This document shows positions 1 to 61,708 of a stretch of DNA of 61,708 bases, piece after piece. The stretch lies in assembly GCF_019038465.1 (NCBI RefSeq), contig NZ_JAFKRH010000016.1, forward strand, positions 1 through 61,708, given 5' to 3'. Below the pieces are notes generated by a model. That model worked only from the letters and a program-made list of their open reading frames with translations. It was not told where the DNA came from and searched no databases. The stretch comes from Synechococcus sp. CCY 0621. GTDB taxonomy: Bacteria > Cyanobacteriota > Cyanobacteriia > PCC-6307 > Cyanobiaceae. Made by a program: the position numbers and the translations under genes. Numbering within the stretch: the stretch's first letter is position 1; each line of letters starts with the position of its first letter.

Positions 1-362
1 AAGAGGAAGTCAAAGACCTGCTCTGCCGCGCCCGCCAGCCGGTGAGCCTCGAAACAAAGGTGGGCGATGGCGAAGACACCGAGCTGCTGGATCTGCTGGC
101 CGGTGACGACCTGCTGCCGTCTGAGCTGGTGGACGGCGAGTGTCTCAAGGGCGACCTGCGGGCCCTGCTCGAGCAACTGCCGGACCTGCAGGGCCGCGTG
201 TTGAAGATGCGCTTCGGCATCGACGGCGAGGAGCCGATGAGCCTCACCGGCATCGGCCGCATCCTCGGCATCAGCCGCGACCGGGTGCGCAACCTGGAGC
301 GCGACGGCCTGGCCGGCCTGCGCCGCCTCAGCGACGCCGTCGAGGCCTACGTGGCGATCTGA
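1..362 (+). CDS. RNA polymerase sigma-70 family factor, C-terminal part (5' end outside window)
   Basis: The reading frame is already open at the window edge (frame starting at base 3), so only about the last 119 residues are present. They contain a typical sigma region 4: the stretch around LPDLQGRVLKMRFGID followed by a helix-turn-helix ending in GISRDRVRNLERDGLAGLRRL, which in this family contacts the -35 element. An apparent GTG start at 42 is an internal valine. The spacing and sequence fit a group 2 or other alternative cyanobacterial sigma factor, but without regions 1-3 the subgroup (SigB/C/D/E type) cannot be assigned. Confidence 0.85.
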   Translation, partial: EEVKDLLCRARQPVSLETKVGDGEDTELLDLLAGDDLLPSELVDGECLKGDLRALLEQLPDLQGRVLKMRFGIDGEEPMSLTGIGRILGISRDRVRNLERDGLAGLRRLSDAVEAYVAI

Positions 363-437
363 ATCCGCCGTTTGCGAGGCTTGAGGCCAGCACGCACCTT
401 CACTTCCATGGTCGGCACGCCCCCGGAAGAGCCCACG

Positions 438-1157
438 ATGGAGGTGGTCAGTCTCTTTCCCCGCTATCTGCTGCAGGGCCAGTTACCCCCGGCCCAGCTG
501 GCCGATCTGCTGGCCATGGCCCGGGCGGTGCTGGCCCAGCCCGAACGCAGTCCGGATGCGTCGGTGAAGCTGGCCGGCCAGCTGTCCCAGCAGCGGGAGC
601 TGGGGCCCGACCATCCCGCCGCCGCCGAGCTTTGCCGCTCGGTGATCCTGCCGGCCTGTGAGCGTTGGATCCGCCATGTGATCGACCAGCAGCCGCCCCA
701 GGGCCGGGGTCCCTGGACGCCGGGCCGCTACGGCCTGCAGATGATCGACCTGTGGCTCAATGCCCAGCGCGCCGGCGATTACAACCCCACCCACACCCAC
801 GGCGGCAGCTTCTCCGGCGTGCTGTTCCTGCAGGTGCCCCCCCAGATCAATGCGGAGCGCTTCGACGGCCAGCTCTGCTTCCATGGCCCGGAGGAATGGC
901 ACATCCAGAGCTTCCGCACCGGCATGGCCCACTACGTGCTGCCGGTGCCGGGGGACTTCTATGTGTTTCCGGCCTGGCAACCCCACTCGGTGCCCCCGTT
1001 CCGCGGTGAAGGGGAGCGCTGGTCGATCGCCTTCAACGTGGTCGCCGTGCCCCAGCCGCCGCCCCGGCCTGCCGCTTCGCCCGTGGCGGTCCAGGGGGCC
1101 ATCCAGGGCAATGTGTCCCTCTCCAGCACCCGGCCACGGCCGGGGGGATTTGTGTAA
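438..1157 (+). CDS. Putative 2OG-Fe(II) oxygenase (TIGR02466-like)
   Basis: A protein of about 239 residues resembling the small 2-oxoglutarate/Fe(II) dioxygenases of the TIGR02466 type. The metal and cosubstrate signature is visible: an HxH in NPTHTHGGSFSGVLFL, then a distal His in FPAWQPHSVPPF and an Arg in ERWSIAFNV. The frame is open upstream to an ATG at 408 and a possible start at 372, but the ATG at 438 has a GGAAGA Shine-Dalgarno about 8 nt before it and is preferred. The substrate is unknown. It is followed after 8 bp by mutY, so the two may be cotranscribed. Confidence 0.75.
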   Translation: MEVVSLFPRYLLQGQLPPAQLADLLAMARAVLAQPERSPDASVKLAGQLSQQRELGPDHPAAAELCRSVILPACERWIRHVIDQQPPQGRGPWTPGRYGLQMIDLWLNAQRAGDYNPTHTHGGSFSGVLFLQVPPQINAERFDGQLCFHGPEEWHIQSFRTGMAHYVLPVPGDFYVFPAWQPHSVPPFRGEGERWSIAFNVVAVPQPPPRPAASPVAVQGAIQGNVSLSSTRPRPGGFV

Positions 1158-1165
1158 GCCGGAAG

Positions 1166-2308
1166 GTGGTGGAACCGGGCCCGGTCGAGCCCCTGCGGGA
1201 CTCCCTGCTGGATTGGTGGGAGTCCAACGGCCGCCACCACATCCCCTGGAAGCTCCGCCCCGACGGATTTCGCCCCGGGCGCGGTGAGCCCCTCGATCCC
1301 TTCGGCGTCTGGGTCGCCGAGGTGATGCTGCAGCAGACCCAGCTGGCGGTGGTGCTGCCCTACTGGCACCTCTGGATGGCGGCGTTCCCCGACCTCAGAA
1401 CCCTTGCCGCCGCCAGTGAGCACGACGTGCTGATGCTGTGGCAGGGCCTGGGTTACTACGCCCGCGCCCGCCGCCTGCACGCCGGGGCGCGGCAGCTCGT
1501 CGCCGCTGAGCACCTGGCCCCAGCCGCTGGCGGTGACCCCTGGCCGCGCACCCTGGAAGGCTGGATGGCCCTGCCGGGCATCGGCCGCAGCACCGCCGCC
1601 AGCATCCTCTCCTCCGCCTTTGATCTGGCCCACCCGATCCTTGATGGCAACGTCCAGCGGGTGCTGGCCAGGCTGGTCGCCCATCCGGGGCCACCGAAGC
1701 GGCAGCTGCCCCTCTTCTGGCGGCTGAGCGAAACCGTTCTCGACCCCCAACGCCCCCGCGCCTTCAACCAGGCCCTGATGGACCTGGGCGCCGGCGTCTG
1801 CACCCCCCGCCAGCCCTGCTGCGGCGCCTGTCCCTGGCACGGGCGCTGTGCTGCCTACGCTGCCGGCGATCCCGGCCGTTTCCCCGTGAAGGACACCACC
1901 ACCCCCATCCCCTTCCAGGTGATCGGGGTGGGCGTGGTGCGGGACGGCCAGGGGAGGGTGCTGATCGACCAGCGGCTCCAGGAGGGCCTGTTGGGAGGTC
2001 TGTGGGAGTTTCCGGGTGGCAAGCAGGAGCCGGGTGAAGCGATCGAAGTGACGATCGAGCGGGAGCTGCGTGAGGAGCTGGCCATCGAGGTGACGGTGGA
2101 GGAGGAGCTGATCACCCTCGAGCACGCCTACAGCCACAAGCGGCTGCGCTTTGTGGTGCATCTCTGCCAATGGCTGGCGGGGGAGCCGCAGCCCCTGGCG
2201 TCCCAGCAGGTGCGCTGGGTGGCACCGGAGGAGCTCGCCAGCTACCCCTTTCCGGCCGCCAACGCCCGCATCATCGCGGCGCTGCAGGCAAGGATCGTGG
2301 CGGGGTGA
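1166..2308 (+). CDS. mutY: A/G-specific adenine glycosylase MutY with C-terminal Nudix domain
   Basis: Removes adenine mispaired with 8-oxoguanine. Residues 1-230 form the HhH-GPD fold: catalytic Glu52 in VAEVMLQQTQ, the hairpin LPGIGRSTAASI (136-147), and catalytic Asp160 in HPILDGNV. A [4Fe-4S] cluster follows with the exact C-x6-C-x2-C-x5-C spacing (Cys212, 219, 222, 228). The C-terminal third is a Nudix fold with a nearly complete Nudix box (G-x5-E-x7-REL-x-EE), more intact than in most MutY proteins. The start is uncertain (GTG at 1166 or 1169 next to GGAAGG). The 3' end overlaps the convergent tsaE by 38 bp. Confidence 0.93.
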   Translation: MVEPGPVEPLRDSLLDWWESNGRHHIPWKLRPDGFRPGRGEPLDPFGVWVAEVMLQQTQLAVVLPYWHLWMAAFPDLRTLAAASEHDVLMLWQGLGYYARARRLHAGARQLVAAEHLAPAAGGDPWPRTLEGWMALPGIGRSTAASILSSAFDLAHPILDGNVQRVLARLVAHPGPPKRQLPLFWRLSETVLDPQRPRAFNQALMDLGAGVCTPRQPCCGACPWHGRCAAYAAGDPGRFPVKDTTTPIPFQVIGVGVVRDGQGRVLIDQRLQEGLLGGLWEFPGGKQEPGEAIEVTIERELREELAIEVTVEEELITLEHAYSHKRLRFVVHLCQWLAGEPQPLASQQVRWVAPEELASYPFPAANARIIAALQARIVAG

Positions 2309-2774
2309 TGCGGGCCAATCGGCCCTCGCCATCGTCGTTGTGGCTCAAGTCCACTTCCCAGGCACCCTCCGGCCGGAAGCTGAGCCGCTCGGGCCACTCC
2401 ACCGCCATCACGGCGCCGATGCGGCGGGCTTCCTCTTCCTCCTGGGCGAACAGTTCATCGGCCGCGGCGCTCTGCTCCAGCCGGTAGAGGTCCAGGTGCA
2501 CGAGGGCAGAGGCGCCCGCGTCGGGTCCGGCGTCGGTGTCGTAGTGCTGGGCCAGGGCGAAGGTGGGGCTGCTGATCGGTTCGGCGATGCCCAGGGCGGC
2601 GGCCAGTCCCTGCACCAGCGACGTCTTGCCCGTGCCCAGTTCCCCCCGCAGCAGCAGCAGGGCGCCGTCACTGGCACCCGCGGTGATCAGCTGTGACGCC
2701 AGCCGCCGCCCCAGGGCGTCGGTGGCGGAGGGGTCGGCCAGATGGCACACCTCAATCGCGTCATTCGTTTCCAC
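2271..2774 (-). CDS. tsaE: tRNA threonylcarbamoyladenosine biosynthesis protein TsaE
   Basis: P-loop ATPase that works with TsaB/TsaD in making t6A37 of tRNA. Walker A is [13 protein letters not shown], followed by [11 protein letters not shown] and the HLDLYRL motif typical of the family, then an acidic EEEEARRIG stretch and VEWPERL. The frame is open to an ATG at 2867, but that would lie on top of the divergent ahcY start and give about 31 extra residues with no family counterpart. A GTG at 2774 gives about 167 residues, the usual size, and is chosen here. The gene converges on mutY. Confidence 0.88.
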
Positions 2775-2840
2775 CCTTGTAGATTGCCTCCCAGCGAGCC
2801 CGAAGCCTCGGCGTCTCTGCAGATATTTCCATTGTTTCGT

Positions 2841-2854
2841 CCTCCCGTCCGGGA
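2841..2854 (+). promoter_or_regulatory. Hairpin enclosing the ahcY ribosome-binding site
   Basis: CTCCC pairs with GGGAG across a 4-nt loop, and the 3' arm is the best Shine-Dalgarno match for ahcY, 11 nt before the ATG. A stable stem here would limit ribosome access. This is a structural observation only; the sequence does not match the SAH riboswitch consensus that I know. Confidence 0.35.
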
Positions 2855-2865
2855 GCTTTTCCTTC

Positions 2866-4308
<1,443 letters not shown>

Positions 4309-4314
4309 GCGGCA

Positions 4315-4347
4315 ACGGCCCGGCGCTGCTGGCAGCGTCCGGGCCGT
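4315..4347 (+). terminator. GC-rich hairpin after ahcY (terminator-like)
   Basis: ACGGCCCGG (4315-4323) pairs with CCGGGCCGT (4339-4347), and the inner CGCTGC/GCAGCG extends the stem with one bulged T. It begins 7 bp after the ahcY stop. There is no U tract, so termination is inferred from position and stem strength. Confidence 0.55.
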
Positions 4348-4382
4348 CGTGGAAGACTGGCGCCTCTGATCCGGCTGGCCCG

Positions 4383-5039
4383 ATGGCGATCGAACTGGTC
4401 CAGAAGCTGCCCGAGATGATCGGGGCGGCCGTGGAGGCCAACCCGGCAGCGGGCTATGGCGCGATCTTCGCGGCCATGTTTCTGGAGAACCTGTTCCCCC
4501 CGATTCCCTCCGAGCTGATCATGCCGCTCGGGGGTTTTTTTGTGCATCAGGGCAAGCTCTCCCTGATTCCGGTGGTGCTGGCCGGACTGCTGGGCACGGT
4601 TCTCGGCGCCCTTCCCTGGTACGGCATCGGCCGGCTGGTGAACGAGGAGCGCATCGAGCACTGGCTGGAGCGCCACGGACGCTGGATCGGCATCAGCCCC
4701 CAGGAGCTGCGCCGTAGCCGCCGCTGGTTCAGCCGCCACGGCACGGCCCTGGTGTTCTGGGGCCGGCTGGTTCCTGGCATCCGCACTCTGATTTCCGTCC
4801 CCGCCGGCATCGAGATGATGCCGCTGACGCCCTTTCTGCTCTGGACCACCGCGGGCAGCCTGATCTGGACCCTGCTGCTGACCCTGGCGGGCCTGGCGCT
4901 GGGGGAGAGCTACACCAAGGTCGAGCTCTGGATCGAGCCCGCCGCCAGGGTGGTGAAGGTGCTGCTGGTGCTGGCCGTGCTGGCCGGGGCCGTGTGGCTG
5001 GGGCTGCGCATCTGGAGGCAGAGCCGCAACAGCCCCTGA
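4383..5039 (+). CDS. DedA-family membrane protein
   Basis: A 218-residue DedA/SNARE-associated family protein of the cytoplasmic membrane; relatives are linked to undecaprenyl-phosphate recycling or lipid scrambling. The family signatures are present: the re-entrant FLENLFPPIPSE near residues 33-45, the long amphipathic GGFF...LPWYGIGR segment, and the second re-entrant motif FWGRLVPGIRTLISVPAG with its essential arginines. There are about four to five hydrophobic segments, the last at about 190-210. The specific lipid substrate cannot be told from sequence. Confidence 0.88.
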   Translation: MAIELVQKLPEMIGAAVEANPAAGYGAIFAAMFLENLFPPIPSELIMPLGGFFVHQGKLSLIPVVLAGLLGTVLGALPWYGIGRLVNEERIEHWLERHGRWIGISPQELRRSRRWFSRHGTALVFWGRLVPGIRTLISVPAGIEMMPLTPFLLWTTAGSLIWTLLLTLAGLALGESYTKVELWIEPAARVVKVLLVLAVLAGAVWLGLRIWRQSRNSP

Positions 5040-5043
5040 CAGT

Positions 5044-5070
5044 AAAAAAGGCGCCCCGAGGGGCGCCTTC
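5044..5070 (-). terminator. Rho-independent terminator of ssb, possibly bidirectional
   Basis: GGCGCCCC (5050-5057) and GGGGCGCC (5060-5067) form a strong stem flanked by an A6 run at 5044-5049. Read on the minus strand, this is a stem followed by U6, positioned downstream of ssb. On the plus strand the stem is followed only by a short TTC, so termination of the DedA transcript would be weaker. Confidence 0.8.
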
Positions 5071-5144
5071 TCTGGCTTCGGACGCTTGATAACCCGGCTG
5101 GGTCACTGGCACAAGCCCCCGCAGCGCCAGCTGGGTAGAAAGGC

Positions 5145-5543
5145 TCAGAAGGGCACTTCTTCCTCACTGGGCTCACCGCCACCGAAGCCGCCGGCGAAGC
5201 TGCCGCCGCCACCGCCGCCTTCGGCGTCCCGTTTGCTGCCGAGCAGCTCCAGCCGGTCGACCCGGATCACGGGCTTGCTGCGCTCTTCCCCACTGCCCCG
5301 GTCCGTCCAGCGGTCGAGCTTGAACGAGCCGATGATGCCGATCAGGGCCCCTTTGCGGACGTAGTCGGCGGCCACCTGGGCCTGCTTGCCCCAGATCTCC
5401 AGGTTGAACCAGTCCGGTTCGTCGTCGCGGCTGCGGCGGTTCACCGCAAGGGTGAGGTTGGCAACCATGCTGCCGGATTCGAAGTAACGGACCTCCGGGT
5501 CGCGGCCGGCCCGGCCGACGAGGGTGATGGAATTGACGCCCAT
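5145..5543 (-). CDS. ssb: Single-stranded DNA-binding protein
   Basis: A 132-residue SSB. The OB fold begins MGVNSITLVGRAGRDPEVRYF and includes VANLTLAVNR and DWFNLEIWGKQAQVAADYVRKG. A short glycine-rich linker (GGGGGGSFAGGFGGG) leads to the acidic interaction tip EEEVPF, which recruits partner proteins. The frame is open to 5570, but the ATG at 5543 has AGGAG about 8 nt upstream and gives the family start. The gene diverges from mreB. Confidence 0.93.
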   Translation of the reverse strand: MGVNSITLVGRAGRDPEVRYFESGSMVANLTLAVNRRSRDDEPDWFNLEIWGKQAQVAADYVRKGALIGIIGSFKLDRWTDRGSGEERSKPVIRVDRLELLGSKRDAEGGGGGGSFAGGFGGGEPSEEEVPF

Positions 5544-5672
5544 GGCGTGCTCCTGGAACGAGTGGATCAATGATGGGGCACCCCGATCGGGGGCCTCTCC
5601 CTTTCCGTTCCACCCTTCGTCCCGGTTGTCACACCCACGGCGGGTTGGCCGGTCGACAGGGATCGCCCCACC

Positions 5673-5678
5673 TATGAT
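5673..5678 (+). promoter_or_regulatory. Candidate -10 element for mreB
   Basis: TATGAT, one mismatch from TATAAT, lies 25 bp before the chosen GTG start of mreB in the divergent ssb-mreB gap. No convincing -35 is seen at the right spacing, so this is tentative. Confidence 0.3.
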
Positions 5679-5702
5679 TCACCGCTGCCAGAGGCCTTGC
5701 CC

Positions 5703-6749
5703 GTGTTTTTCCGCCGTTTCCAGTTCTCCCGCGATATCGGCATCGATCTGGGGACGGCCAACACACTGATGTACGTCTCGGGCAAGGGGATCGTGCTGCA
5801 GGAACCGTCCGTGGTGGCGATCGACCTGGAGCGGGGCACCCCCCTGGCGGTGGGGGAGGAGGCCAAGCTGATGCTGGGACGCACCCCCGGCAACATCCGG
5901 GCGATCCGGCCCCTGCGCGACGGGGTGATCGCCGACTTTGATGCCGCCGAGCAGATGATCAAGAGCTTCATCCAGAAGGGCAACGAGGGCCGGGGCGTGA
6001 TCGCCCCCCGTCTGGTGATCGGCATCCCCAGCGGCGTCACCGGCGTCGAGCGCCGCGCCGTGCACCAGGCCGGCCTGGCCGGAGCCCGGCAGGTGCACCT
6101 GATCGATGAGCCGGTGGCGGCCGCCATCGGCGCCGGCCTGCCCGTGACCGATCCGGTGGGCACGATGATCGTCGACATCGGCGGCGGCACCACCGAGGTG
6201 GCCGTGCTGAGCCTGGGCGGCACGGTGCTGAGCGAGTCGGTGCGGGTGGCGGGCGATGAGCTCAGCGACGCCATCAGCGTTTACCTCAAGAAGGTGCACA
6301 ACCTGGTGGTGGGCGAACGCACCGCCGAGGACATCAAGATCCGCATCGGCTCGGCGTTCCCCGACGACGCCCACGACGAGACCTCCATGGACGTGCGGGG
6401 TCTGCACCTGCTCTCCGGCCTGCCGCGCACGATCAACATCCGCGCCGGAGACATCCGTGAAGCCATGGCCGAGCCGCTCAACGTGATCGTCGAGGCGGTC
6501 AAGCGCACCCTGGAGCGCACTCCTCCCGAGCTCGCGGCCGACATCGTCGACCGGGGCATCATGCTGGCCGGCGGCGGCGCCCTGGTGCGTGGCATCTGCG
6601 ACCTGATCAGCCACGAGACCGGCATCCTCACCCACGTGGCCGAAGACCCCCTGCTCTGCGTGGTCAACGGCTGCGGCATGGTGCTGGAGGATTACAGCCG
6701 GCTGGAGCGGGTGCTTGACACCCCCGAATTTCTCCGTCAGACGGCCTGA
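5703..6749 (+). CDS. mreB: Rod shape-determining actin-like protein MreB
   Basis: Bacterial actin that guides lateral cell-wall synthesis. The 348-residue protein has the actin-fold nucleotide motifs: phosphate 1 IGIDLGTANTLMYV, phosphate 2 MIVDIGGGTTEVAV, and the adenosine motif GIMLAGGGALVRG, plus the hydrophobic membrane-proximal FFRRFQFSRD start. GTG 5703 is preferred because AGAGG (5690-5694) is correctly spaced and the resulting VFFRRF start resembles relatives; TTG 5697 is the alternative. It is first in mreB-mreC-mreD, with mreC 5 bp downstream. Confidence 0.96.
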   Translation: MFFRRFQFSRDIGIDLGTANTLMYVSGKGIVLQEPSVVAIDLERGTPLAVGEEAKLMLGRTPGNIRAIRPLRDGVIADFDAAEQMIKSFIQKGNEGRGVIAPRLVIGIPSGVTGVERRAVHQAGLAGARQVHLIDEPVAAAIGAGLPVTDPVGTMIVDIGGGTTEVAVLSLGGTVLSESVRVAGDELSDAISVYLKKVHNLVVGERTAEDIKIRIGSAFPDDAHDETSMDVRGLHLLSGLPRTINIRAGDIREAMAEPLNVIVEAVKRTLERTPPELAADIVDRGIMLAGGGALVRGICDLISHETGILTHVAEDPLLCVVNGCGMVLEDYSRLERVLDTPEFLRQTA

Positions 6750-6754
6750 TCCCC

Positions 6755-7495
6755 ATGCCGGCATGGCGCTGGCTGCGTTTCGTCCAAGGCTCGTCCCTGC
6801 GACGGATCACCCCCTGGCTGCTGGTGCTGCTGGCCCTTGTGGCCGTGCGCCTGAGCAAGGGGGCGCTGGTCGCCGATACCTATGCCTTCCTGAGCCGACC
6901 CTTCTGGCCCGGCACGGCCCAGGCCGAATGGCTGCGGTCAGCCCGTCGGGTGGAGGACGGGGCCCGGCTGGCCCAGCTGGAGCAGGACAATCAACGCCTG
7001 CGGACCCTGCTGGAGCTGCAGAAGCAGAACCCCAACCGGGTGACGGCCCCGGTAATCTCCCGGGATGGCTCCGGTTGGTGGCGGCAACTGCTGCTCGGCC
7101 AGGGGGCCCTCAGCGGCATCCGCGCCGGCCAGGCGGTGCTCGGTCCGGGCGGCCTGGTCGGCCTGGTGGGCAGCGTCACCCCCAGCACCGCCAGCGTCAC
7201 CCTGCTCACCGATCCCCGCAGCCGGGTGGGGGTGTGGGTGGGGCGCACCCAGCACCACGGCCTGCTGACCGGCATCGGCACCGGCCGTCCCCTGCTGCGC
7301 TTCCTGGAGAAAGACCCCCAGGCCCGACCCGGTGATGTGGTGGTGACATCGCCCGCCAGCACCCTGGTGCCGCCGAACCTGCCGGTGGGGGTGATCCAGA
7401 CCATGGATGCCAATGCCGACCCGGCCCCGGAGGCGGTGGTGCAGCTGATCGCGCCGGTTTCGGCCCTCGACTGGGTGCAGGTGCAGGTGCGCTGA
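6755..7495 (+). CDS. mreC: Rod shape-determining protein MreC
   Basis: Links MreB filaments to the periplasmic cell-wall machinery. The 246-residue protein has a short cytoplasmic N-terminus, one membrane segment at about 19-34 (PWLLVLLALVAVRL), a coiled coil at about 62-92 (ARLAQLEQDNQRLRTLLELQKQ) and two beta-rich domains with the family motifs GLVGLVGSVTPSTASVTLLTDP and GDVVVTSP. It follows mreB by 5 bp, and its stop overlaps the mreD start (TGATG). Confidence 0.93.
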   Translation: MPAWRWLRFVQGSSLRRITPWLLVLLALVAVRLSKGALVADTYAFLSRPFWPGTAQAEWLRSARRVEDGARLAQLEQDNQRLRTLLELQKQNPNRVTAPVISRDGSGWWRQLLLGQGALSGIRAGQAVLGPGGLVGLVGSVTPSTASVTLLTDPRSRVGVWVGRTQHHGLLTGIGTGRPLLRFLEKDPQARPGDVVVTSPASTLVPPNLPVGVIQTMDANADPAPEAVVQLIAPVSALDWVQVQVR

Positions 7496-8106
7496 TGGAC
7501 CTGCTCACCCGGCAGCCCCTGCTTGCCGCCTCCGCCCTGCTGGTGCCGTTGCTCGTCCTGGCCTCGCCGGGTTGGCTCAGCCTCGACGGCGTCGGCCCCT
7601 GCTGGGCGGTGCTGTGGCTGCTGCCCTGGGCGCTGAGCGACGGTCCGTTCTCGGGGGCCTGCGCCGGCCTTGCCCTGGGGCTGCTGCTGGATGCGGTGTA
7701 CCCCGGCGGCGTCACCCAGGCGCCTGCCCTGCTGCTGCTGGGCTGGTGGTGGGGGCGGATGGGACGGCGGGCTCCGCCGATCCAGCGCAGTTTCAGCCTC
7801 GGTCTGCTGGCCCTGCTGGGCACGGCCCTGCTTGGCCTCACGCTCATGCTGCAGTGGGGCGTCCACGACTGGGTGAGCACCCGGGAGGCGATCCGGCTGG
7901 CGGGACCGGAGCTGGGCCGCCGCCTGGAGGGTCAGGGGGTGAATCCTGCCCTGCTGGCCCTGCCGGGGTGGCGCTGGGATGATCTGGCAGGACCCGGCCT
8001 GCGGGTCCTGCTCTCCCAGACCCTGATCACGGCCCTGCTCGCCCCGATGCTCTGTTCCCTGCAGCTGCTGCTCTGGCGCCAGCTGGGCTCCGGCTGGCGG
8101 CGCTGA
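7495..8106 (+). CDS. mreD: MreD-like membrane protein
   Basis: A 203-residue, very hydrophobic protein with about five to six membrane segments, placed third in the mre operon and overlapping mreC by one base. MreD sequences are poorly conserved, so the call rests on position, size and topology. GLLLDAVYPGGVTQAPALLLL resembles the G-x-x-x-D region of MreD. It would scaffold the MreB-MreC-RodA/PBP complex in the inner membrane. Only a few bases separate it from the next gene. Confidence 0.75.
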   Translation: MDLLTRQPLLAASALLVPLLVLASPGWLSLDGVGPCWAVLWLLPWALSDGPFSGACAGLALGLLLDAVYPGGVTQAPALLLLGWWWGRMGRRAPPIQRSFSLGLLALLGTALLGLTLMLQWGVHDWVSTREAIRLAGPELGRRLEGQGVNPALLALPGWRWDDLAGPGLRVLLSQTLITALLAPMLCSLQLLLWRQLGSGWRR

Positions 8107-8109
8107 GTG

Positions 8110-9423
8110 ATGCCCAGATCCCTGCCACGACGCCAGGCCCTGCGGCTGCTGGCCGCCCCCGTCGCCCTCGCCCTGGGCGCCGGCGCCTGCGCGCGGGGGC
8201 CCCGGCCTGAAGCGGGCAAGGTGCTGAACGTCTGGACCCTGGATCTGGCGCCCCGCTTCAACACCTACATGCGGCGGGTGATCGCGGCGTGGGAGCAGGG
8301 CCATCCCGGCGTGACGGTGCGCTGGACCGATGTGCCCTGGGGTTCGGTGGAACGCAAGCTGCTGGCGGCGGTGTTCGCCCGCACCGCCCCTGACCTGGTC
8401 AATCTCAACCCCAACTTCGCCGCCAACCTGGCCAGCAAGGGGGGATTGCGGGATCTCAACCCCCTGCTCCCCCCTGACGCCGCCGATCGCTACCTGGCCG
8501 GCATCTGGACCTCCGGCCAGCAGCAGGGCGAGCAGTTCGGCATCCCCTGGTACCTGACGGCCCGGGTGACGATCGCCAACCGCCGGCTGCTGCAGCGGGC
8601 CGGCCTCTCTGCCCCGCCCCGCCGCTGGGAGGAGGTGCCGGCCTACGCCGAAGCCGTCAGGCGCCGTACCGGCCGCTACGCCCTGTTCGTCACCGTCGTC
8701 CCCGACGACTCCGGTGAACTGATGGAGGCGCTGGTGCAGATGGGGGTGCAACTGCTCGATACCCGCCAGCGTGCGGCCTTCAACAGTCCGGCCGGTCGCC
8801 GGGCCTTCGCCTTCTGGAGCGATCTCTACCGCCGCGGGCTGCTGCCGCGGGAGGTGGTGAGCCAGGGCTACCGGCGGGCCATTGAGCTGTTCCAGGCCGG
8901 CGATCTGGCCCAGGTGGCCAGCGGCCCCGATTTCCTGCGCAACCTCCAGACCAACGCCCCCGGCATCGCCGCCACCTCCGCCCCCTTCCCGCCCCTGACC
9001 GGGGCCAGCGGTGAGGCCAATGTGGCGGTGATGAACCTGGTGGTGCCGCGCCAGAGCGCCATGGCCAAGGAGGCGGTGAGCTTCGCCCTGTTCCTGAGCG
9101 ATGCGGCCAACCAGCTGGCCTTCGCCGAGGAGGCCCGGGTGCTGCCCTCCTCCCGGGGAGCGCTGGCGAGCCTGGAGCGCAGGTTGCGGGGGGCGGTCCC
9201 CAGCGATGGCCAGGAACGTCTGGTGCACAACGCCCGGCTGCTTTCGATCGAAACCCTGGCCCAGGCCCGGGTGCTGGTGCCGGCCACCCCCGGGGTGAAG
9301 CGGCTGCAGGCGATCCTCTACACCCAGCTGCAGCGGGCCATGTTGGGGCAGTTGGATAGCGACGCGGCCCTGGCCGAAGCCGCGTTGCAGTGGAACCGCT
9401 ACGCCGAGGCCCGCTGGCCCTGA
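8110..9423 (+). CDS. Extracellular solute-binding protein (sugar ABC type), probable lipoprotein
   Basis: A 437-residue family 1 solute-binding protein: after the signal, VLNVWTLDLAPRFNTYMRRVIAAWEQ matches the usual first lobe start, and GIPWYLTARVTIANRRLL and the ALFLSDAANQLAFAEE segment are typical. The N-terminus PRRQALRLLAAPVALALGAGAC has a twin-arginine-like start and a weak lipobox ending at Cys. ATG 8110 directly follows a GTG at 8107; either could be the start. No ABC permease or ATPase lies nearby. It follows mreD without a gap, so it is probably in the mre transcript. Confidence 0.82.
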   Translation: MPRSLPRRQALRLLAAPVALALGAGACARGPRPEAGKVLNVWTLDLAPRFNTYMRRVIAAWEQGHPGVTVRWTDVPWGSVERKLLAAVFARTAPDLVNLNPNFAANLASKGGLRDLNPLLPPDAADRYLAGIWTSGQQQGEQFGIPWYLTARVTIANRRLLQRAGLSAPPRRWEEVPAYAEAVRRRTGRYALFVTVVPDDSGELMEALVQMGVQLLDTRQRAAFNSPAGRRAFAFWSDLYRRGLLPREVVSQGYRRAIELFQAGDLAQVASGPDFLRNLQTNAPGIAATSAPFPPLTGASGEANVAVMNLVVPRQSAMAKEAVSFALFLSDAANQLAFAEEARVLPSSRGALASLERRLRGAVPSDGQERLVHNARLLSIETLAQARVLVPATPGVKRLQAILYTQLQRAMLGQLDSDAALAEAALQWNRYAEARWP

Positions 9424-9569
9424 GGGGAGCGGCTGGTGGGTCAGGGATTCCGAAGAAATGTTGCCTTACGCCCAGAACCCCGCTGCTGGAGCCGTTTACG
9501 TGCTCACGGCTCCCAACGGCGTCGCGTTATGGTTGCGATTCTTCACCCGAGTGGACCGGAGCGATGCCC

Positions 9570-10388
9570 ATGCCCACGGTTGCCTCCTCCTTCACCGATG
9601 GTGCTGATCTGGAGGCTTCCGCGGGAGGTGGTTCCCCCTCCCAGCCGATCGCCACCCTGCTGGTCGTCGACGACGAAGCGGCGGTGCGACGTGTCCTGCT
9701 GATGCGTCTTCAGTTGGCGGGCTACCGGGTGCTCTGTGCCGAGGACGGCGAGGAGGCCCTGGCCCTGTTCCACCAGGAGCAGCCCGACCTGGTCGTGCTC
9801 GACGTGATGCTGCCCAAGCTGGACGGCTTCGCTGTCTGCCGGCGCCTGCGGGCCGAATCCTGCGTGCCGATCATCTTCCTCTCCGCCCTGGATGCCATCG
9901 CCGAGCGGGTGGCCGGATTGGATCTCGGGGCCGACGATTACCTGCCCAAGCCCTTCAGCCCCAAGGAACTCGAAGCCCGCATCTCGACGATCCTGCGGCG
10001 CATGGGCCGCGGGGCGGCCACCAGCGAACCGCGCGAGCTGCCCACCGGCTCCGGTGTGCTGCGGGTGGGGGATCTGGTGGTCGACACCAACCGCCGTCAG
10101 GTGACCCGCGAGGGCCAGCGCATCGCCCTCACCTACACCGAATTCAGTCTGCTGGAGCTGCTGTTTCGGGAGCCGGGCCGGGTGGTGCCGCGGGCCGAGA
10201 TCCTTGAGCAGCTCTGGGGCTATCCCCCCCGCCGCGCCGCCGACCTGCGCGTGGTGGACGTGTATGTGGCCCGGTTGCGCGGCAAGCTCGAACCCGATCC
10301 CCGCAACCCCGAGCTGATCCTCACGGTGCGGGGTACGGGCTACGCCTCCCAGCGGATGGGTGAAGCCACCCTGGCCGCCGCCGGCTGA
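9570..10388 (+). CDS. OmpR/PhoB-type response regulator, RpaB-like
   Basis: A 272-residue two-component regulator. An N-terminal tail of about 25 residues precedes the receiver domain (LLVVDDEAAVRRVLL, phospho-acceptor Asp in LVVLDVMLPKLDGF, Lys in YLPKPFSPKELEARI). A winged-helix DNA-binding domain follows (YTEFSLLELLFREPGRVV ... VRGTGYASQRM). The PFSPKELEARI and DTNRRQV blocks resemble cyanobacterial RpaB (Ycf27), but the receiver diverges (FLSALDAIAERVAG), so it is more likely a paralogue than RpaB itself. ATG 9570 is chosen over 9564 because GGAG is then 8 nt away. No histidine kinase is adjacent. Confidence 0.85.
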   Translation: MPTVASSFTDGADLEASAGGGSPSQPIATLLVVDDEAAVRRVLLMRLQLAGYRVLCAEDGEEALALFHQEQPDLVVLDVMLPKLDGFAVCRRLRAESCVPIIFLSALDAIAERVAGLDLGADDYLPKPFSPKELEARISTILRRMGRGAATSEPRELPTGSGVLRVGDLVVDTNRRQVTREGQRIALTYTEFSLLELLFREPGRVVPRAEILEQLWGYPPRRAADLRVVDVYVARLRGKLEPDPRNPELILTVRGTGYASQRMGEATLAAAG

Positions 10389-10461
10389 GCCCACCACCTG
10401 AAGCCGACGTCGGCCGGTCCTGCAGGATGGGCTGCGACCCTTCTCCATCGCCCTGCCTGCC

Positions 10462-11982
10462 TTGTCGGATCTGCGTGAGACCCGTCTGGAGAAAGCCCGC
10501 ACCCTGGAGTCCCTCGGTAGGGCTCCCTATGCAATCGGCTTCGCCCCCAGCCACCGCACCGCCGAGCTGCAGCAGGCCCATGCCGACCTGCCCAACGGCG
10601 AAGAGCGGGCGGTGGTGGTGGCCGTTGCCGGCCGGGTGATGACCCGCCGGGTGATGGGCAAGCTGGCCTTCTTCACCATCGCCGACGAATCCGGTCCGAT
10701 CCAGCTGTTCATTGAGAAGGCCAGCCTGCTGGCGGCCCACCCGGAGGAGCCCGAAGGCTTCGCCCAGATCACTTCCCTGGTGGATGGCGGCGACTGGATC
10801 GGCGTGCACGGCAGCCTGCGCCGCACCGACCGGGGCGAGCTTTCGGTCAAGGTGACCGAGTGGGTGATGCTCACCAAGGCGCTCCAGCCGCTGCCCGACA
10901 AGTGGCACGGCCTGGCGGACGTGGAGAAGCGCTACCGCCAGCGCTACCTCGATCTGATCGTCTCGCCCCACACCCGGGAGACCTTCCGGCGCCGGGCGCG
11001 GCTGGTGAGCGCCATGCGCCGCTGGCTCGACGAGCGCGGCTTCCTCGAGATCGAGACGCCCGTCCTGCAGACCGAAGCCGGCGGTGCCGACGCCCGCCCC
11101 TTCGCCACCCACCACAACGCCCTCGACCTGCCCCTCACCCTGCGCATCGCCACCGAACTGCACCTCAAGCGGCTGGTGGTGGGGGGCTTCGAGCGGGTCT
11201 ATGAGCTCGGCCGCATCTTCCGCAACGAGGGGATCAGCACCCGGCATAACCCCGAATTCACCTCGGTGGAGATCTACCAGGCCTTCGCCGATTACCACAC
11301 GATGATGGACCTCACTGAGCAGCTGCTGGCCGCGGCCTGTCTGGAGGTCTGTGGGGACACCCGGATCACCTACCAGGGGGCAGAGATCGATCTCACCCCG
11401 CCCTGGCGGCGGGTCACCATGCATGAGCTGGTGGAGCAGGCGACCGGCCTGGATTTCAACACCTTCGGCGATCGTGCCCAGGCGGCAGCGGCGATGGAGG
11501 CCGCCGGCCTGGTGGCGCCCGAGGCGGCCGACAGCGTGGGCCGGCTGCTGGTGGAGGCCTTCGAGCAGGCGGTGGAGACCACGCTCGAGCAGCCCACCTT
11601 CGTGATGGATTACCCGGTGGAGAATTCGCCCCTGGCCCGGGCCCATCGCGGCAAGCCGGGGCTGGTGGAGCGCTTCGAGCTGTTCATCGTCGGTCGGGAG
11701 ACGGCCAACGCCTTCAGTGAGCTGATCGACCCCCTCGATCAGCGGGCCAGGCTCGAGCAGCAGCAGTTGCGCCGCCAGGCGGGTGACCCCGAAGCCCAGA
11801 CGGTGGATGAGGACTTCCTGCACGCCCTGGAGGTGGGCATGCCCCCCACCGGCGGCCTCGGCATCGGCATCGACCGCCTCGCCATGCTGCTTACCGACAG
11901 CCCCTCGATCCGTGACGTGATCGCCTTCCCCCTGCTGCGCCCGGAGGCCCGGGAAAGGGCCGGAACCGACGCAGTGGGATAA
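10462..11982 (+). CDS. lysS: Lysyl-tRNA synthetase (class II)
   Basis: Charges tRNA-Lys. The 506-residue protein has an N-terminal OB-fold anticodon-binding domain ([23 protein letters not shown]) and a class II catalytic core: motif 1 near [18 protein letters not shown], motif 2 [17 protein letters not shown] with THRHNPEF-like context ([15 protein letters not shown]), and motif 3 [19 protein letters not shown]. The start is TTG at 10462, giving [12 protein letters not shown], which agrees with relatives; no ATG or GTG in frame is nearby. A small conserved gene follows. Confidence 0.96.
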
Positions 11983-12020
11983 TGGTCTCCAGTAGGCCTT
12001 CTCCCCCTCGGGGCTCTGGT

Positions 12021-12284
12021 ATGAGTGGTGAGCGCGTCGGTTTTCGCTTTCAACACGCCGATGCGGTGGTGAAGCGCAATCCCCAGGGACGGTCTCGCCG
12101 TGGCTGGGTCATGGAACCGGTGGAACAGACCACCAGCCGTGGCACCAAGATGCCCGCGTATCGCATCCGCTGGCGGGACAGTGAACGCCCGGAGATCGTG
12201 CTGCAGCACATGCTGATCGCCGATCCCGATCCCACCCCACCGCCTGAAGGGGTGAGCCTGGTGCCCCCGGTCCCCAAGAAGTAG
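12021..12284 (+). CDS. Small conserved cyanobacterial protein, unknown function
   Basis: An 87-residue basic-to-neutral protein starting MSGERVGFRFQHADAVVKRNP, with a central RWRDSERPEIVLQHMLIADP and a proline-rich end. I believe similar small proteins sit after lysS in other picocyanobacteria, but I recognise no domain. It could be a small SH3-like beta fold (the DAVVK and YRIRW strands suggest this), which is only a guess. The frame is open upstream to lysS; ATG 12021 gives the compact form. Confidence 0.6.
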   Translation: MSGERVGFRFQHADAVVKRNPQGRSRRGWVMEPVEQTTSRGTKMPAYRIRWRDSERPEIVLQHMLIADPDPTPPPEGVSLVPPVPKK

Positions 12285-12310
12285 AGCGCCAACGGGCCGC
12301 CAGGGGCGAC

Positions 12311-13111
12311 TCAGATCCAGCCCCGCCAGCGGTAGGCCAGCAGGCCCAGATGCTCCCGCATGGCGGTGGTGGTCAGCACCAGGGCCTCGGCGCTGGGCAG
12401 CAGCCCCATCACGGTGCCGGCCACGGTGGGCGTGCCGAACGATCGCCGCTCGGGCAACTGGAAGTCGCAGGCCACCGGGATGATGCGGACGTCCGGCGCC
12501 GCCCGGCGCAGGGTGGCGAGCGAGCGGGGCAGATGGGTGGCGCTGGTGACCAGCAGCAGGGAGGTCCAGCCCCGCTGCCGCGCCAGCCGCACCAGGGCGG
12601 CGCTCTCCTCTGCCGTGTTGCGCCCCTCTTCGCTGGTGACGATCCGATCGGCCGCCACCCCCAGGCTCGTGGCCAGGGCCTTGGCCAGCCGGGCTTCACC
12701 GGCGGCCGGATCGTTGGCCATGAAGGTGACCCTGCCGCCGGTCACCAGCAGCCAGGGGGCCTTGCCCTCCCGCATCAGGGCCACGGCGCGCAGCAGCCGG
12801 TCGCCGGCCTCGTTCACTTCCACCCCCTGGCGGGGCGGCAGGGCCGGCCGCAACCCTCCCCCCAGCACCAGCACCGCATCGGCCCGGGGGATCGGGGCGG
12901 GCGTCAGCCGGGCGGCCCGCTCCTCCAGCCCCCATACCAGCTGGCGGCTGAGCAGGGGCGTGGCAGCCAGCCAGAGCAGCACAATCCCCACACTGGAGAG
13001 GACAGGACCGAAGCGGCGCTGGCGGTTGAGCAGGCCCGCGATCTGGAGCAGCAGGGCCAGGCCAAGGGGGTAGAGGCCGAGCGGCAGCAGTTTCGAGAGC
13101 AGAAAACCCAT
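12311..13111 (-). CDS. YdcF/ElyC-family protein (DUF218)
   Basis: A 266-residue membrane protein: two hydrophobic segments in the first 60 residues, then the DUF218 domain with ADAVLVLGGGLRP, the acidic VEVNEAGDRLLRAVALM, SEEGRNTAEESA and LLVTSATHLPRS, the usual YdcF/SanA/ElyC blocks. Relatives affect envelope integrity, with unknown chemistry. It is the last gene of the egtB-egtD operon (13 bp after the preceding gene), a link that may be only transcriptional. Confidence 0.85.
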   Translation of the reverse strand: MGFLLSKLLPLGLYPLGLALLLQIAGLLNRQRRFGPVLSSVGIVLLWLAATPLLSRQLVWGLEERAARLTPAPIPRADAVLVLGGGLRPALPPRQGVEVNEAGDRLLRAVALMREGKAPWLLVTGGRVTFMANDPAAGEARLAKALATSLGVAADRIVTSEEGRNTAEESAALVRLARQRGWTSLLLVTSATHLPRSLATLRRAAPDVRIIPVACDFQLPERRSFGTPTVAGTVMGLLPSAEALVLTTTAMREHLGLLAYRWRGWI

Positions 13112-13124
13112 GGCGTGGGGCAGC

Positions 13125-13607
13125 TCAGCGCTGCTGGCGCCGCTTCAGCTCCTGCAGCTCCTGCTGGGCCTCGAACCGGGCCCAGTCGGCCTCCAGATCG
13201 GGGGTGGCGGCTGGGCCGGTGCTGCGTTGGCTGGTGAGTTCGGCCAGCTCCTGCTCGACACTGGCGAAGCGCTGGCCCAGGTCGCTGAGGGCCTGCCAGC
13301 GTTGGCGCCCCTGGTCCATCAGGCCCACCACATGGGCTTCGGCGCGGCCGGCCAGCTCCCCGGCCCCGGCGGTTCGGGCCCGGCCGATCCGCCCCTGCCA
13401 CTGGCGAATCTCCTCGGCCAGCTTCAGCAGCTGCTTTCGCTGCTCCTCAGCCTGCTGCCGCAGGCGCAGCCGTTCAGCCAGCAACTGTCGCTGCCGGTCG
13501 CGGGCGGCCTGGCCCCGCAGCAGCTCCTCCTGCTGGGGATTGGTGCGCAGGAAGCCTTCCAGCTGCTGATCCAGCCGCGCCTCCAGTTCCTCCAGCCAGC
13601 TGCTCAT
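13125..13607 (-). CDS. Egt-linked coiled-coil protein (hercynine metabolism protein)
   Basis: A 160-residue, Glu/Gln/Arg-rich, almost entirely helical protein (LAERLRLRQQAEEQRKQLLK) predicted to form coiled coils. It overlaps the previous gene by ATGA and belongs to the pair of cyanobacterial genes that accompany egtB/egtD and that databases label 'hercynine metabolism protein'. That name reflects gene neighbourhood, not a known reaction. No catalytic motif is visible, so a scaffold or regulatory role is the most that can be inferred. Confidence 0.7.
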   Translation of the reverse strand: MSSWLEELEARLDQQLEGFLRTNPQQEELLRGQAARDRQRQLLAERLRLRQQAEEQRKQLLKLAEEIRQWQGRIGRARTAGAGELAGRAEAHVVGLMDQGRQRWQALSDLGQRFASVEQELAELTSQRSTGPAATPDLEADWARFEAQQELQELKRRQQR

Positions 13608-13840
13608 GGCAGGGGTTCGCCGGGGGCGCGGGTGATCAGGGGGGCTTCGATCTCCTCCTGCAGGGGGGTGATGGCGGCCTCGCGGGAGCGCAGCAGCAAC
13701 TGGGTGAGTCGGGCGATGGCCCCTTCGCCCAGGTCCTGCTCGCCGATGCGGTCGAAGGCCTTGCGGTACAGGTCCTCAAGTTCCTCGATCAGCCCTTCGC
13801 GCACCTCGCGCATGGACTGGCGCTGCTCCTCCCTGCTCAT
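13604..13840 (-). CDS. Egt-linked small protein (hercynine metabolism small protein)
   Basis: A 78-residue acidic helical protein (MSREEQRQSMREVREGLIEELEDLY) lying between egtD and the coiled-coil gene and overlapping each by four bases (ATGA). This tight coupling suggests stoichiometric translation with EgtD. It corresponds to the small partner repeatedly found in cyanobacterial ergothioneine operons. Function unknown. Confidence 0.7.
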   Translation of the reverse strand: MSREEQRQSMREVREGLIEELEDLYRKAFDRIGEQDLGEGAIARLTQLLLRSREAAITPLQEEIEAPLITRAPGEPLP

Positions 13841-14808
13841 CGATCGCTCCGCTGCTGTTCCGAGTCTGCCTGCACCAGCAGATGCAGGGCGAAATCGCCG
13901 TCAGGGTCACTCCAGCGGCCTGCCCCCCGCCAGCCAGCGCTGGCGGCCAGGGCGAGGAAGGCCTCGGGGCCGTACTTGTAGCTGTACTCCGTGATCAGCG
14001 GCTCTTCGGCCGCGAACGGCCAGCAGCGGCCCGCCAGGCGCACCTCCAGCGCCCGCTGGCTCACCAGGGCCATGGCGATGCGGCCCTGATCGGCGTCCCA
14101 CCAGGCCCGGTACGCGAAGTCCGTCGCCTGGAAGTCACCGTCCAGATCGCGGTTGAGGCGGGTGAGCAGGTTGCGGGCGAAGGCCTCCGACCAGCCGGCC
14201 GCGTCGTTGTAGGCCGCCTCGAGCCGCTGCACCGCCTTGGGCTGGTCGATGCCGATCAGCAGTCGGCTTTCGGCCCCCAGCAGCCGGCGGAACTGGCGCA
14301 GCAGTGCCTGGGCGCCGGCGGGATCGAAGTTGCCGATCGAACTGCCTGGGTAGAAGCCCAGCAGCCCGTGACCCTCCAGGGCGGGGTGATCCGGCAGCTG
14401 CTCCAGGAGGCTGTAGTCGCAGCAGATGCCCAGCACCGGCAGGTCGGGGTGGCGTTGCTGCAGCGCCTGGCAGGCGGGGGCCAGGTGGTCGGCGCTGATG
14501 TCGAGGGCCACGTAGGCCGCCGGCTGCAGGGCGCTGAGCAGGGGGCTCACCTTGCGGGCGCTGCCGGCCCCGAACTCCACCACCACCCCGGGCCCGAGGG
14601 CGGCGGCCAGCTCGGCCGCCCGCGCCTCCAGCAGGGCCGTCTCGGTGCGGGTGAGGCCGTATTCCGGTTGCTCGCAGATGGCCTCGAACAGCCGCGACCC
14701 CTCGGCGTCGTACAGCAACCAGGCCGGCAGCTGCTTCGGCTGGCGGCCCATGCCCTCGATCACCAGCCGGGCCATGTCGGCCGGCTCGGGATGGAGGTCG
14801 ATCAGCAT
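13837..14808 (-). CDS. egtD: L-histidine N-alpha-methyltransferase EgtD
   Basis: Trimethylates histidine to hercynine, the first committed step to ergothioneine. The 323-residue protein begins with the family block QLPAWLLYDAEGSRLFEAICEQPEYGLTRTE (split here: LLYDAEGSRLFEAI, EYGLTRTE), has the SAM-binding VVEFGAGSARK, the PGSSIGNFDP motif, and the C-terminal TEYSYKYGPEAF. It overlaps egtB by 7 bp and the next small gene by 4 bp. Confidence 0.95.
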   Translation of the reverse strand: MLIDLHPEPADMARLVIEGMGRQPKQLPAWLLYDAEGSRLFEAICEQPEYGLTRTETALLEARAAELAAALGPGVVVEFGAGSARKVSPLLSALQPAAYVALDISADHLAPACQALQQRHPDLPVLGICCDYSLLEQLPDHPALEGHGLLGFYPGSSIGNFDPAGAQALLRQFRRLLGAESRLLIGIDQPKAVQRLEAAYNDAAGWSEAFARNLLTRLNRDLDGDFQATDFAYRAWWDADQGRIAMALVSQRALEVRLAGRCWPFAAEEPLITEYSYKYGPEAFLALAASAGWRGAGRWSDPDGDFALHLLVQADSEQQRSDR

Positions 14809-16040
14809 GGCTCGGCAGCACCGTCACGGGCCAGGCGCAGGCCGGCGGCCATCCAGCGGCAGTGGGGCGCAAAGAAGTTGCGGTAGGTGGGGCGGGCATG
14901 GCCAGCTGGGGTGAGGAAGCTGCTGCCCCGGAGCACGAACTGGGAGGTCATGAACTTGCCGTTGTATTCCCCCACCGCACCGGTGGCGGGTTGGAAGCCG
15001 GGGTAGGGCCGGTAGGGGGTGGCGGTCCACTGCCAGAGGGCCCCGAAGGCCTGGGGCAGGGGACGGCCGCCCGGTTGGGCGGCTTCCGTCACCAGCAGCT
15101 CCCATTCGGCTTCGCTGGGCAGCCGGCCGCCGCTCCAGCGGGCGAAGGCATCGGCCTCGAACCAGCTCAGGTTCCGCACCGGCGCCTGGGGGTGGCGTGG
15201 CCGGCGGCCCGCCAGGCTGAATTCCCAGTCGCCGCGCCAGTAACGCGGGGCGCACCAGCCACGCTCCTGCACCACCGCCCAGCCCTCGCTCATCCACAGC
15301 TCCGGCCGCCGGTAGCCGTCATCGGCGATGAAGGCGGCGTAGGCCTCGTTGGTCACGAGGGTTTCGGCGAGGCTGAAGGGCTCCAGCCACTGGCGGTGGC
15401 GGGGGGCTTCGTTGTCGAAGTGGAAGCCGCCGCCTTCATGGCCGATCGCCACCAGCCCGCCGGGGTGGGAGCGCCAGCCGCCGTCGAGTCCCGGCGCCCC
15501 GGCGCCGGGGGGTTCGACGCCATAGGCGGGCTCCAGGGGGTTGCGGCTGAAGCCGTCGAGCAGATCCATCAGCAACAGCTCCTGGTGCTGCTGCTCGTGC
15601 TGCAGCCCCAGTTCCACCAGCTCCAGCAGGGGGCCGGCCGTCTCGGCGGGCTGGCGATCCAGCTCCAGCAGCAGCGTCTCCAGGCCGGCATCGACGCGCC
15701 GGCGCCAGGCGAGCACCTCGCCGATGGCCGGGCGGGTGAGCAGCCCCCGCTGGGGGCGGGGGTGGCGGCTGCCGATCGCCTCGTAATAGGAGTTGAACAG
15801 ATGGCCCCAGCGGCGATCGGGCGTTTCATGGCCGCTCAGGTGGGGCTCCAGCAGGAAGGTCTCGAAGAACCAGGTGGTGTGGCCCAGGTGCCACTTGGCC
15901 GGACTGGCGTCGTCCATGCCCTGCAGGCAGAGGTCCTCCGGTTCGAGGCCGTCGATCAGGCGCTCGCTGTGCTGCCTTACCGCCTGGAGCCGTTGCAGGA
16001 GCCTGGTGCTGTCCGCCGGGGAGTGTGCCCTGGAGCCCAT
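14802..16040 (-). CDS. egtB: Ergothioneine biosynthesis sulfoxide synthase EgtB
   Basis: Non-heme iron enzyme that joins hercynine to a thiol donor. Residues 1-160 are a DinB-like helical bundle carrying the iron ligands in KWHLGHTTWFFE and LQHEQQHQELLL (His-x3-His); the C-terminal half is a formylglycine-generating-enzyme fold ending WQWTATPYRPYPGF ... VLRGSSFLTPAGHARPTYRNFF. The 412-residue length is normal. No egtA, egtC or egtE is in the cluster, so cysteine rather than gamma-glutamylcysteine may be the donor. It is first in a five-gene operon and diverges from a cysteine-synthase-like gene. Confidence 0.95.
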   Translation of the reverse strand: MGSRAHSPADSTRLLQRLQAVRQHSERLIDGLEPEDLCLQGMDDASPAKWHLGHTTWFFETFLLEPHLSGHETPDRRWGHLFNSYYEAIGSRHPRPQRGLLTRPAIGEVLAWRRRVDAGLETLLLELDRQPAETAGPLLELVELGLQHEQQHQELLLMDLLDGFSRNPLEPAYGVEPPGAGAPGLDGGWRSHPGGLVAIGHEGGGFHFDNEAPRHRQWLEPFSLAETLVTNEAYAAFIADDGYRRPELWMSEGWAVVQERGWCAPRYWRGDWEFSLAGRRPRHPQAPVRNLSWFEADAFARWSGGRLPSEAEWELLVTEAAQPGGRPLPQAFGALWQWTATPYRPYPGFQPATGAVGEYNGKFMTSQFVLRGSSFLTPAGHARPTYRNFFAPHCRWMAAGLRLARDGAAEPC

Positions 16041-16118
16041 GGACCTGCCCTTCTCTGGGGCCGACCTTAGGGATGTTCCCTACGATCCGGCCACGCAGCC
16101 ATGGAGAAGGCCAGCCGC

Positions 16119-17147
16119 ATGGGAGCCCACAGCGATGGCATGAGCACAGGGATCACCGAAGGTTTCAGTGGCGCGGTGGGCCGGACACCGCTGATCCGGC
16201 TCCATGCCCTCAGCGCCCTCACCGGCTGCGAGATCCTCGGCAAGGCGGAGTTCATGAACCCCGGCGGGTCGGTCAAGGACCGGGCCGCCCTGGGCATCCT
16301 GCAGGAGGCGGAGGCCAGCGGCCAGCTGCAGCCGGGGGGCACGGTGGTGGAAGGCACCGCCGGCAACACCGGCATCGGCCTCACCCACCTCTGCAATGCC
16401 CGCGGCTACCGCTGCCTGATCGTCATCCCCGAGACCCAGTCGGCGGAGAAGATCGGCCTGCTGCGCAGCCTTGGCGCCGAGGTGCGCACGGTGCCGGCGG
16501 TGCCCTACAGCGACCCGGCCAACTACGTGCGCCTCTCCGGCCGCATTGCTGAGCAGACGCCCGGGGCCCTCTGGGCCAACCAGTTCGACAATCTCGCCAA
16601 CCGGCGCGCCCATTACGGCAGCACCGGACCGGAGATCTGGCAGCAGACCGGCGGGCGGCTGGATGCCTGGGTGGCCGCCACCGGCACCGGCGGCACCTAT
16701 GCGGGGGTGGCCCTGTATCTCAAGGAGCAGGATCCGTCGATCCGCTGCGTTCTGGCCGATCCCTGCGGCAGCGCCCTCTACAGCTGGGCCACCGACGGCA
16801 CTCTCAGGAGCGAGGGGAACTCGATCACCGAAGGCATCGGCAACAGCCGCGTCACCGCCAACCTGGAGGGGGCGCCGATCGACGATGCGGTGCGCATCGA
16901 CGACCCCATGGCCCTGCGCACGATCTATGGCCTCCTGTGGCAGGAGGGCCTGTTTATGGGGGGCTCGGTGGGGATCAACGTGGCGGCGGCGGTGGAGACG
17001 GCCCGGCGGCTGGGGCCCGGCCATCGCATCGTCACCGTGCTGTGCGACAGCGGTGATCGCTACCGCTCCCGGCTCTACGACCACGACTGGCTGGCGGGCC
17101 GCGGCCTGGAGCAACCCCAGCGCAGCGGCGCAGCCCTGATCCCATGA
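16119..17147 (+). CDS. Cysteine synthase / cystathionine beta-synthase family PLP enzyme
   Basis: A PLP fold-type II enzyme of about 342 residues. The catalytic lysine is in NPGGSVKDRAAL, the phosphate/substrate loop is EGTAGNTGIGLTHL, and the PLP phosphate loop is ATGTGGTYAGVA. It is closest to the cysteine synthase A / yeast-type branch with the extra VPYSDPANYVRLSGR insertion. It likely makes cysteine from O-acetylserine, and its divergent position next to egtB hints at supplying the thiol donor. ATG 16119 has AAGG 8 nt upstream; 16101 and 16140 are alternatives. Its stop overlaps the next gene (ATGA). Confidence 0.85.
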   Translation: MGAHSDGMSTGITEGFSGAVGRTPLIRLHALSALTGCEILGKAEFMNPGGSVKDRAALGILQEAEASGQLQPGGTVVEGTAGNTGIGLTHLCNARGYRCLIVIPETQSAEKIGLLRSLGAEVRTVPAVPYSDPANYVRLSGRIAEQTPGALWANQFDNLANRRAHYGSTGPEIWQQTGGRLDAWVAATGTGGTYAGVALYLKEQDPSIRCVLADPCGSALYSWATDGTLRSEGNSITEGIGNSRVTANLEGAPIDDAVRIDDPMALRTIYGLLWQEGLFMGGSVGINVAAAVETARRLGPGHRIVTVLCDSGDRYRSRLYDHDWLAGRGLEQPQRSGAALIP

Positions 17148-19258
17148 CATCGGCAGCCCCGGGCCAGGTGATCGGCGGCCGCTACAGGCTGGAGCGCTGT
17201 CTCGGTGCGGAGACGGGCGGGGCCCAGGGGGCGTTGTGGCTGGCCAGCGACCAGCTGGCCGCCGACGCGCCCGTGGCCCTGCGCCGCGTCGGACCGGAGC
17301 AGGACCAGGCCAGGGCCAGGGACCTCTGGTCGCGGCTGCAGGGCGTGCTCCACCCCCAGGTGCCCCGCATCGGCGCCGTGATCGAGGCCGAGGGCCAGCT
17401 CTGGCTGGTGCGGGAGTGGCAGGCGGGCCGCACTTACCAGCAGTTGCTGGAGCTGCGTGCCGAGCGCCAGCTGGTGTTCGGGGCGGGGGAAGTGCTGCTG
17501 CTGCTGCGCCAGCTGCTGCCGGTGCTCGCTGCCCTGCACAGCCAGGACCTGCTGCATGGGGATCTGAGTCCCGCCAACCTGCTGCGCCGCGACAGCGACG
17601 GCCTGCCTGTGCCGCTTGATTTCGGACTGGTGCGGGGCAGCGCCAATGGCACCGCCGGCGAGCGGCTGCTGGGTGCCACGCCGGGCTATGCCCCGCCGGA
17701 ACTGGCGAGGGGGGAGCCCGCCCAGCCCTGGATGGATCTGCACGCCCTCGGAGTGGTGGCCCTGGTGCTGCTGAGCGGTGATGCCCCGGGGGGCCTGCTC
17801 GACCCCACCACGATGCAATGGCGCTGGCCGGCGGCCCTGGAGGCTGAGCCCGACCTGCGGCAGCAGCTGCAGCGCCTGCTGAGCCGCCACCCCGACGAGC
17901 GTTTCGCCTCGGCCGGCCAGGCCCTGGTGGCGTTCCAGTCCCTGGCGATGCCCGACAGCACGGGTCCCGTGCCCCGGGCCGACCGCACCGTGATCCTGGT
18001 GCCCGCGGCGGCGCCGGCCCCGCCACCACCACCGCCACCGGAGAGGGAGCCGGCGGAGGCCATCGCCCGGGACGTGGTGGCTGCTGAGGCCCCCCGCCCG
18101 CCTGAATCGCCCCGGGTGGAGCCCCAGCTGCCGCTCCGCATGGCGGCTCCCCCGCCGCCACCTCCGGCCCAGGCCGGCCCCGACAGCCTGCGTCGCCGCT
18201 ACGAGGAACGGGAAGAGGCGGCCGAAGGGGGCTTCTGGCCGGTGCTGATCGCCCTTGTGCTGTCGGCCGTGGTCGGCACGGCGGTGGGCTGGTGGTGGCT
18301 GAGCCGCGGCAAGGTGGCCACACCGCCCCCCGGCGGGGTGCCCGAGCTGCCCAGCAGCCTGCCCCCCTCGGAGGTGGATCAGCGCCAGCAGCTGCTCAAC
18401 CGTCTGCGGGCGATGCAGGTGGACCGGGCCTGGTTCCTCAGCCTGGTGGACGCGGCCCTGCTGGCCCAGTACCCCGAACGCAACGGCCGGCTCCCCTCCG
18501 ACACGCTTGAGGACGCCCCGCTGCGCCGGGTCTGGAACGAACTGGCCGAGGAATGGCTGGCCCGGGTGGAGCAGCTGCCCCTGCCCCTGCGGCGGCGGTT
18601 GGGCAACTTCAGTGCCACCGACTGGGAGTCCCGCCAGGCCGGTTTCGTGCGCCAGGGGCTGAGCCCGGCGGTGCTGCGCGAGCTGGTGTCGGCGAGTGTG
18701 CAGAACCTGCTGCCGAGCCGCGCCTCCCAGGCGATGCCGCCGGAGCCCTTCCGCCAGATCTGGTACGCCGCCGCTGAGCTGACGCTCGAGAACCTCAGGA
18801 TCGAGCCGATCGAGGCCCCCTCCGGCGCCACCCAGGTCCTCACCGCCGAGGTGCCCGCCAGCGGCGCCCGGTTGTTCCCGATCCGGCTTCCCGCCGGCCA
18901 TGGCCTGGCCCTCGGGGTCAACGGCTCCCCCCTGCTGCAGATGAGCGTCTTCTCCGCTGAGGGCACCCCGTTGGAGGCCAGGGGACCACTGCGGGTGCTG
19001 ACCCTGGGCTCCCAGAAGAGCTCGCCGGTGCAGCTGCTGCTCACCAACGACGGTGTCGCACCGGCCCTGATCCGGCTGTCGCTGCGGGCCGATCCTCCGG
19101 CGCCCACGCCCCCACCGGCCCCGGACGCCCCACCGGCTCCCGAGGAGACACCGGAAACGCCGCCCGTGCCGGCACCGGCCACACCTGGCGCCGGCCAGAC
19201 GCCCGCCAGCCCAGCGGCCCCCACACCGCCGCCGCCGGTGGAACCCGCCAACCCCTGA
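17144..19258 (+). CDS. Membrane protein with kinase-like domain, probable pseudokinase
   Basis: A 704-residue protein: kinase-like domain at about 10-270, Pro/Ala-rich linker to about 355, one membrane segment at about 363-386 (WPVLIALVLSAVVGTAVGWWW), an outer region, and a second Pro-rich tail. The catalytic-loop Asp140 (HGDLSPANLL) and D159-F-G are kept, but the glycine loop is degenerate (LGAETGGAQG) and the beta-3 lysine of VAxK is Arg (VALRR, 44-48). That argues for a pseudokinase or strongly atypical kinase. It overlaps the cysteine-synthase-like gene by ATGA, so a role in sulfur or envelope signalling is possible but unproven. Confidence 0.78.
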   Translation: MTSAAPGQVIGGRYRLERCLGAETGGAQGALWLASDQLAADAPVALRRVGPEQDQARARDLWSRLQGVLHPQVPRIGAVIEAEGQLWLVREWQAGRTYQQLLELRAERQLVFGAGEVLLLLRQLLPVLAALHSQDLLHGDLSPANLLRRDSDGLPVPLDFGLVRGSANGTAGERLLGATPGYAPPELARGEPAQPWMDLHALGVVALVLLSGDAPGGLLDPTTMQWRWPAALEAEPDLRQQLQRLLSRHPDERFASAGQALVAFQSLAMPDSTGPVPRADRTVILVPAAAPAPPPPPPPEREPAEAIARDVVAAEAPRPPESPRVEPQLPLRMAAPPPPPPAQAGPDSLRRRYEEREEAAEGGFWPVLIALVLSAVVGTAVGWWWLSRGKVATPPPGGVPELPSSLPPSEVDQRQQLLNRLRAMQVDRAWFLSLVDAALLAQYPERNGRLPSDTLEDAPLRRVWNELAEEWLARVEQLPLPLRRRLGNFSATDWESRQAGFVRQGLSPAVLRELVSASVQNLLPSRASQAMPPEPFRQIWYAAAELTLENLRIEPIEAPSGATQVLTAEVPASGARLFPIRLPAGHGLALGVNGSPLLQMSVFSAEGTPLEARGPLRVLTLGSQKSSPVQLLLTNDGVAPALIRLSLRADPPAPTPPPAPDAPPAPEETPETPPVPAPATPGAGQTPASPAAPTPPPPVEPANP

Positions 19259-19267
19259 GGGCGCCGC

Positions 19268-19768
19268 TCAGAGCCGGGCGACGGCGGCCCGGGTTTCCTT
19301 GGCGATCTGCTTGTTCTTTTCGTCCTGGCGCTTGTCGTGCAGCTTGCGGCCCTTGCCCAGGCCGATGGTGATCTTGATCCAGGAGCCCTTGAGGTGCAGG
19401 TTGAGCGGAATCAGGGTGAGGCCCTTCTGGTCGAGGGAGACGCGCAGCTTGTCGATCTCGCGCCGATGGGCCAGCAGCTTGCGCACCCGCAGCGGCTCGT
19501 GGTTGAAAAACTTGCCGGCGTGGCTGTGGGGGGAGATGTGGACGTTGTGGAGCTGCATCTCGCCATTGCGGATCAGGCAGAAGCCGTCGCGGAGGTTCAC
19601 CTGGCCGGCCCGGATCGACTTCACCTCGGTGCCGAGCAGTTCGATGCCGGTCTCGAGGGTTTCGAGGATCTCGTACTGGTGTCTGGCCAGGCGGTTGTCG
19701 GCCAGCAGCCGGTTGGCCGGGTCGGCGCTTTTGGCGCCACCGCCCTTCCTGCCAGGCCCCTTCGCCAT
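19268..19768 (-). CDS. smpB: SsrA (tmRNA)-binding protein SmpB
   Basis: Binds tmRNA for trans-translation rescue of stalled ribosomes. The 166-residue protein has the beta-barrel core ([25 protein letters not shown], given in pieces: [20 protein letters not shown]), [18 protein letters not shown], and the basic C-terminal tail [21 protein letters not shown] that enters the decoding centre. Met at 19768 gives the family start [10 protein letters not shown]; the frame extends 6 codons further. It converges on the pseudokinase gene. Confidence 0.96.
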
Positions 19769-19830
19769 CGTTTCGTCCCGGATCACCTGGGTGCTCCCCG
19801 ACCCTAGGCAGCAGCCGGTACCCTCCAGCT

Positions 19831-20913
19831 ATGGCGATCATCTCTTCGGGGGGACCGGCCGGGCGTGCCCCGGGAGCGGGCGGGGGCAAAGCCAGCCCAG
19901 CCGCCTCGGAGCGCCTCGTTGACCCCACCGCCCGGCCCGAGGAGGAGCCGGTGGTCCGGGAGGACGGGCTGCGGCCCCGGCGCCTGGCGGACTACATCGG
20001 CCAGAGCGAGCTCAAGCAGGTGCTGCGCATCGCCGTGGAGGCCACCCGCAGCCGCCAGGAGGCCCTCGACCATGTGCTGCTCTATGGCCCCCCCGGCCTC
20101 GGCAAGACCACCATGGCCCTGGTGCTGGCGGAGGAGCTGGGGGTGCGCTGCCGCATCACCAGTGCGCCGGCCCTGGAACGCCCGCGCGACATCGTCGGCC
20201 TGCTGGTGAACCTGCAGCCCCGCGAGGTGCTGTTCATCGATGAGATCCACCGGCTGAACCGGGTGGCTGAGGAGATCCTCTATCCCGCCATGGAAGACTT
20301 CCGCCTCGATCTCACCGTGGGCAAGGGCACCACGGCCCGCACCCGCAGCCTGGAGGTGGCCCCCTTCACCCTGGTGGGGGCCACCACCCGCGCCGGTTCG
20401 CTCAGCTCGCCGCTGCGGGATCGCTTCGGCCTGATCCAGCGGCTGGAGTTCTATGGCCTCGACGACCTCGAAGCGATCGTGGTGCGGGCCGCCGGCCTGC
20501 TGCAGCTGCCCCTGCGGCCCTGCGCCGCCCAGGAGGTGGCCCGCCGTTGCCGGGGCACGCCTCGCATCGCCAACCGCTTGTTGCGGCGGGTGCGGGACGT
20601 GGCGGCGGTGGGGGGGCACGGCCAGATCGATGCGGCGCTGGTGGATGCGGCCCTCTCCCTGCACCGGGTGGATGGCCGCGGCCTGGATGCCAGCGACCGC
20701 CGCCTGCTGCAGCTGATGCTCGAGGCCTACGGCGGCGGCCCGGTGGGACTCGAGACCCTGGCCGCTGGCCTGGGGGAGGATCCCGCCACCCTGGAAGCGG
20801 TGGTGGAGCCCTACCTGTTGCAACTCGGGTTCCTGCAGCGCACACCCCGGGGACGGATCGTCACGGCCGCCGGCCGCGCCCACCTCGATGGTCCCGCTGC
20901 GGTGGCGGCGTGA
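19831..20913 (+). CDS. ruvB: Holliday junction branch migration ATPase RuvB
   Basis: AAA+ motor of the RuvAB complex. The 360-residue protein shows [18 protein letters not shown], Walker [11 protein letters not shown], Walker [13 protein letters not shown], sensor 1 [19 protein letters not shown], and the C-terminal winged helix ([17 protein letters not shown] ... [10 protein letters not shown]). A Gly/Ala-rich N-terminal extension of about 30 residues is longer than in E. coli. Its stop codon overlaps the GTG start of the next gene (GTGA). Confidence 0.96.
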
Positions 20914-21716
20914 GGCACCGAAAGGGGGCGGTTCTGTCGGTGCTGGCCCTGCTGCTGGCGGGGCTCCTGGCCTGGGCGCCGGCGGGGTGGGCCGAGGCGG
21001 TCCCCAGGCCACCATCGTTGCCGGCGCTGTTCGATCGGGCCCTGGCCGCCAGCCGTGAGGGGCGTTTCGGCGAGGCCCTGCCCCTGTGGGACCAGGTGGT
21101 GGAACTGGCGCCGCAGGACGCCTCGGCCTGGAGCAACCGGGGCAACGTGCAGCTGGCCCTGGGGGACGCCCGGGCGGCGATCACCGACCAGGACCGGGCC
21201 ATCGAGCTGGAGCCCGGCAGTGCCGACCCCCACCTCAACCGCGGCACCGCCGAGGAGGCCCTGGGCCAATGGCCGGCCGCCGCGGCCGACTACCGCTGGA
21301 TCCTGGAGCGGGATCCGAAGGATGCCTCCGCCCTTTACAACCTGGGCAACGTGGAGGGCTCCCAGGACGACTGGCCGGCGGCCCGCCAATGCTTCGAGGC
21401 GGCCGCCGCCGCCCGGCCGGGGTTCGCCATGGCCCGCTCCAGCGCCGCCCTCGCCGCCTTCCAGCTGGGCGACACCACGGCGGCGGAGAAGCAGCTGCGC
21501 GACCTGATCCGCCGCTACCCCCTGTTCGCCGATGCCCGCGCTGGCCTCACGGCGCTGCTCTGGCAAAAGGGCGCCCGGGGGGAGGCGGAGAGCCACTGGG
21601 CCGCGGCTTCCGGCCTCGATCCCCGCTACCGGCAGGAAGAATGGCTGCTGCAGATACGGCGCTGGCCGCCCGTTCCCGTGCAGGCTCTGGCCCAGTTCCT
21701 GGCCCTGGCCCCCTGA
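20910..21716 (+). CDS. TPR repeat protein with signal peptide
   Basis: A 268-residue exported protein. GTG 20910 (overlapping the ruvB stop) gives [22 protein letters not shown]...GWAEA, a clear Sec signal ending near residue 30. About five tetratricopeptide repeats follow ([62 protein letters not shown]). TPR solenoids bind other proteins; homologues next to ruvB are common in picocyanobacteria but uncharacterised. The lumen or periplasm is the likely location. Confidence 0.8.
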
Positions 21717-21738
21717 AACGGCTTCGCACCCTCCGCCC

Positions 21739-22959
21739 ATGACCCCGTTGTCCTTTCCCCCCATGGCCCCGGCTGATGCCACCTGGGAGGCGCTCGGGAT
21801 GGACGCGACCCTGCAGGCGGCGTTGCCGGAGCTGATCCAGCTGCGGCGCCACATCCACCGCCACCCCGAGCTGAGCGGTCACGAGCAGCAGACCGCCGCC
21901 CTGGTGGCCGGTGAGCTGCGGCGCTTGGGCTGGGAAGTGCGCGAAGCGGTGGGGCGCACCGGCGTGGTGGCCGAACTGGGGCCGTTGGGGGCTCCCCTGG
22001 TGGCCCTGCGGGCCGACATGGACGCGCTGCCGATCGAGGAGCGCACCCAGCTCGCCTACGCCTCCAGCCGCCAGGGCCTGATGCACGCCTGCGGCCACGA
22101 CATCCACACCACCGTGGGCCTGGGGGTGGCGCGGCTGCTGGCCAGCGTGGCCGACCAGCTCACGGCCCGGGTGCGGCTGCTGTTCCAGCCGGCGGAGGAA
22201 ACGGCGGAGGGGGCGGCCTGGATGCGCGCCGATGGTGCGATGGACGGAGTGCAGGCCCTGTTCGGGGTGCACGTGTTCCCCAGCCTGGCGGTGGGCACGG
22301 TGGGGGTGCGCAGCGGCAGTCTCACGGCCGCGGCGGGGGAACTGGAGGTGGAGGTGCTGGGCGAAGGGGGCCATGGCGCCCGGCCGCACCAGAGCACCGA
22401 TGCGATCTGGATCGCCGCCCGGGTGGTGAGCGGCCTGCAGGAGGCGATCAGCCGCCGGCTCGATCCCCTCCATCCGGTGGTCGTGAGCTTCGGGCTCATC
22501 GAAGGCGGCAAAGCCTTCAACGTCATCGCCGACCACGTGCGGCTGCTGGGCACGGTCCGCTGCCTGGATCTGGAGGTCCACGCCCAGCTGCCGGGCTGGA
22601 TCGAAGACACGGTGCATGCCCTTTGCCGCGGCCACGGCGGCGAAGCGCGGGTGCATTACCGCTGCATCTCGCCGCCGGTGCACAACGATCCAGAGCTCAC
22701 CCAGCTGGTGGCCGATGCGGCCGTGGCCCTGCTGGGCCGCTCGAGGGTGCAGTGGCTGGAGCAGCCGTCGCTGGGGGCCGAGGACTTCGCCGAACTGCTG
22801 GCCAACACCCGCGGCACGATGTTCCGCCTGGGGGTGGCCGGACCCGACGGCTGCTCGCCCCTGCACAGCAACAGCTTCGATCCCGACGAGGGCTGCCTGG
22901 AGGTGGGCATCAAGGTGCTGGCCCTCAGCCTGCTGCGTTGGATGGAGCGGCCGGTTTGA
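21739..22959 (+). CDS. M20D-family amidohydrolase (IAA-amino acid hydrolase / N-acyl amino acid amidohydrolase like)
   Basis: A 406-residue metallopeptidase-family hydrolase. It shows LIQLRRHIHRHPELSGHE, LRADMDALPIEE, the metal ligands in MHACGHDIHTT, FQPAEETAEGA with the catalytic Glu pair, the dimerisation-domain GEGGHGARPHQSTDAI, and a final LHSNSFDPDEG ligand. The family cleaves N-acyl amino acids, including hippurate and IAA conjugates; the physiological substrate is unknown. ATG 21739 is the first in-frame ATG after the preceding gene. Confidence 0.9.
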   Translation: MTPLSFPPMAPADATWEALGMDATLQAALPELIQLRRHIHRHPELSGHEQQTAALVAGELRRLGWEVREAVGRTGVVAELGPLGAPLVALRADMDALPIEERTQLAYASSRQGLMHACGHDIHTTVGLGVARLLASVADQLTARVRLLFQPAEETAEGAAWMRADGAMDGVQALFGVHVFPSLAVGTVGVRSGSLTAAAGELEVEVLGEGGHGARPHQSTDAIWIAARVVSGLQEAISRRLDPLHPVVVSFGLIEGGKAFNVIADHVRLLGTVRCLDLEVHAQLPGWIEDTVHALCRGHGGEARVHYRCISPPVHNDPELTQLVADAAVALLGRSRVQWLEQPSLGAEDFAELLANTRGTMFRLGVAGPDGCSPLHSNSFDPDEGCLEVGIKVLALSLLRWMERPV

Positions 22960-23183
22960 GCGTCCGTCGGGCCCCTCGCTTCCTGGCCGCCCTGCTGGCG
23001 CTTTCTGCACCGCTGCTGATCCTGCTGGCCCTGCTGGTGCTGCTCACCCGCCAGGGGGCCGACAGGCTGCCGGCCCTGCCCGCCCTGGTGATCGGCTGCG
23101 GACTGCTGGGCACCAGCGTGCTGCGTCGCCGCCGCCGCCGGGCCGAGTTGCTGCGGGCGCTGCGCCAGGGGCCACAGGCCTGA
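22956..23183 (+). CDS. Small two-segment membrane protein
   Basis: A 75-residue protein starting at a TTG that overlaps the preceding stop (TTGA), which supports translational coupling. Two hydrophobic stretches (about 9-30 and 40-55) are followed by an Arg-rich cytoplasmic tail (VLRRRRRRAELLRALRQ). No family is recognised; the call rests on the coupled start and clean topology. Confidence 0.5.
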   Translation: MSVRRAPRFLAALLALSAPLLILLALLVLLTRQGADRLPALPALVIGCGLLGTSVLRRRRRRAELLRALRQGPQA

Positions 23184-23215
23184 AGTGCGCTGCGCCAAGG
23201 TGAAGGATCCCCGCC

Positions 23216-23824
23216 ATGATCCACGTGAGTGCAGCCACCCCCGATCTGGAAGCGGCGCGGCAGGCGATCGCCTCGGGCGACCCCAGCCGGGCGATGCCGG
23301 CCCTGGCGGGCCTGCGGGCGGTGGAGGCAGAGGCGGCCATCCCGCTGCTGCTGCTGGGTCTGGAGCAGACCACCTTCGTGATCCGCTCGCTGGCCTGCGC
23401 CGGCCTGGGGGTGAAGCGCAGCGAGCTGGGCTGGGAGGCGCTGGCTGTGGCCCTGCGGCAGGACGAGGACGCCAATGTGCGCGCCGAGGCCGCCAACGCC
23501 CTGGCCAGCTACGGGGTGGAGCGGGCCTGGCCCCTGCTGCGGGACGCCTTCGTGGCCGACGACCAGTGGCTGGTGCGCTGCAGCATCCTCTCGGCCCTGG
23601 CTGAGCAGGAGGCGATGCCGGCGGCGTGGCTGCTGGAGCTGGCGCGGCTGGCGATCGCCGATGGCGACGGCACGGTGCGGGCCGGCGGGGCCGAGATCCT
23701 GGGGCGCCTGGTGCGCGATGGCCGGGGGCCAGAGGCGGCCGAGGCCCGCGAGGCCCTGGCGTCGCTGCAGGCTGATGGCGACCACCGGGTGACGGCCGTG
23801 GCCCTCGATGGTCTGCAGGCCTGA
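23216..23824 (+). CDS. HEAT-repeat protein (NblB / phycobilin lyase-like)
   Basis: A 202-residue all-helical protein with about four to five HEAT repeats (AIPLLLLGLEQTTFVIRSLAC; LAVALRQDEDANVRAEAANAL; LLRDAFVADDQWLVRCSILSAL). The register resembles the cyanobacterial HEAT proteins of the CpcE/NblB group that handle phycobilisome subunits or bilins. No partner subunit is nearby, so a link to phycobilisome turnover is inference. AAGG lies 9 nt before the ATG. Confidence 0.75.
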   Translation: MIHVSAATPDLEAARQAIASGDPSRAMPALAGLRAVEAEAAIPLLLLGLEQTTFVIRSLACAGLGVKRSELGWEALAVALRQDEDANVRAEAANALASYGVERAWPLLRDAFVADDQWLVRCSILSALAEQEAMPAAWLLELARLAIADGDGTVRAGGAEILGRLVRDGRGPEAAEAREALASLQADGDHRVTAVALDGLQA

Positions 23825-23860
23825 CGGGTCATCAGCCCGGAGAGGTGGTGGCGCGCCGTT

Positions 23861-23893
23861 TCCCGGTTCTGTACAGCCTGTACAGAACCGGGA
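23861..23893. repeat. 33-nt palindrome between the HEAT gene and the TPP riboswitch
   Basis: Bases 23861-23875 are perfectly complementary to 23879-23893 around a 3-nt centre. The core is TGTAC...GTACA. It lies 37 bp after the HEAT gene and about 50 bp before the thiC riboswitch. There is no T run, so it could be a terminator for the HEAT gene or an operator; the sequence alone does not decide. Confidence 0.7.
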
Positions 23894-23943
23894 TTCCTTG
23901 GTGTGGAGCCCTACCCCCGTTCAGCCTTGCTAGGTTTCAAAAG

Positions 23944-24044
23944 TCACTAGGGGTGCCCGGCGCAGGATCCACCGATCGCTTCGCCCAGGGCTGAGATCAC
24001 ACCCTCCGAACCTGATCCGGGTCATGCCGGCGCAGGGAAGTGGA
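23944..24044 (+). promoter_or_regulatory. TPP (thiamine pyrophosphate) riboswitch upstream of thiC
   Basis: All hallmark segments of the THI element are visible: the P1/P2 start AGGGGTGCCCGG near 23949, the CTGAGAT pyrimidine-binding segment at 23991-23997, ACCTGAT at 24010-24016, GGGTCATGCCGGCGCAGGGAAG at about 24019-24040 (conserved parts GGGTCATGCC and GCAGGGAAG), and closing AGTG pairing with CACT. The P3 arm is short. It ends 56 nt before the thiC start, so it should control thiC in response to TPP, probably at translation or via the leader. Confidence 0.95.
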
Positions 24045-24093
24045 ACAGGAATGTGAAACCAGTCTCAGGCCGCGCCCCCGTCCTTTGCCGTAG

Positions 24094-25488
<1,395 letters not shown>

Positions 25489-25544
25489 GTTGCCCGCTGT
25501 CTTCGATGTATTTATGGTCTAACTGTCGTTGTTGACCGCATCGA

Positions 25545-25994
25545 TTGGGCTTCCCCTTCCCCAATGGCGTCACGTCCTATCTGTACGGGGGGCTGTTCCT
25601 CGGACTGGGACTGATGGTCATGTACCTCACCCTCGGCGTCAAAGCCGGGGCGAGTTCCGTCCTGAGCTCCACGCTCACCTACGTCACGCCGCTCAAGGCT
25701 GAGCGCAGCTCGCGCGACTGGCGCCTGCTGTTCGCCCTGGCCATGGTGCTCGGCGCCTGGCTGTATGCCGCGACCCACCAGTCCTTCTTTGTCACGGCGG
25801 TGGGCTGGTGGCGGCTGGCGCTGGGGGGGCTGCTGGTGGGCTTCGGCACCCGGCTCTCCTCGGGCTGCACCTCCGGCCACGGCATCTGCGGCGTCGCCTC
25901 GTTCTCGAGGGCCTCCCTGCTGGCGGTGGCGGTGTTCATGGCGGTGGCCATCGTCACCGCCCGGGTCGTGCTGCTGCTGGGGGTGACCCCATGA
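25545..25994 (+). CDS. YeeE/YedE-family membrane protein, first half-transporter
   Basis: A 149-residue membrane protein with about four segments and the signature GFGTRLSSGCTSGHGICG, typical of the YeeE/YedE (PF04143) sulfur-compound transporters whose conserved cysteines relay thiosulfate. Start is TTG 25545, since no ATG or GTG precedes the conserved part. It overlaps the second half by ATGA. The pair probably forms one functional transporter for thiosulfate or a related sulfur species, in line with the adjacent persulfide dioxygenase remnant. Confidence 0.82.
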   Translation: MGFPFPNGVTSYLYGGLFLGLGLMVMYLTLGVKAGASSVLSSTLTYVTPLKAERSSRDWRLLFALAMVLGAWLYAATHQSFFVTAVGWWRLALGGLLVGFGTRLSSGCTSGHGICGVASFSRASLLAVAVFMAVAIVTARVVLLLGVTP

Positions 25995-26413
25995 AGCGTC
26001 TGATCTCGATCCTGCTGGGTGGTGGTCTGTTCGGCTATGGGCTGGCCTGGAGCGGCATGGCCCGGCCGGAGGTGGTGCTGAGCTTCCTGCAGCTGCGCGA
26101 CCTCGGCCTGCTGCTGGTGATGGCGGCGGCATTGGCGGTCACCACGATCGGCTTCCGGCTGGCCCCGCGGTTGCGTCAGACCACGCTGCTGGGGCTGCCT
26201 TTCTCCCATGAGGTGAAGCCGATGCTGGCCGGCACCGTGCCGGGTGCCGTGATCTTCGGTATGGGCTGGGGCCTGAGCGGCCTGTGCCCCGGGGCGGCGG
26301 TGGCCAGCATCGGCATCGGCAACGGGCCGGTGCTGATCGGCCTGGCCGGGATGCTCGTGGGCGCCTACCTGCAGGGGGTGCTGGCGGAAGGCCGCCCCAA
26401 GCTGCAGGGCTGA
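25991..26413 (+). CDS. YeeE/YedE-family membrane protein (DUF6691), second half-transporter
   Basis: A 140-residue membrane protein whose GMGWGLSGLCPGAAVASIG is the counterpart of the Cys motif in the first half. Four hydrophobic segments. It is translationally coupled to the upstream gene and followed after 12 bp by the decayed persulfide dioxygenase-rhodanese gene, a combination common in bacterial H2S/thiosulfate loci. Confidence 0.82.
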   Translation: MKRLISILLGGGLFGYGLAWSGMARPEVVLSFLQLRDLGLLLVMAAALAVTTIGFRLAPRLRQTTLLGLPFSHEVKPMLAGTVPGAVIFGMGWGLSGLCPGAAVASIGIGNGPVLIGLAGMLVGAYLQGVLAEGRPKLQG

Positions 26414-26425
26414 CGCCCCGACGCG

Positions 26426-27439
26426 ATGGCTTGCAACGCTCCCTTCGCCCTGGCGGCCGCCGCCGGCGGTGCTCCGCTGCTGCTGCGGCAGCTGTTCGAT
26501 GCCGAGACCAGCACCTTCACCTACCTGCTGGCGGATGTGGCCTCCCGGCAGGGGGTGCTGATCGATTCGGTGTACGAGCAGCATCCGCGTCCACGCCGAC
26601 CACGTGACCGGCAGCTGGCGACTGCACCGGGCCACCGGCTGCGCCATCGCCCAGGCCGCCGTCGCCGGGGCCGAGAACGTGACCCTGCCCCTGCGCCACG
26701 GTGATCGGGTGAGCTTCGGCGGCCGCTATCTGGAGGTGCGTGCCACCCCCGGCCACACCGACGGTTGCCTCAGCGTCGTGCTTGATGACCACAGCGTGGC
26801 CTTCACCGACGATGCCCTGCTGGTGCGGGGCTGCGGCCGCTGCGACTTTCAGCAGGGGGATGCCTCCACCCTCTACCACTCGATCACGGAGCAGCTCCTC
26901 TCCCTGCCCGACCATTGCCTGCTCTACCCGGCCGACGATTACAGCGGCCGGCTTGGGGGCGAGGCCGACGAGCGTGACTTCGTGGGCTACATGGAGAACC
27001 TGCACCTCCCCCACCCCAACCGGATCTCCGTGGCCCTGCCGGCCAACCTGCGCTCCGGCCGGCCCGCTGACGGCTGCCTGGAGGAGGCGGACGACTGGGC
27101 ACCGATCGAGCGCAGTTACGCCGGCCTGCCGGAACTGACGGCCGACTGGGTGGCCGACCACCGCGAGGCCCTGACGCTGGTGGACGTGCGCTCCGAAGCG
27201 GAGGTGCAGGGCCCGGACGGTCGCATCCCGGGCAGCCTGCTGATTCCCCTGCCCGAACTGCCGGCGCGTCCGGCGAGATCCCCACGGATCGGCCCACGGT
27301 GGTGCTTTGCCACTCCGGCAGCCGCTCCGCCCTGGCCACCCAACAGCTGCAGAAGAAAGGGCTCACACAGGTGGCCAACCTGCGCGGCGGCCTGCGGGCC
27401 TGGAAGGCGCAGGGGCTGCCGCTGGAGCATCCTGCTTGA
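26426..27439 (+). pseudogene. Decayed persulfide dioxygenase (MBL fold)-rhodanese fusion
   Basis: Homology runs through two frames. Frame A (26426 to about 26582) encodes RQLFDAETSTFTYLLAD...VLIDSVYEQ; after an internal deletion of roughly 25-30 codons the frame changes and VHADHVTGSWRLHRATG continues to about 27265; a further shift leads to the rhodanese active site VVLCHSGSRSALAT and the end at 27439. Further damage: the first His of the HxHxDH motif is Arg (IRVHADH), FTGDALL is FTDDALL, PAHDY is PADDY, and about a dozen residues are missing before RLGGE. These changes would abolish iron binding, so this is a true pseudogene rather than a sequencing error. Confidence 0.88.
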
Positions 27440-27654
27440 ATTACAGCATGGCGCTCTGTTGTAGCCGTGAACACAAATGGTTCTCGGACCCGATAACAAC
27501 GGCTGGGATTGGAGTTCCTGATTAGAGTGCCGTTGCGGGCCAACGGATGAAGAGACTGTCTGCTGTGAGCTCAGTTGTCTTATCTGGAATGGACCTGCCG
27601 GCTGGGGGTGGTTCGTGGAACCGTCCAATAAAGAGCCAGACCTTCTAGCCACCC
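27440..27654. other. Junction region left of the cassette array
   Basis: A 215-bp non-coding stretch where base composition changes from GC-rich to A+T-richer. It holds a small palindrome, CCGTTG (27530-27535) with CAACGG (27541-27546), and a GGTTC/GAACC mini-hairpin near 27610-27622. No convincing attI, attC or promoter was found; it probably contains the left boundary of the insertion. Confidence 0.4.
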
Positions 27655-28197
27655 ATGACAAAAGCATCAGAAGCCTTCAATCGTTCCATCAGCGACGCAG
27701 AAGAGCTCTTAATGCGCTTTGAGGCTGAGAGGGCAACTACAAATCATCCGCAGAACGGTGAGGTTCTCAAGCGTGCCGGACTCGTCATGGCTTTGGCGGC
27801 TTGGGAGACGTACGTCAAAGACCGTGTAAGAGACGAAATCTCAGTATGGTTGCAATCGGTGGAAGGCAGTCCGATTGGCAAGTTTGTCCGAAGGCGCCTC
27901 GAAGAAGATCTAAAGCGCTTCTTTAATCCGAATTCTGAAAGGACTCGGCGACTATTCTTGGACTATTTTGAGGTAGACATTACAAAGGAGTGGTCTTGGG
28001 ACAATTACGATACGGCTACGGCAAAGAAGACGCTCGATGTCCTTATAGCTAAAAGAGGAGATGCGGCCCATCAAGCAAATACTTCCGAACACCCTAGTGC
28101 CCAACCACACAAGGTTAAAAGAGAAGAATTGGAAAAGGGCATCCGGTTTCTAAAAGGCCTAGTTAATGCCTCCGAAAGAGCGAGAGTAGCAAAATGA
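27655..28197 (+). CDS. HEPN-domain protein, putative RNase (RiboL-PSP-HEPN / MAE_28990-like)
   Basis: A 180-residue helical protein. The N-terminal helices contain LVMALAAWETYVKDRV, typical of HEPN-like nucleases of the RiboL-PSP/MAE_28990 type, and the C-terminal part has Arg134-x4-His139 (AKRGDAAHQ), the Rx4-6H signature of metal-independent HEPN RNases. Such proteins are toxins or abortive-infection effectors. No nucleotidyltransferase antitoxin is adjacent. It is the first cassette cargo; its stop is 1 bp before an attC-like site. Confidence 0.7.
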   Translation: MTKASEAFNRSISDAEELLMRFEAERATTNHPQNGEVLKRAGLVMALAAWETYVKDRVRDEISVWLQSVEGSPIGKFVRRRLEEDLKRFFNPNSERTRRLFLDYFEVDITKEWSWDNYDTATAKKTLDVLIAKRGDAAHQANTSEHPSAQPHKVKREELEKGIRFLKGLVNASERARVAK

Positions 28198-28198
28198 G

Positions 28199-28288
28199 AT
28201 CAAACAAGCCCCTCGAGTGGACAGTCCACCACCAGCGCCCTGTCTTCGTTCCACACTCACTGCCTGCCACTCAGGGGCAGTGTTCGGC
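28199..28288 (+). repeat. attC-like site 1
   Basis: R'' box ATCAAAC (28199-28205) and R' box GTTCGGC (28282-28288). L'' is GCCCCT + CG + AGTGG (28208-28220) and L' is CCACT + C + AGGGGC (28267-28278), pairing 6 + 5 bp with one extra base on the L'' side, the extrahelical base expected of attC. Length 90 bp, directly after the HEPN stop. Confidence 0.65.
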
Positions 28289-28302
28289 GGCTTTTATCGG
28301 CT

Positions 28303-29196
28303 TTAACTCAGACTATTGCTGCTCAACCAAGAATGAACAACATCGTCGATCGTGATTTTTCCTTGAATCCTGTTTGTCCCATTTTCCTCAAAGACTAGCG
28401 TTCCAGCGTTGAAAGTACAGATCATCTCACTATACGAACGGACAGTGGCAGGACTGCTCCCCATTTGCGCCAGCACCGAAGACCATTCACGCTCAGGCAG
28501 GATGATCGCTTGAACGTCCCGCTCCAAGGCTTTGCTAAAGCTGGCGGCAACATCATTTGGGCTTAAAGGGTGTAAGCCGTGAAGTTCCCTGACCTGCGTG
28601 TTTTGCCACGTTTGTATCAGCATATCCGCGCGCGTCTGCCCGATGTCGATCGCTGAAATCATCGGCACGGCCCGATCTAGCGGAGCATAGAAAGATGGCA
28701 ACCTTCCCGTTTGTTTTTTAATCGGCAAAAGCGATCGCCAGTTTTCCATAAACCCCGCCGCCCGAACAAAACCAATCGCGACCTTAGACGGCAAGCTTTT
28801 GAGCTTCTCTTCCATCCTGTAGGCGGTCAGAATGTTGCCAGTTCCTCGCGGGAGATGGCCTCCAATGGAAGACAGGACAACAATTCTCGGCAAGCGTGTT
28901 CGTCGTGCTGCTTCAACGATCGCTGAAATCACCTGCTCAGTCCATGCGAATAAATCATCTGAGGCGTAGTCAGGCGGATTCAGAACATACGCCCCTAACA
29001 CCCCTTCAAAAGCACGACCCAAGGCATCCACATCGGCAAAATCTTCGACAATTGCAACCTCAGCCCTTTGTGCTTTCCAAGCGGCACCTTTGCTTTCATT
29101 CCGCACCGCTACCCGCACTGTTGCCTGTCCCATCAGGGCATTTACCGTCACTGCACCGGTCTGTCCTGTCGCTCCTAACACAACATAGCTCGCCAT
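28303..29196 (-). CDS. NmrA-like NAD(P)-binding protein
   Basis: A 297-residue Rossmann protein of the atypical SDR/NmrA group: MASYVVLGATGQTGAVTVNALM has the GxxGxxG nucleotide motif, followed by VVLSSIGGHLPRGTGNI and FVRAAGFMENW. Members are redox sensors or quinone/isoflavone-type reductases. ATG 29196 has AAAGGAAA upstream; the frame is open to 29241 without homology. The sequence looks closer to filamentous cyanobacteria than to the host backbone. It is in line with the SDR at 29263-29997 and the divergent AraC regulator. Confidence 0.78.
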   Translation of the reverse strand: MASYVVLGATGQTGAVTVNALMGQATVRVAVRNESKGAAWKAQRAEVAIVEDFADVDALGRAFEGVLGAYVLNPPDYASDDLFAWTEQVISAIVEAARRTRLPRIVVLSSIGGHLPRGTGNILTAYRMEEKLKSLPSKVAIGFVRAAGFMENWRSLLPIKKQTGRLPSFYAPLDRAVPMISAIDIGQTRADMLIQTWQNTQVRELHGLHPLSPNDVAASFSKALERDVQAIILPEREWSSVLAQMGSSPATVRSYSEMICTFNAGTLVFEENGTNRIQGKITIDDVVHSWLSSNSLS

Positions 29197-29262
29197 TATT
29201 TTGATTTTCCTTTTGTCTGTAAGCTGAACTGTGCCTTTCAATGAGGATGAATGGGCAATGCT

Positions 29263-29997
29263 TTAGAATGCGCTGGCGGTCGGGCGAACAATAATTTCAT
29301 TGACATCCACATCCGCTGGTTGAGCAATCGCATATAAGACAGCTATGCCGATCGCATCTGATGTGAGTGCCGTCTTGCGAAGTTCTTGTAAAAACCCCTT
29401 GCTGGCATTGTCCGTGATATCAGAGCCAAGTTCAGTTTCGACTACGCCAGGGGAGATAAGCGTGACACGGATATTTTTTGACTCCTGACGCAGTCCATCG
29501 GAGATTGCCCAAACTGCGTATTTTGTGGCGCAATAAACCGCAGCAGTAGGTCCGACCCAATGAGCGGCGATCGACGCAGTATTGATAAACTGTCCACCAC
29601 CTTGCGCTTCCATGATCGGCAGTCCCGCTGCAATGCCATTTAATACGCCGTGAATGTTGACATTGATCATGGTGTCCCATTCCTCAACTTTCAGCGCATC
29701 TAGCCGTGATAGCGGCATCACGCCTGCGTTGTTAAAAATCACATCAACACGGCCAAACCTATCTTTGGCAAAGTGAATGAACTCTTTCATATCCTCACGA
29801 CTGGTGACATCCACCGCTCTAAATCCTGCTGTGTTGCCCTGATCACGAATTTCCTTGACAATCTTACCGAGCTTCTCTGCCCGTCGCGCTCCTAGAACAA
29901 CGTTTGCGCCATTTTGAGCCAGCAATCGAGCAGTTGCTTCACCAATTCCACTACTGGCTCCGGTAATGACGACAACTTTCTTTTCAACGTTCAACAT
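29263..29997 (-). CDS. Short-chain dehydrogenase/reductase
   Basis: A 244-residue classical SDR: TGASSGIGEATARLLA for cofactor binding, NNAGVMPLSRL, INTASIAAHW and catalytic Tyr-x3-Lys in AVYCATKYAVWA, then SPGVVETELGSD. This resembles the NADP-dependent oxidoreductases found with AraC regulators in many bacteria. ATG 29997 with AGGAAAAG upstream is preferred over GTG 30003. Probably cotranscribed with the NmrA gene (66 bp gap) and controlled by the divergent regulator. Confidence 0.85.
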   Translation of the reverse strand: MLNVEKKVVVITGASSGIGEATARLLAQNGANVVLGARRAEKLGKIVKEIRDQGNTAGFRAVDVTSREDMKEFIHFAKDRFGRVDVIFNNAGVMPLSRLDALKVEEWDTMINVNIHGVLNGIAAGLPIMEAQGGGQFINTASIAAHWVGPTAAVYCATKYAVWAISDGLRQESKNIRVTLISPGVVETELGSDITDNASKGFLQELRKTALTSDAIGIAVLYAIAQPADVDVNEIIVRPTASAF

Positions 29998-30163
29998 AGT
30001 CACTTTTCCTGAATGATGAGTTTGTATAGATTAACAGTAAAGGCAAAGGCAAGAAAGCTAAATACATAGACCTCCCGGATTCTTGCCTAATCCTCCAAGC
30101 TGGGATTTTGTTGGTCGTCTATAATGCTGAGTGGAAGGTGATTTAATGAGTCGGTAAAATCCC

Positions 30164-31096
30164 ATGACACCTCAACTCATTCGCTCAGTTAGCCATCAAG
30201 CTGAGATTACAAAGCAGTGCCAGGAATTGGCAGACCTGATCACTTGTCATACCGATGGCAAGGGGAATGGGTTTCATCAAACCGCGATCGATCAATTGGA
30301 ATTTCAGCGAGAATCTTCAGTTTCCACTGCACTACGCGGTGTTTGTGACCCGATCTTTGCAATTCTGGTTCAAGGTAAAAAAGAACTGTTTCTGAATGAG
30401 GAAATCTATCGGTATGGTGCGGCGCAATACCTGGTTGTATCAGTTGATCTGCCGCTAACCGCATTTGTTGTAGAAGCGTCTGCTGACAAGCCTTATCTGG
30501 GATTTAAGCTGACGTTAAATCCCTATCAACTCTGTGATCTGATAATTCAAGCCAGTCCGATTCAGCGTCAGCAAGAAAATGCTGTGAGAGGCTTATTTGT
30601 CAGCACTATTGATATGCCGTTGCTCGATTGTGCTCTCAGGCTGACGAAACTTTTGGATGCACCACAGGATATTCCCGTCCTGGCACCGCTAATCATTCGC
30701 GAACTCTATTACCGCCTTTTAATGAGTGACCAAGGCGCAGCAGTTCGCCAGATTGCCACATCGGGTAGCAATATGCAGCGGATTGCTGAGGTGATAAAAC
30801 AGCTCAAGGCTGATTTCACGCAGCCATTGCGGATCGAGGATTTAGCAGGACAAGTCGGGATGTCTGCTTCCTCGTTTCATCATCACTTTAAAGCCGTGAC
30901 ATCCATGAGTCCGCTACAATATCAAAAACAATTGAGACTCCTCGAGGCGCGCCGTCTGATGCTTGCTGAAAACTCTAATGCGTCCAATGCTGCCTATCAG
31001 GTAGGGTATGAGAGTCCGTCGCAATTCAGTCGCGAGTATGCTCGGATGTTCGGTGCGCCGCCGATTCAAGATATTGAACATCTACGAACAGCCTGA
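30164..31096 (+). CDS. AraC-family transcriptional regulator
   Basis: A 310-residue regulator with an N-terminal AraC_N sensor region (VCDPIFAILVQGKKELFLNEEIYRYG cut into VCDPIFAILVQGKKELF and YRYGAAQYLVVSVDLP) and a C-terminal double helix-turn-helix (MSASSFHHHFKAVTSMSPLQYQKQLR; AAYQVGYESPSQFSREYARMFG). It diverges from the SDR/NmrA pair across a 166-bp gap and likely regulates it. Low GC and HIP1-type sites nearby suggest origin from another cyanobacterium. Confidence 0.88.
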   Translation: MTPQLIRSVSHQAEITKQCQELADLITCHTDGKGNGFHQTAIDQLEFQRESSVSTALRGVCDPIFAILVQGKKELFLNEEIYRYGAAQYLVVSVDLPLTAFVVEASADKPYLGFKLTLNPYQLCDLIIQASPIQRQQENAVRGLFVSTIDMPLLDCALRLTKLLDAPQDIPVLAPLIIRELYYRLLMSDQGAAVRQIATSGSNMQRIAEVIKQLKADFTQPLRIEDLAGQVGMSASSFHHHFKAVTSMSPLQYQKQLRLLEARRLMLAENSNASNAAYQVGYESPSQFSREYARMFGAPPIQDIEHLRTA

Positions 31097-31161
31097 ACAT
31101 AACCTGTATCCTTATGGGCTTTGCTGAATGTAGATATTATTCGCGGATGAGCATTCTTGCA

Positions 31162-31189
31162 GTAGGGGCGGCTCGCGAACCGCCCCTAC
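31162..31189. repeat. Short palindromic repeat of the GTAGGGGCGG...CCGCCCCTAC type
   Basis: A 10-bp perfect inverted repeat, GTAGGGGCGG (31162-31171) and CCGCCCCTAC (31180-31189), around an 8-nt loop containing TCGCGA. I know very similar dispersed repeats from filamentous and colonial cyanobacteria; they are not expected in picocyanobacteria. It supports a foreign cyanobacterial source for this segment. Confidence 0.7.
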
Positions 31190-31257
31190 GAAATTCATAT
31201 GTCAGATCAGCAACGCCTGCTTGGGCTTTAGATTGAAGTTGGAGGAACGCGATCGCC

Positions 31258-31344
31258 GCCGAACAATTCAAATGTAGCGGACGGTTAAAAGGTACAAGTT
31301 TTAGGTTGAAGTTCGTCTGTCGCCGCTGATTTGAGGCGTTGGTC
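31258..31344 (+). repeat. attC-like site 2
   Basis: R'' GCCGAAC (31258-31264), spacer AAT, L'' TCAAAT + GT + AGCGG (31268-31280), L' CCGCT + G + ATTTGA (31323-31334), spacer GGC, R' GTTGGTC (31338-31344). The L''/L' stem is 6 + 5 bp with one extra base on the L'' side, the canonical attC layout. Length 87 bp. Confidence 0.7.
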
Positions 31345-31356
31345 CTCTCAACGCCC

Positions 31357-31470
31357 ATGCCAAGCTTCTATGACCATATCGCACCTGTTTATCACCATGT
31401 CAATCCACGCTGGGCTGAAAGCATCCGCCGCCAAGGCGAGCAACTCTCTGCTCTCATCGCAGCGGATTGG
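31357..31470 (+). pseudogene. N-terminal remnant of a SAM-dependent methyltransferase
   Basis: ATG 31357 begins MPSFYDHIAPVYHHVNPRW and runs to about ALIAADW (38 residues), which matches the start of class I methyltransferases that open with SFYDxLAPFYH. The SAM-binding motif and all later blocks are absent; the frame then runs through unrelated sequence into the next gene. It is the first item after attC-like site 2 and is evidently a truncated cassette gene. Confidence 0.65.
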
Positions 31471-31552
31471 GTCGTACGAGCAACGCCTTTTCAGCCTGCG
31501 GCGCTGAGAACACACAACACGAGCCACCCTCTCGACACCACTTCTTCCCACC

Positions 31553-31945
31553 ATGAAACTCGGCTACACCATCGTCTACGTCCCCCGCGTTGCGGACTCG
31601 CTTCAGTTCTACGAGCGGGCCTTCGACCTCGAGCGGAGGTTCTTTCACGACTCAGGTGACTACGGCGAGCTCAAGACAGGAGAAACCACCCTCGCCTTCG
31701 CCTCTCATGCACTGGGTGCAATGAACTTTCCAGTCGGTCACGTGCATGCAAGCGAGTCCCAGCAACCCCTGGGCATGGAGATCGCTCTCGTTACCGAAGA
31801 CGTGCAGGAGGCCCACCGATCCGCCATCAAGCATGGAGCCAAGGAGCTGGCTGCACCCGTGGCCAAGCCGTGGGGCCAGACAGTCTCCTATGTCCGTGCG
31901 CCAGACGGTACGCTCATTGAACTATGCACTCCTGTTGCCGGGTGA
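31553..31945 (+). CDS. VOC-superfamily (glyoxalase / bleomycin-resistance-like) protein
   Basis: A 130-residue protein with two beta-alpha-beta-beta-beta modules: YTIVYVPRVADSLQFYERAFDLE and GMEIALVTEDVQEAHRSAIKHGA, ending PWGQTVSYVRAPDGTLIELCTP, the usual VOC ending with a metal-ligand Glu. Single-domain VOC proteins are very common integron cassette cargo and function as dimers. The stop is 8 bp before attC-like site 3. Substrate unknown. Confidence 0.85.
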   Translation: MKLGYTIVYVPRVADSLQFYERAFDLERRFFHDSGDYGELKTGETTLAFASHALGAMNFPVGHVHASESQQPLGMEIALVTEDVQEAHRSAIKHGAKELAAPVAKPWGQTVSYVRAPDGTLIELCTPVAG

Positions 31946-31953
31946 ACGGTGCG

Positions 31954-32016
31954 GCCTAATCCCTCGGTCAAGCTGAGCACCAACGGCAGGCTGCCTGCTT
32001 ACCTCGAACGTTAGCC
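31954..32016 (+). repeat. attC-like site 3 (most canonical short site)
   Basis: R'' GCCTAAT (31954-31960), L'' GGTcAAGC (31966-31973) and L' GCTTACC (31997-32003) pair as 3 + 4 bp with the single C left unpaired, exactly the extrahelical base of classical 60-bp attC sites; R' is GTTAGCC (32010-32016). Total 63 bp. Confidence 0.75.
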
Positions 32017-32032
32017 ATTCGCGAAGGACATC

Positions 32033-32718
32033 ATGTTCACGCTTGAAAAGGTTGTCCCTTGGGGTCGTTCATTCGAGGAATACACTGGCATGTTCTTACT
32101 GGCCGAGGCCGATATGGCAGGCCGAATCCTTGGCTGTGGGGATGGACCTGCAGGCTTCAATGCAGAAGCAACAAGAAGAGGAGCCAAGGTTGTTTCATGC
32201 GATCCACTCTATGAGTTCAGCAATGCCGATATTGAAGCTCGTATTGCCGCTACCTATGAGCAAGTGATTGATCAGACGAGGCAAAACCAGGAGGAGTTCG
32301 TTTGGAAGCCATCACATCGGACGATGAGCTTGGCAAGGTGCGCATGGCCGCCATGAATGCGTTCTTGGCTGACTATCCTGCCGGCCTCATGGAGGGTAGG
32401 TACATGAATGCGGCTTTACCTTTTCTGCCCTTCCCTACCGGCGATTTCGACCTGGCCCTCTGCTCGCATCTTCTCTTCTTGTATAGCCAACAGCTGGACG
32501 AAGAGTTTCATCATGCCTCACTGCTGGAGCTATGCCGAGTTGCCAAAGAAGTCAGGGTGTTTCCACCTCTTGCCTTGGGCGGTGCGCGTTCGCCCTATCT
32601 GGAAGGGAGTGTCGAGATGCTGCGTACAGCTGGGCATAATGTATCGATTCAGCGGGTGAACTACGAATTCCAGAGAGGCGCATGTGAAATGCTGCGGATT
32701 CAACGCGCTGATAGCTAG
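32033..32718 (+). pseudogene. SAM-dependent methyltransferase broken by a -1 frameshift
   Basis: ATG 32033 starts MFTLEKVVPWGRSFEEYTGMF, followed by the SAM motif ILGCGDGPAGFNAEATRRGAKVVSCDP (as GRILGCGDGPAGF, VVSCDPLYEF). The frame is lost at about 32303, where FVW continues as EAITSDDELGKVRMAAMNAFLADYP only if one G is restored in the TTTGG-AAG run; the second part then runs to RVNYEFQRGACEMLRIQ and the stop at 32718. Both halves fit one cassette-type methyltransferase of about 228 residues. A sequencing error in a G run cannot be excluded. Confidence 0.75.
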
Positions 32719-32799
32719 CATCAAGATTCAACGCAAGGCTTCAACGGTGCTTGATCCTTGGCTAAGGCCACTGTCAGCCGATGATCTTGAGCGTTAGTC
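32713..32799 (+). repeat. attC-like site 4
   Basis: L'' TCAAGAT (32721-32727) pairs perfectly with L' ATCTTGA (32784-32790) and continues as CAACG/CGATG after an unpaired T. R' is GTTAGTC (32793-32799); the matching R'' is the degenerate AGCTAGC (32713-32719), which contains the stop codon of the broken methyltransferase gene. About 87 bp. Confidence 0.6.
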
Positions 32800-32934
32800 G
32801 CCTTTATCTTTTCAGATCTGAGTATGTTCGGAATCAATTCAACGCACTTCACTTTATGCCCCTCAGTTCTCGTCATTCCGTAGGTTTCATCGCTGGCTGC
32901 TGGCTCTGCCTTGATTCCTGATGATGGAGGCTCA

Positions 32935-33879
32935 ATGACAAACCCCTCAACGCCTGCCGGAGTTCACCTGATTACATCCACAGGCACTCTCCATGGCACA
33001 CAGATCATTCCAACCTCTCATCTGCCAACACCAGTCGTGCTGATCATCGCGGGTTCAGGTCCGACTGATCGCAATGGGAACGGGCCTCTAGCTGGCGAGA
33101 ATAACAGCCTCAAGCAACTAGCTGAAGGATTAGCCGATCACGGCATTGCCTCGATACGCTATGACAAGCGTGGTATTGGAGAAAGCTCATCCGCAGGGCC
33201 TGAAGAAGTTGATTTGCGTTTTGATACCTATGCTGAAGATGCAGCACTCTGGATTCAACAACTCCAGGTAGATCCTCGTTTCTCAGGCGTCACCGTAATT
33301 GGTCACAGTGAAGGTTCTCTGATTGGAATGCTGGCGACCTACAAAGCGGAAGCAGATGCGTTTGTCTCCATCGCCGGCCCCGCCCAATCGGCATCAGCAA
33401 TTCTACGAAAACAACTACAATCGAGATTGCCAGAGTCATTATGGCAACAGAGCGAGCAGATTCTTGTTTCCCTAGAGCAAGGTAACCCTGTGATCTCCGC
33501 TCCACCGGAATTACACATGCTCTTCAGAGCGAGCGTCCAGCCTTATCTCATGTCTTGGTTCCGTTACACCCCTGCCCAGGAGATTATGCACCTCACGATT
33601 CCTGCTCTCATTGTTCAAGGAACCACAGATATCCAAGTGCCTGTCAGTGAGGCAAAAGCCCTGAAAACGGCCAAGCCTGATGCGGAGCTTAGAATGATTG
33701 AAGGGATGAATCACGTCTTAAAGGCTGTTTCATTAGACCCTAAACAGCAAAATGCTTCCTACTCCGACCCGACGCTGCCAGTTGTGCCTGAACTCGTTGA
33801 AGGGATCAGTCAATTCATTCATGCCCGAGAGAGGCTTAGGGCGTCTCATCAGTTGCTGCACCGAAACGAGCCACATTGA
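32935..33879 (+). CDS. Alpha/beta hydrolase (serine aminopeptidase S33-like)
   Basis: A 314-residue hydrolase. HGxx-like oxyanion strand LIIAGSGPTDRNGN, the YDKRGIGESS block, nucleophile elbow GHSEG (Ser125), acid in QGTTDIQVP and His in EGMNHVLKAV. The family acts on esters or peptides. ATG 32935 has GGAGG upstream and gives the family N-terminus; the frame extends to TTG 32911. Low GC, cassette cargo between attC-like sites 4 and 5. Confidence 0.85.
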   Translation: MTNPSTPAGVHLITSTGTLHGTQIIPTSHLPTPVVLIIAGSGPTDRNGNGPLAGENNSLKQLAEGLADHGIASIRYDKRGIGESSSAGPEEVDLRFDTYAEDAALWIQQLQVDPRFSGVTVIGHSEGSLIGMLATYKAEADAFVSIAGPAQSASAILRKQLQSRLPESLWQQSEQILVSLEQGNPVISAPPELHMLFRASVQPYLMSWFRYTPAQEIMHLTIPALIVQGTTDIQVPVSEAKALKTAKPDAELRMIEGMNHVLKAVSLDPKQQNASYSDPTLPVVPELVEGISQFIHARERLRASHQLLHRNEPH

Positions 33880-33912
33880 CTTCTTGAGTAGAAAAGTCTA
33901 TTTGCGTTCGGT
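33860..33912 (+). repeat. Weak attC-like site 5
   Basis: ACCGAAAC (33860-33867) can pair with GTTCGGT (33906-33912), and GACTT (33878-33882) with AAGTC (33894-33898). At 53 bp it is shorter than normal attC sites and it contains the hydrolase stop codon, so it may be degenerate or a coincidence. Confidence 0.3.
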
Positions 33913-33948
33913 GAGCTTGATCGTGGTCCCACCTGACTTAGATTTTTG

Positions 33949-34464
33949 ATGCGAATCTCTTACGAACAAGCCATTGAGAGGCTTGGCCTGCTTGCCAACC
34001 TGTGTTCATTCGACCCAATAGTGATCGGAACGCTGCCGCTTGGAATTGATGTTTCCAGCAGCGATATCGACATTGCCTGCTCTTGTGATGATCTTGACCT
34101 GTTTGCAGACTTCACAACGCGTCAATACGAATCGCAAGATGGCTTTCAAGTTCGACATGGCATCTTTCAAGACCACGCATCTATTGTTGTTCAGTTCAAA
34201 GCGCTCGGATGGGATGTTGATATCTTCTGCCAACCCATTCCGACAGCCAAACAGTGGGGCGTACGGCATTTTCGAATTGAACAGCGGTTACTCGCTTTGT
34301 CTCCTAGCCTAAAGTCAACTGTGACGGAATTGAAACGTTCGGGCTTGAAAACCGAACCTGCGTTTGCCAAAGCTCTTGGATTGTCCGGTGAGCCTTATGG
34401 GGCAATTCTAGGACTTGAACAATTCGACGACCGTGAGTTGTTGGCACTATCTGGGATTCAATAA
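33949..34464 (+). CDS. DUF4269-type nucleotidyltransferase-like protein
   Basis: A 171-residue protein. GTLPLGIDVSSSDIDIACSC resembles the G-S-x-D-x-D nucleotidyltransferase site as it appears in DUF4269 proteins (G-T-x-P-x-G-I-D ... SDIDI), followed by QVRHGIFQDHASIVVQF and VDIFCQPIP with a third acidic residue. Function unknown; related folds modify small molecules such as aminoglycosides or tRNA. ATG 33949 is used; TTG 33946 precedes it directly. The stop lies 7 bp before attC-like site 6. Confidence 0.78.
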   Translation: MRISYEQAIERLGLLANLCSFDPIVIGTLPLGIDVSSSDIDIACSCDDLDLFADFTTRQYESQDGFQVRHGIFQDHASIVVQFKALGWDVDIFCQPIPTAKQWGVRHFRIEQRLLALSPSLKSTVTELKRSGLKTEPAFAKALGLSGEPYGAILGLEQFDDRELLALSGIQ

Positions 34465-34471
34465 AACCGAA

Positions 34472-34565
34472 GCCTAACGATGCGATGGGGATGGTGCGAC
34501 GGAGTCACGTCGTTTCGACGTCTTGGAAGCCTCGAGTTGCCGCCTGCCCATCGCCAATGTTAGGC
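34472..34565 (+). repeat. attC-like site 6 (perfect R''/R' pair)
   Basis: R'' GCCTAAC (34472-34478) and R' GTTAGGC (34559-34565) are exact complements and exact matches to RYYYAAC and GTTRRRY. L'' GCGATGGG (34482-34489) pairs perfectly with L' CCCATCGC (34547-34554). An internal ACGTCG/CGACGT hairpin lies near 34507-34521. Length 94 bp. This is the clearest integron attC in the window. Confidence 0.85.
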
Positions 34566-34584
34566 GCATGCAACAGGAGGCACC

Positions 34585-35244
34585 ATGAGCTCAGAAAAAA
34601 TTGAATGGGGCAAGGAGATCGCCCAAGCCGGAAGTGATATTGCCGAGCTAACCAAAGAGGCTGGTCTTCCTGGGGTCGAGTTAATTGCTAGGTTCGCTGA
34701 GCTCTTTTATGACAAGCACCTCCAGCGTCGCTTCGTAAGGTTTGTGTCCGAGGCAGAAATAGATCAGGAACTCATCGACAAGATCATAAGCGATGAGACT
34801 TACTCAAACTGCCTTTATGCTGTACTTGAGACAGTGCGCCAGACCCACTCGAGAATCGGATTAGGCGCGCTCGCTCTCATCTGTCGTGACCGCTGGGATG
34901 ACGAGAGTTATCTAATTGGTGCCATGTACTCCTTTTCTCAAATTAGCGACAAGACCATTGAGGCATTTCTTGTGCTGTACGAGAGTATTCCCAAAGGGCA
35001 GGACTATTTAAATCTTGAAGTACATAAAAACAGTGATTGCCACTTTCGCGATCTCTGCAATGTGGCTGTCGAGCTAGTGCGACGTAACTTCTTTGTCATG
35101 ACCTCTGGAATCAAGGTCTACGCTAATTATCCTGTTCAAGGCATGAAGTGTGACCACTCGGAGTCCTACTGTCAGTACTGTCAAAGGGCGAAGGCTCGTG
35201 TCTACCATCAAGACACAGGTGACGGGAGCGGAGGCTACCGCTAG
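34585..35244 (+). CDS. Hypothetical cassette protein
   Basis: A 219-residue protein with an ideal ribosome-binding site (AGGAGG 6 nt before ATG 34585). The N-terminal half is helical (EIAQAGSDIAELTKEAG; FAELFYDKHLQRRFVRFVSEAEID) and a Cys/His cluster lies near the C-terminus (CDHSESYCQYCQRA), possibly a zinc site. No family recognised. It is the last cargo gene of the array. Confidence 0.6.
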   Translation: MSSEKIEWGKEIAQAGSDIAELTKEAGLPGVELIARFAELFYDKHLQRRFVRFVSEAEIDQELIDKIISDETYSNCLYAVLETVRQTHSRIGLGALALICRDRWDDESYLIGAMYSFSQISDKTIEAFLVLYESIPKGQDYLNLEVHKNSDCHFRDLCNVAVELVRRNFFVMTSGIKVYANYPVQGMKCDHSESYCQYCQRAKARVYHQDTGDGSGGYR

Positions 35245-35286
35245 TGGTAAAGCCTCTGCCTGCTTCTGATCTGGAGTGTTAGCTCC
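35225..35286 (+). repeat. Weak attC-like site 7 at the right end of the array
   Basis: GGAGC (35225-35229) can pair with GCTCC (35282-35286) around an R'-like GTTAGCT (35278-35284), and a separate hairpin GAGGCT/AGCCTC lies at about 35231-35256. The expected L''/L' arms are not clear, so the site may be truncated. The GTTAGCT supplies the stop codon of the minus-strand HNH gene. Confidence 0.4.
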
Positions 35287-36322
35287 GGTGATACCTCACC
35301 TTCTGCCCCTCCCGCTCACTCTGGAACCGCTGCAGCCGGTGGGCCAGCGCCCGTAGCCGTTTCATGTCACGGGAGTTCACCGGATCGAACAGATCCCCCC
35401 GCGCGGTTTCGATGAACACCAGCACATCCTTGGGGCTGCAGGCGCCGCTCTTCCAGCCGTGGAACTCCCGATGTAGATCGGGCACCAACACCAGGATGTT
35501 TTCCGGCAGGTCGGCCAGGTCAGGGCGGCTTCGGCGGTCGAACAGATGGTGGCCGTCAAGGTCGATCTTCTTGTGCACCGCTGCCTTCTTGCCGGTGATC
35601 TCGCAGCGGTGGCCGGCGGCCGACTTGGCGCGCTTGATGGCCCGGTCCACCCCTTCGGTGAGGTAGCGGATTTCGGAGTTGAAGCAGGCTTCCACGACAT
35701 CGCCCACGGCTTCGATCCAGGCCTGGCGCGTCTTGGTGATCCGGCTGTTCACCCGCATATCGCGGGCCACGCGGGCGATGCCCCGCTGGCTGATCAGCAG
35801 CTGCCGCTCCTCGCTCTCCAGGAAGTCCTTGTTGAGCTCCAGGGCTTCCTCCCCCTCCTCCGTGCCGGCGGTGCGCAGCCGGTTCCAGGAGTTGTTCAGC
35901 CCCAGGTAGTTGGTCTGCAGGATCCCCACGGTGGTTTTGCGGCTCACGAAGGCCAGATCGCCACGGATCTCCAGGGTGCCGCCGGCTTCGATGAACTCCT
36001 GGGTGATCCGGCGTGACACCAGCAGCTGCTTGCGCTTCTGCTTCACGTTGAACAGTCGCTCGCGGATCTTGCCAAGCAAGCCCGTTTTCTCGGTGGCTTC
36101 GATGTAGCGGGCTAGGGCCTCCACGCCCTCCTCGCTGAAGCGCCGGGGGCGCCGCCCACTGGCGCCGGCCACCGCTGGGCCGGCGTACTCGAAATGCTCG
36201 CCCTCCACCAGCTCCCATTCGTCGTCGGCCTTGGCATCGAACGCGTCAACGATGTTGTAGAGGCTGTCGATCCGTTTTCCGAGAATCCGGGCCGTCTCTT
36301 TGGCCGTCAAAAGGTCGCGCAT
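35279..36322 (-). CDS. HNH-type putative endonuclease
   Basis: A 347-residue protein. The C-terminal region CEITGKKAAVHKKIDLDGHHL ... ENILVLVPDLHREFHGW (35450-35600) fits a His-Asn-His nuclease: GHH, Asn in ENI, and H-REFH. The N-terminal part (LLTAKETARILGKRIDSLYNIVD) looks like a small DNA-binding helix-turn-helix. It starts 4 bp after the J-domain gene, so the two form an operon. Its stop TAA lies inside the R'-like box of the cassette array, so the last residues may have been altered by the insertion. Confidence 0.6.
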   Translation of the reverse strand: MRDLLTAKETARILGKRIDSLYNIVDAFDAKADDEWELVEGEHFEYAGPAVAGASGRRPRRFSEEGVEALARYIEATEKTGLLGKIRERLFNVKQKRKQLLVSRRITQEFIEAGGTLEIRGDLAFVSRKTTVGILQTNYLGLNNSWNRLRTAGTEEGEEALELNKDFLESEERQLLISQRGIARVARDMRVNSRITKTRQAWIEAVGDVVEACFNSEIRYLTEGVDRAIKRAKSAAGHRCEITGKKAAVHKKIDLDGHHLFDRRSRPDLADLPENILVLVPDLHREFHGWKSGACSPKDVLVFIETARGDLFDPVNSRDMKRLRALAHRLQRFQSEREGQKVRYHRS

Positions 36323-36326
36323 CGTT

Positions 36327-36887
36327 TCAGGGCATCAGGGCAAGGATCGAGTCCTTCATGGTCTGCAGGCGTTCCGCCACGCGGGGATCGCCGCCGTGGT
36401 CGGGGTGGTGCACCTGGATCAGGCGCCGGAACGCTTCGCGCACCTCATCGGCGGTGGCGGTCTTCGGGTCGAGGCCGAACACCACCCAGGGCCGGAAGTG
36501 CTGCAGCACGTCGATGCCGTTGATCACGGTGGGTCCGTCCTCCAGGTTCCGTTCGTTGGCCGGAATGCCGATGAAGCGCCGGTAGAGCACCAGCCAGTCG
36601 TCCTTGGTCTTCAGCGCCACCTCTTCGCCCGTCATTGAGAGCTGGAAGTTCTTGTCCTTGCGCAGCTGGGTGACGGTCTTGCAGTGGAAGTGGGCCAGCA
36701 CCTTGTTCTTGATTTCGGTGGCGGTGGGGGGCTTGGGTTTCGGTGGTGGCGGATCCTTGAACGCTGCCCCGTTGATCGTCTGCGCGAAGGCCAGCAGGTC
36801 GGCCTCGCCCAGGTCCGGCTTTGCCAGGAGCGCCTGGATCAACACCCTGACCTCCGTCAGCGTCAGCTTCTTGCTTCGGGCGGCCAC
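36327..36887 (-). CDS. J-domain (DnaJ-like) protein
   Basis: About 186 residues. The C-terminus is a J domain: VVFGLDPKTATADEVREAFRRLIQVHHPDHGGDP holds the HPD tripeptide that stimulates DnaK ATPase. The N-terminal region (LTEVRVLIQALLAKPDLGEADLLAFAQTI) and a short Lys/Pro linker (PPPPKPKPPT) are unfamiliar. The start is uncertain: GTG 36887 is used, with no clear ribosome-binding site. It is probably cotranscribed with the HNH gene and could recruit DnaK to that protein. Confidence 0.65.
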   Translation of the reverse strand: MAARSKKLTLTEVRVLIQALLAKPDLGEADLLAFAQTINGAAFKDPPPPKPKPPTATEIKNKVLAHFHCKTVTQLRKDKNFQLSMTGEEVALKTKDDWLVLYRRFIGIPANERNLEDGPTVINGIDVLQHFRPWVVFGLDPKTATADEVREAFRRLIQVHHPDHGGDPRVAERLQTMKDSILALMP

Positions 36888-37040
36888 AGGCCAGTGGTGG
36901 AAAGGGGTTTCATGCTGCCCAGTGGCCTGTGGCGTTGCCTGGGGGCTTAGGAAACTGTCGTCTTTCGCCTGCCTGCCTGCGCCGGTGGTCAGCGGCACCT
37001 TTGCTAGGTTGCCGCCGCCTGCCTGGCCCGTTGCTGCCTG

Positions 37041-37814
37041 ATGAAAGCCGTCATCCTGGCCGGTGGACTGGGTACACGACTCGCCGAGGAGACCCACCTG
37101 CGGCCCAAGCCGATGGTGGAGATCGGCGGCAAGCCGATCCTTTGGCACATCCTCAAGATCTACAGCCACCACGGCATCAACGATTTCATCATCTGTTGTG
37201 GCTATAAGGGTTATGTGATCAAGGAATACTTCGCCAACTATTTCCTGCACACCAGTGATGTCACCTTCCATATGGATCTCAACCATATGGAAGTGCACCG
37301 CCAGAAGGCCGAACCCTGGAAGGTCACCCTGGTCGACACCGGCGATGCCACCCTCACCGGCGGCCGGCTGGCCCGGGTGCGCAGCTACCTCCCGGAAGAC
37401 GAGTCCTTCTGCTTCACCTACGGCGACGGCGTCGCCGATGTGGACATCACCGCCCTGATCGCCCACCACCAGCGCCAGGGGCTGCAGGCCACCCTCACCG
37501 CCGTCCAGCCCCCCGGCCGCTACGGCGCCCTGCACCTCGACGGCGATGTGGTCACCGACTTCGAGGAGAAACCCGACGGCGACAATGCCTGGATCAACGG
37601 CGGCTTCTTCGTGCTCGAGCCCCCCGTGATCGACCTGATTGACGGCGACCAGTGCGTCTGGGAGCAGGCCCCCCTCAAGGCCCTGGCCACCCAGGGCCAG
37701 CTCAACTCCTTCAAGCACCGCGGCTTCTGGCAGCCCATGGACACCCTGCGCGACCGCCAGCGCCTCGAAGACCTCTGGCAGCAGGGCCGCGCCCCCTGGA
37801 AGATCTGGAGCTGA
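37041..37814 (+). CDS. rfbF: Glucose-1-phosphate cytidylyltransferase
   Basis: Makes CDP-glucose, the first step to CDP-3,6-dideoxyhexoses. The 257-residue protein has the nucleotidyltransferase signature [31 protein letters not shown] with the metal-binding Asp pair, [17 protein letters not shown], and [17 protein letters not shown] at the end. It heads a five-gene sugar-nucleotide operon with rfbG 2 bp downstream. Confidence 0.95.
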
Positions 37815-37816
37815 CC

Positions 37817-38950
37817 ATGGCCAGCACCTCCCCCCGGCGGGCCTGGCAGCAGCCCGATCCCGCCTTCTGGCAGGGCAAACGCGTGCTGCTCACCGGCCAC
37901 ACCGGCTTCAAGGGCAGCTGGCTGGCCCTCTGGCTCTGCGAGCTGGGGGCCCGCGTCACCGGCTTCGCCCTGGCGCCGGACACCGAACCCTCCCTGTTCG
38001 ACCAGCTCGACTTGGCCGGCCGCCTCGATCACCACGTGGGGGATCTGCGCGATCCGGCCGCCCTCCGCGAGCTGGTGGCGGCCGTCCAGCCGGAGGTGGT
38101 GCTGCACCTGGCGGCCCAGCCCCTGGTGCGGCGCAGCTACGCCGAACCGGTGCTCACCTGGGAAACCAACGTGCTGGGCACCATCCACCTGATCGAGGCC
38201 CTGCGGCCCCTGGCCCAGCCCTGCGCCGCGGTGCTGATCACCACCGACAAGGTGTACCGCAACAACGAATGGCTCTACGGCTACCGGGAGAACGATCCCC
38301 TTGGCGGCCACGACCCCTACAGCAGCAGCAAGGCCGCCGCCGAGCTGGCCATCAGCTCCTGGCGCGCCAGCTACTGCGGCACCCTGCCCCACCAGTCGCC
38401 CCACCTGCGCCTGGCCAGCGCCCGGGCCGGCAACGTCATCGGCGGTGGCGACTGGGCCGCCGACCGCATCATTCCCGACACCGTCCGCTGCCTGCGCGCC
38501 GGTGAGCCCATCACCCTGCGCAACCCCGGCGCCACCCGCCCCTGGCAGCACGTGCTTGAACCCCTCGGCGGCTACCTGGCCCTGGCCGAGGCCCTCGCCG
38601 AGCCGTCCGATGGGCTGGCCATGGCCGAAGCCTTCAACTTCGGGCCCCAGCTGGAGGCCAACCGGCCCGTGCAGGAGCTGGTGGAGCAGGCCCTGCTCCA
38701 CTGGCCCGGCACCTGGATCGATGCCTCTGACCCCACCGCCCCCCACGAGGCCGGTCTGTTGAATCTGGTGGTCGACAAGGCCCATCACCGCCTCGGCTGG
38801 TCGCCCCGCTGGGATTTCGCGACCACCACCGCCCGCACGCTTCAGTGGTATCGCCGCGTGATCGAAGCCGGCGACGACCCCGTGTCCTGCTGCCTCGACG
38901 ACCTCACCGCCTATCTCGCCTGCTGCCCGCCGGGCCGATCCACCCCATGA
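37817..38950 (+). CDS. rfbG: CDP-glucose 4,6-dehydratase
   Basis: Converts CDP-glucose to CDP-4-keto-6-deoxyglucose. The 377-residue extended SDR shows FWQGKRVLLTGHTGFKGSW for NAD binding, LHLAAQPLVRRSYAEP, ITTDKVYRNNEW (catalytic Thr-Asp-Lys), the active-site Tyr-x3-Lys in YSSSKAAAE, and RAGNVIGGGDWA. It overlaps rfbH by ATGA. Confidence 0.95.
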   Translation: MASTSPRRAWQQPDPAFWQGKRVLLTGHTGFKGSWLALWLCELGARVTGFALAPDTEPSLFDQLDLAGRLDHHVGDLRDPAALRELVAAVQPEVVLHLAAQPLVRRSYAEPVLTWETNVLGTIHLIEALRPLAQPCAAVLITTDKVYRNNEWLYGYRENDPLGGHDPYSSSKAAAELAISSWRASYCGTLPHQSPHLRLASARAGNVIGGGDWAADRIIPDTVRCLRAGEPITLRNPGATRPWQHVLEPLGGYLALAEALAEPSDGLAMAEAFNFGPQLEANRPVQELVEQALLHWPGTWIDASDPTAPHEAGLLNLVVDKAHHRLGWSPRWDFATTTARTLQWYRRVIEAGDDPVSCCLDDLTAYLACCPPGRSTP

Positions 38951-40437
38951 CCGCCGACCTCGACCAGCTCAAGCAGGAGATCCTCCGGCTCACCCGCGAC
39001 TACGCCCGCCGCGCCCACGCCGGCTTCCGCCCCGGCGATGACCCGGATCGCACCCCCCACGCCGACGGCCAGACGATCCCCTACGCCGGCCGGGTCTTCA
39101 CCGAAGACGAAGTCGAAGCGGCCGTGGGCACCACCCTCGACTTCTGGCTCACCCTCGGCACGGAAGGCGCCGCGATGGAGAGCGAGCTGGCCGCCTTCCT
39201 CGGGGTGCGCCACAGCCTGCTGGTGAACTCCGGCTCCTCGGCGAATCTCGTGGCCATTTCGGCCCTCACCTCCCACCGCCTGCCCGCCGAGCGGCGCCTG
39301 CGCCCCGGGGATGAGGTGATCACCGTGGCCGCCGGCTTCCCCACCACCGTGGCGCCGATCCTGCAGGTGGGCGCCGTGCCGGTGTTCATCGACGCCGATC
39401 CGATCACCGGCAACGCCCGCTGCGACCAGCTGGAAGCCGCCTTCACCCCCGGCGTCACCAAGGCCGTGATGATGGCCCACGCCCTGGGCAACCCCTTCGA
39501 CCTGGCGGCCGTGCTGCGCTTCTGCCGCGCCCACGACCTCTACCTGGTGGAGGACAACTGCGACGCCCTCGGCTGCTCCTATTCCATGCCCCGGGAGCTG
39601 GCCGAATCCCTCGGCTTCAGCGACAACAGCCCCGGCCTCGATGAGGGCCCCGACCGCGTCATCCGCTGGACCGGCACCTGGGGCGACATCAGCACCCAGA
39701 GCTTCTACCCGCCCCACCACCTCACCATGGGCGAGGGCGGCGCCGTCAACATCGTCCGCGACCAGAAGCTCAAGGTGGTGGCCGAGAGCTTCCGCGACTG
39801 GGGCCGCGACTGCTGGTGCCCCTCCGGCAAGGACGACACCTGCGGCAAGCGCTTTGACTGGCAGCTGGGCGAACTGCCCGCCGGCTACGACCACAAGTAC
39901 ATCTACAGCCACCTCGGCTTCAACCTCAAACCCCTCGATCCCCAGGCCGCCATCGGCCGGGTGCAGCTGCGCCGCCTGCCGGAGTTCATCGAGGCCCGCA
40001 AGCGCAACTGGCAGACCCTGCGCGAAGGGCTGGTGGCCACCGAGCACGTGCTGGAGTTCTCCCTGCCCACCCACGCCACCGGCTGGGATCCGCAGACCGG
40101 CTTCTCCTGGGACGCCAGCGGCTGCCGCACCGACTGCTCCTGGTTCGGCTTCAAGATCGCCGTCAAGCCCGACGCCCCCTTCCGCCGCACCGACCTGGCC
40201 CGGGAGCTCGATGCCCACCGCATCGGCAACCGCATGCTGTTCGGCGGCAACCTGGTGCGCCAGCCGGCCTTCGTGCAGCTGCGCGCCGATCGCCCCGACG
40301 CCCTGCGGGTGGTGGGCGATCTGGCCGGCGCCGACGCGATCATGGTCGACACCCTCTTCCTTGGCACCTACCCGGGCCTCACGGCGCCGATGCTGGCCAA
40401 GGAGATCGACGTGATCCGGGCCTTCTGCCAGGCCTGA
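38947..40437 (+). CDS. rfbH: CDP-6-deoxy-D-xylo-4-hexulose 3-dehydrase (E1)
   Basis: PMP- and [2Fe-2S]-dependent enzyme removing the C3 hydroxyl. The 496-residue protein has the aminotransferase fold, but the PLP lysine is replaced by His in PPHHLTMGEGGAVN, the E1 hallmark, and the iron-sulfur ligands are seen in GRDCWCPSGKDDTCGKRF. A separate E3 reductase is not in the window, so reducing equivalents must come from elsewhere. Stop overlaps the next start (TGATG). Confidence 0.95.
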   Translation: MTADLDQLKQEILRLTRDYARRAHAGFRPGDDPDRTPHADGQTIPYAGRVFTEDEVEAAVGTTLDFWLTLGTEGAAMESELAAFLGVRHSLLVNSGSSANLVAISALTSHRLPAERRLRPGDEVITVAAGFPTTVAPILQVGAVPVFIDADPITGNARCDQLEAAFTPGVTKAVMMAHALGNPFDLAAVLRFCRAHDLYLVEDNCDALGCSYSMPRELAESLGFSDNSPGLDEGPDRVIRWTGTWGDISTQSFYPPHHLTMGEGGAVNIVRDQKLKVVAESFRDWGRDCWCPSGKDDTCGKRFDWQLGELPAGYDHKYIYSHLGFNLKPLDPQAAIGRVQLRRLPEFIEARKRNWQTLREGLVATEHVLEFSLPTHATGWDPQTGFSWDASGCRTDCSWFGFKIAVKPDAPFRRTDLARELDAHRIGNRMLFGGNLVRQPAFVQLRADRPDALRVVGDLAGADAIMVDTLFLGTYPGLTAPMLAKEIDVIRAFCQA

Positions 40438-41303
40438 TGCGGCTGTTCCTCACCGGCGGCACCGGCTTCATCGGCTCCCACGTGCTGGCGGCGGCCCTGG
40501 CGGCGGGGCATGAGGTGCGGGCCCTGCGCCGCAGCCCCGCCTCCGCCCCGGTGATTCCCCTGCCGTGCCAGCCCCAGTGGTGCGAGGGCGATCTGCTCAC
40601 CCTCCCGGCCTCCGATCTGGAGGGGGTGGAGGCGGTGCTGCACCTGGCCTCGGCGGGCGTCAGCCCGAAGCAGGTGCCGTGGGCCGAGCTGGTGCAGGCC
40701 AACGTGGCCGGCAGCCTGCGGCTGCTGGAGCTGGCGGCGGCGGCGGGGGTGCGTCGCTGCGTCGTCACCGGCACCAGCCACGAGTACGGCAACGCCGCCC
40801 GCCGCTTTGCGGCCATTCCCCCCGATGCCCCCCTGGAGCCCTTGAGCGCCTATGGGGCCAGCAAGGCTGCGGCCTTCCAGCTGCTGCGCACCTTCGCCAT
40901 CGAGCGGCGCCTGGAGCTCTTCTACGGGCGCATCTTCACCGCCTACGGCGAGGGCCAGTTCGCGGGCAACTTCTGGCCCTCCCTGCGGCGCGCCGCCCTG
41001 GCCGGGGAGGATTTCCCCATGACCTCCGGCCGCCAGGTCAGTGATTTCGTGCCCGTCACCGCCGTGGCGGCCCACCTGCTGGCGGCCTGCAGCCGGCTCG
41101 ATGTGGACCCGGGCCGCCCCCTGGTGACCAACATCGGCTCGGGCGTCGCCACCAGCCTGCTGGCCTTCGCTGAGGCGGAGTGGAGCCGCCTGGGGGCGAC
41201 CGGTAGATTGCGCCCCGGTGTGCTTCCCGACCGCCCCGATCAGATCGAGCGATACGTTCCGGACCTGGCTGGTTTGAGGCTTCCCGCGTCCCCTCTGCCC
41301 TGA
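40437..41303 (+). CDS. NAD(P)-dependent sugar reductase/epimerase, candidate CDP-paratose synthase
   Basis: A 288-residue extended SDR: MRLFLTGGTGFIGSHVLAA, LHLASAGVSPKQ, TGTSHEYG and Tyr-x3-Lys in SAYGASKAAA, then RIFTAYGEGQ. Its place between rfbH and the RfbE homologue fits the 4-ketoreductase that makes CDP-paratose (RfbS role), which is the substrate RfbE needs. An abequose-type reductase is the alternative; stereochemistry cannot be read from sequence. Confidence 0.8.
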   Translation: MRLFLTGGTGFIGSHVLAAALAAGHEVRALRRSPASAPVIPLPCQPQWCEGDLLTLPASDLEGVEAVLHLASAGVSPKQVPWAELVQANVAGSLRLLELAAAAGVRRCVVTGTSHEYGNAARRFAAIPPDAPLEPLSAYGASKAAAFQLLRTFAIERRLELFYGRIFTAYGEGQFAGNFWPSLRRAALAGEDFPMTSGRQVSDFVPVTAVAAHLLAACSRLDVDPGRPLVTNIGSGVATSLLAFAEAEWSRLGATGRLRPGVLPDRPDQIERYVPDLAGLRLPASPLP

Positions 41304-41308
41304 ATCCG

Positions 41309-42367
41309 ATGAAGGTCCTGATCACCGGCGGTTGCGGCTTCCTCGGCTCCAACCTGGCCTCCTCCTACCTGCAGGAAGGCGCCGAGGTGATCGTGCTCGA
41401 TGCCCTGTTCCGGCGCGGTTCGGCGGCCAACCTGGCTTGGCTGGAGTCCCAGGCCGCCCCCGGGCGCTTCCACTTCATCCAGGGCGACCTGGCCGAGGCC
41501 GAGGCCGTGATGGCCGTCTTCCGCCGCCACGCCCCCTTCGACTACATCGCCCATGTGGGCGGCCAGGTGGCGATGACCACCTCCCTGACCGATCCCGCCC
41601 GCGACCTGCAGACCAACGTGCTGGGCACGTTCCATGTGCTTGAGGCGGCCCGGGCCCTCTCCCCGCAGGCACTGATCGCCTACAGCAGCACCAACAAGGT
41701 CTACGGCGATCTGGAGGGCCTCCGCTACGAGGAGACCCCCACCCGCTACCGCCTCCCCGATCACCCCGAAGGCCTCGACGAAGCCCTCGGCCTCGATTTC
41801 TCCACCCCCTACGGCTGCTCCAAGGGGGCGGCGGATCAGTACGTGCGCGACTGGGCCCGCGTCTATGGACTGAAAACGGTGGTGTTCCGCCACTCCTCGA
41901 TCTTCGGCGGTCGCCAGTTCGCCTCCTTCGACCAGGGCTGGGTGGGCTGGTTCTGCCAGAAGGCGATCGAACAGAAGCGCGCCCACCAGGCCGGTGTGGC
42001 CCCCGAGCCCTTCACCATCGCCGGCACCGGCAAGCAGGTGCGCGATGTGCTCCACGCCGACGACCTGATCCGTCTCTATCGGGCCGCCTACGAGCACCGG
42101 GAGCGGATGACCGGCGAGATCTTCAACATCGGCGGCGGCGCCGCCAACTCCCTCAGCCTGCTGGAGCTGTTCGCCCTGCTCGCCGAGCTGCAGGCCATTC
42201 CGCCGCTGGTGTACACGCCCACCCCCCGCCGCGCCAGCGACCAGGACTGCTTCATCGCCGACATCGGCAAGGCCCAGCGCCTCCTGGGCTGGTCGCCGGC
42301 CATCTCCTGCCGTGACGGCGTCAGCCGCATGCTCGCCTGGACCGAAACCAACCTCATGCCGGCCTGA
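41309..42367 (+). CDS. rfbE: CDP-paratose 2-epimerase (CDP-tyvelose epimerase)
   Basis: Interconverts CDP-paratose and CDP-tyvelose. The 352-residue protein closely follows the enteric RfbE: MKVLITGGCGFLGSNLASS, GGQVAMTTSLTDPARD, YSSTNKVYGDLEGLRY, the Tyr-x3-Lys in PYGCSKGAADQY, and FDQGWVGWFCQKAIE, GKQVRDVLHADDLI. With the four preceding genes it completes a CDP-tyvelose route. Confidence 0.93.
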   Translation: MKVLITGGCGFLGSNLASSYLQEGAEVIVLDALFRRGSAANLAWLESQAAPGRFHFIQGDLAEAEAVMAVFRRHAPFDYIAHVGGQVAMTTSLTDPARDLQTNVLGTFHVLEAARALSPQALIAYSSTNKVYGDLEGLRYEETPTRYRLPDHPEGLDEALGLDFSTPYGCSKGAADQYVRDWARVYGLKTVVFRHSSIFGGRQFASFDQGWVGWFCQKAIEQKRAHQAGVAPEPFTIAGTGKQVRDVLHADDLIRLYRAAYEHRERMTGEIFNIGGGAANSLSLLELFALLAELQAIPPLVYTPTPRRASDQDCFIADIGKAQRLLGWSPAISCRDGVSRMLAWTETNLMPA

Positions 42368-42388
42368 GCGGAGCCGTTGCGCGCACCC

Positions 42389-43810
42389 ATGGCCACCCTC
42401 ATGCAGCAGATCCAGCAGTTCCGCCAGTCAGCCGAGCGGCGCCTGCCCCCCCGGCTCCACGGCCTGCTCGTCTCCGCCGCCCTGATCGGCCTCTGCGCCC
42501 TCGCCTACCACCTGCGTCGCCCCTCCGTCTCCCTGGCGCCCACCCTCTATGCGGAGGATGGCTCGGTCTTCCTGCAGCAGGCCATCGACCAGGGCGCCGG
42601 ATCGCTTCTGCAGCTCTATGCGGGCTACAGCCATCTGCTCCAGCGGATCAGCGCCCTGACGGCGGTGAACCTGCTCTCGCCGCTGGCCTATCCCGGCTTC
42701 TTCCTGCTGGTGGCCTGGGGGTCCTGGCTGCTGCCCCTGGTCAGCGTGGAGGCCCTGATCGCCTCCAACGTGTTCAGCCGGCTGATGCGGCTGGCCTACA
42801 TCCCCTACGTCTTCTACCCCTACGCCGGCGAAACCTATCTCAACCTGCCCAATGCCTACATCTTCTTCCCGCTTGGGTTCATCCTGATCGCCTACGGCGC
42901 GGTGGCCCAGCAGGGGAGCGGGCGCCCGGAGGCCTTCCGATCACCCCTCCTCAAGGGACTGCTGCTGTCCTATGGGCTGGTGGCGGCCCTCACCGGCCCG
43001 TTCATGGCCATCTACACGATCCCGCTGCTGATCTTCGCTGGCCTGCGCCCTCGCCGGCTGCCGATCAGGCCCCTGTGGCTCAGCCTGCCGGTGCTGCTCT
43101 CTTCCCTGCAGCTCTACTTCTCCCAGCTGCAGACCACCTACCCCCTGTCGACGACCCAGGCGCTGGCCAGGCTGCTGACGCGGCCCGCCGTGCTGCTCGA
43201 CTGGTTCACGGTGCACCTGATCGCCCCGCTGCTGGGGGGCTACAAGCCCTGGTGGTACCTGCGGGATCTACCCGATCCCCTGCAGCTGCTGGCCGTGCTT
43301 GGGGTGCTGGCCTTGGTGGTGCTGGCCGTGCGGGTGGTGACGGGGCGCATGGGCCAGCCGGCCCTGCTCTACCTGGCCATCTTCTCCACCCTGGTGCTCT
43401 CCTTCTCCAGCCTGCTGGTGGCCACCCGTCGCGGGGTGGACCTGAAGATGTTGAGCGTCGAAGATGCGGGCGGGCGCTTCTTCTACTGGAACACCGTCCT
43501 GTTCCTGTCAGTGCTGCTGATCGCGTTCGTGCTGCTGGCCCGGGAGCACCGCACCCGCCAGAGCACCGCCTGCCGTGCCCTGGCGATCTGGCTGGTGCTG
43601 ACGCTGGTCTTTTATCACAACAACGTCGTCCCCAGGCCCATCGTATTCATAACGCCCACCGGAGAGATGCGGACGCTGGAGTATGCCGACCAGCTCCGTG
43701 ATTTGTGTGGGAGCCCCCAGCCGACGCTGATCCAGATCTATGGCGGGCCGACCTGGAATTTCCGACTGGGTGAGCGGCAGAGGGCCAGGCTCTGCGCCGC
43801 GCGTTCCTAA
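42389..43810 (+). CDS. Polytopic membrane protein, GT-C glycosyltransferase-like
   Basis: About 473 residues and 10-12 hydrophobic segments. The first outer loop contains LYAEDGSVFLQQAI, an acidic pair of the kind GT-C transferases use for catalysis, and a soluble C-terminal tail follows. Its position after the CDP-sugar genes suggests a role in polysaccharide assembly, with a lipid-linked sugar as donor. Family not identified. ATG 42389 is used; TTG 42377 is possible. It converges on and overlaps the stop of the next gene. Confidence 0.65.
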   Translation: MATLMQQIQQFRQSAERRLPPRLHGLLVSAALIGLCALAYHLRRPSVSLAPTLYAEDGSVFLQQAIDQGAGSLLQLYAGYSHLLQRISALTAVNLLSPLAYPGFFLLVAWGSWLLPLVSVEALIASNVFSRLMRLAYIPYVFYPYAGETYLNLPNAYIFFPLGFILIAYGAVAQQGSGRPEAFRSPLLKGLLLSYGLVAALTGPFMAIYTIPLLIFAGLRPRRLPIRPLWLSLPVLLSSLQLYFSQLQTTYPLSTTQALARLLTRPAVLLDWFTVHLIAPLLGGYKPWWYLRDLPDPLQLLAVLGVLALVVLAVRVVTGRMGQPALLYLAIFSTLVLSFSSLLVATRRGVDLKMLSVEDAGGRFFYWNTVLFLSVLLIAFVLLAREHRTRQSTACRALAIWLVLTLVFYHNNVVPRPIVFITPTGEMRTLEYADQLRDLCGSPQPTLIQIYGGPTWNFRLGERQRARLCAARS

Positions 43811-44148
43811 CGCCCGAACATCCCCACGGCGACGATTGCGTAGCCCAGGGTGATCGCCACCACGCTGGCCGGCTGCAGCGCGGCCGAATCCTTGATCGCG
43901 AAGAGCACATACAGCAGCGGATACTGCAGGCTCAGCATCAGCACCGCCAGTTTTCGGTCGGCGGCAGGCAGCACCAGGGCCGTGATTCCAAAGGAGGCGC
44001 CGTAGCAAAGCAGCGAGGCCACCAGGTAGAGGATCGTGGTGCGGATGCCCTCGGCCGGAGGACGGATCCGCAAGATGAATTGGCCCAGGCAGGCGGCGAG
44101 AACGGCAGCCAAAAGATACACTGCCTGCAGCATGCTTTTTGTCAACAT
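43807..44148 (-). CDS. Small SMR/EamA-like membrane protein, putative lipid-linked sugar flippase subunit
   Basis: About 113 residues with four hydrophobic segments (LLAAVLAACLGQFILRIRPP; TILYLVASLLCYGASFGITALV; LMLSLQYPLLYVLF; VVAITLGYAIVAVGMFG), the size and layout of SMR-type proteins such as ArnE/ArnF that move undecaprenyl-linked sugars. It diverges from a polyprenyl-phosphate glycosyltransferase, which fits that role. The frame extends to 44178; Met 44148 gives the usual length. Confidence 0.65.
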   Translation of the reverse strand: MLTKSMLQAVYLLAAVLAACLGQFILRIRPPAEGIRTTILYLVASLLCYGASFGITALVLPAADRKLAVLMLSLQYPLLYVLFAIKDSAALQPASVVAITLGYAIVAVGMFGR

Positions 44149-45098
44149 TGGGCCATCATATCGCCATTTGCATTCCATGTTACAACGAGTCCTCTAATGT
44201 CGAAGCTCTCTATGTGAGGCTTGCCAAGGTCCTTGAGCAGTTTCCGGACGATGTCTTCTCGATTGTTTTCGCTGATAATTGCTCCACTGACCACACGGTC
44301 GCTCTGATCGAGGGTTTGGCGGCAAGGGATTCACGGATCGGCCTGATTCGCAATGTCTCAAACTTTGGCTTTGTTCGCTCCTCCGCCAATGCCCTGCTGG
44401 TCCCTGATGCCGATGCCAATGTCTTTCTGATGGCGGATCTGCAGGATCCACCCGAGTTGGTGGCCGATCTGATCACGGCCTGGAAGCAGGGGGACAATCA
44501 GGTGGTCTTCGCCGTCCGGCGCTCCAGCCATGAGAGCCCGATCCTGTTCCTCTGCAAGAAGATCTACTACGCCACCCTCTCCTGGCTCTCCGATTATCCG
44601 ATGGTGCGGGACACCACCGGTTTCGGCATCTATGACCGCTCCGTGATTCTGGCCCTGCGGCAATCGATCGATTCCTACCCCTTCATCAAGGGGCTGGTCT
44701 GCGCCATCGGCTTCAAGTGGTCGACGATTCCCTACGTGAGCGCCGATCGCAAGGGAGGCAGCAGTTCTGCCTCACTCTCGTTCCTGGTGGATTTCGGTGT
44801 GCTCGGCATCGTCACCTCCTCCCGCAAGCCGATGCGGCTGATCACCACCGCCGGCCTGTCACTCGGGGCCCTCTCGATTCTGCTGTCGTTCGTGGTGATG
44901 GTCAGCAAGCTGGTCTTCTGGGAGAGCTTCCAGTTCGGTGTGGCCATGCTGTCGGTCTCGGCGCTGTTCTTCGCCGGCACCATGATGTTCGCCCTCGGCA
45001 TCCTGGGCGAATACATCGGCTTCATCAACCAGCGCACCCTGCGCCTCCCCCTGGTGGTGGAGCGCAGCCGCCACAACGTGCCGTCCCGCCAGGGCTGA
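44139..45098 (+). CDS. GT2 family polyprenyl-phosphate glycosyltransferase (GtrB/ArnC-like)
   Basis: A 319-residue GT-A protein: IAICIPCYNESSNVEALYVRL, the metal-binding region ADLQDPPEL, and two C-terminal membrane helices (SLGALSILLSFVVMVSKLVF; SALFFAGTMMFALGILGEYIGF). This architecture transfers a sugar from a nucleotide to polyprenyl phosphate. The start is a weak TTG (44139, or 44148), which overlaps the divergent SMR-like gene. Codon use and GC are lower than in the rfb operon. Confidence 0.85.
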   Translation: MSTLGHHIAICIPCYNESSNVEALYVRLAKVLEQFPDDVFSIVFADNCSTDHTVALIEGLAARDSRIGLIRNVSNFGFVRSSANALLVPDADANVFLMADLQDPPELVADLITAWKQGDNQVVFAVRRSSHESPILFLCKKIYYATLSWLSDYPMVRDTTGFGIYDRSVILALRQSIDSYPFIKGLVCAIGFKWSTIPYVSADRKGGSSSASLSFLVDFGVLGIVTSSRKPMRLITTAGLSLGALSILLSFVVMVSKLVFWESFQFGVAMLSVSALFFAGTMMFALGILGEYIGFINQRTLRLPLVVERSRHNVPSRQG

Positions 45099-45209
45099 GC
45101 CGACTCCTGTTAGGGGTTCCCCCGTTGTCCCACCAGCCGCCCAGGCCCTGAAAAAACCGAGCAGTCCCCTTACCATTGGTTTCTGCAACGCTTCCTGCTG
45201 CTGGCCAAC

Positions 45210-45308
45210 ATGCGCCACTCATCGAGGCTGTGCCAAGACGCCTTGCGCCAAGGGGCCGGATTCCAGCCGCTGCTGCCTGATGGCGACGCAGTGGTCACGG
45301 TTCCATGA
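45210..45308 (+). CDS. Possible 32-residue peptide or gene remnant
   Basis: ATG 45210 begins MRHSSRLCQDALRQGAGFQP and ends with an ATGA overlap to the next SDR. The same frame is open upstream to about 45115 (SPYHWFLQRFLLLAN precedes the Met), so this may be the tail of a lost gene rather than a real peptide. No family recognised. Confidence 0.25.
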   Translation: MRHSSRLCQDALRQGAGFQPLLPDGDAVVTVP

Positions 45309-46033
45309 GCCCCGTTCCTCCACAAGAGCAGACCCGCAATGTGCTGGTATTCGGCGCCGGTGGTGCCCTGGGTTCTGCCATTGCCGCAGCACTGACGGCC
45401 AGGGGTGACGACCTCCACACGGCTGGCTCGGCAGCCGTTTCCTCCTCAGAGAGTGCGCGTTCCCACGTTGCCCTCTCCTATGCAGAACCACCGAGTGCCG
45501 ACCTGTTTTCGGCCTTGCCACCGCTAGATGCGGTTGTGTGGGCCCACGGTCTCAATGCCAGTGACTCGATCGCTGATTTTGATCCGACCACCTTCGAGAG
45601 GCTCTGGCAATGCAATGTTGTGTTCATTGCCGCCAGCCTTTCGGCTTTGCTGTTGGCTGGGCGACTGCAGCGCGGCAGTCGCCTCTGCGTCATCAGTTCA
45701 ATCTGGCAGCTGGAGAGTCGGCTTGGAAAACTCTCTTACACCGTATCCAAGGCTGCACTCCAGGGCCTCGTGAAGTCATGCGCTATGGATCTTGGTGCGA
45801 AAGGCATTCTGATCAATGCAATTCTTCCAGGTGTGGTGGACTCACCGATGACACGACGTCACCTGTCCCCAGAACAGATTGATGCGATCACGTCCCAGAC
45901 GGCACTGAACCGCCTCGCGCAACCCCAGGACATCGCCGAAGCCACGGCCTTCCTCGTCGGTCCCTCAAATCGATTCATGACGGGCCAGTTCCTGACTGTG
46001 GATGGCGGTTTCATCGGCTTCAAACACACATAA
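45305..46033 (+). CDS. Short-chain dehydrogenase/reductase (unusual-sugar module)
   Basis: A 242-residue SDR: VLVFGAGGALGSAIAAALTA for the cofactor, WAHGLNASDSI, VISSIWQLESR and Tyr-x3-Lys in LSYTVSKAAL, with the FabG-like end FMTGQFLTVDGGF. It opens a run of five collinear genes (SDR, cyclase, TPP enzyme, aldolase, extended SDR) and probably reduces a keto intermediate of that pathway. Confidence 0.8.
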   Translation: MSPVPPQEQTRNVLVFGAGGALGSAIAAALTARGDDLHTAGSAAVSSSESARSHVALSYAEPPSADLFSALPPLDAVVWAHGLNASDSIADFDPTTFERLWQCNVVFIAASLSALLLAGRLQRGSRLCVISSIWQLESRLGKLSYTVSKAALQGLVKSCAMDLGAKGILINAILPGVVDSPMTRRHLSPEQIDAITSQTALNRLAQPQDIAEATAFLVGPSNRFMTGQFLTVDGGFIGFKHT

Positions 46034-46053
46034 ACAATCGCCTATCAAGCTTC

Positions 46054-47166
46054 ATGACTTCCCTTCCCATGGCTTCGGTTCCATCCATCGTCATCCGAAG
46101 CTCACTTTCCAACTACACCATCGACTTCCATGGGCTGACCGATCTCGGGTCATGGCATCCCGAGGCGGACCTCATCCTGATGGATGCGTTCTTCCGGGAC
46201 AGGATAAGATTTCCGGAAGGCCAGCCAGTCATCTTCGTTGAGGCCACCGAAGCAGCCAAGTCCCTGCCGCAGATCATCGAGCTGTTCGTCGCGCTCAAAC
46301 AGGCCGGTCTCGGTCGTGGGTCCCGCCTGCTCGCCGTGGGGGGTGGCGTCATTCAGGACATCGCCACGTTCGTAACCTCGCTGTATATGCGAGGCATCGC
46401 CTGGGACTATGTGCCGACCACATTCCTGGGCATGGCAGATTCCTGTATGGGAGGCAAGAGCTCGATCAATGTCGGCGCTTTCAAGAATCTGATTGGCAAC
46501 TTCCACCCTCCTCGGTGCATAAAAATTCTCCCTGTCTTCGCACGCACACTGCCTCCCGTGGAGATGGCAGGAGGAGCTGCAGAGGCTGCCAAGATTGCGT
46601 TCTGCCGTGGACCTGAGACCTTTTCCAGGTATCTGGAGCTGGTGCAGCCTGTTCTGTCCGGGGCCTGGAGCGAGCATGATCTGACCGCGTTGCTGCATGC
46701 CACCTTGCTGGTCAAGCAGTGGTTTGTTGAGAAGGACGAATTCGACCGAGCCGAGAGGCGATGCCTCAACTTTGGCCACACCTGGGGGCACGCCCTGGAA
46801 TCGGCCACCCAATTCGCCATTCCCCACGGGTTGGCGGTGGCCCTGGGGATGATGGCAGCGGTCCGCTTCCTTGGATCACCGTCCTGTTGTATTCCGCTCT
46901 GGGATCATTGCCTCCAGCTCCTGCACCCGACCCTGGATCCGACGGCTGTTGAATTGTTTGAGCCAGAACGCTTCCGTCGTGCTTTTCTTGCTGACAAGAA
47001 GCATTCCTCCGGTTACTATCACCTGATCGTACCGACTTCCAGCGGTGTGGAGCTTGGGGTAGAGGAAATCACGACCCCAGCCGGCGCCCCTCAATTGGCA
47101 GACATTCAGCTCGCCATGGAGGAGGCCTTGCAGGCTGTTTCTTACGTTCCCCTGGAGATTGTTTGA
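46054..47166 (+). CDS. 3-dehydroquinate synthase-like sugar phosphate cyclase
   Basis: A 370-residue member of the AroB superfamily. Visible blocks: LLAVGGGVIQDIATFVTSLYMRG, VPTTFLGMADSCMGGKSSINVG, GGAAEAAKIAF with a metal Glu, CLNFGHTWGHALE and PHGLAVALGM with metal His residues, and late Lys in KKHSSGYYHLIVPT. The usual AroB SSVGGKTGVN is replaced by SCMGGKSSIN, so this is unlikely to be the housekeeping enzyme. It may cyclise a sugar phosphate to a carbasugar. Its stop overlaps the next start (TGATG). Confidence 0.8.
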   Translation: MTSLPMASVPSIVIRSSLSNYTIDFHGLTDLGSWHPEADLILMDAFFRDRIRFPEGQPVIFVEATEAAKSLPQIIELFVALKQAGLGRGSRLLAVGGGVIQDIATFVTSLYMRGIAWDYVPTTFLGMADSCMGGKSSINVGAFKNLIGNFHPPRCIKILPVFARTLPPVEMAGGAAEAAKIAFCRGPETFSRYLELVQPVLSGAWSEHDLTALLHATLLVKQWFVEKDEFDRAERRCLNFGHTWGHALESATQFAIPHGLAVALGMMAAVRFLGSPSCCIPLWDHCLQLLHPTLDPTAVELFEPERFRRAFLADKKHSSGYYHLIVPTSSGVELGVEEITTPAGAPQLADIQLAMEEALQAVSYVPLEIV

Positions 47167-48971
47167 TGAAATACTCCGATGTGATGCTTCAGTGGCTCCA
47201 ATCTGCGGGGTTCACCCACTGCTATTTTGTTGCAGGGGGAAATATTATGCATCTGCTGAATTCAGCCCGTCATCAGATGGTGTGCGTACCAACAGTTCAC
47301 GAGGTCGCGTCTGTCATTGGGGCTGAACATCATAATGCCACGCTGAATTCGGGAACAGCTGCGCAAGGAATCGGTCGGGCCTTTGTCCTTGTCACGGCAG
47401 GCCCGGGTCTGACCAATGCCCTCACGGGCTTGGCTGGTGCCTGGCTGGAAAGTCGTGAGCTGCTGCTGCTCGGAGGTCAGGTCAAAGTGAGTGATCTTGC
47501 CCCTCCCGGCCTGCGTCAGCTGGGTATCCAGGAGGTGGACGGTGTGGCGCTGGCGACGCCACTGTGCAAGCAAAGTCTCTGTCTGCGGGAGCCCCTTGAT
47601 CGCCAGTCCTTTCTGGCCAGCGTGTCCCTGAGCTGGCAGGGACGGCCCGGACCCGTGTTTCTGGAGCTGCCCCTGGATGTTCAGGCCCACCCGGTCCCCG
47701 AAGAATGGGACGCTGCAGCGGAGGCTCCGCCATCCCCTGCCACCCCTGCCGCGATTCCCGACATCGCCACCATTGTGCCCCGGGTCACGGCACGCATCGC
47801 CGCATCCCAACGGCCGGTCCTGCTCCTCGGTGGCGGTGTCTCGCGGCCCTGTGCCCAGAAGCTGGAGTCGCTCCTGCAATCCCTGGGGCTGCCGGTGATG
47901 ACCACCTGGAATGGGGCCGATCGCTATGGATCTGAGCATTCCAATTACTTCGGTCGGCCCAACACCTGGGGGCAGCGTTACAGCAACATCCTGCTGCAGC
48001 AGTCCGACCTGCTGGTTGCCATCGGCACCCGGCTCGGGCTGCAGCAGACAGGCTTCAACTGGCAGGAGTTCCTGCCGGTGGGGGATGTGATTCAGGTCGA
48101 CATCGACCCAGCCGAGCTTGCCAAGCCGAATCCGACGCTGGCGGATGCCATTGAGGCCGATGCCGATGCCTTTCTGAGCCAGCTGCTCCGTCATGATCTT
48201 GGCCAGCACACGGAATGGCTGGCCTTCTGCCATGACGTCAAATCCCTGTTGCCCCTCTCTGAGGCCTGCAATGCCACGGCGGAGGGCTATCTGAACCCCT
48301 ACGACATGGTGATGGATCTCTCGAGGATCTGTGGGGATTCCGACCACATCGTTCCCTGCAGCAGTGGCGGTGCCTTCACCGTGATGATGCAGGCCTTTCA
48401 CCTGCGTCAAGGCCAGACGATGCTCACGAACAAGGGGCTGGCGAGCATGGGCTATGGCCTTTCGGCGGCGATCGGTGTGGCCCTCGCCGACCGCCTCCAT
48501 CGCACCGTTCTGGTTGAGGGGGATGGTGGGTTCAGTCAGAACCTTCAGGAGCTGGCCACGGTCGCCGTCAACGACCTGAATCTCAAGATCTTTCTGTTCT
48601 GCAATGAGGGGTATGCATCGATCCGCATGACCCAGAAAAACTACTTTCAAGGTTCCTATGTTGGCTGTGACGTCCGTTCCGGTCTGGGGTTTCCCGATTG
48701 GAGGCTCCTTGGCAAGGCCTATGACGTGCCCGTCCACACCCTCTCCGCTGGGTGGTGTTCTGACGATCCTGTGTTCCTTGAGTTATGGGAGCGTCCATCT
48801 CCAGCGTTGTTCCTTGTACCCATCGATCCGGAGCAAAGCTATTTCCCAAAAATCTCCAGCCGTATCAGTGCCCAAGGTGGCATGGAATCCAATCCGCTTC
48901 ACAGGATGACTCCCGACCTCCCTGACGAGATTGCATCTTGTGTTTACCGATACCTACACTCATCCGAGTAA
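47166..48971 (+). CDS. Thiamine-diphosphate-dependent enzyme, acetolactate synthase-like
   Basis: A 601-residue protein with the three TPP-enzyme domains: Pyr domain with catalytic Glu in VPTVHEVASVIGAEHHN, a middle domain (PVLLLGGGVSRPCAQKLESLL), and PP domain with the GDG...N cofactor motif VEGDGGFSQNLQELATV. It is acetolactate-synthase-like but lies in a sugar locus. One precedent is YerE, which adds a two-carbon unit to CDP-3,6-dideoxy-4-ketoglucose, the product of rfbFGH. A C-C lyase or ligase on a cyclitol-like intermediate is also possible. Confidence 0.82.
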   Translation: MKYSDVMLQWLQSAGFTHCYFVAGGNIMHLLNSARHQMVCVPTVHEVASVIGAEHHNATLNSGTAAQGIGRAFVLVTAGPGLTNALTGLAGAWLESRELLLLGGQVKVSDLAPPGLRQLGIQEVDGVALATPLCKQSLCLREPLDRQSFLASVSLSWQGRPGPVFLELPLDVQAHPVPEEWDAAAEAPPSPATPAAIPDIATIVPRVTARIAASQRPVLLLGGGVSRPCAQKLESLLQSLGLPVMTTWNGADRYGSEHSNYFGRPNTWGQRYSNILLQQSDLLVAIGTRLGLQQTGFNWQEFLPVGDVIQVDIDPAELAKPNPTLADAIEADADAFLSQLLRHDLGQHTEWLAFCHDVKSLLPLSEACNATAEGYLNPYDMVMDLSRICGDSDHIVPCSSGGAFTVMMQAFHLRQGQTMLTNKGLASMGYGLSAAIGVALADRLHRTVLVEGDGGFSQNLQELATVAVNDLNLKIFLFCNEGYASIRMTQKNYFQGSYVGCDVRSGLGFPDWRLLGKAYDVPVHTLSAGWCSDDPVFLELWERPSPALFLVPIDPEQSYFPKISSRISAQGGMESNPLHRMTPDLPDEIASCVYRYLHSSE

Positions 48972-49019
48972 TAAAAAGCGTCCATTTCTGGTAAGATTCG
49001 ACCAATCGTCACGAGATCT

Positions 49020-49823
49020 ATGAACGCTCATGAACGGAAGATGTTGGATATTCTTAAGCGCGGAAGAGAATGTTTCGGTGTGGTCGCAACAAAGGCTGAG
49101 TTTGAGGCTGAAGGTACCCGGACGGACGAGCTCCTGAGGCTGCTCGAAATTGCCCATAAGGCGGATGTGGGTATGGCTCTGAAGGTGGGTGGCTGCGAGG
49201 CTATCCGTGACATGCTTGAGGCAAGGCAATTTGGTGTCAATTACATCATTGCCCCCATGGTGGAATCACCTTATGCATTGGGGAAATTCATTGCCGCGAA
49301 GAACAAGGTCTTTTCTCCCGAGGACCAGGAGGATGTCAAGTTCTTGTTCAACGTGGAAACGATTGCAGCCTATCGCTGCATCGATGATCTGATTGCTGCA
49401 GCATCTGCGGCGGTTGGCTGCAATGGCGTCGTGTTTGGCCGTGTTGACTTCAGCTGCTCGCTCGGCGTTGGCAGGGAGGGACTGGAAGGACACGAAGTCA
49501 CTGAGGCTGGCGAGGATATCGCCAAGAAGTGCCTCAATGCCGGCCTTGAGTTCGTTGTTGGTGGGGCTGTCTCCATTGATGCGTTCCCTAATCTGAAGAG
49601 ATTCCAGTCTGTTCACCTTAATCGCTTTGAAACTCGCAAGGTTGTCTTCGAGGGATCAGCTCTTGACTCTCCTGATCTCGCGGAAGCCTTGCTGCAAGCT
49701 GTTCATTTTGAATTGCTCTGGCTACTTAATAAACGTGAGTATTATGGCTTGATGCATCAAGAAGATCAAATGCGTATCGAGATGCTTGAGAGTCGTTGGA
49801 AGGTCCTTGAGCGCGACGCTTGA
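49020..49823 (+). CDS. HpcH/HpaI-type aldolase / citrate lyase family protein
   Basis: A 267-residue TIM-barrel protein: CFGVVATKAEFEAEG, ALKVGGCEAIRDML, YIIAPMVESPYAL and FNVETIAAYRCIDDL with the metal Glu, GVVFGRVDFSCSLG with Asp. The family carries out metal-dependent retro-aldol or aldol reactions with pyruvate-type donors. Placed after the TPP enzyme, it may extend or cleave a sugar skeleton. Specificity unknown. Confidence 0.78.
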   Translation: MNAHERKMLDILKRGRECFGVVATKAEFEAEGTRTDELLRLLEIAHKADVGMALKVGGCEAIRDMLEARQFGVNYIIAPMVESPYALGKFIAAKNKVFSPEDQEDVKFLFNVETIAAYRCIDDLIAAASAAVGCNGVVFGRVDFSCSLGVGREGLEGHEVTEAGEDIAKKCLNAGLEFVVGGAVSIDAFPNLKRFQSVHLNRFETRKVVFEGSALDSPDLAEALLQAVHFELLWLLNKREYYGLMHQEDQMRIEMLESRWKVLERDA

Positions 49824-49868
49824 TCCTGACCTGACGGTAAGCCTGTTTCACCCCCACTCCATCTGCTG

Positions 49869-50804
49869 ATGTCCGATTTTCAATCCAAGCTTATTGCGGT
49901 CACGGGTGCTACCGGATGGGTGGGAAAAACTGCCCTGCATGAACTCCAGCGCATCCTTGAGCCAGACGTCTTTCGTCAGCAGGTCCGAGCTTATGCAAGC
50001 AAGCCAGGCTTGCTGAGCACCACAGCCTATGGACAAGACCAGCAGTTCGATTATTCCGTCCACCCATTGGCCGAGCTGCCGGAGCATGCGAAGAAGGAGC
50101 CCTATGGCTATCTCTTCCATGCGGCCTTCTTCCCCCGCTCCGGGTTGGATGCTGTCGGTGTCGACGCCTATATCGCGATCAACCGTGAGATCACGAGGCT
50201 GGTCTGCGAGGCCGTTGTGCATTCACCAGGCGTGAGGGCTGTGAACATCTCCTCCGGAGCCGCGGCAGCCTTTGACCCCACCGTTCCCGCCTCTGAAGAG
50301 AAGATCGCAGAAAACCCCTATGGTGCCCTCAAGTATGAGGAGGAGGTCCGGATCAGAGAGCTCACCGCCAGCCTCATCCTGAGGATCTATACGCTCTCGG
50401 GCAGATTCATGACGAACCCCGAGATCTATGCCCTGGGTGACTTTCTTCTGAAAGCCCGGGACGGTAGCCAGATCATCCTGAAGTCCAAGAACCGTGTCGT
50501 TCGAGGCTTTGGCCATGCCGGCAACATTGTGGCGTCGGGCTGGGCGTGGCTGGCAAGCAACCATCCACCCCTGGATGCTCCATTGGCCACGGTCAGCGAG
50601 GAAACCGACCTGACATCCCTGGCACAGAGAGTCAGCAGGTTATTCAGCCTTCCTGAGACCGTCTCGTCTGTTGACCCGGGTCTCACTCCTCATGTCTACT
50701 CCTCTGATCCCGCACCTTTCCTCGGCTTCCTCTCAACGTATGGGCTTTCCGCATTGACGCTGGACGAGCAGATCACCGATACCGCTGCTGGCCTCAATGG
50801 CTGA
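49869..50804 (+). CDS. NAD-dependent epimerase/dehydratase (extended SDR)
   Basis: A 311-residue extended SDR with KLIAVTGATGWVGKTALHEL, FHAAFFPRSGLD, VNISSGAAAAF and the Tyr-x3-Lys in PYGALKYEEEV, then LILRIYTLSGRFM. The sequence is distant from the classical GalE/RmlB types. It is the last gene of the five-gene unusual-sugar run and overlaps the convergent C-methyltransferase by 11 bp. Confidence 0.8.
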   Translation: MSDFQSKLIAVTGATGWVGKTALHELQRILEPDVFRQQVRAYASKPGLLSTTAYGQDQQFDYSVHPLAELPEHAKKEPYGYLFHAAFFPRSGLDAVGVDAYIAINREITRLVCEAVVHSPGVRAVNISSGAAAAFDPTVPASEEKIAENPYGALKYEEEVRIRELTASLILRIYTLSGRFMTNPEIYALGDFLLKARDGSQIILKSKNRVVRGFGHAGNIVASGWAWLASNHPPLDAPLATVSEETDLTSLAQRVSRLFSLPETVSSVDPGLTPHVYSSDPAPFLGFLSTYGLSALTLDEQITDTAAGLNG

Positions 50805-51945
50805 CCGGCTGATGTAGAACCTCAATCCCGTCCTGCCTGAGTGCAGAAACATGCGTATCCGATGGATAGGTCGACAGGATAACGCCGAGGATTTCTTTGG
50901 TGTACGCCGGTGCGGCGATGATGATGGCATTGGCTGCCCGAGATAGGGCTTCAGCTGGAGAAATGATTTCAATGTGCGTAGCGGGCGAGTACTTGCCCTG
51001 TTTGAAACCTGCCGAATCAATAATGTATTCAATCTTCTCTCCAATGCCCGCACAGGCGATGATCGTAAAGCCTTGATGGCTGGCTCCCCATAGGGCCACG
51101 CGCCTGCCCTGGGCCTTGAGATCATCAATCAACGCATTCAGCTCGTTGCGCAGCTTCATGTAGTTGGTGGCCAGCCCACTCAAGGCAACAGCAGGCCGCT
51201 TCCTGACGTAGGCATAAATCGTATCTTCATTGAATAGGCCCATCTCCATGATGTCAAACCCATTCGTTTCGAGCATGCGCCGCAACGTGGTTTCTGTGAA
51301 GTAGAGCAGGTGATCCCTGACAAACTCGTAATAGGCGTCATAGCGCAGAATGTGATCGAAGCTTGGCACCGTAATCAGGCCAACACCATTGGCCATAAGG
51401 CTTCTGTGAATTCCAGCCAGCATCCCGCATGGATCGGGTTGGTGCTCAAGGAAGTTGATCGAGAGAAAGCCGTCATAGGGGGCATTCGGTACTCGGCTTT
51501 CAGCGCAGTCGACAAATCCTTCAATGACGTTCAGTCCCTTGCCTTGTGCGGCGAGGACGGAGGCATTCGCATGCTCAATTCCAGAGATCCTTACCGATTC
51601 GCCGGAAAAGAGCTGGATGAAGTCGCCCTTGCCGCAGCCGACTTCGATCAGATGCTTGCCCTCCAAAGAAAACTTCTTTGCAAAGTCCTTGAACAGCTCA
51701 AGCTTCAGACTGGCAAAGACTCCTTTGACAGGCATCGCCCTGATCACATCGCGATAATACGCAACTGGTTCGCAGTCAAGCTGCAGTGTCTCGCAAGAGA
51801 GGCATTGCCTCACGTTGAAGTCGATTCCTTTGTCTGAAGTCAATTCTTCCTTCGTTGGCATCTGTTGAGCGCCTGAAGGGAGATCGCTGTAGTGAAGGAT
51901 AGGCTCCGATAATTTACGACCGCAAACGAGGCAAGTCTGTCTCAT
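50794..51945 (-). CDS. Sugar C-methyltransferase (NovU/TylC3-like)
   Basis: A 383-residue three-domain protein: an N-terminal zinc-type Cys cluster (CLVCG ... CLSCETLQLD), a SAM-binding domain (LIEVGCGKGDFIQLF, FLSINFLEHQPDPCGML) and the C-terminal C-methyltransferase domain (RVALWGASHQGFTIIACAGI). Such enzymes methylate carbon 3 or 5 of nucleotide-linked keto-deoxysugars, creating branched sugars. It therefore supports synthesis of an unusual branched sugar in this locus. Confidence 0.88.
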   Translation of the reverse strand: MRQTCLVCGRKLSEPILHYSDLPSGAQQMPTKEELTSDKGIDFNVRQCLSCETLQLDCEPVAYYRDVIRAMPVKGVFASLKLELFKDFAKKFSLEGKHLIEVGCGKGDFIQLFSGESVRISGIEHANASVLAAQGKGLNVIEGFVDCAESRVPNAPYDGFLSINFLEHQPDPCGMLAGIHRSLMANGVGLITVPSFDHILRYDAYYEFVRDHLLYFTETTLRRMLETNGFDIMEMGLFNEDTIYAYVRKRPAVALSGLATNYMKLRNELNALIDDLKAQGRRVALWGASHQGFTIIACAGIGEKIEYIIDSAGFKQGKYSPATHIEIISPAEALSRAANAIIIAAPAYTKEILGVILSTYPSDTHVSALRQDGIEVLHQPVSH

Positions 51946-52131
51946 GATGGATTCTGCAGAAATGGCCTTGGTTGAGAGTTCGAAGACTGGTGTCCCTGAT
52001 CAGCGAACCGCAGTGTGATGGTGTTTGTATCTTGGTCATGCTAGTACGGACCCATTAAGAATGCTTCTAATCTCGACACTGCCAATGGCGCCGATGGCAT
52101 CATTTGTTCTCGCCTTTCCAAGAATGGTGGT
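51946..52131. other. Intergenic spacer
   Basis: A 186-bp gap upstream of the C-methyltransferase and downstream of the GtrA-like gene. I see no gene, strong hairpin or repeat; it presumably holds the promoter of the C-methyltransferase gene on the minus strand. Confidence 0.4.
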
Positions 52132-52530
52132 TCAGTGCTGAGATGCATCTTCCTCAGTGCGCTTGGTCGATATCTTTTGTTTATAGACAAGCGTGCTCCA
52201 TGCATAACCAACGATTAAAGAAATCAAGGCTCCAAGTGCCGTCAGCTCTGTTCTGCCGATCACTCCTTTGAAGATGGCTACGGTTATGACTCCAGCCGTA
52301 ATCGTTGGCACGATCGAAATGATATAGCGCGGTATGGAAACCCGATATCCCTGGCTCTTGGGGAAAACAAGAAACCGAAAGCTGAAGTACCTTAGGATGT
52401 GACAGGTTGCTTCTGTAATTCCTAGGGCGAGAAAGGCGCCCATCGGATAGGCAAGCCAAAAAATAGCCGGGCCTAGAATGGTAAATGCGATACCGTTGAG
52501 TCCATAACGGGTGAATGAATGGCTAATCAT
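52132..52530 (-). CDS. GtrA-family membrane protein
   Basis: A 132-residue protein with four membrane segments and the GtrA-like pattern RYGLNGIAFTILGPAIFW ... YFSFRFLVFP ... IGRTELTALGALISLIVGYAWSTLVYK. GtrA proteins are thought to flip polyprenyl-phosphate-glucose. It overlaps the upstream glycosyltransferase gene (ATGA), the classic GtrB-GtrA arrangement. Confidence 0.85.
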   Translation of the reverse strand: MISHSFTRYGLNGIAFTILGPAIFWLAYPMGAFLALGITEATCHILRYFSFRFLVFPKSQGYRVSIPRYIISIVPTITAGVITVAIFKGVIGRTELTALGALISLIVGYAWSTLVYKQKISTKRTEEDASQH

Positions 52531-53506
52531 TCGAGCTCTGGTTCTGTCGCATCAGTGAATATCTGAGCTTCGGCCTGAAGCCGGAAAGGCGTAGTCCTTC
52601 AATCTGCCTAGAGACAACTGCCATGGTCAGCATTTGCAGGCCAAAGCTGACCAGAACCAAGGCCATGACCGTCGGGATCCCGCCTTCGTAGCGACTGTTC
52701 CCAGACAAATAGTTGGCGAGTAGGAACACGGCCATCATGAAAGCAAACAGAATCCCAAATCCCCCGATGGTCAGCGCCAATCGACTGGCGGCTGCGTCTG
52801 CGGACAGCAGAGCTCGTATGGCTTCCAATGCATAGCCTGCGCCCCGATACGAAGATGTACCACGTGTTCGATCTGCCTGCCTGTAGTGAATCAGCACGGG
52901 CGAATGGCAACTGTTGGCGATGCACATGCGCAGGTTCATCCCTGACTCATCCCAGTAGCGCAGGATCTCCTCCACGACTTCTTTGCGGTAGCAGCCGAAG
53001 CCGTGGAACCCGCTGGGAACCTGTTGGAGCCTGGAGGAATAGCCCAAGGCTTTGTAGTACGTCCTGCGTGCCATCTGCAGCATTGGCCCCCCCGCCGACC
53101 GACTCTTCACAGCCAGCACAGCATCCTTGGAATTGTCATGAAGCAGTCGCACCACCATCTCCACACTTTGCTCGGGAGGATCCTGAAGATCAGAGCAGAG
53201 GCAAATCATCAAGCTGCAATTGCCCGCATGCCTGAAGGCGTTCACTGCTGAGGCCTCTGGTCCATAGTTGCTGCTGTTAGCGATACCGATGACATGTGGA
53301 TCCTTCGAGACAATGCGCTCGATCACTCCCAAACTCTCATCGCTGCTGTGATTGTCGGCGATCACCATTCCGAACTCAAGCCCGTCCGGATCTGGAAGGG
53401 CCTTTCTGATCTGCTCATAGGCTTGACGACAGCGAGTATGCAACTCCTCCAGATTCAGCGACTCATTGTAGGCCGTCGTTACGTATACGAGTCGATCGGA
53501 TGTCAT
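52523..53506 (-). CDS. GT2 family bactoprenol glycosyltransferase (GtrB-like)
   Basis: About 327 residues: GT-A domain with VYVTTAYNESLNLEEL, VIADNHSSDESL, CSDLQDPPEQ, then two C-terminal membrane helices (LALTIGGFGILFAFMMAVFLLANYL in part; VMALVLVSFGLQMLTMAVV). It would load a sugar on polyprenyl phosphate for GtrA to flip. The frame extends to 53596, but Met 53506 gives the normal family start; no strong ribosome-binding site was found. Confidence 0.85.
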   Translation of the reverse strand: MTSDRLVYVTTAYNESLNLEELHTRCRQAYEQIRKALPDPDGLEFGMVIADNHSSDESLGVIERIVSKDPHVIGIANSSNYGPEASAVNAFRHAGNCSLMICLCSDLQDPPEQSVEMVVRLLHDNSKDAVLAVKSRSAGGPMLQMARRTYYKALGYSSRLQQVPSGFHGFGCYRKEVVEEILRYWDESGMNLRMCIANSCHSPVLIHYRQADRTRGTSSYRGAGYALEAIRALLSADAAASRLALTIGGFGILFAFMMAVFLLANYLSGNSRYEGGIPTVMALVLVSFGLQMLTMAVVSRQIEGLRLSGFRPKLRYSLMRQNQSSND

Positions 53507-53758
53507 GCTACGGACGAGTGCTGTTTTCCTTACGTTAGCCGAATATTCTCGATTGCCATCCGATTCCCTGTGCCCTTTCGCCCTGGTGCATGACATTCCC
53601 CTTGCAACGCGCCAGATTCAGGAGCGGGGTCACGTCCCCATGGCCCCCAGATGGAATTCCGGCTGCTGCCATTCTGTCCACCAATTGTTCAGGCCAGGGT
53701 TAAATCCCTGGCCCCTTTGCTCTCTTCCAAGCAGCCGTGGGGACCTTGATCCCCGTAC

Positions 53759-55507
53759 ATGTCGTGTATCTTGGTGAACAATCGAGTCCGTTTCATGGGC
53801 CTGGCCGCACCACGGCTTCATCCATCTGAGCCAAAGTCATCTGTGCTCAGCTCAACGGACCAGAGCATCAGCCTGCTGCTTTTTGTCGTTTCATCGACTG
53901 CCGTTCTTGTTCGTATCTTGCATCATGGTGTCATTTTAAGCGGATTCCAGGATGACGTACACGTGGCCGCATCTCTGGCCCGTCGCTACCTGCAGATGCC
54001 TCCCGGTACTGAGGTGGTGGACATGTACACGCAGGGTTTTCTCCATCCGCTGCTTTACGTGCCCCTTCTGGCCTTGCTCCGGGCCATTGGCACCCCCCCT
54101 CCATTGCAGGATGGACTAGCGATTGCCTTTGTTCAGTCGGTTGCAGTCGGCCTCATTGCTCTGCTGGCTTTCGTCGGTAGCCGGGCCCTGCTGAATCGTG
54201 GGGCATCCGTTGCCGTTTGCTTCCTCTGCATCGGTCCGCCGCTTCTTTTGCGCCCTTTGGACACGGCTACGACGCAAGTGACTCCCAACGGTGAGATCCT
54301 TGGCAGTGTGTTGCTCCTGGGCATCTGGACCTTGCTCGTCCACCGACCTCCGGGGCTCAAGGCCCTTTCTGGGGTTGTCATGCTTTCGGTCGGCGCGTTT
54401 CATCTCAAATACCAGCTTGTGCCCCAGGTCTGGGCTCTCATCATGGGTGGCGGTCTTGGCCGGCAACGAGCCTTCCGGCTCCTGTGCATTTCTCTGGTGG
54501 CTTGTCTAGTGGTTGACCTTCTTGTCTACAGACTGGGGGGGTTTGGTTTGTTCGGTAGGGCAGGATCGCTTTTTGGCGACTACATGGGCATCGTTGATGT
54601 TGATGGGGCCAGCAAGGGGGAGTCTGGTTTCGCAATCCGGGAGATGGCTGTCTGGTTAATCGTCAACGTTTACACCTTGGCAGGTAGTGCTCCTGGTCGG
54701 CTCATGGGTTTCTTGTCCACTCTGCGCACCCTGGTTGTTGAAGCCCCACAATTCCTGCTGGCTTGGTCTGTGTGGCTGGTGCCCCTTTTGCGACGACAGC
54801 CCTATGGGAGCCATTCCCGCCACTACCTCATGGCGGCGCTCTTGCTCTCCGCGGCCACCATTGCTGCGATCCTTCTGCCCAACAAGGGCATGTTGAACTA
54901 TTACCTGTTGCTGATCCCAACAGCGGTAGTGGTGATGGCTACAGGGCTAGCCAACTTCTCCGGCCTTACCTCAAGCGCTTCATCTTCCAGGTTTGCGGCA
55001 TCAGGGCTTGTCCGTCCGTTCACAGTCCCCTGGTGGGTCCCACCTCTTGCCCTTTCCCCTATCATCACGCTGCTGATTGGTACGGGCCTGACGTTGAACC
55101 GCCAGCTCGTGGATAGCAACCACAGACAGGAGGCTTCGCTTCCTGCTGATACCCATCAGGCAGGTGTTCATCTCTATGGCTTGAACTCCCGCCTTCTCGG
55201 CCTTCATAACACCCACATCAGCGACCTCAACCTCGGCGTTCTACTCCTTCTGTCCTGGGTCAACCACGACACGAAGCAGTACATCCATGCGCTGACAGCT
55301 CCGCAGGGCAGGCCCCGATTCGTTCTCGACCATGTGGCCTCCCCGAGCAAAGGCGGCGGGATGGCTGCGGCTGATTACCCCCCCTTGGCTGAACTCGCCC
55401 GACGCCATAACGTCAATCTGTTGGAGATTTACCGAGTGCGGCAGAGCAACGAGCTGGGCATCCTCTACGAACGAATCAGCGAGCCACAGGTCAACTCCAG
55501 CCAGTAA
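53759..55507 (+). CDS. Large polytopic membrane protein, GT-C glycosyltransferase-like
   Basis: A 582-residue protein with about 10-12 hydrophobic segments and a soluble C-terminal region of about 120 residues. The first outer loop (ILSGFQDDVHVAASLARRY) carries an Asp-Asp pair as in many GT-C enzymes. It may transfer the sugar flipped by GtrA, the third member of a Gtr-type O-antigen modification system (GtrA-GtrB-Gtr specific transferase), although it is divergent and 253 bp away. The start may be 53795 instead of 53759. Confidence 0.65.
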   Translation: MSCILVNNRVRFMGLAAPRLHPSEPKSSVLSSTDQSISLLLFVVSSTAVLVRILHHGVILSGFQDDVHVAASLARRYLQMPPGTEVVDMYTQGFLHPLLYVPLLALLRAIGTPPPLQDGLAIAFVQSVAVGLIALLAFVGSRALLNRGASVAVCFLCIGPPLLLRPLDTATTQVTPNGEILGSVLLLGIWTLLVHRPPGLKALSGVVMLSVGAFHLKYQLVPQVWALIMGGGLGRQRAFRLLCISLVACLVVDLLVYRLGGFGLFGRAGSLFGDYMGIVDVDGASKGESGFAIREMAVWLIVNVYTLAGSAPGRLMGFLSTLRTLVVEAPQFLLAWSVWLVPLLRRQPYGSHSRHYLMAALLLSAATIAAILLPNKGMLNYYLLLIPTAVVVMATGLANFSGLTSSASSSRFAASGLVRPFTVPWWVPPLALSPIITLLIGTGLTLNRQLVDSNHRQEASLPADTHQAGVHLYGLNSRLLGLHNTHISDLNLGVLLLLSWVNHDTKQYIHALTAPQGRPRFVLDHVASPSKGGGMAAADYPPLAELARRHNVNLLEIYRVRQSNELGILYERISEPQVNSSQ

Positions 55508-55539
55508 CCGACGAGGCTGAGAAGTTTCGCCAACAGCCA

Positions 55540-55569
55540 AAGAAGCCGAGATCGGAATCCCGGCTTCTT
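55540..55569. terminator. Bidirectional terminator-like hairpin
   Basis: AAGAAGCCG (55540-55548) pairs with CGGCTTCTT (55561-55569) across 12 nt, between two convergent genes (the GT-C-like protein and transketolase). U-rich ends are short on both strands. Confidence 0.6.
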
Positions 55570-55608
55570 GTCCATGCATCCTTGCTCGTGTTCTTGACCG
55601 GGAAGAGT

Positions 55609-57627
55609 TCAGCCCAGGGCCTTCGCCGTGGCCACCACGTTGTCGACGGTGAAGCCGAACTTCTCCAGGCAGACACCGCCGGGGGCGGAGGCACCGAAGC
55701 TGTCGATCGAGACGGTGGCGCCGTCGAAGCCGGCGTACTTGTGCCAGCCGAAGGAGCTCGAGGCTTCCACCACCACGCGCTTGCGAACGGCCGCGGGCAG
55801 TACCGACTCGCGGTAGGCGGCGTCCTGCTCCTCGAACAGCTCGACACAGGGCATCGACACCACCCGCACGGCTTTGCCTTCAGCGCTCAGCTGGGCGGCG
55901 GCCTTGACGCAGAGGTCGAGTTCGGTGCCGCTGCCGATCAGGATCAGATCCGGGGTGCCGCTGCAGTCCTCGAGGATGTAACCGCCCTGGGCCACCTTGT
56001 CGGCGGCGGAGTTGGCCTGGTTGACCATGGCCTGGCGGCTGAGGGCCAGCACCGTGGGGCGTTTGCGGTTGGTGACGGCGACCTTGTAGGCCCCCACCGT
56101 CTCGTTGCCGTCGCCTGGGCGCATCACCAGCAGGTTGGGGATGGCGCGCAGGTTGGCCAGGGTTTCCACGGGCTGGTGGGTGGGGCCGTCTTCACCCAGG
56201 CCGATCGAATCGTGGGTGAGCACGTAGATCACGCCCAGCTGGGAGAGGGCCGACAGCCGCATGGCGCCGATCATGTAGCCGGCGAACACCAGGAAGGTGC
56301 CGCCGTAGGGGATCAGGCCGCTGTTGTGGTAGGCGATGCCGTTGAGGATCGCCGCCATGGCGTGCTCCCGCACACCGAAGTGCAGGTAGCGGTTGGCCTC
56401 ATGGCCCTTCTGGAAGCTGGCCTCGCCCTTGATGTCGGTGAGGTTGGAGTGGGTGAGGTCGGCGGAACCGCCGATCAGTTCGGGCAGGCTGGGGCCGAAG
56501 GCGTTGAGGGCGTTGTAGGAGTGCTGGCGGGTGGCCAGGCCTTTGTCGGCGGGGGTGAAGACGGGCAGCGACGCATCCCAGCCCTCGGGCAGTTCACCGC
56601 GCAGCAGGCGCTCGAACTCAGCGGCTTCGGCTGGGTAACGGCTGCGGTAGGTGGCCAGGCTCTCGTTCCAGGAGGCTTCATCGGCGGCCCCGCGCTGGAT
56701 GGCGGCGCGCCAGTGCTCGTAGGCGGGCTCGGGCACCTCGAAGGCTCCGTAGCTCCACTCGAGCTGCTGGCGGGTGAGCTCGGCTTCCTCGGCACCCAGG
56801 GCGGCGCCGTGCACGCCGGCGGTGTTGGCCTTGTTGGGGGAGCCGTAGCCGATGGTGGTGGTGACCTTGATCAGGCTGGGACGGTCGGTGACCGCCTTGG
56901 CCGCTTCGATCGCCTTGGTGATGGCGGCCACATCGGTGTTGCCGTCTTCGACGTGCTGCACATGCCAGCCGTAGGCCTCATAGCGCTTCATCACGTCCTC
57001 GGTGAAGGACACGCCGGTGTTGCCGTCGATGGTGATGTGGTTGTCGTCGTAGAGGGCGATCAGCTTGCCCAGGCCCAGGTGGCCGGCCAGGGAGGCCGCT
57101 TCGCTGGAGACGCCCTCCTGGTTGCAGCCGTCACCCATCAGCACGTAGGTGTAGTGATCGACGATTTTGGCGTCGGGCCTGTTGAACTTGGCCGCCAGGT
57201 GGGCTTCGGCGATCGCCAGGCCCACGGCATTGGAGATGCCCTGGCCCAGGGGCCCGGTGGTGACCTCCACGCCGGGGGTTTCAAAGGTTTCCGGGTGGCC
57301 GGGGGTGCGGGAGCCCCACTGACGGAACTGCTTGAGGTCCTCCAGGGTGACGCTGTCGTAGCCGGTGAGGTGCAGCAGCGCGTACAGCAGCATGCAGCCG
57401 TGGCCAGCCGAGAGCACGAAGCGGTCGCGGTTGAACCACTGCGGATTTTTCGGGTTGTGGCGCAGCACCTTGTCCCACAGGGAGAAGGCCATCGGAGCGC
57501 AGCCCATCGGCAGGCCGGGGTGGCCCGAGTTGGACTTGTTGATCGCATCGACCGCCAGGAAGCGGATGCTGTTGATGCAGAGCGTCTCTACGTGGCTATC
57601 GACCTGGGTGGTGGTGGCGGCGACCAT
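55609..57627 (-). CDS. tktA: Transketolase
   Basis: TPP enzyme of the Calvin cycle and pentose phosphate pathway. The 672-residue protein shows [27 protein letters not shown], the cofactor motif [25 protein letters not shown] [46 protein letters not shown], and [10 protein letters not shown] at the end. It lies 75 bp after fabF on the minus strand and is probably part of the acpP-fabF-tkt transcript common in picocyanobacteria. Confidence 0.97.
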
Positions 57628-57702
57628 GGCTTGACGGGGGAGTGCAGGGAAGAGGGAGGTGTTCCTGGGATGGGAGGCCCGAGGCGCTGGCGCGTCGGGT
57701 GA

Positions 57703-58950
57703 TCAGGGCATCCGGCGGAAGGCGAGGCAGACGTTGTGGCCGCCGAATCCGAAGGAGTTGGAAAGCACGACGTTGACGTTGTGTTCCCGGGCCTGGTTGG
57801 GCACCACATCCAGATCGCAGGCGGGATCGGGCGTGCTGTAGTTGATCGTAGGCGGTACCTGGTTGTGGGCCACCGCCAGCACCGCGGCGATCGCCTCGAT
57901 GCCGCCGCTGCCGCCCAGCAGGTGGCCGGTCATCGACTTGGTGGAACTGACCGGGATGGTCATGGCGTGGGCCCCGAGGGCCGACTTGATGGCGGCGGTC
58001 TCGTTGCTGTCGTTGGCCTGGGTGCTGGTGCCGTGGGCGTTGACGTAATCCACCGCCTCCGGCTCCAGCCGGGCATCGGCCAGGGCCAGCCGGATGGCCT
58101 CCGCCGCCCCCACCCCGCCGGGGGAAGGAAGCGTGTAGTGGTAGGCGTCGCAGGTCATGCCGTAGCCGACGATCTCGCCAAGCACGCTGGCGCCCCGGGC
58201 CGTGGCGTGCTCGAGGCTCTCCAGCACCAGCACCCCAGCCCCCTCGCCGATCACGAAGCCGTTGCGCTCGGCGTCGAAGGGACGGCTGGCCGTGGCGGGG
58301 TCATCGTTGCGGAACGAGAGGGCCCGGGCGCTGGCGAAGCCGGCCACGCCCAGGGGGGTGATCGCCGATTCGGCGCCGCCGCAGACCATGACGTCCGCCA
58401 GGCCCATCTGGATCAGCCGGAAAGCGTCGCCGATGGCATTGGAGCCGGCGGCACAGGCGGTGGCCACGGCGCTGCTGGGACCCCTGGCGCCGATGGCAAT
58501 GGCCGCCAGCCCGGTGGCCATGTTGGGGATCATCATCGGCACGCAGAACGGGCTGACCCGGTCGGGACCGCGGTCGGCCAGGACGTGGGCCTGGGTTTCC
58601 ATCATCAGGAGCCCGCCCACGCCGGAGCCGATCGCCACCCCGACCCGCTGGGCATTGCTGTCGTCGATGCTCAATCCGGCATCGGCCACCGCCTGTTTGG
58701 CGGCAACCACGCCGAACTGACAGAAGCGGTCCCAGCGCTTCGCTTCCTTTGGCTCCAGCCAGCCCGCCGTATCGAAGTCCTTGACTTCGGCGGCAAAGCG
58801 GCAGGCATGACGGGAGGCATCAAAGAGGGTGATCGGCGCCACCCCATTGCGGCCGCTGATCAGCCCCTCCCAGTAATCCGCGACGTTGTTGCCGATCGGT
58901 GTGACCGCGCCCAGGCCGGTGACGACGACGCGGCGGAGACCCTCCACCAT
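57703..58950 (-). CDS. fabF: Beta-ketoacyl-ACP synthase II
   Basis: Elongates fatty acids by condensing acyl chains with malonyl-ACP. The 415-residue protein holds the Cys-His-His triad: VATACAAGSNAIGDA, DYVNAHGTSTQANDS and SSTKSMTGHLLGGSGG, plus the glycine-rich SNSFGFGGHN end. It follows acpP by 7 bp. Confidence 0.97.
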   Translation of the reverse strand: MVEGLRRVVVTGLGAVTPIGNNVADYWEGLISGRNGVAPITLFDASRHACRFAAEVKDFDTAGWLEPKEAKRWDRFCQFGVVAAKQAVADAGLSIDDSNAQRVGVAIGSGVGGLLMMETQAHVLADRGPDRVSPFCVPMMIPNMATGLAAIAIGARGPSSAVATACAAGSNAIGDAFRLIQMGLADVMVCGGAESAITPLGVAGFASARALSFRNDDPATASRPFDAERNGFVIGEGAGVLVLESLEHATARGASVLGEIVGYGMTCDAYHYTLPSPGGVGAAEAIRLALADARLEPEAVDYVNAHGTSTQANDSNETAAIKSALGAHAMTIPVSSTKSMTGHLLGGSGGIEAIAAVLAVAHNQVPPTINYSTPDPACDLDVVPNQAREHNVNVVLSNSFGFGGHNVCLAFRRMP

Positions 58951-58957
58951 GGACGCC

Positions 58958-59200
58958 TCAGGCCTGCTTCTCTTGGATGTATTTGACGGCGTCGCCCACC
59001 GTGGTGATCCCTTCGGCCGACTCGTCGGGGATCTCGATGTCGAAGGCTTCCTCCAGGGCCATCACCAGCTCGACGGTGTCGAGCGAATCAGCGCCCAGGT
59101 CGTTCTGGAAGTTGGATTCCGGCTTGACCTCGTCAGCCTCCACGCTGAGCTGTTCGGCAACGATCGACCGGACTTTCTCGAAGATCGCTTCCTGGGACAT
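58958..59200 (-). CDS. acpP: Acyl carrier protein
   Basis: An 80-residue acidic protein with the phosphopantetheine attachment serine at residue 39 in [17 protein letters not shown], the canonical DSL motif. It carries growing acyl chains for FabF, encoded next door. It diverges from psaC across a 149-bp gap that must hold both promoters. Confidence 0.98.
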
Positions 59201-59271
59201 AGCTGCTGTGAGGGAGGCAGCATCCTACGGGTCGCCCCGGTCGGGGCCTTTCGCCGTATGAACAAGGGTGA

Positions 59272-59595
<324 letters not shown>

Positions 59596-59629
59596 CGCCG
59601 GCGGCTCCGCTGCCCTCCCATAAGCTCTT

Positions 59630-59657
59630 GCCCGGCGCCAGCGCCGGGCTTTTTTTT
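59630..59657 (+). terminator. Rho-independent terminator of psaC
   Basis: GCCCGGCGC (59630-59638) pairs perfectly with GCGCCGGGC (59641-59649) across a CA dinucleotide (the loop opens by one or two pairs), followed by eight T (59650-59657). It is 34 bp after the psaC stop, the best intrinsic terminator in the window. Confidence 0.95.
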
Positions 59658-59694
59658 GGCCCCCACCCCCGTTTCCCGCCGGATTGCTTCTCCT

Positions 59695-61593
<1,899 letters not shown>

Positions 61594-61678
61594 GGGTGTC
61601 GGTCCTGTGACGCCCTGCGGTGGGCGCGCCCGCTGACGCGGGCAACGCCCACCTTCGGGGGTCACAGGCCCGACACCC
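61594..61678. repeat. Large imperfect inverted repeat directly after glmS
   Basis: GGGTGTCGG (61594-61602) pairs with CCGACACCC (61670-61678) and CCTGTGAC (61604-61611) with GTCACAGG (61661-61668), separated by one T/C mismatch; inside, GGTGGGCG (61619-61626) pairs with CGCCCACC (61646-61653) and GCCCGC (61628-61633) with GCGGGC (61638-61643) around TGAC. The whole 85 nt can fold as one long rod beginning at the base after the glmS stop. No U tract follows. Confidence 0.8.
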
Positions 61679-61708
61679 ACCGGGGGGAGGGGGCTCGAGA
61701 GCCTTCCA

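What the first reader, a model, noticed from the sequence alone, without database searches (positions are those of the whole stretch)
27530..35286. Integron-like cassette array without integrase in a picocyanobacterial chromosome
Five well-formed and two weak attC-like sites, all in one orientation, alternate with mostly single-gene, low-GC units. The L''/L' arms pair with one unpaired extra base, and the R' boxes read GTTAGGC, GTTAGCC, GTTAGTC, GTTGGTC and GTTCGGC. Gene stops lie 1-8 bp before, or inside, the sites. Integron cassettes are well known from Proteobacteria; I do not know of a described array in Cyanobium-type genomes. It could be an active acquisition platform or a CALIN.
Basis: partly seen in the sequence, partly recalled or inferred. 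Interest (0 to 1): 0.93.

Follow-up and report, generated by a model that had tools for sequence, protein, structure and literature searches.

The report
Integrase-less docking station for gene cassettes
This piece of a freshwater picocyanobacterium's chromosome is a row of seven gene cassettes behind a docking site that has no integrase gene beside it, one of several such stations in the genome, which were likely filled from a distance by a single integrase whose gene is now broken.

Summary
In detail: an attC model trained on relatives' arrays finds the five good sites (E 2e-9 to 5e-4) and the two weak ones, all on +, and nothing convincing elsewhere on the contig. No intI lies here, nor beside this attI in eight other genomes with the orthologous site; seven of them carry other sequence behind it, one the same array. 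Of 123 attI sites detected in the genus, 101 have no listed intI match within 1 kb, and stations recur at the same place in 3-10 species. In two relatives one (near-)identical cassette sits at intI-linked and intI-less attI, cut at G|TT. I conclude that the window is one station of a multi-station integron, likely loaded in trans. It is probably dead: its attI core reads GCC instead of GTT, and the genome's only intI match outside a transposon is interrupted. In relatives a 257-bp attI unit itself sits in arrays like a cassette. Cyanobacterial integrons are in print; my searches showed no report of such stations.

The parts
27477..27635 (+). attI site without intI: distal repeat from 27477, core GGTTCGTGGAACCGTCCAATAAAGAG ending at 27635; crossover point 27635|27636, where the TT of G|TT now reads CC
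   Evidence: R3 attI model 50.6 bits; matches sequence behind intI of relatives; distal repeat at the usual distance; content of orthologs diverges here
27636..28282 (+). cassette 1: HEPN protein ORF 27655-28197 (Pfam RiboL-PSP-HEPN)
28199..28288 (+). attC 1, R' GTTCGGC
   Evidence: 42.8 bits, E 2.3e-9
28283..31338 (.). unit 2: NmrA-like ORF (28303-29241, -), short-chain dehydrogenase ORF (29263-30003, -), AraC regulator ORF (30164-31096, +)
31258..31344 (+). attC 2, R' GTTGGTC
   Evidence: 31.8 bits, E 2.5e-6
31339..32010 (+). cassette 3: glyoxalase-family ORF 31553-31945; a 70% relative lies on contig C15, 2.8 kb beyond the last attC match of the array behind the broken intI
31954..32016 (+). 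weak attC 3, R' GTTAGCC
   Evidence: 14.5 bits, E 0.16; 16.5 bits, E 0.049
32011..32793 (+). cassette 4: methyltransferase-like gene (my reading; no Pfam match), open frame split into 32033-32356 and 32302-32718
32713..32799 (+). attC 4, R' GTTAGTC
   Evidence: 32.3 bits, E 1.9e-6
32794..33929 (+). cassette 5: alpha/beta hydrolase ORF 32911-33879
   Evidence: relative at another station of G004
33841..33929 (+). weak, decayed attC 5
   Evidence: 17.1 bits, E 0.03; 13.8 bits, E 0.27; homology between two stations of G004 ends here
33930..34559 (+). cassette 6: DUF4269 ORF 33946-34464
34472..34565 (+). attC 6, R'' GCCTAAC / R' GTTAGGC
   Evidence: 23.7 bits, E 4.5e-4
34560..35278 (+). cassette 7: ORF 34585-35244 (219 aa, no family match)
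35200..35284 (+). attC 7, R' GTTAGCT; right end of the array
   Evidence: 39.4 bits, E 2e-8; conserved flank of orthologs starts here
26604..27464 (+). left flank: metallo-beta-lactamase-fold gene (rhodanese-type by my reading), conserved at the orthologous station
35279..36322 (-). right flank: conserved 347-aa protein, no family match

Best explanation
Bases 27477-35284 are an integron cassette array headed by an attI site with no integrase gene beside it, one of several intI-less attI stations in this genome that were likely loaded in trans by an IntI encoded elsewhere. Shown: attI and attC anatomy; no intI match at this site here or in the eight other genomes whose site clusters with it; other sequence between the same flanks in most relatives; (near-)identical cassettes at intI-linked and intI-less attI in two relatives, with G|TT ends; the only intI match of this genome outside an IS91-type element is interrupted. 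Inferred: IntI made in one place binds attI at all stations and joins circular cassettes to them by attI x attC recombination at G|TT; this station worked while its core read GTT and is now probably inactive, because the core reads GCC and the genome's intI is broken.
For: attI: window 27586-27635 scores 50.6 bits with an attI model built without own-genome rows (close orthologs of this site are in the model), and the stretch matches sequence 3' of intact intI in relatives (56 bp at 80%, E 2e-8, in L047; 28 bp at 93% in L037). Where a modelled attI lies behind an uninterrupted intI it is 130-138 bp away in 10 of 11 cases. Orphan status: 101 of 123 listed attI (E <= 1e-3) have no listed intI match within 1 kb 5'. 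I looked at 75 of these 101. Of 62, 54 are informative and 50 have attC 3' on the same strand; of 8 rhodanese stations of relatives 5 have attC, 2 none, 1 is too short; of 5 own sites 4 have attC, 1 none. Together that is 59 of 66 informative. Orphan attI keep the distal repeat: 58 of 65 score >= 15 of 24 against 2 of 65 shuffled, 53 of the 58 at 158-162 bp from the crossover. Orthologous stations: among 71 sites, clusters of 10, 9 (this one), 6, 4 and 3 sites in as many genomes. Trans loading: in G015 a 134-bp cassette is identical at the intI-linked and the orphan attI, both ends at G|TT. In G002 one 2469-bp cassette stands first at the intI-linked attI and three orphan attI, 99.96-100% identical. 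Own C35 against G002 is an empty/occupied pair at attI. In the family sample attI and intI co-occur: 37 both, 7 intI only, 8 attI only, 149 neither.
Against: No recombination was tested. Only 11 of 31 uninterrupted intI have a modelled attI within 1 kb 3'; five others show a different core (G006, G008, G017, G021, G029), so several IntI/attI types exist and which serves which is open; the ratio of orphan to linked attI depends on the model. The array here equals that of G004 (96.9% over 7.65 kb), so nothing shows that this copy was loaded in trans; it may have been exchanged whole. G002, G003 and G010 share the distal 0.8 kb of this station, so part of its content is inherited. The rhodanese stations of G002 and G010 gave no attC at E <= 1. 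Two own arrays (C46, C10) have no attI match and one own attI (C52) has no attC. Four of the 54 informative sites have no attC. The G002 element encodes its own tyrosine recombinase, so IntI need not have moved it. intI remnants weaker than the listed ones, or beyond contig ends, would be missed; the own genome is a draft of 101 contigs.
Confidence: 0.8

Rival explanations
1. Every station was once a complete integron; intI was later deleted from most, and the arrays left behind are fossils that no enzyme has touched since.
For: 11 of 123 attI lie behind an intI fragment; one G002 station is preceded by a visibly decayed intI 3' end (read by eye); the own intI is interrupted; conserved positions of CALINs in Xanthomonas are read there as ancestral activity (passage in PMC12444791).
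Against: At the orthologous rhodanese site no clustered genome has a listed intI match, yet the sequence behind attI differs between species; the shared cassettes at linked and orphan attI of G015 and G002 are recent. As an origin of the stations it remains possible; it fails as an account of their later filling.
Confidence: 0.13
2. The cassettes were inserted by an integrase at ordinary attG-like chromosomal sites, and the attI resemblance is superficial.
For: attG insertion is described for other integrases (passages in PMC12444791 and PMC12901181). In the window the middle repeat of intI-linked attI is diverged.
Against: The site has the core and the distal repeat at the same distance as in intI-linked attI, and attI matches track intI across the family.
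Confidence: 0.03
3. The stations and arrays were copied around the chromosome by the IS91-type element or by homologous recombination, not by IntI.
For: An IS91-family transposase with a tyrosine recombinase sits at four attI of G002 and one of the own genome; whole-array exchange with G004 is possible.
Against: The element is bounded by G|TT and its joined ends fold as attC; the G015 cassette is 134 bp and holds no recombinase; 5' flanks of the station clusters do not match each other.
Confidence: 0.04
4. Ordinary chromosomal genes with chance hairpins.
For: Two of seven sites are weak; a simple box scan is not above shuffles.
Against: Five sites at E <= 4.5e-4 on one strand, none comparable in the other 54 kb; content breaks at the same two points as in relatives.
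Confidence: 0.005

Closest known systems
CALIN (cluster of attC lacking integron integrase)
   Same: Several attC on one strand, no intI; mobilisation in trans by an IntI is proposed in print (passages in PMC12444791, PMC9668308, PMC12690207)
   Different: Headed by a recognisable attI; CALINs are defined by attC alone
Position-conserved CALINs of Xanthomonas (PMC12444791, passage)
   Same: Relatively conserved positions across species
   Different: The passages I saw name no attI at them and read them as traces of ancestral activity
Sedentary chromosomal integron with inverted integrase orientation (Treponema, Synechococcus sp. group; PMC3607928, passages)
   Same: IntI family; in relatives the array lies 3' of intI in intI's own orientation
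   Different: Many attI per genome, most without intI, at recurring chromosomal places
delta-attI-type gene cassettes of mobile integrons (PMC12901181, passages)
   Same: An attI-derived site travels inside a cassette
   Different: There attI remnants of varying length in resistance cassettes; here a 257-bp unit with the whole attI (relatives only)
attG insertions (passages in PMC12444791, PMC12901181)
   Same: Cassettes away from intI
   Different: The target here is an attI, not a generic genomic site

Membership tests
integron (complete) | attC sites with paired R and L boxes | tested here: met
   two of seven are weak
integron (complete) | attI at the head of the array | tested here: met
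   core TT mutated to CC
integron (complete) | intI gene beside attI | tested here: not met
   no match on contig C16; the only intI match outside an IS91-type element is on C15, interrupted
CALIN | two or more attC less than 4 kb apart without intI | tested here: met
   largest gap, between attC 1 and 2, is 3.0 kb
integron integrase (TIGR02249) in relatives | match above the curated cut-off | tested here: met
   28 of 42 genus genomes; the own genome not
integron integrase | IntI-specific insert (alpha-I2 patch) | not tested
   only the family model was used
attI x attC recombination by IntI in trans | activity on an attI away from intI | not testable with these tools
   sequence traces only
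attG-inserted cassettes | insertion site is not an attI | tested here: not met

The most novel reading that the evidence does not exclude
In these picocyanobacteria the integron has come apart into one enzyme and many docking sites: attI is a mobile, conserved element of its own, partly spread as a 257-bp attI cassette, so that a single IntI serves an archipelago of cassette stations across the chromosome, and the window is a decommissioned island of it.
Probability: 0.55. Interest if true: 0.92.

Novelty: new variant of a known kind. Interest (0 to 1): 0.85.

Why it matters
Integrons are described as one platform: intI, attI and array side by side. Here, among the attI sites that my model detects, those without intI are several times more common than linked ones, recur at the same chromosomal places in up to ten species, and carry mostly different cassettes. 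That makes it testable whether one integrase can run many insertion points, which would let cassettes be placed next to different chromosomal genes. It also gives CALINs a concrete source, and a sequence signature (attI) by which to look for the same arrangement in other phyla.

Tried and rejected
A simple R/L-box scan was no better than shuffles in its loose form and found one window site and 13 sites in relatives in its strict form; it served to seed the model. Two of those 13 seeds were left out before modelling: L034:1745 (short) and L042:15703 (did not align). An alignment of attI regions with some loci in the wrong orientation was discarded and redone, where several rows (G005, G011, G014, G032) still did not show the core, for some because the locus is cut at a contig end; part of that output was cut off. 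My first idea that the IS91-type element targets attI as an insertion sequence was dropped when its ends proved to be G|TT with an attC fold; the fifth G002 copy (C1:2162496) was not examined. My first reading that the array has been frozen since the split from G004 was dropped: cassette ORFs have dS 0-0.11 against 0.35 for the flank gene, so exchange is possible. PADLOC found no defence protein among five cassette ORFs. One protein search was used; no structure prediction was made. The paper searches for intI-less or multiple attI gave nothing that describes this arrangement in listings or in the passages I opened; most subscription papers are not in the library, so this is weak evidence of absence.
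Full report
WHAT WAS CHECKED. The finding claims five good and two weak attC-like sites on one strand at 27530-35286. A covariance model from 11 sites of relatives' arrays (R1) finds all seven; a model from 54 sites agrees, with lower scores for 34472 and 33841. Outside the array the best match of 54 kb has 11.0 bits (E 1.5). A simple box scan alone would not have shown the array. The seven units hold a HEPN protein, a three-gene block (NmrA-like, short-chain dehydrogenase, AraC regulator), a glyoxalase-family protein, a split methyltransferase-like gene (my reading), an alpha/beta hydrolase, DUF4269 and an unknown 219-aa protein. The AraC protein is 94% identical to one of Cyanobium gracile UHCC 0139; the next named hits are Leptolyngbya (84%), Stenomitos (82%) and Nostoc, so that block was probably acquired from filamentous cyanobacteria (inference).

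THE LEFT END IS AN attI. The right-flank gene (35279-36322) and the left-flank gene (26604-27464) were located in 42 genus genomes and the shared site was fetched. Homology to the window runs to about 27622-27635 on the left and restarts at 35275-35288 on the right. The left break is a conserved core, in relatives ...AAGAACAAG|TTAG or similar, in the window ...AATAAAGAG|CCAGAC and in G004 ...AATAAAGAG|CTAGAC. A like core with upstream repeats lies behind intact intI genes of relatives. The window keeps the distal repeat and the core; a middle copy that intI-linked attI have just before the core is diverged here.

NO INTEGRASE HERE. The own genome's matches to the integron integrase model are two pieces of one interrupted gene at C15:133591-134327 and the recombinase of an IS91-type element on C21. 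None is on C16. By my selection, 31 uninterrupted nearly full-length intI lie in 24 of 42 genomes (counted); 28 of 42 genomes are over the model's cut-off.

THE SAME SITE IN RELATIVES. By 5' flank the station clusters with those of G001, G002, G003, G004, G006, G010, G015 and G032; none has a listed intI match within 1 kb 5' of attI. G004 has the same array (96.9% over 7.65 kb). G002, G003 and G010 share only the distal 0.8 kb with each other; G006, G015 and G032 (the last two cut at 4 kb) gave no match of 60 bp or more to the others; of G001 only the first bases are known before the contig ends. I recall, unverified, that the length of the single contig of G002 is that of Cyanobium gracile PCC 6307.

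MANY STATIONS. An attI sequence model from 32 sites of relatives finds 123 listed sites at E <= 1e-3 in 36 of 42 genomes; its training sites are among them by construction. Eleven lie behind uninterrupted intI, eleven behind fragments, 101 behind neither (contig ends and unlisted weak intI matches are not excluded). Conversely only 11 of the 31 uninterrupted intI have a modelled attI within 1 kb; five others show another core type. I looked at 75 of the 101 orphan sites; 59 of 66 informative ones have attC 3' on the same strand. In the own genome attI heads attC on C15, C16, C21, C26, C31 and C35; C52 has attI without attC, C46 and C10 attC without attI. Among 71 sites, stations recur at orthologous places in 10, 9, 6, 4 and 3 genomes, one per genome; 26 sites are singletons. 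In 201 genomes of the family, attI and intI co-occur in 37, against 7 with intI only, 8 with attI only (the own genome among them) and 149 with neither (Fisher p 1.7e-25).

TRACES OF TRANS LOADING. (1) G015: a 134-bp unit is identical at the intI-linked attI (C2:191.9 kb) and the orphan attI (C2:40.9 kb), bounded by G|TT on both sides, while the attI sequences themselves differ. (2) G002: a 2469-bp element stands first at four attI, one linked and three orphan; its joined ends fold as attC with R'' GTTCAAC and R' GTTGAAC. The related own copy encodes an IS91-family transposase and a tyrosine recombinase, so it may be moved by its own recombinase. (3) Own C35 and G002 are an empty/occupied pair at attI: 90.5% over 1226 bp, three small gaps, with the element left out. 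(4) G004 carries relatives of two of its rhodanese-station cassettes at its dcd station in swapped order.

MOBILE attI UNIT (relatives only). In G029, G009, G014, G037, G038 and G041 a unit of about 257 bp that ends in attI sits in arrays or behind attI. Of 18 copies inspected, 17 are preceded by G and all begin with TT; seven are directly preceded by an attC match, two by an attI-like core. Ten of 42 genomes have a match at E <= 1e-10; the own genome has none, and the window station does not start with the unit.

HOW IT MOST LIKELY WORKS. IntI made at one locus binds attI repeats at every station and joins circular cassettes there at G|TT (inferred). The window station was filled while its core read GTT and while an intI worked in this lineage or its source; now the core reads GCC and intI is interrupted, so it is predicted to be inert unless an outside IntI excises cassettes at the attC sites. 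Against G004 most cassette ORFs have dN below dS; the NmrA-like ORF and the first methyltransferase piece do not, and the glyoxalase frame is broken in G004. Several are probably still used (inference). The array is 95-98% identical to G004, the first kb of the right flank about 90%, farther flanks 92-97%, and dS is 0-0.11 in cassette ORFs against 0.35 in the flank gene, so the array may have been exchanged between species.

WHAT IS KNOWN. Passages seen, no whole papers: PMC2426708 (intI in Cyanobacteria), PMC8352920 (a cyanobacterial attC model), PMC3607928 (Synechococcus IntI grouped with Treponema; array in intI's orientation), PMC9668308, PMC12444791 and PMC12690207 (CALINs; mobilisation by IntI in trans; position-conserved CALINs in Xanthomonas), PMC12901181 (delta-attI cassettes, attG). 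PMC12444791 and PMC11551772 define the integron with intI and attI as one platform. I found no description of recurring intI-less attI stations or of a full mobile attI unit.

Noticed in passing
L230:6312-6568 (-) and L266-L291 (G029, G009, G014, G037, G038, G041): A 257-bp unit ending in attI sits in cassette arrays, in seven copies exactly after an attC match, like a cassette whose recombination site is attI.
   Followed up: partly
L038, L198, L199, L203 (G002) and L197 (own C21): An IS91-type element with transposase and tyrosine recombinase is built as an integron cassette with its own attC and stands first at attI sites.
   Followed up: partly
window:27200-35300 against L127: The array is 95-98% identical to that of G004, the first kb of the right flank about 90%, farther flanks 92-97%: possible exchange of a whole array between species.
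   Followed up: partly
window:30164-31096: The AraC regulator of unit 2 is closest to Leptolyngbya, Stenomitos and Nostoc proteins among named hits outside Cyanobium.
   Followed up: partly
window:31160-31195: GTAGGGGCGG...CCGCCCCTAC inverted repeat inside unit 2, like small dispersed repeats of filamentous cyanobacteria (recalled, not searched).
   Followed up: no
window:23939-24055: TPP riboswitch ahead of the 462-aa ORF at 24100-25488, which reads like thiC (gene name by eye).
   Followed up: no
G072, G077, G099, G121, G146, G149, G173 and the own genome: attI sites but no intI match at E <= 1e-50 in 8 of the 45 attI-bearing genomes of the family sample; G099 has 8 attI.
   Followed up: no
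L218:8814-8846, L220:8802-8839: Synechococcus sp. RedBA-s and Cyanobium sp. Morenito 9A2 have a further attI with attC on the other side of the right-flank gene.
   Followed up: no
attI behind intI of G006, G008, G017, G021, G029: A second attI core type (..GTCCGCCCATACAGCG|TTAG..) that the model mostly misses; IntI and attI may form matching types.
   Followed up: no
G000:C46:60463-70811: An array of six attC without a recognisable attI in the own genome.
   Followed up: partly
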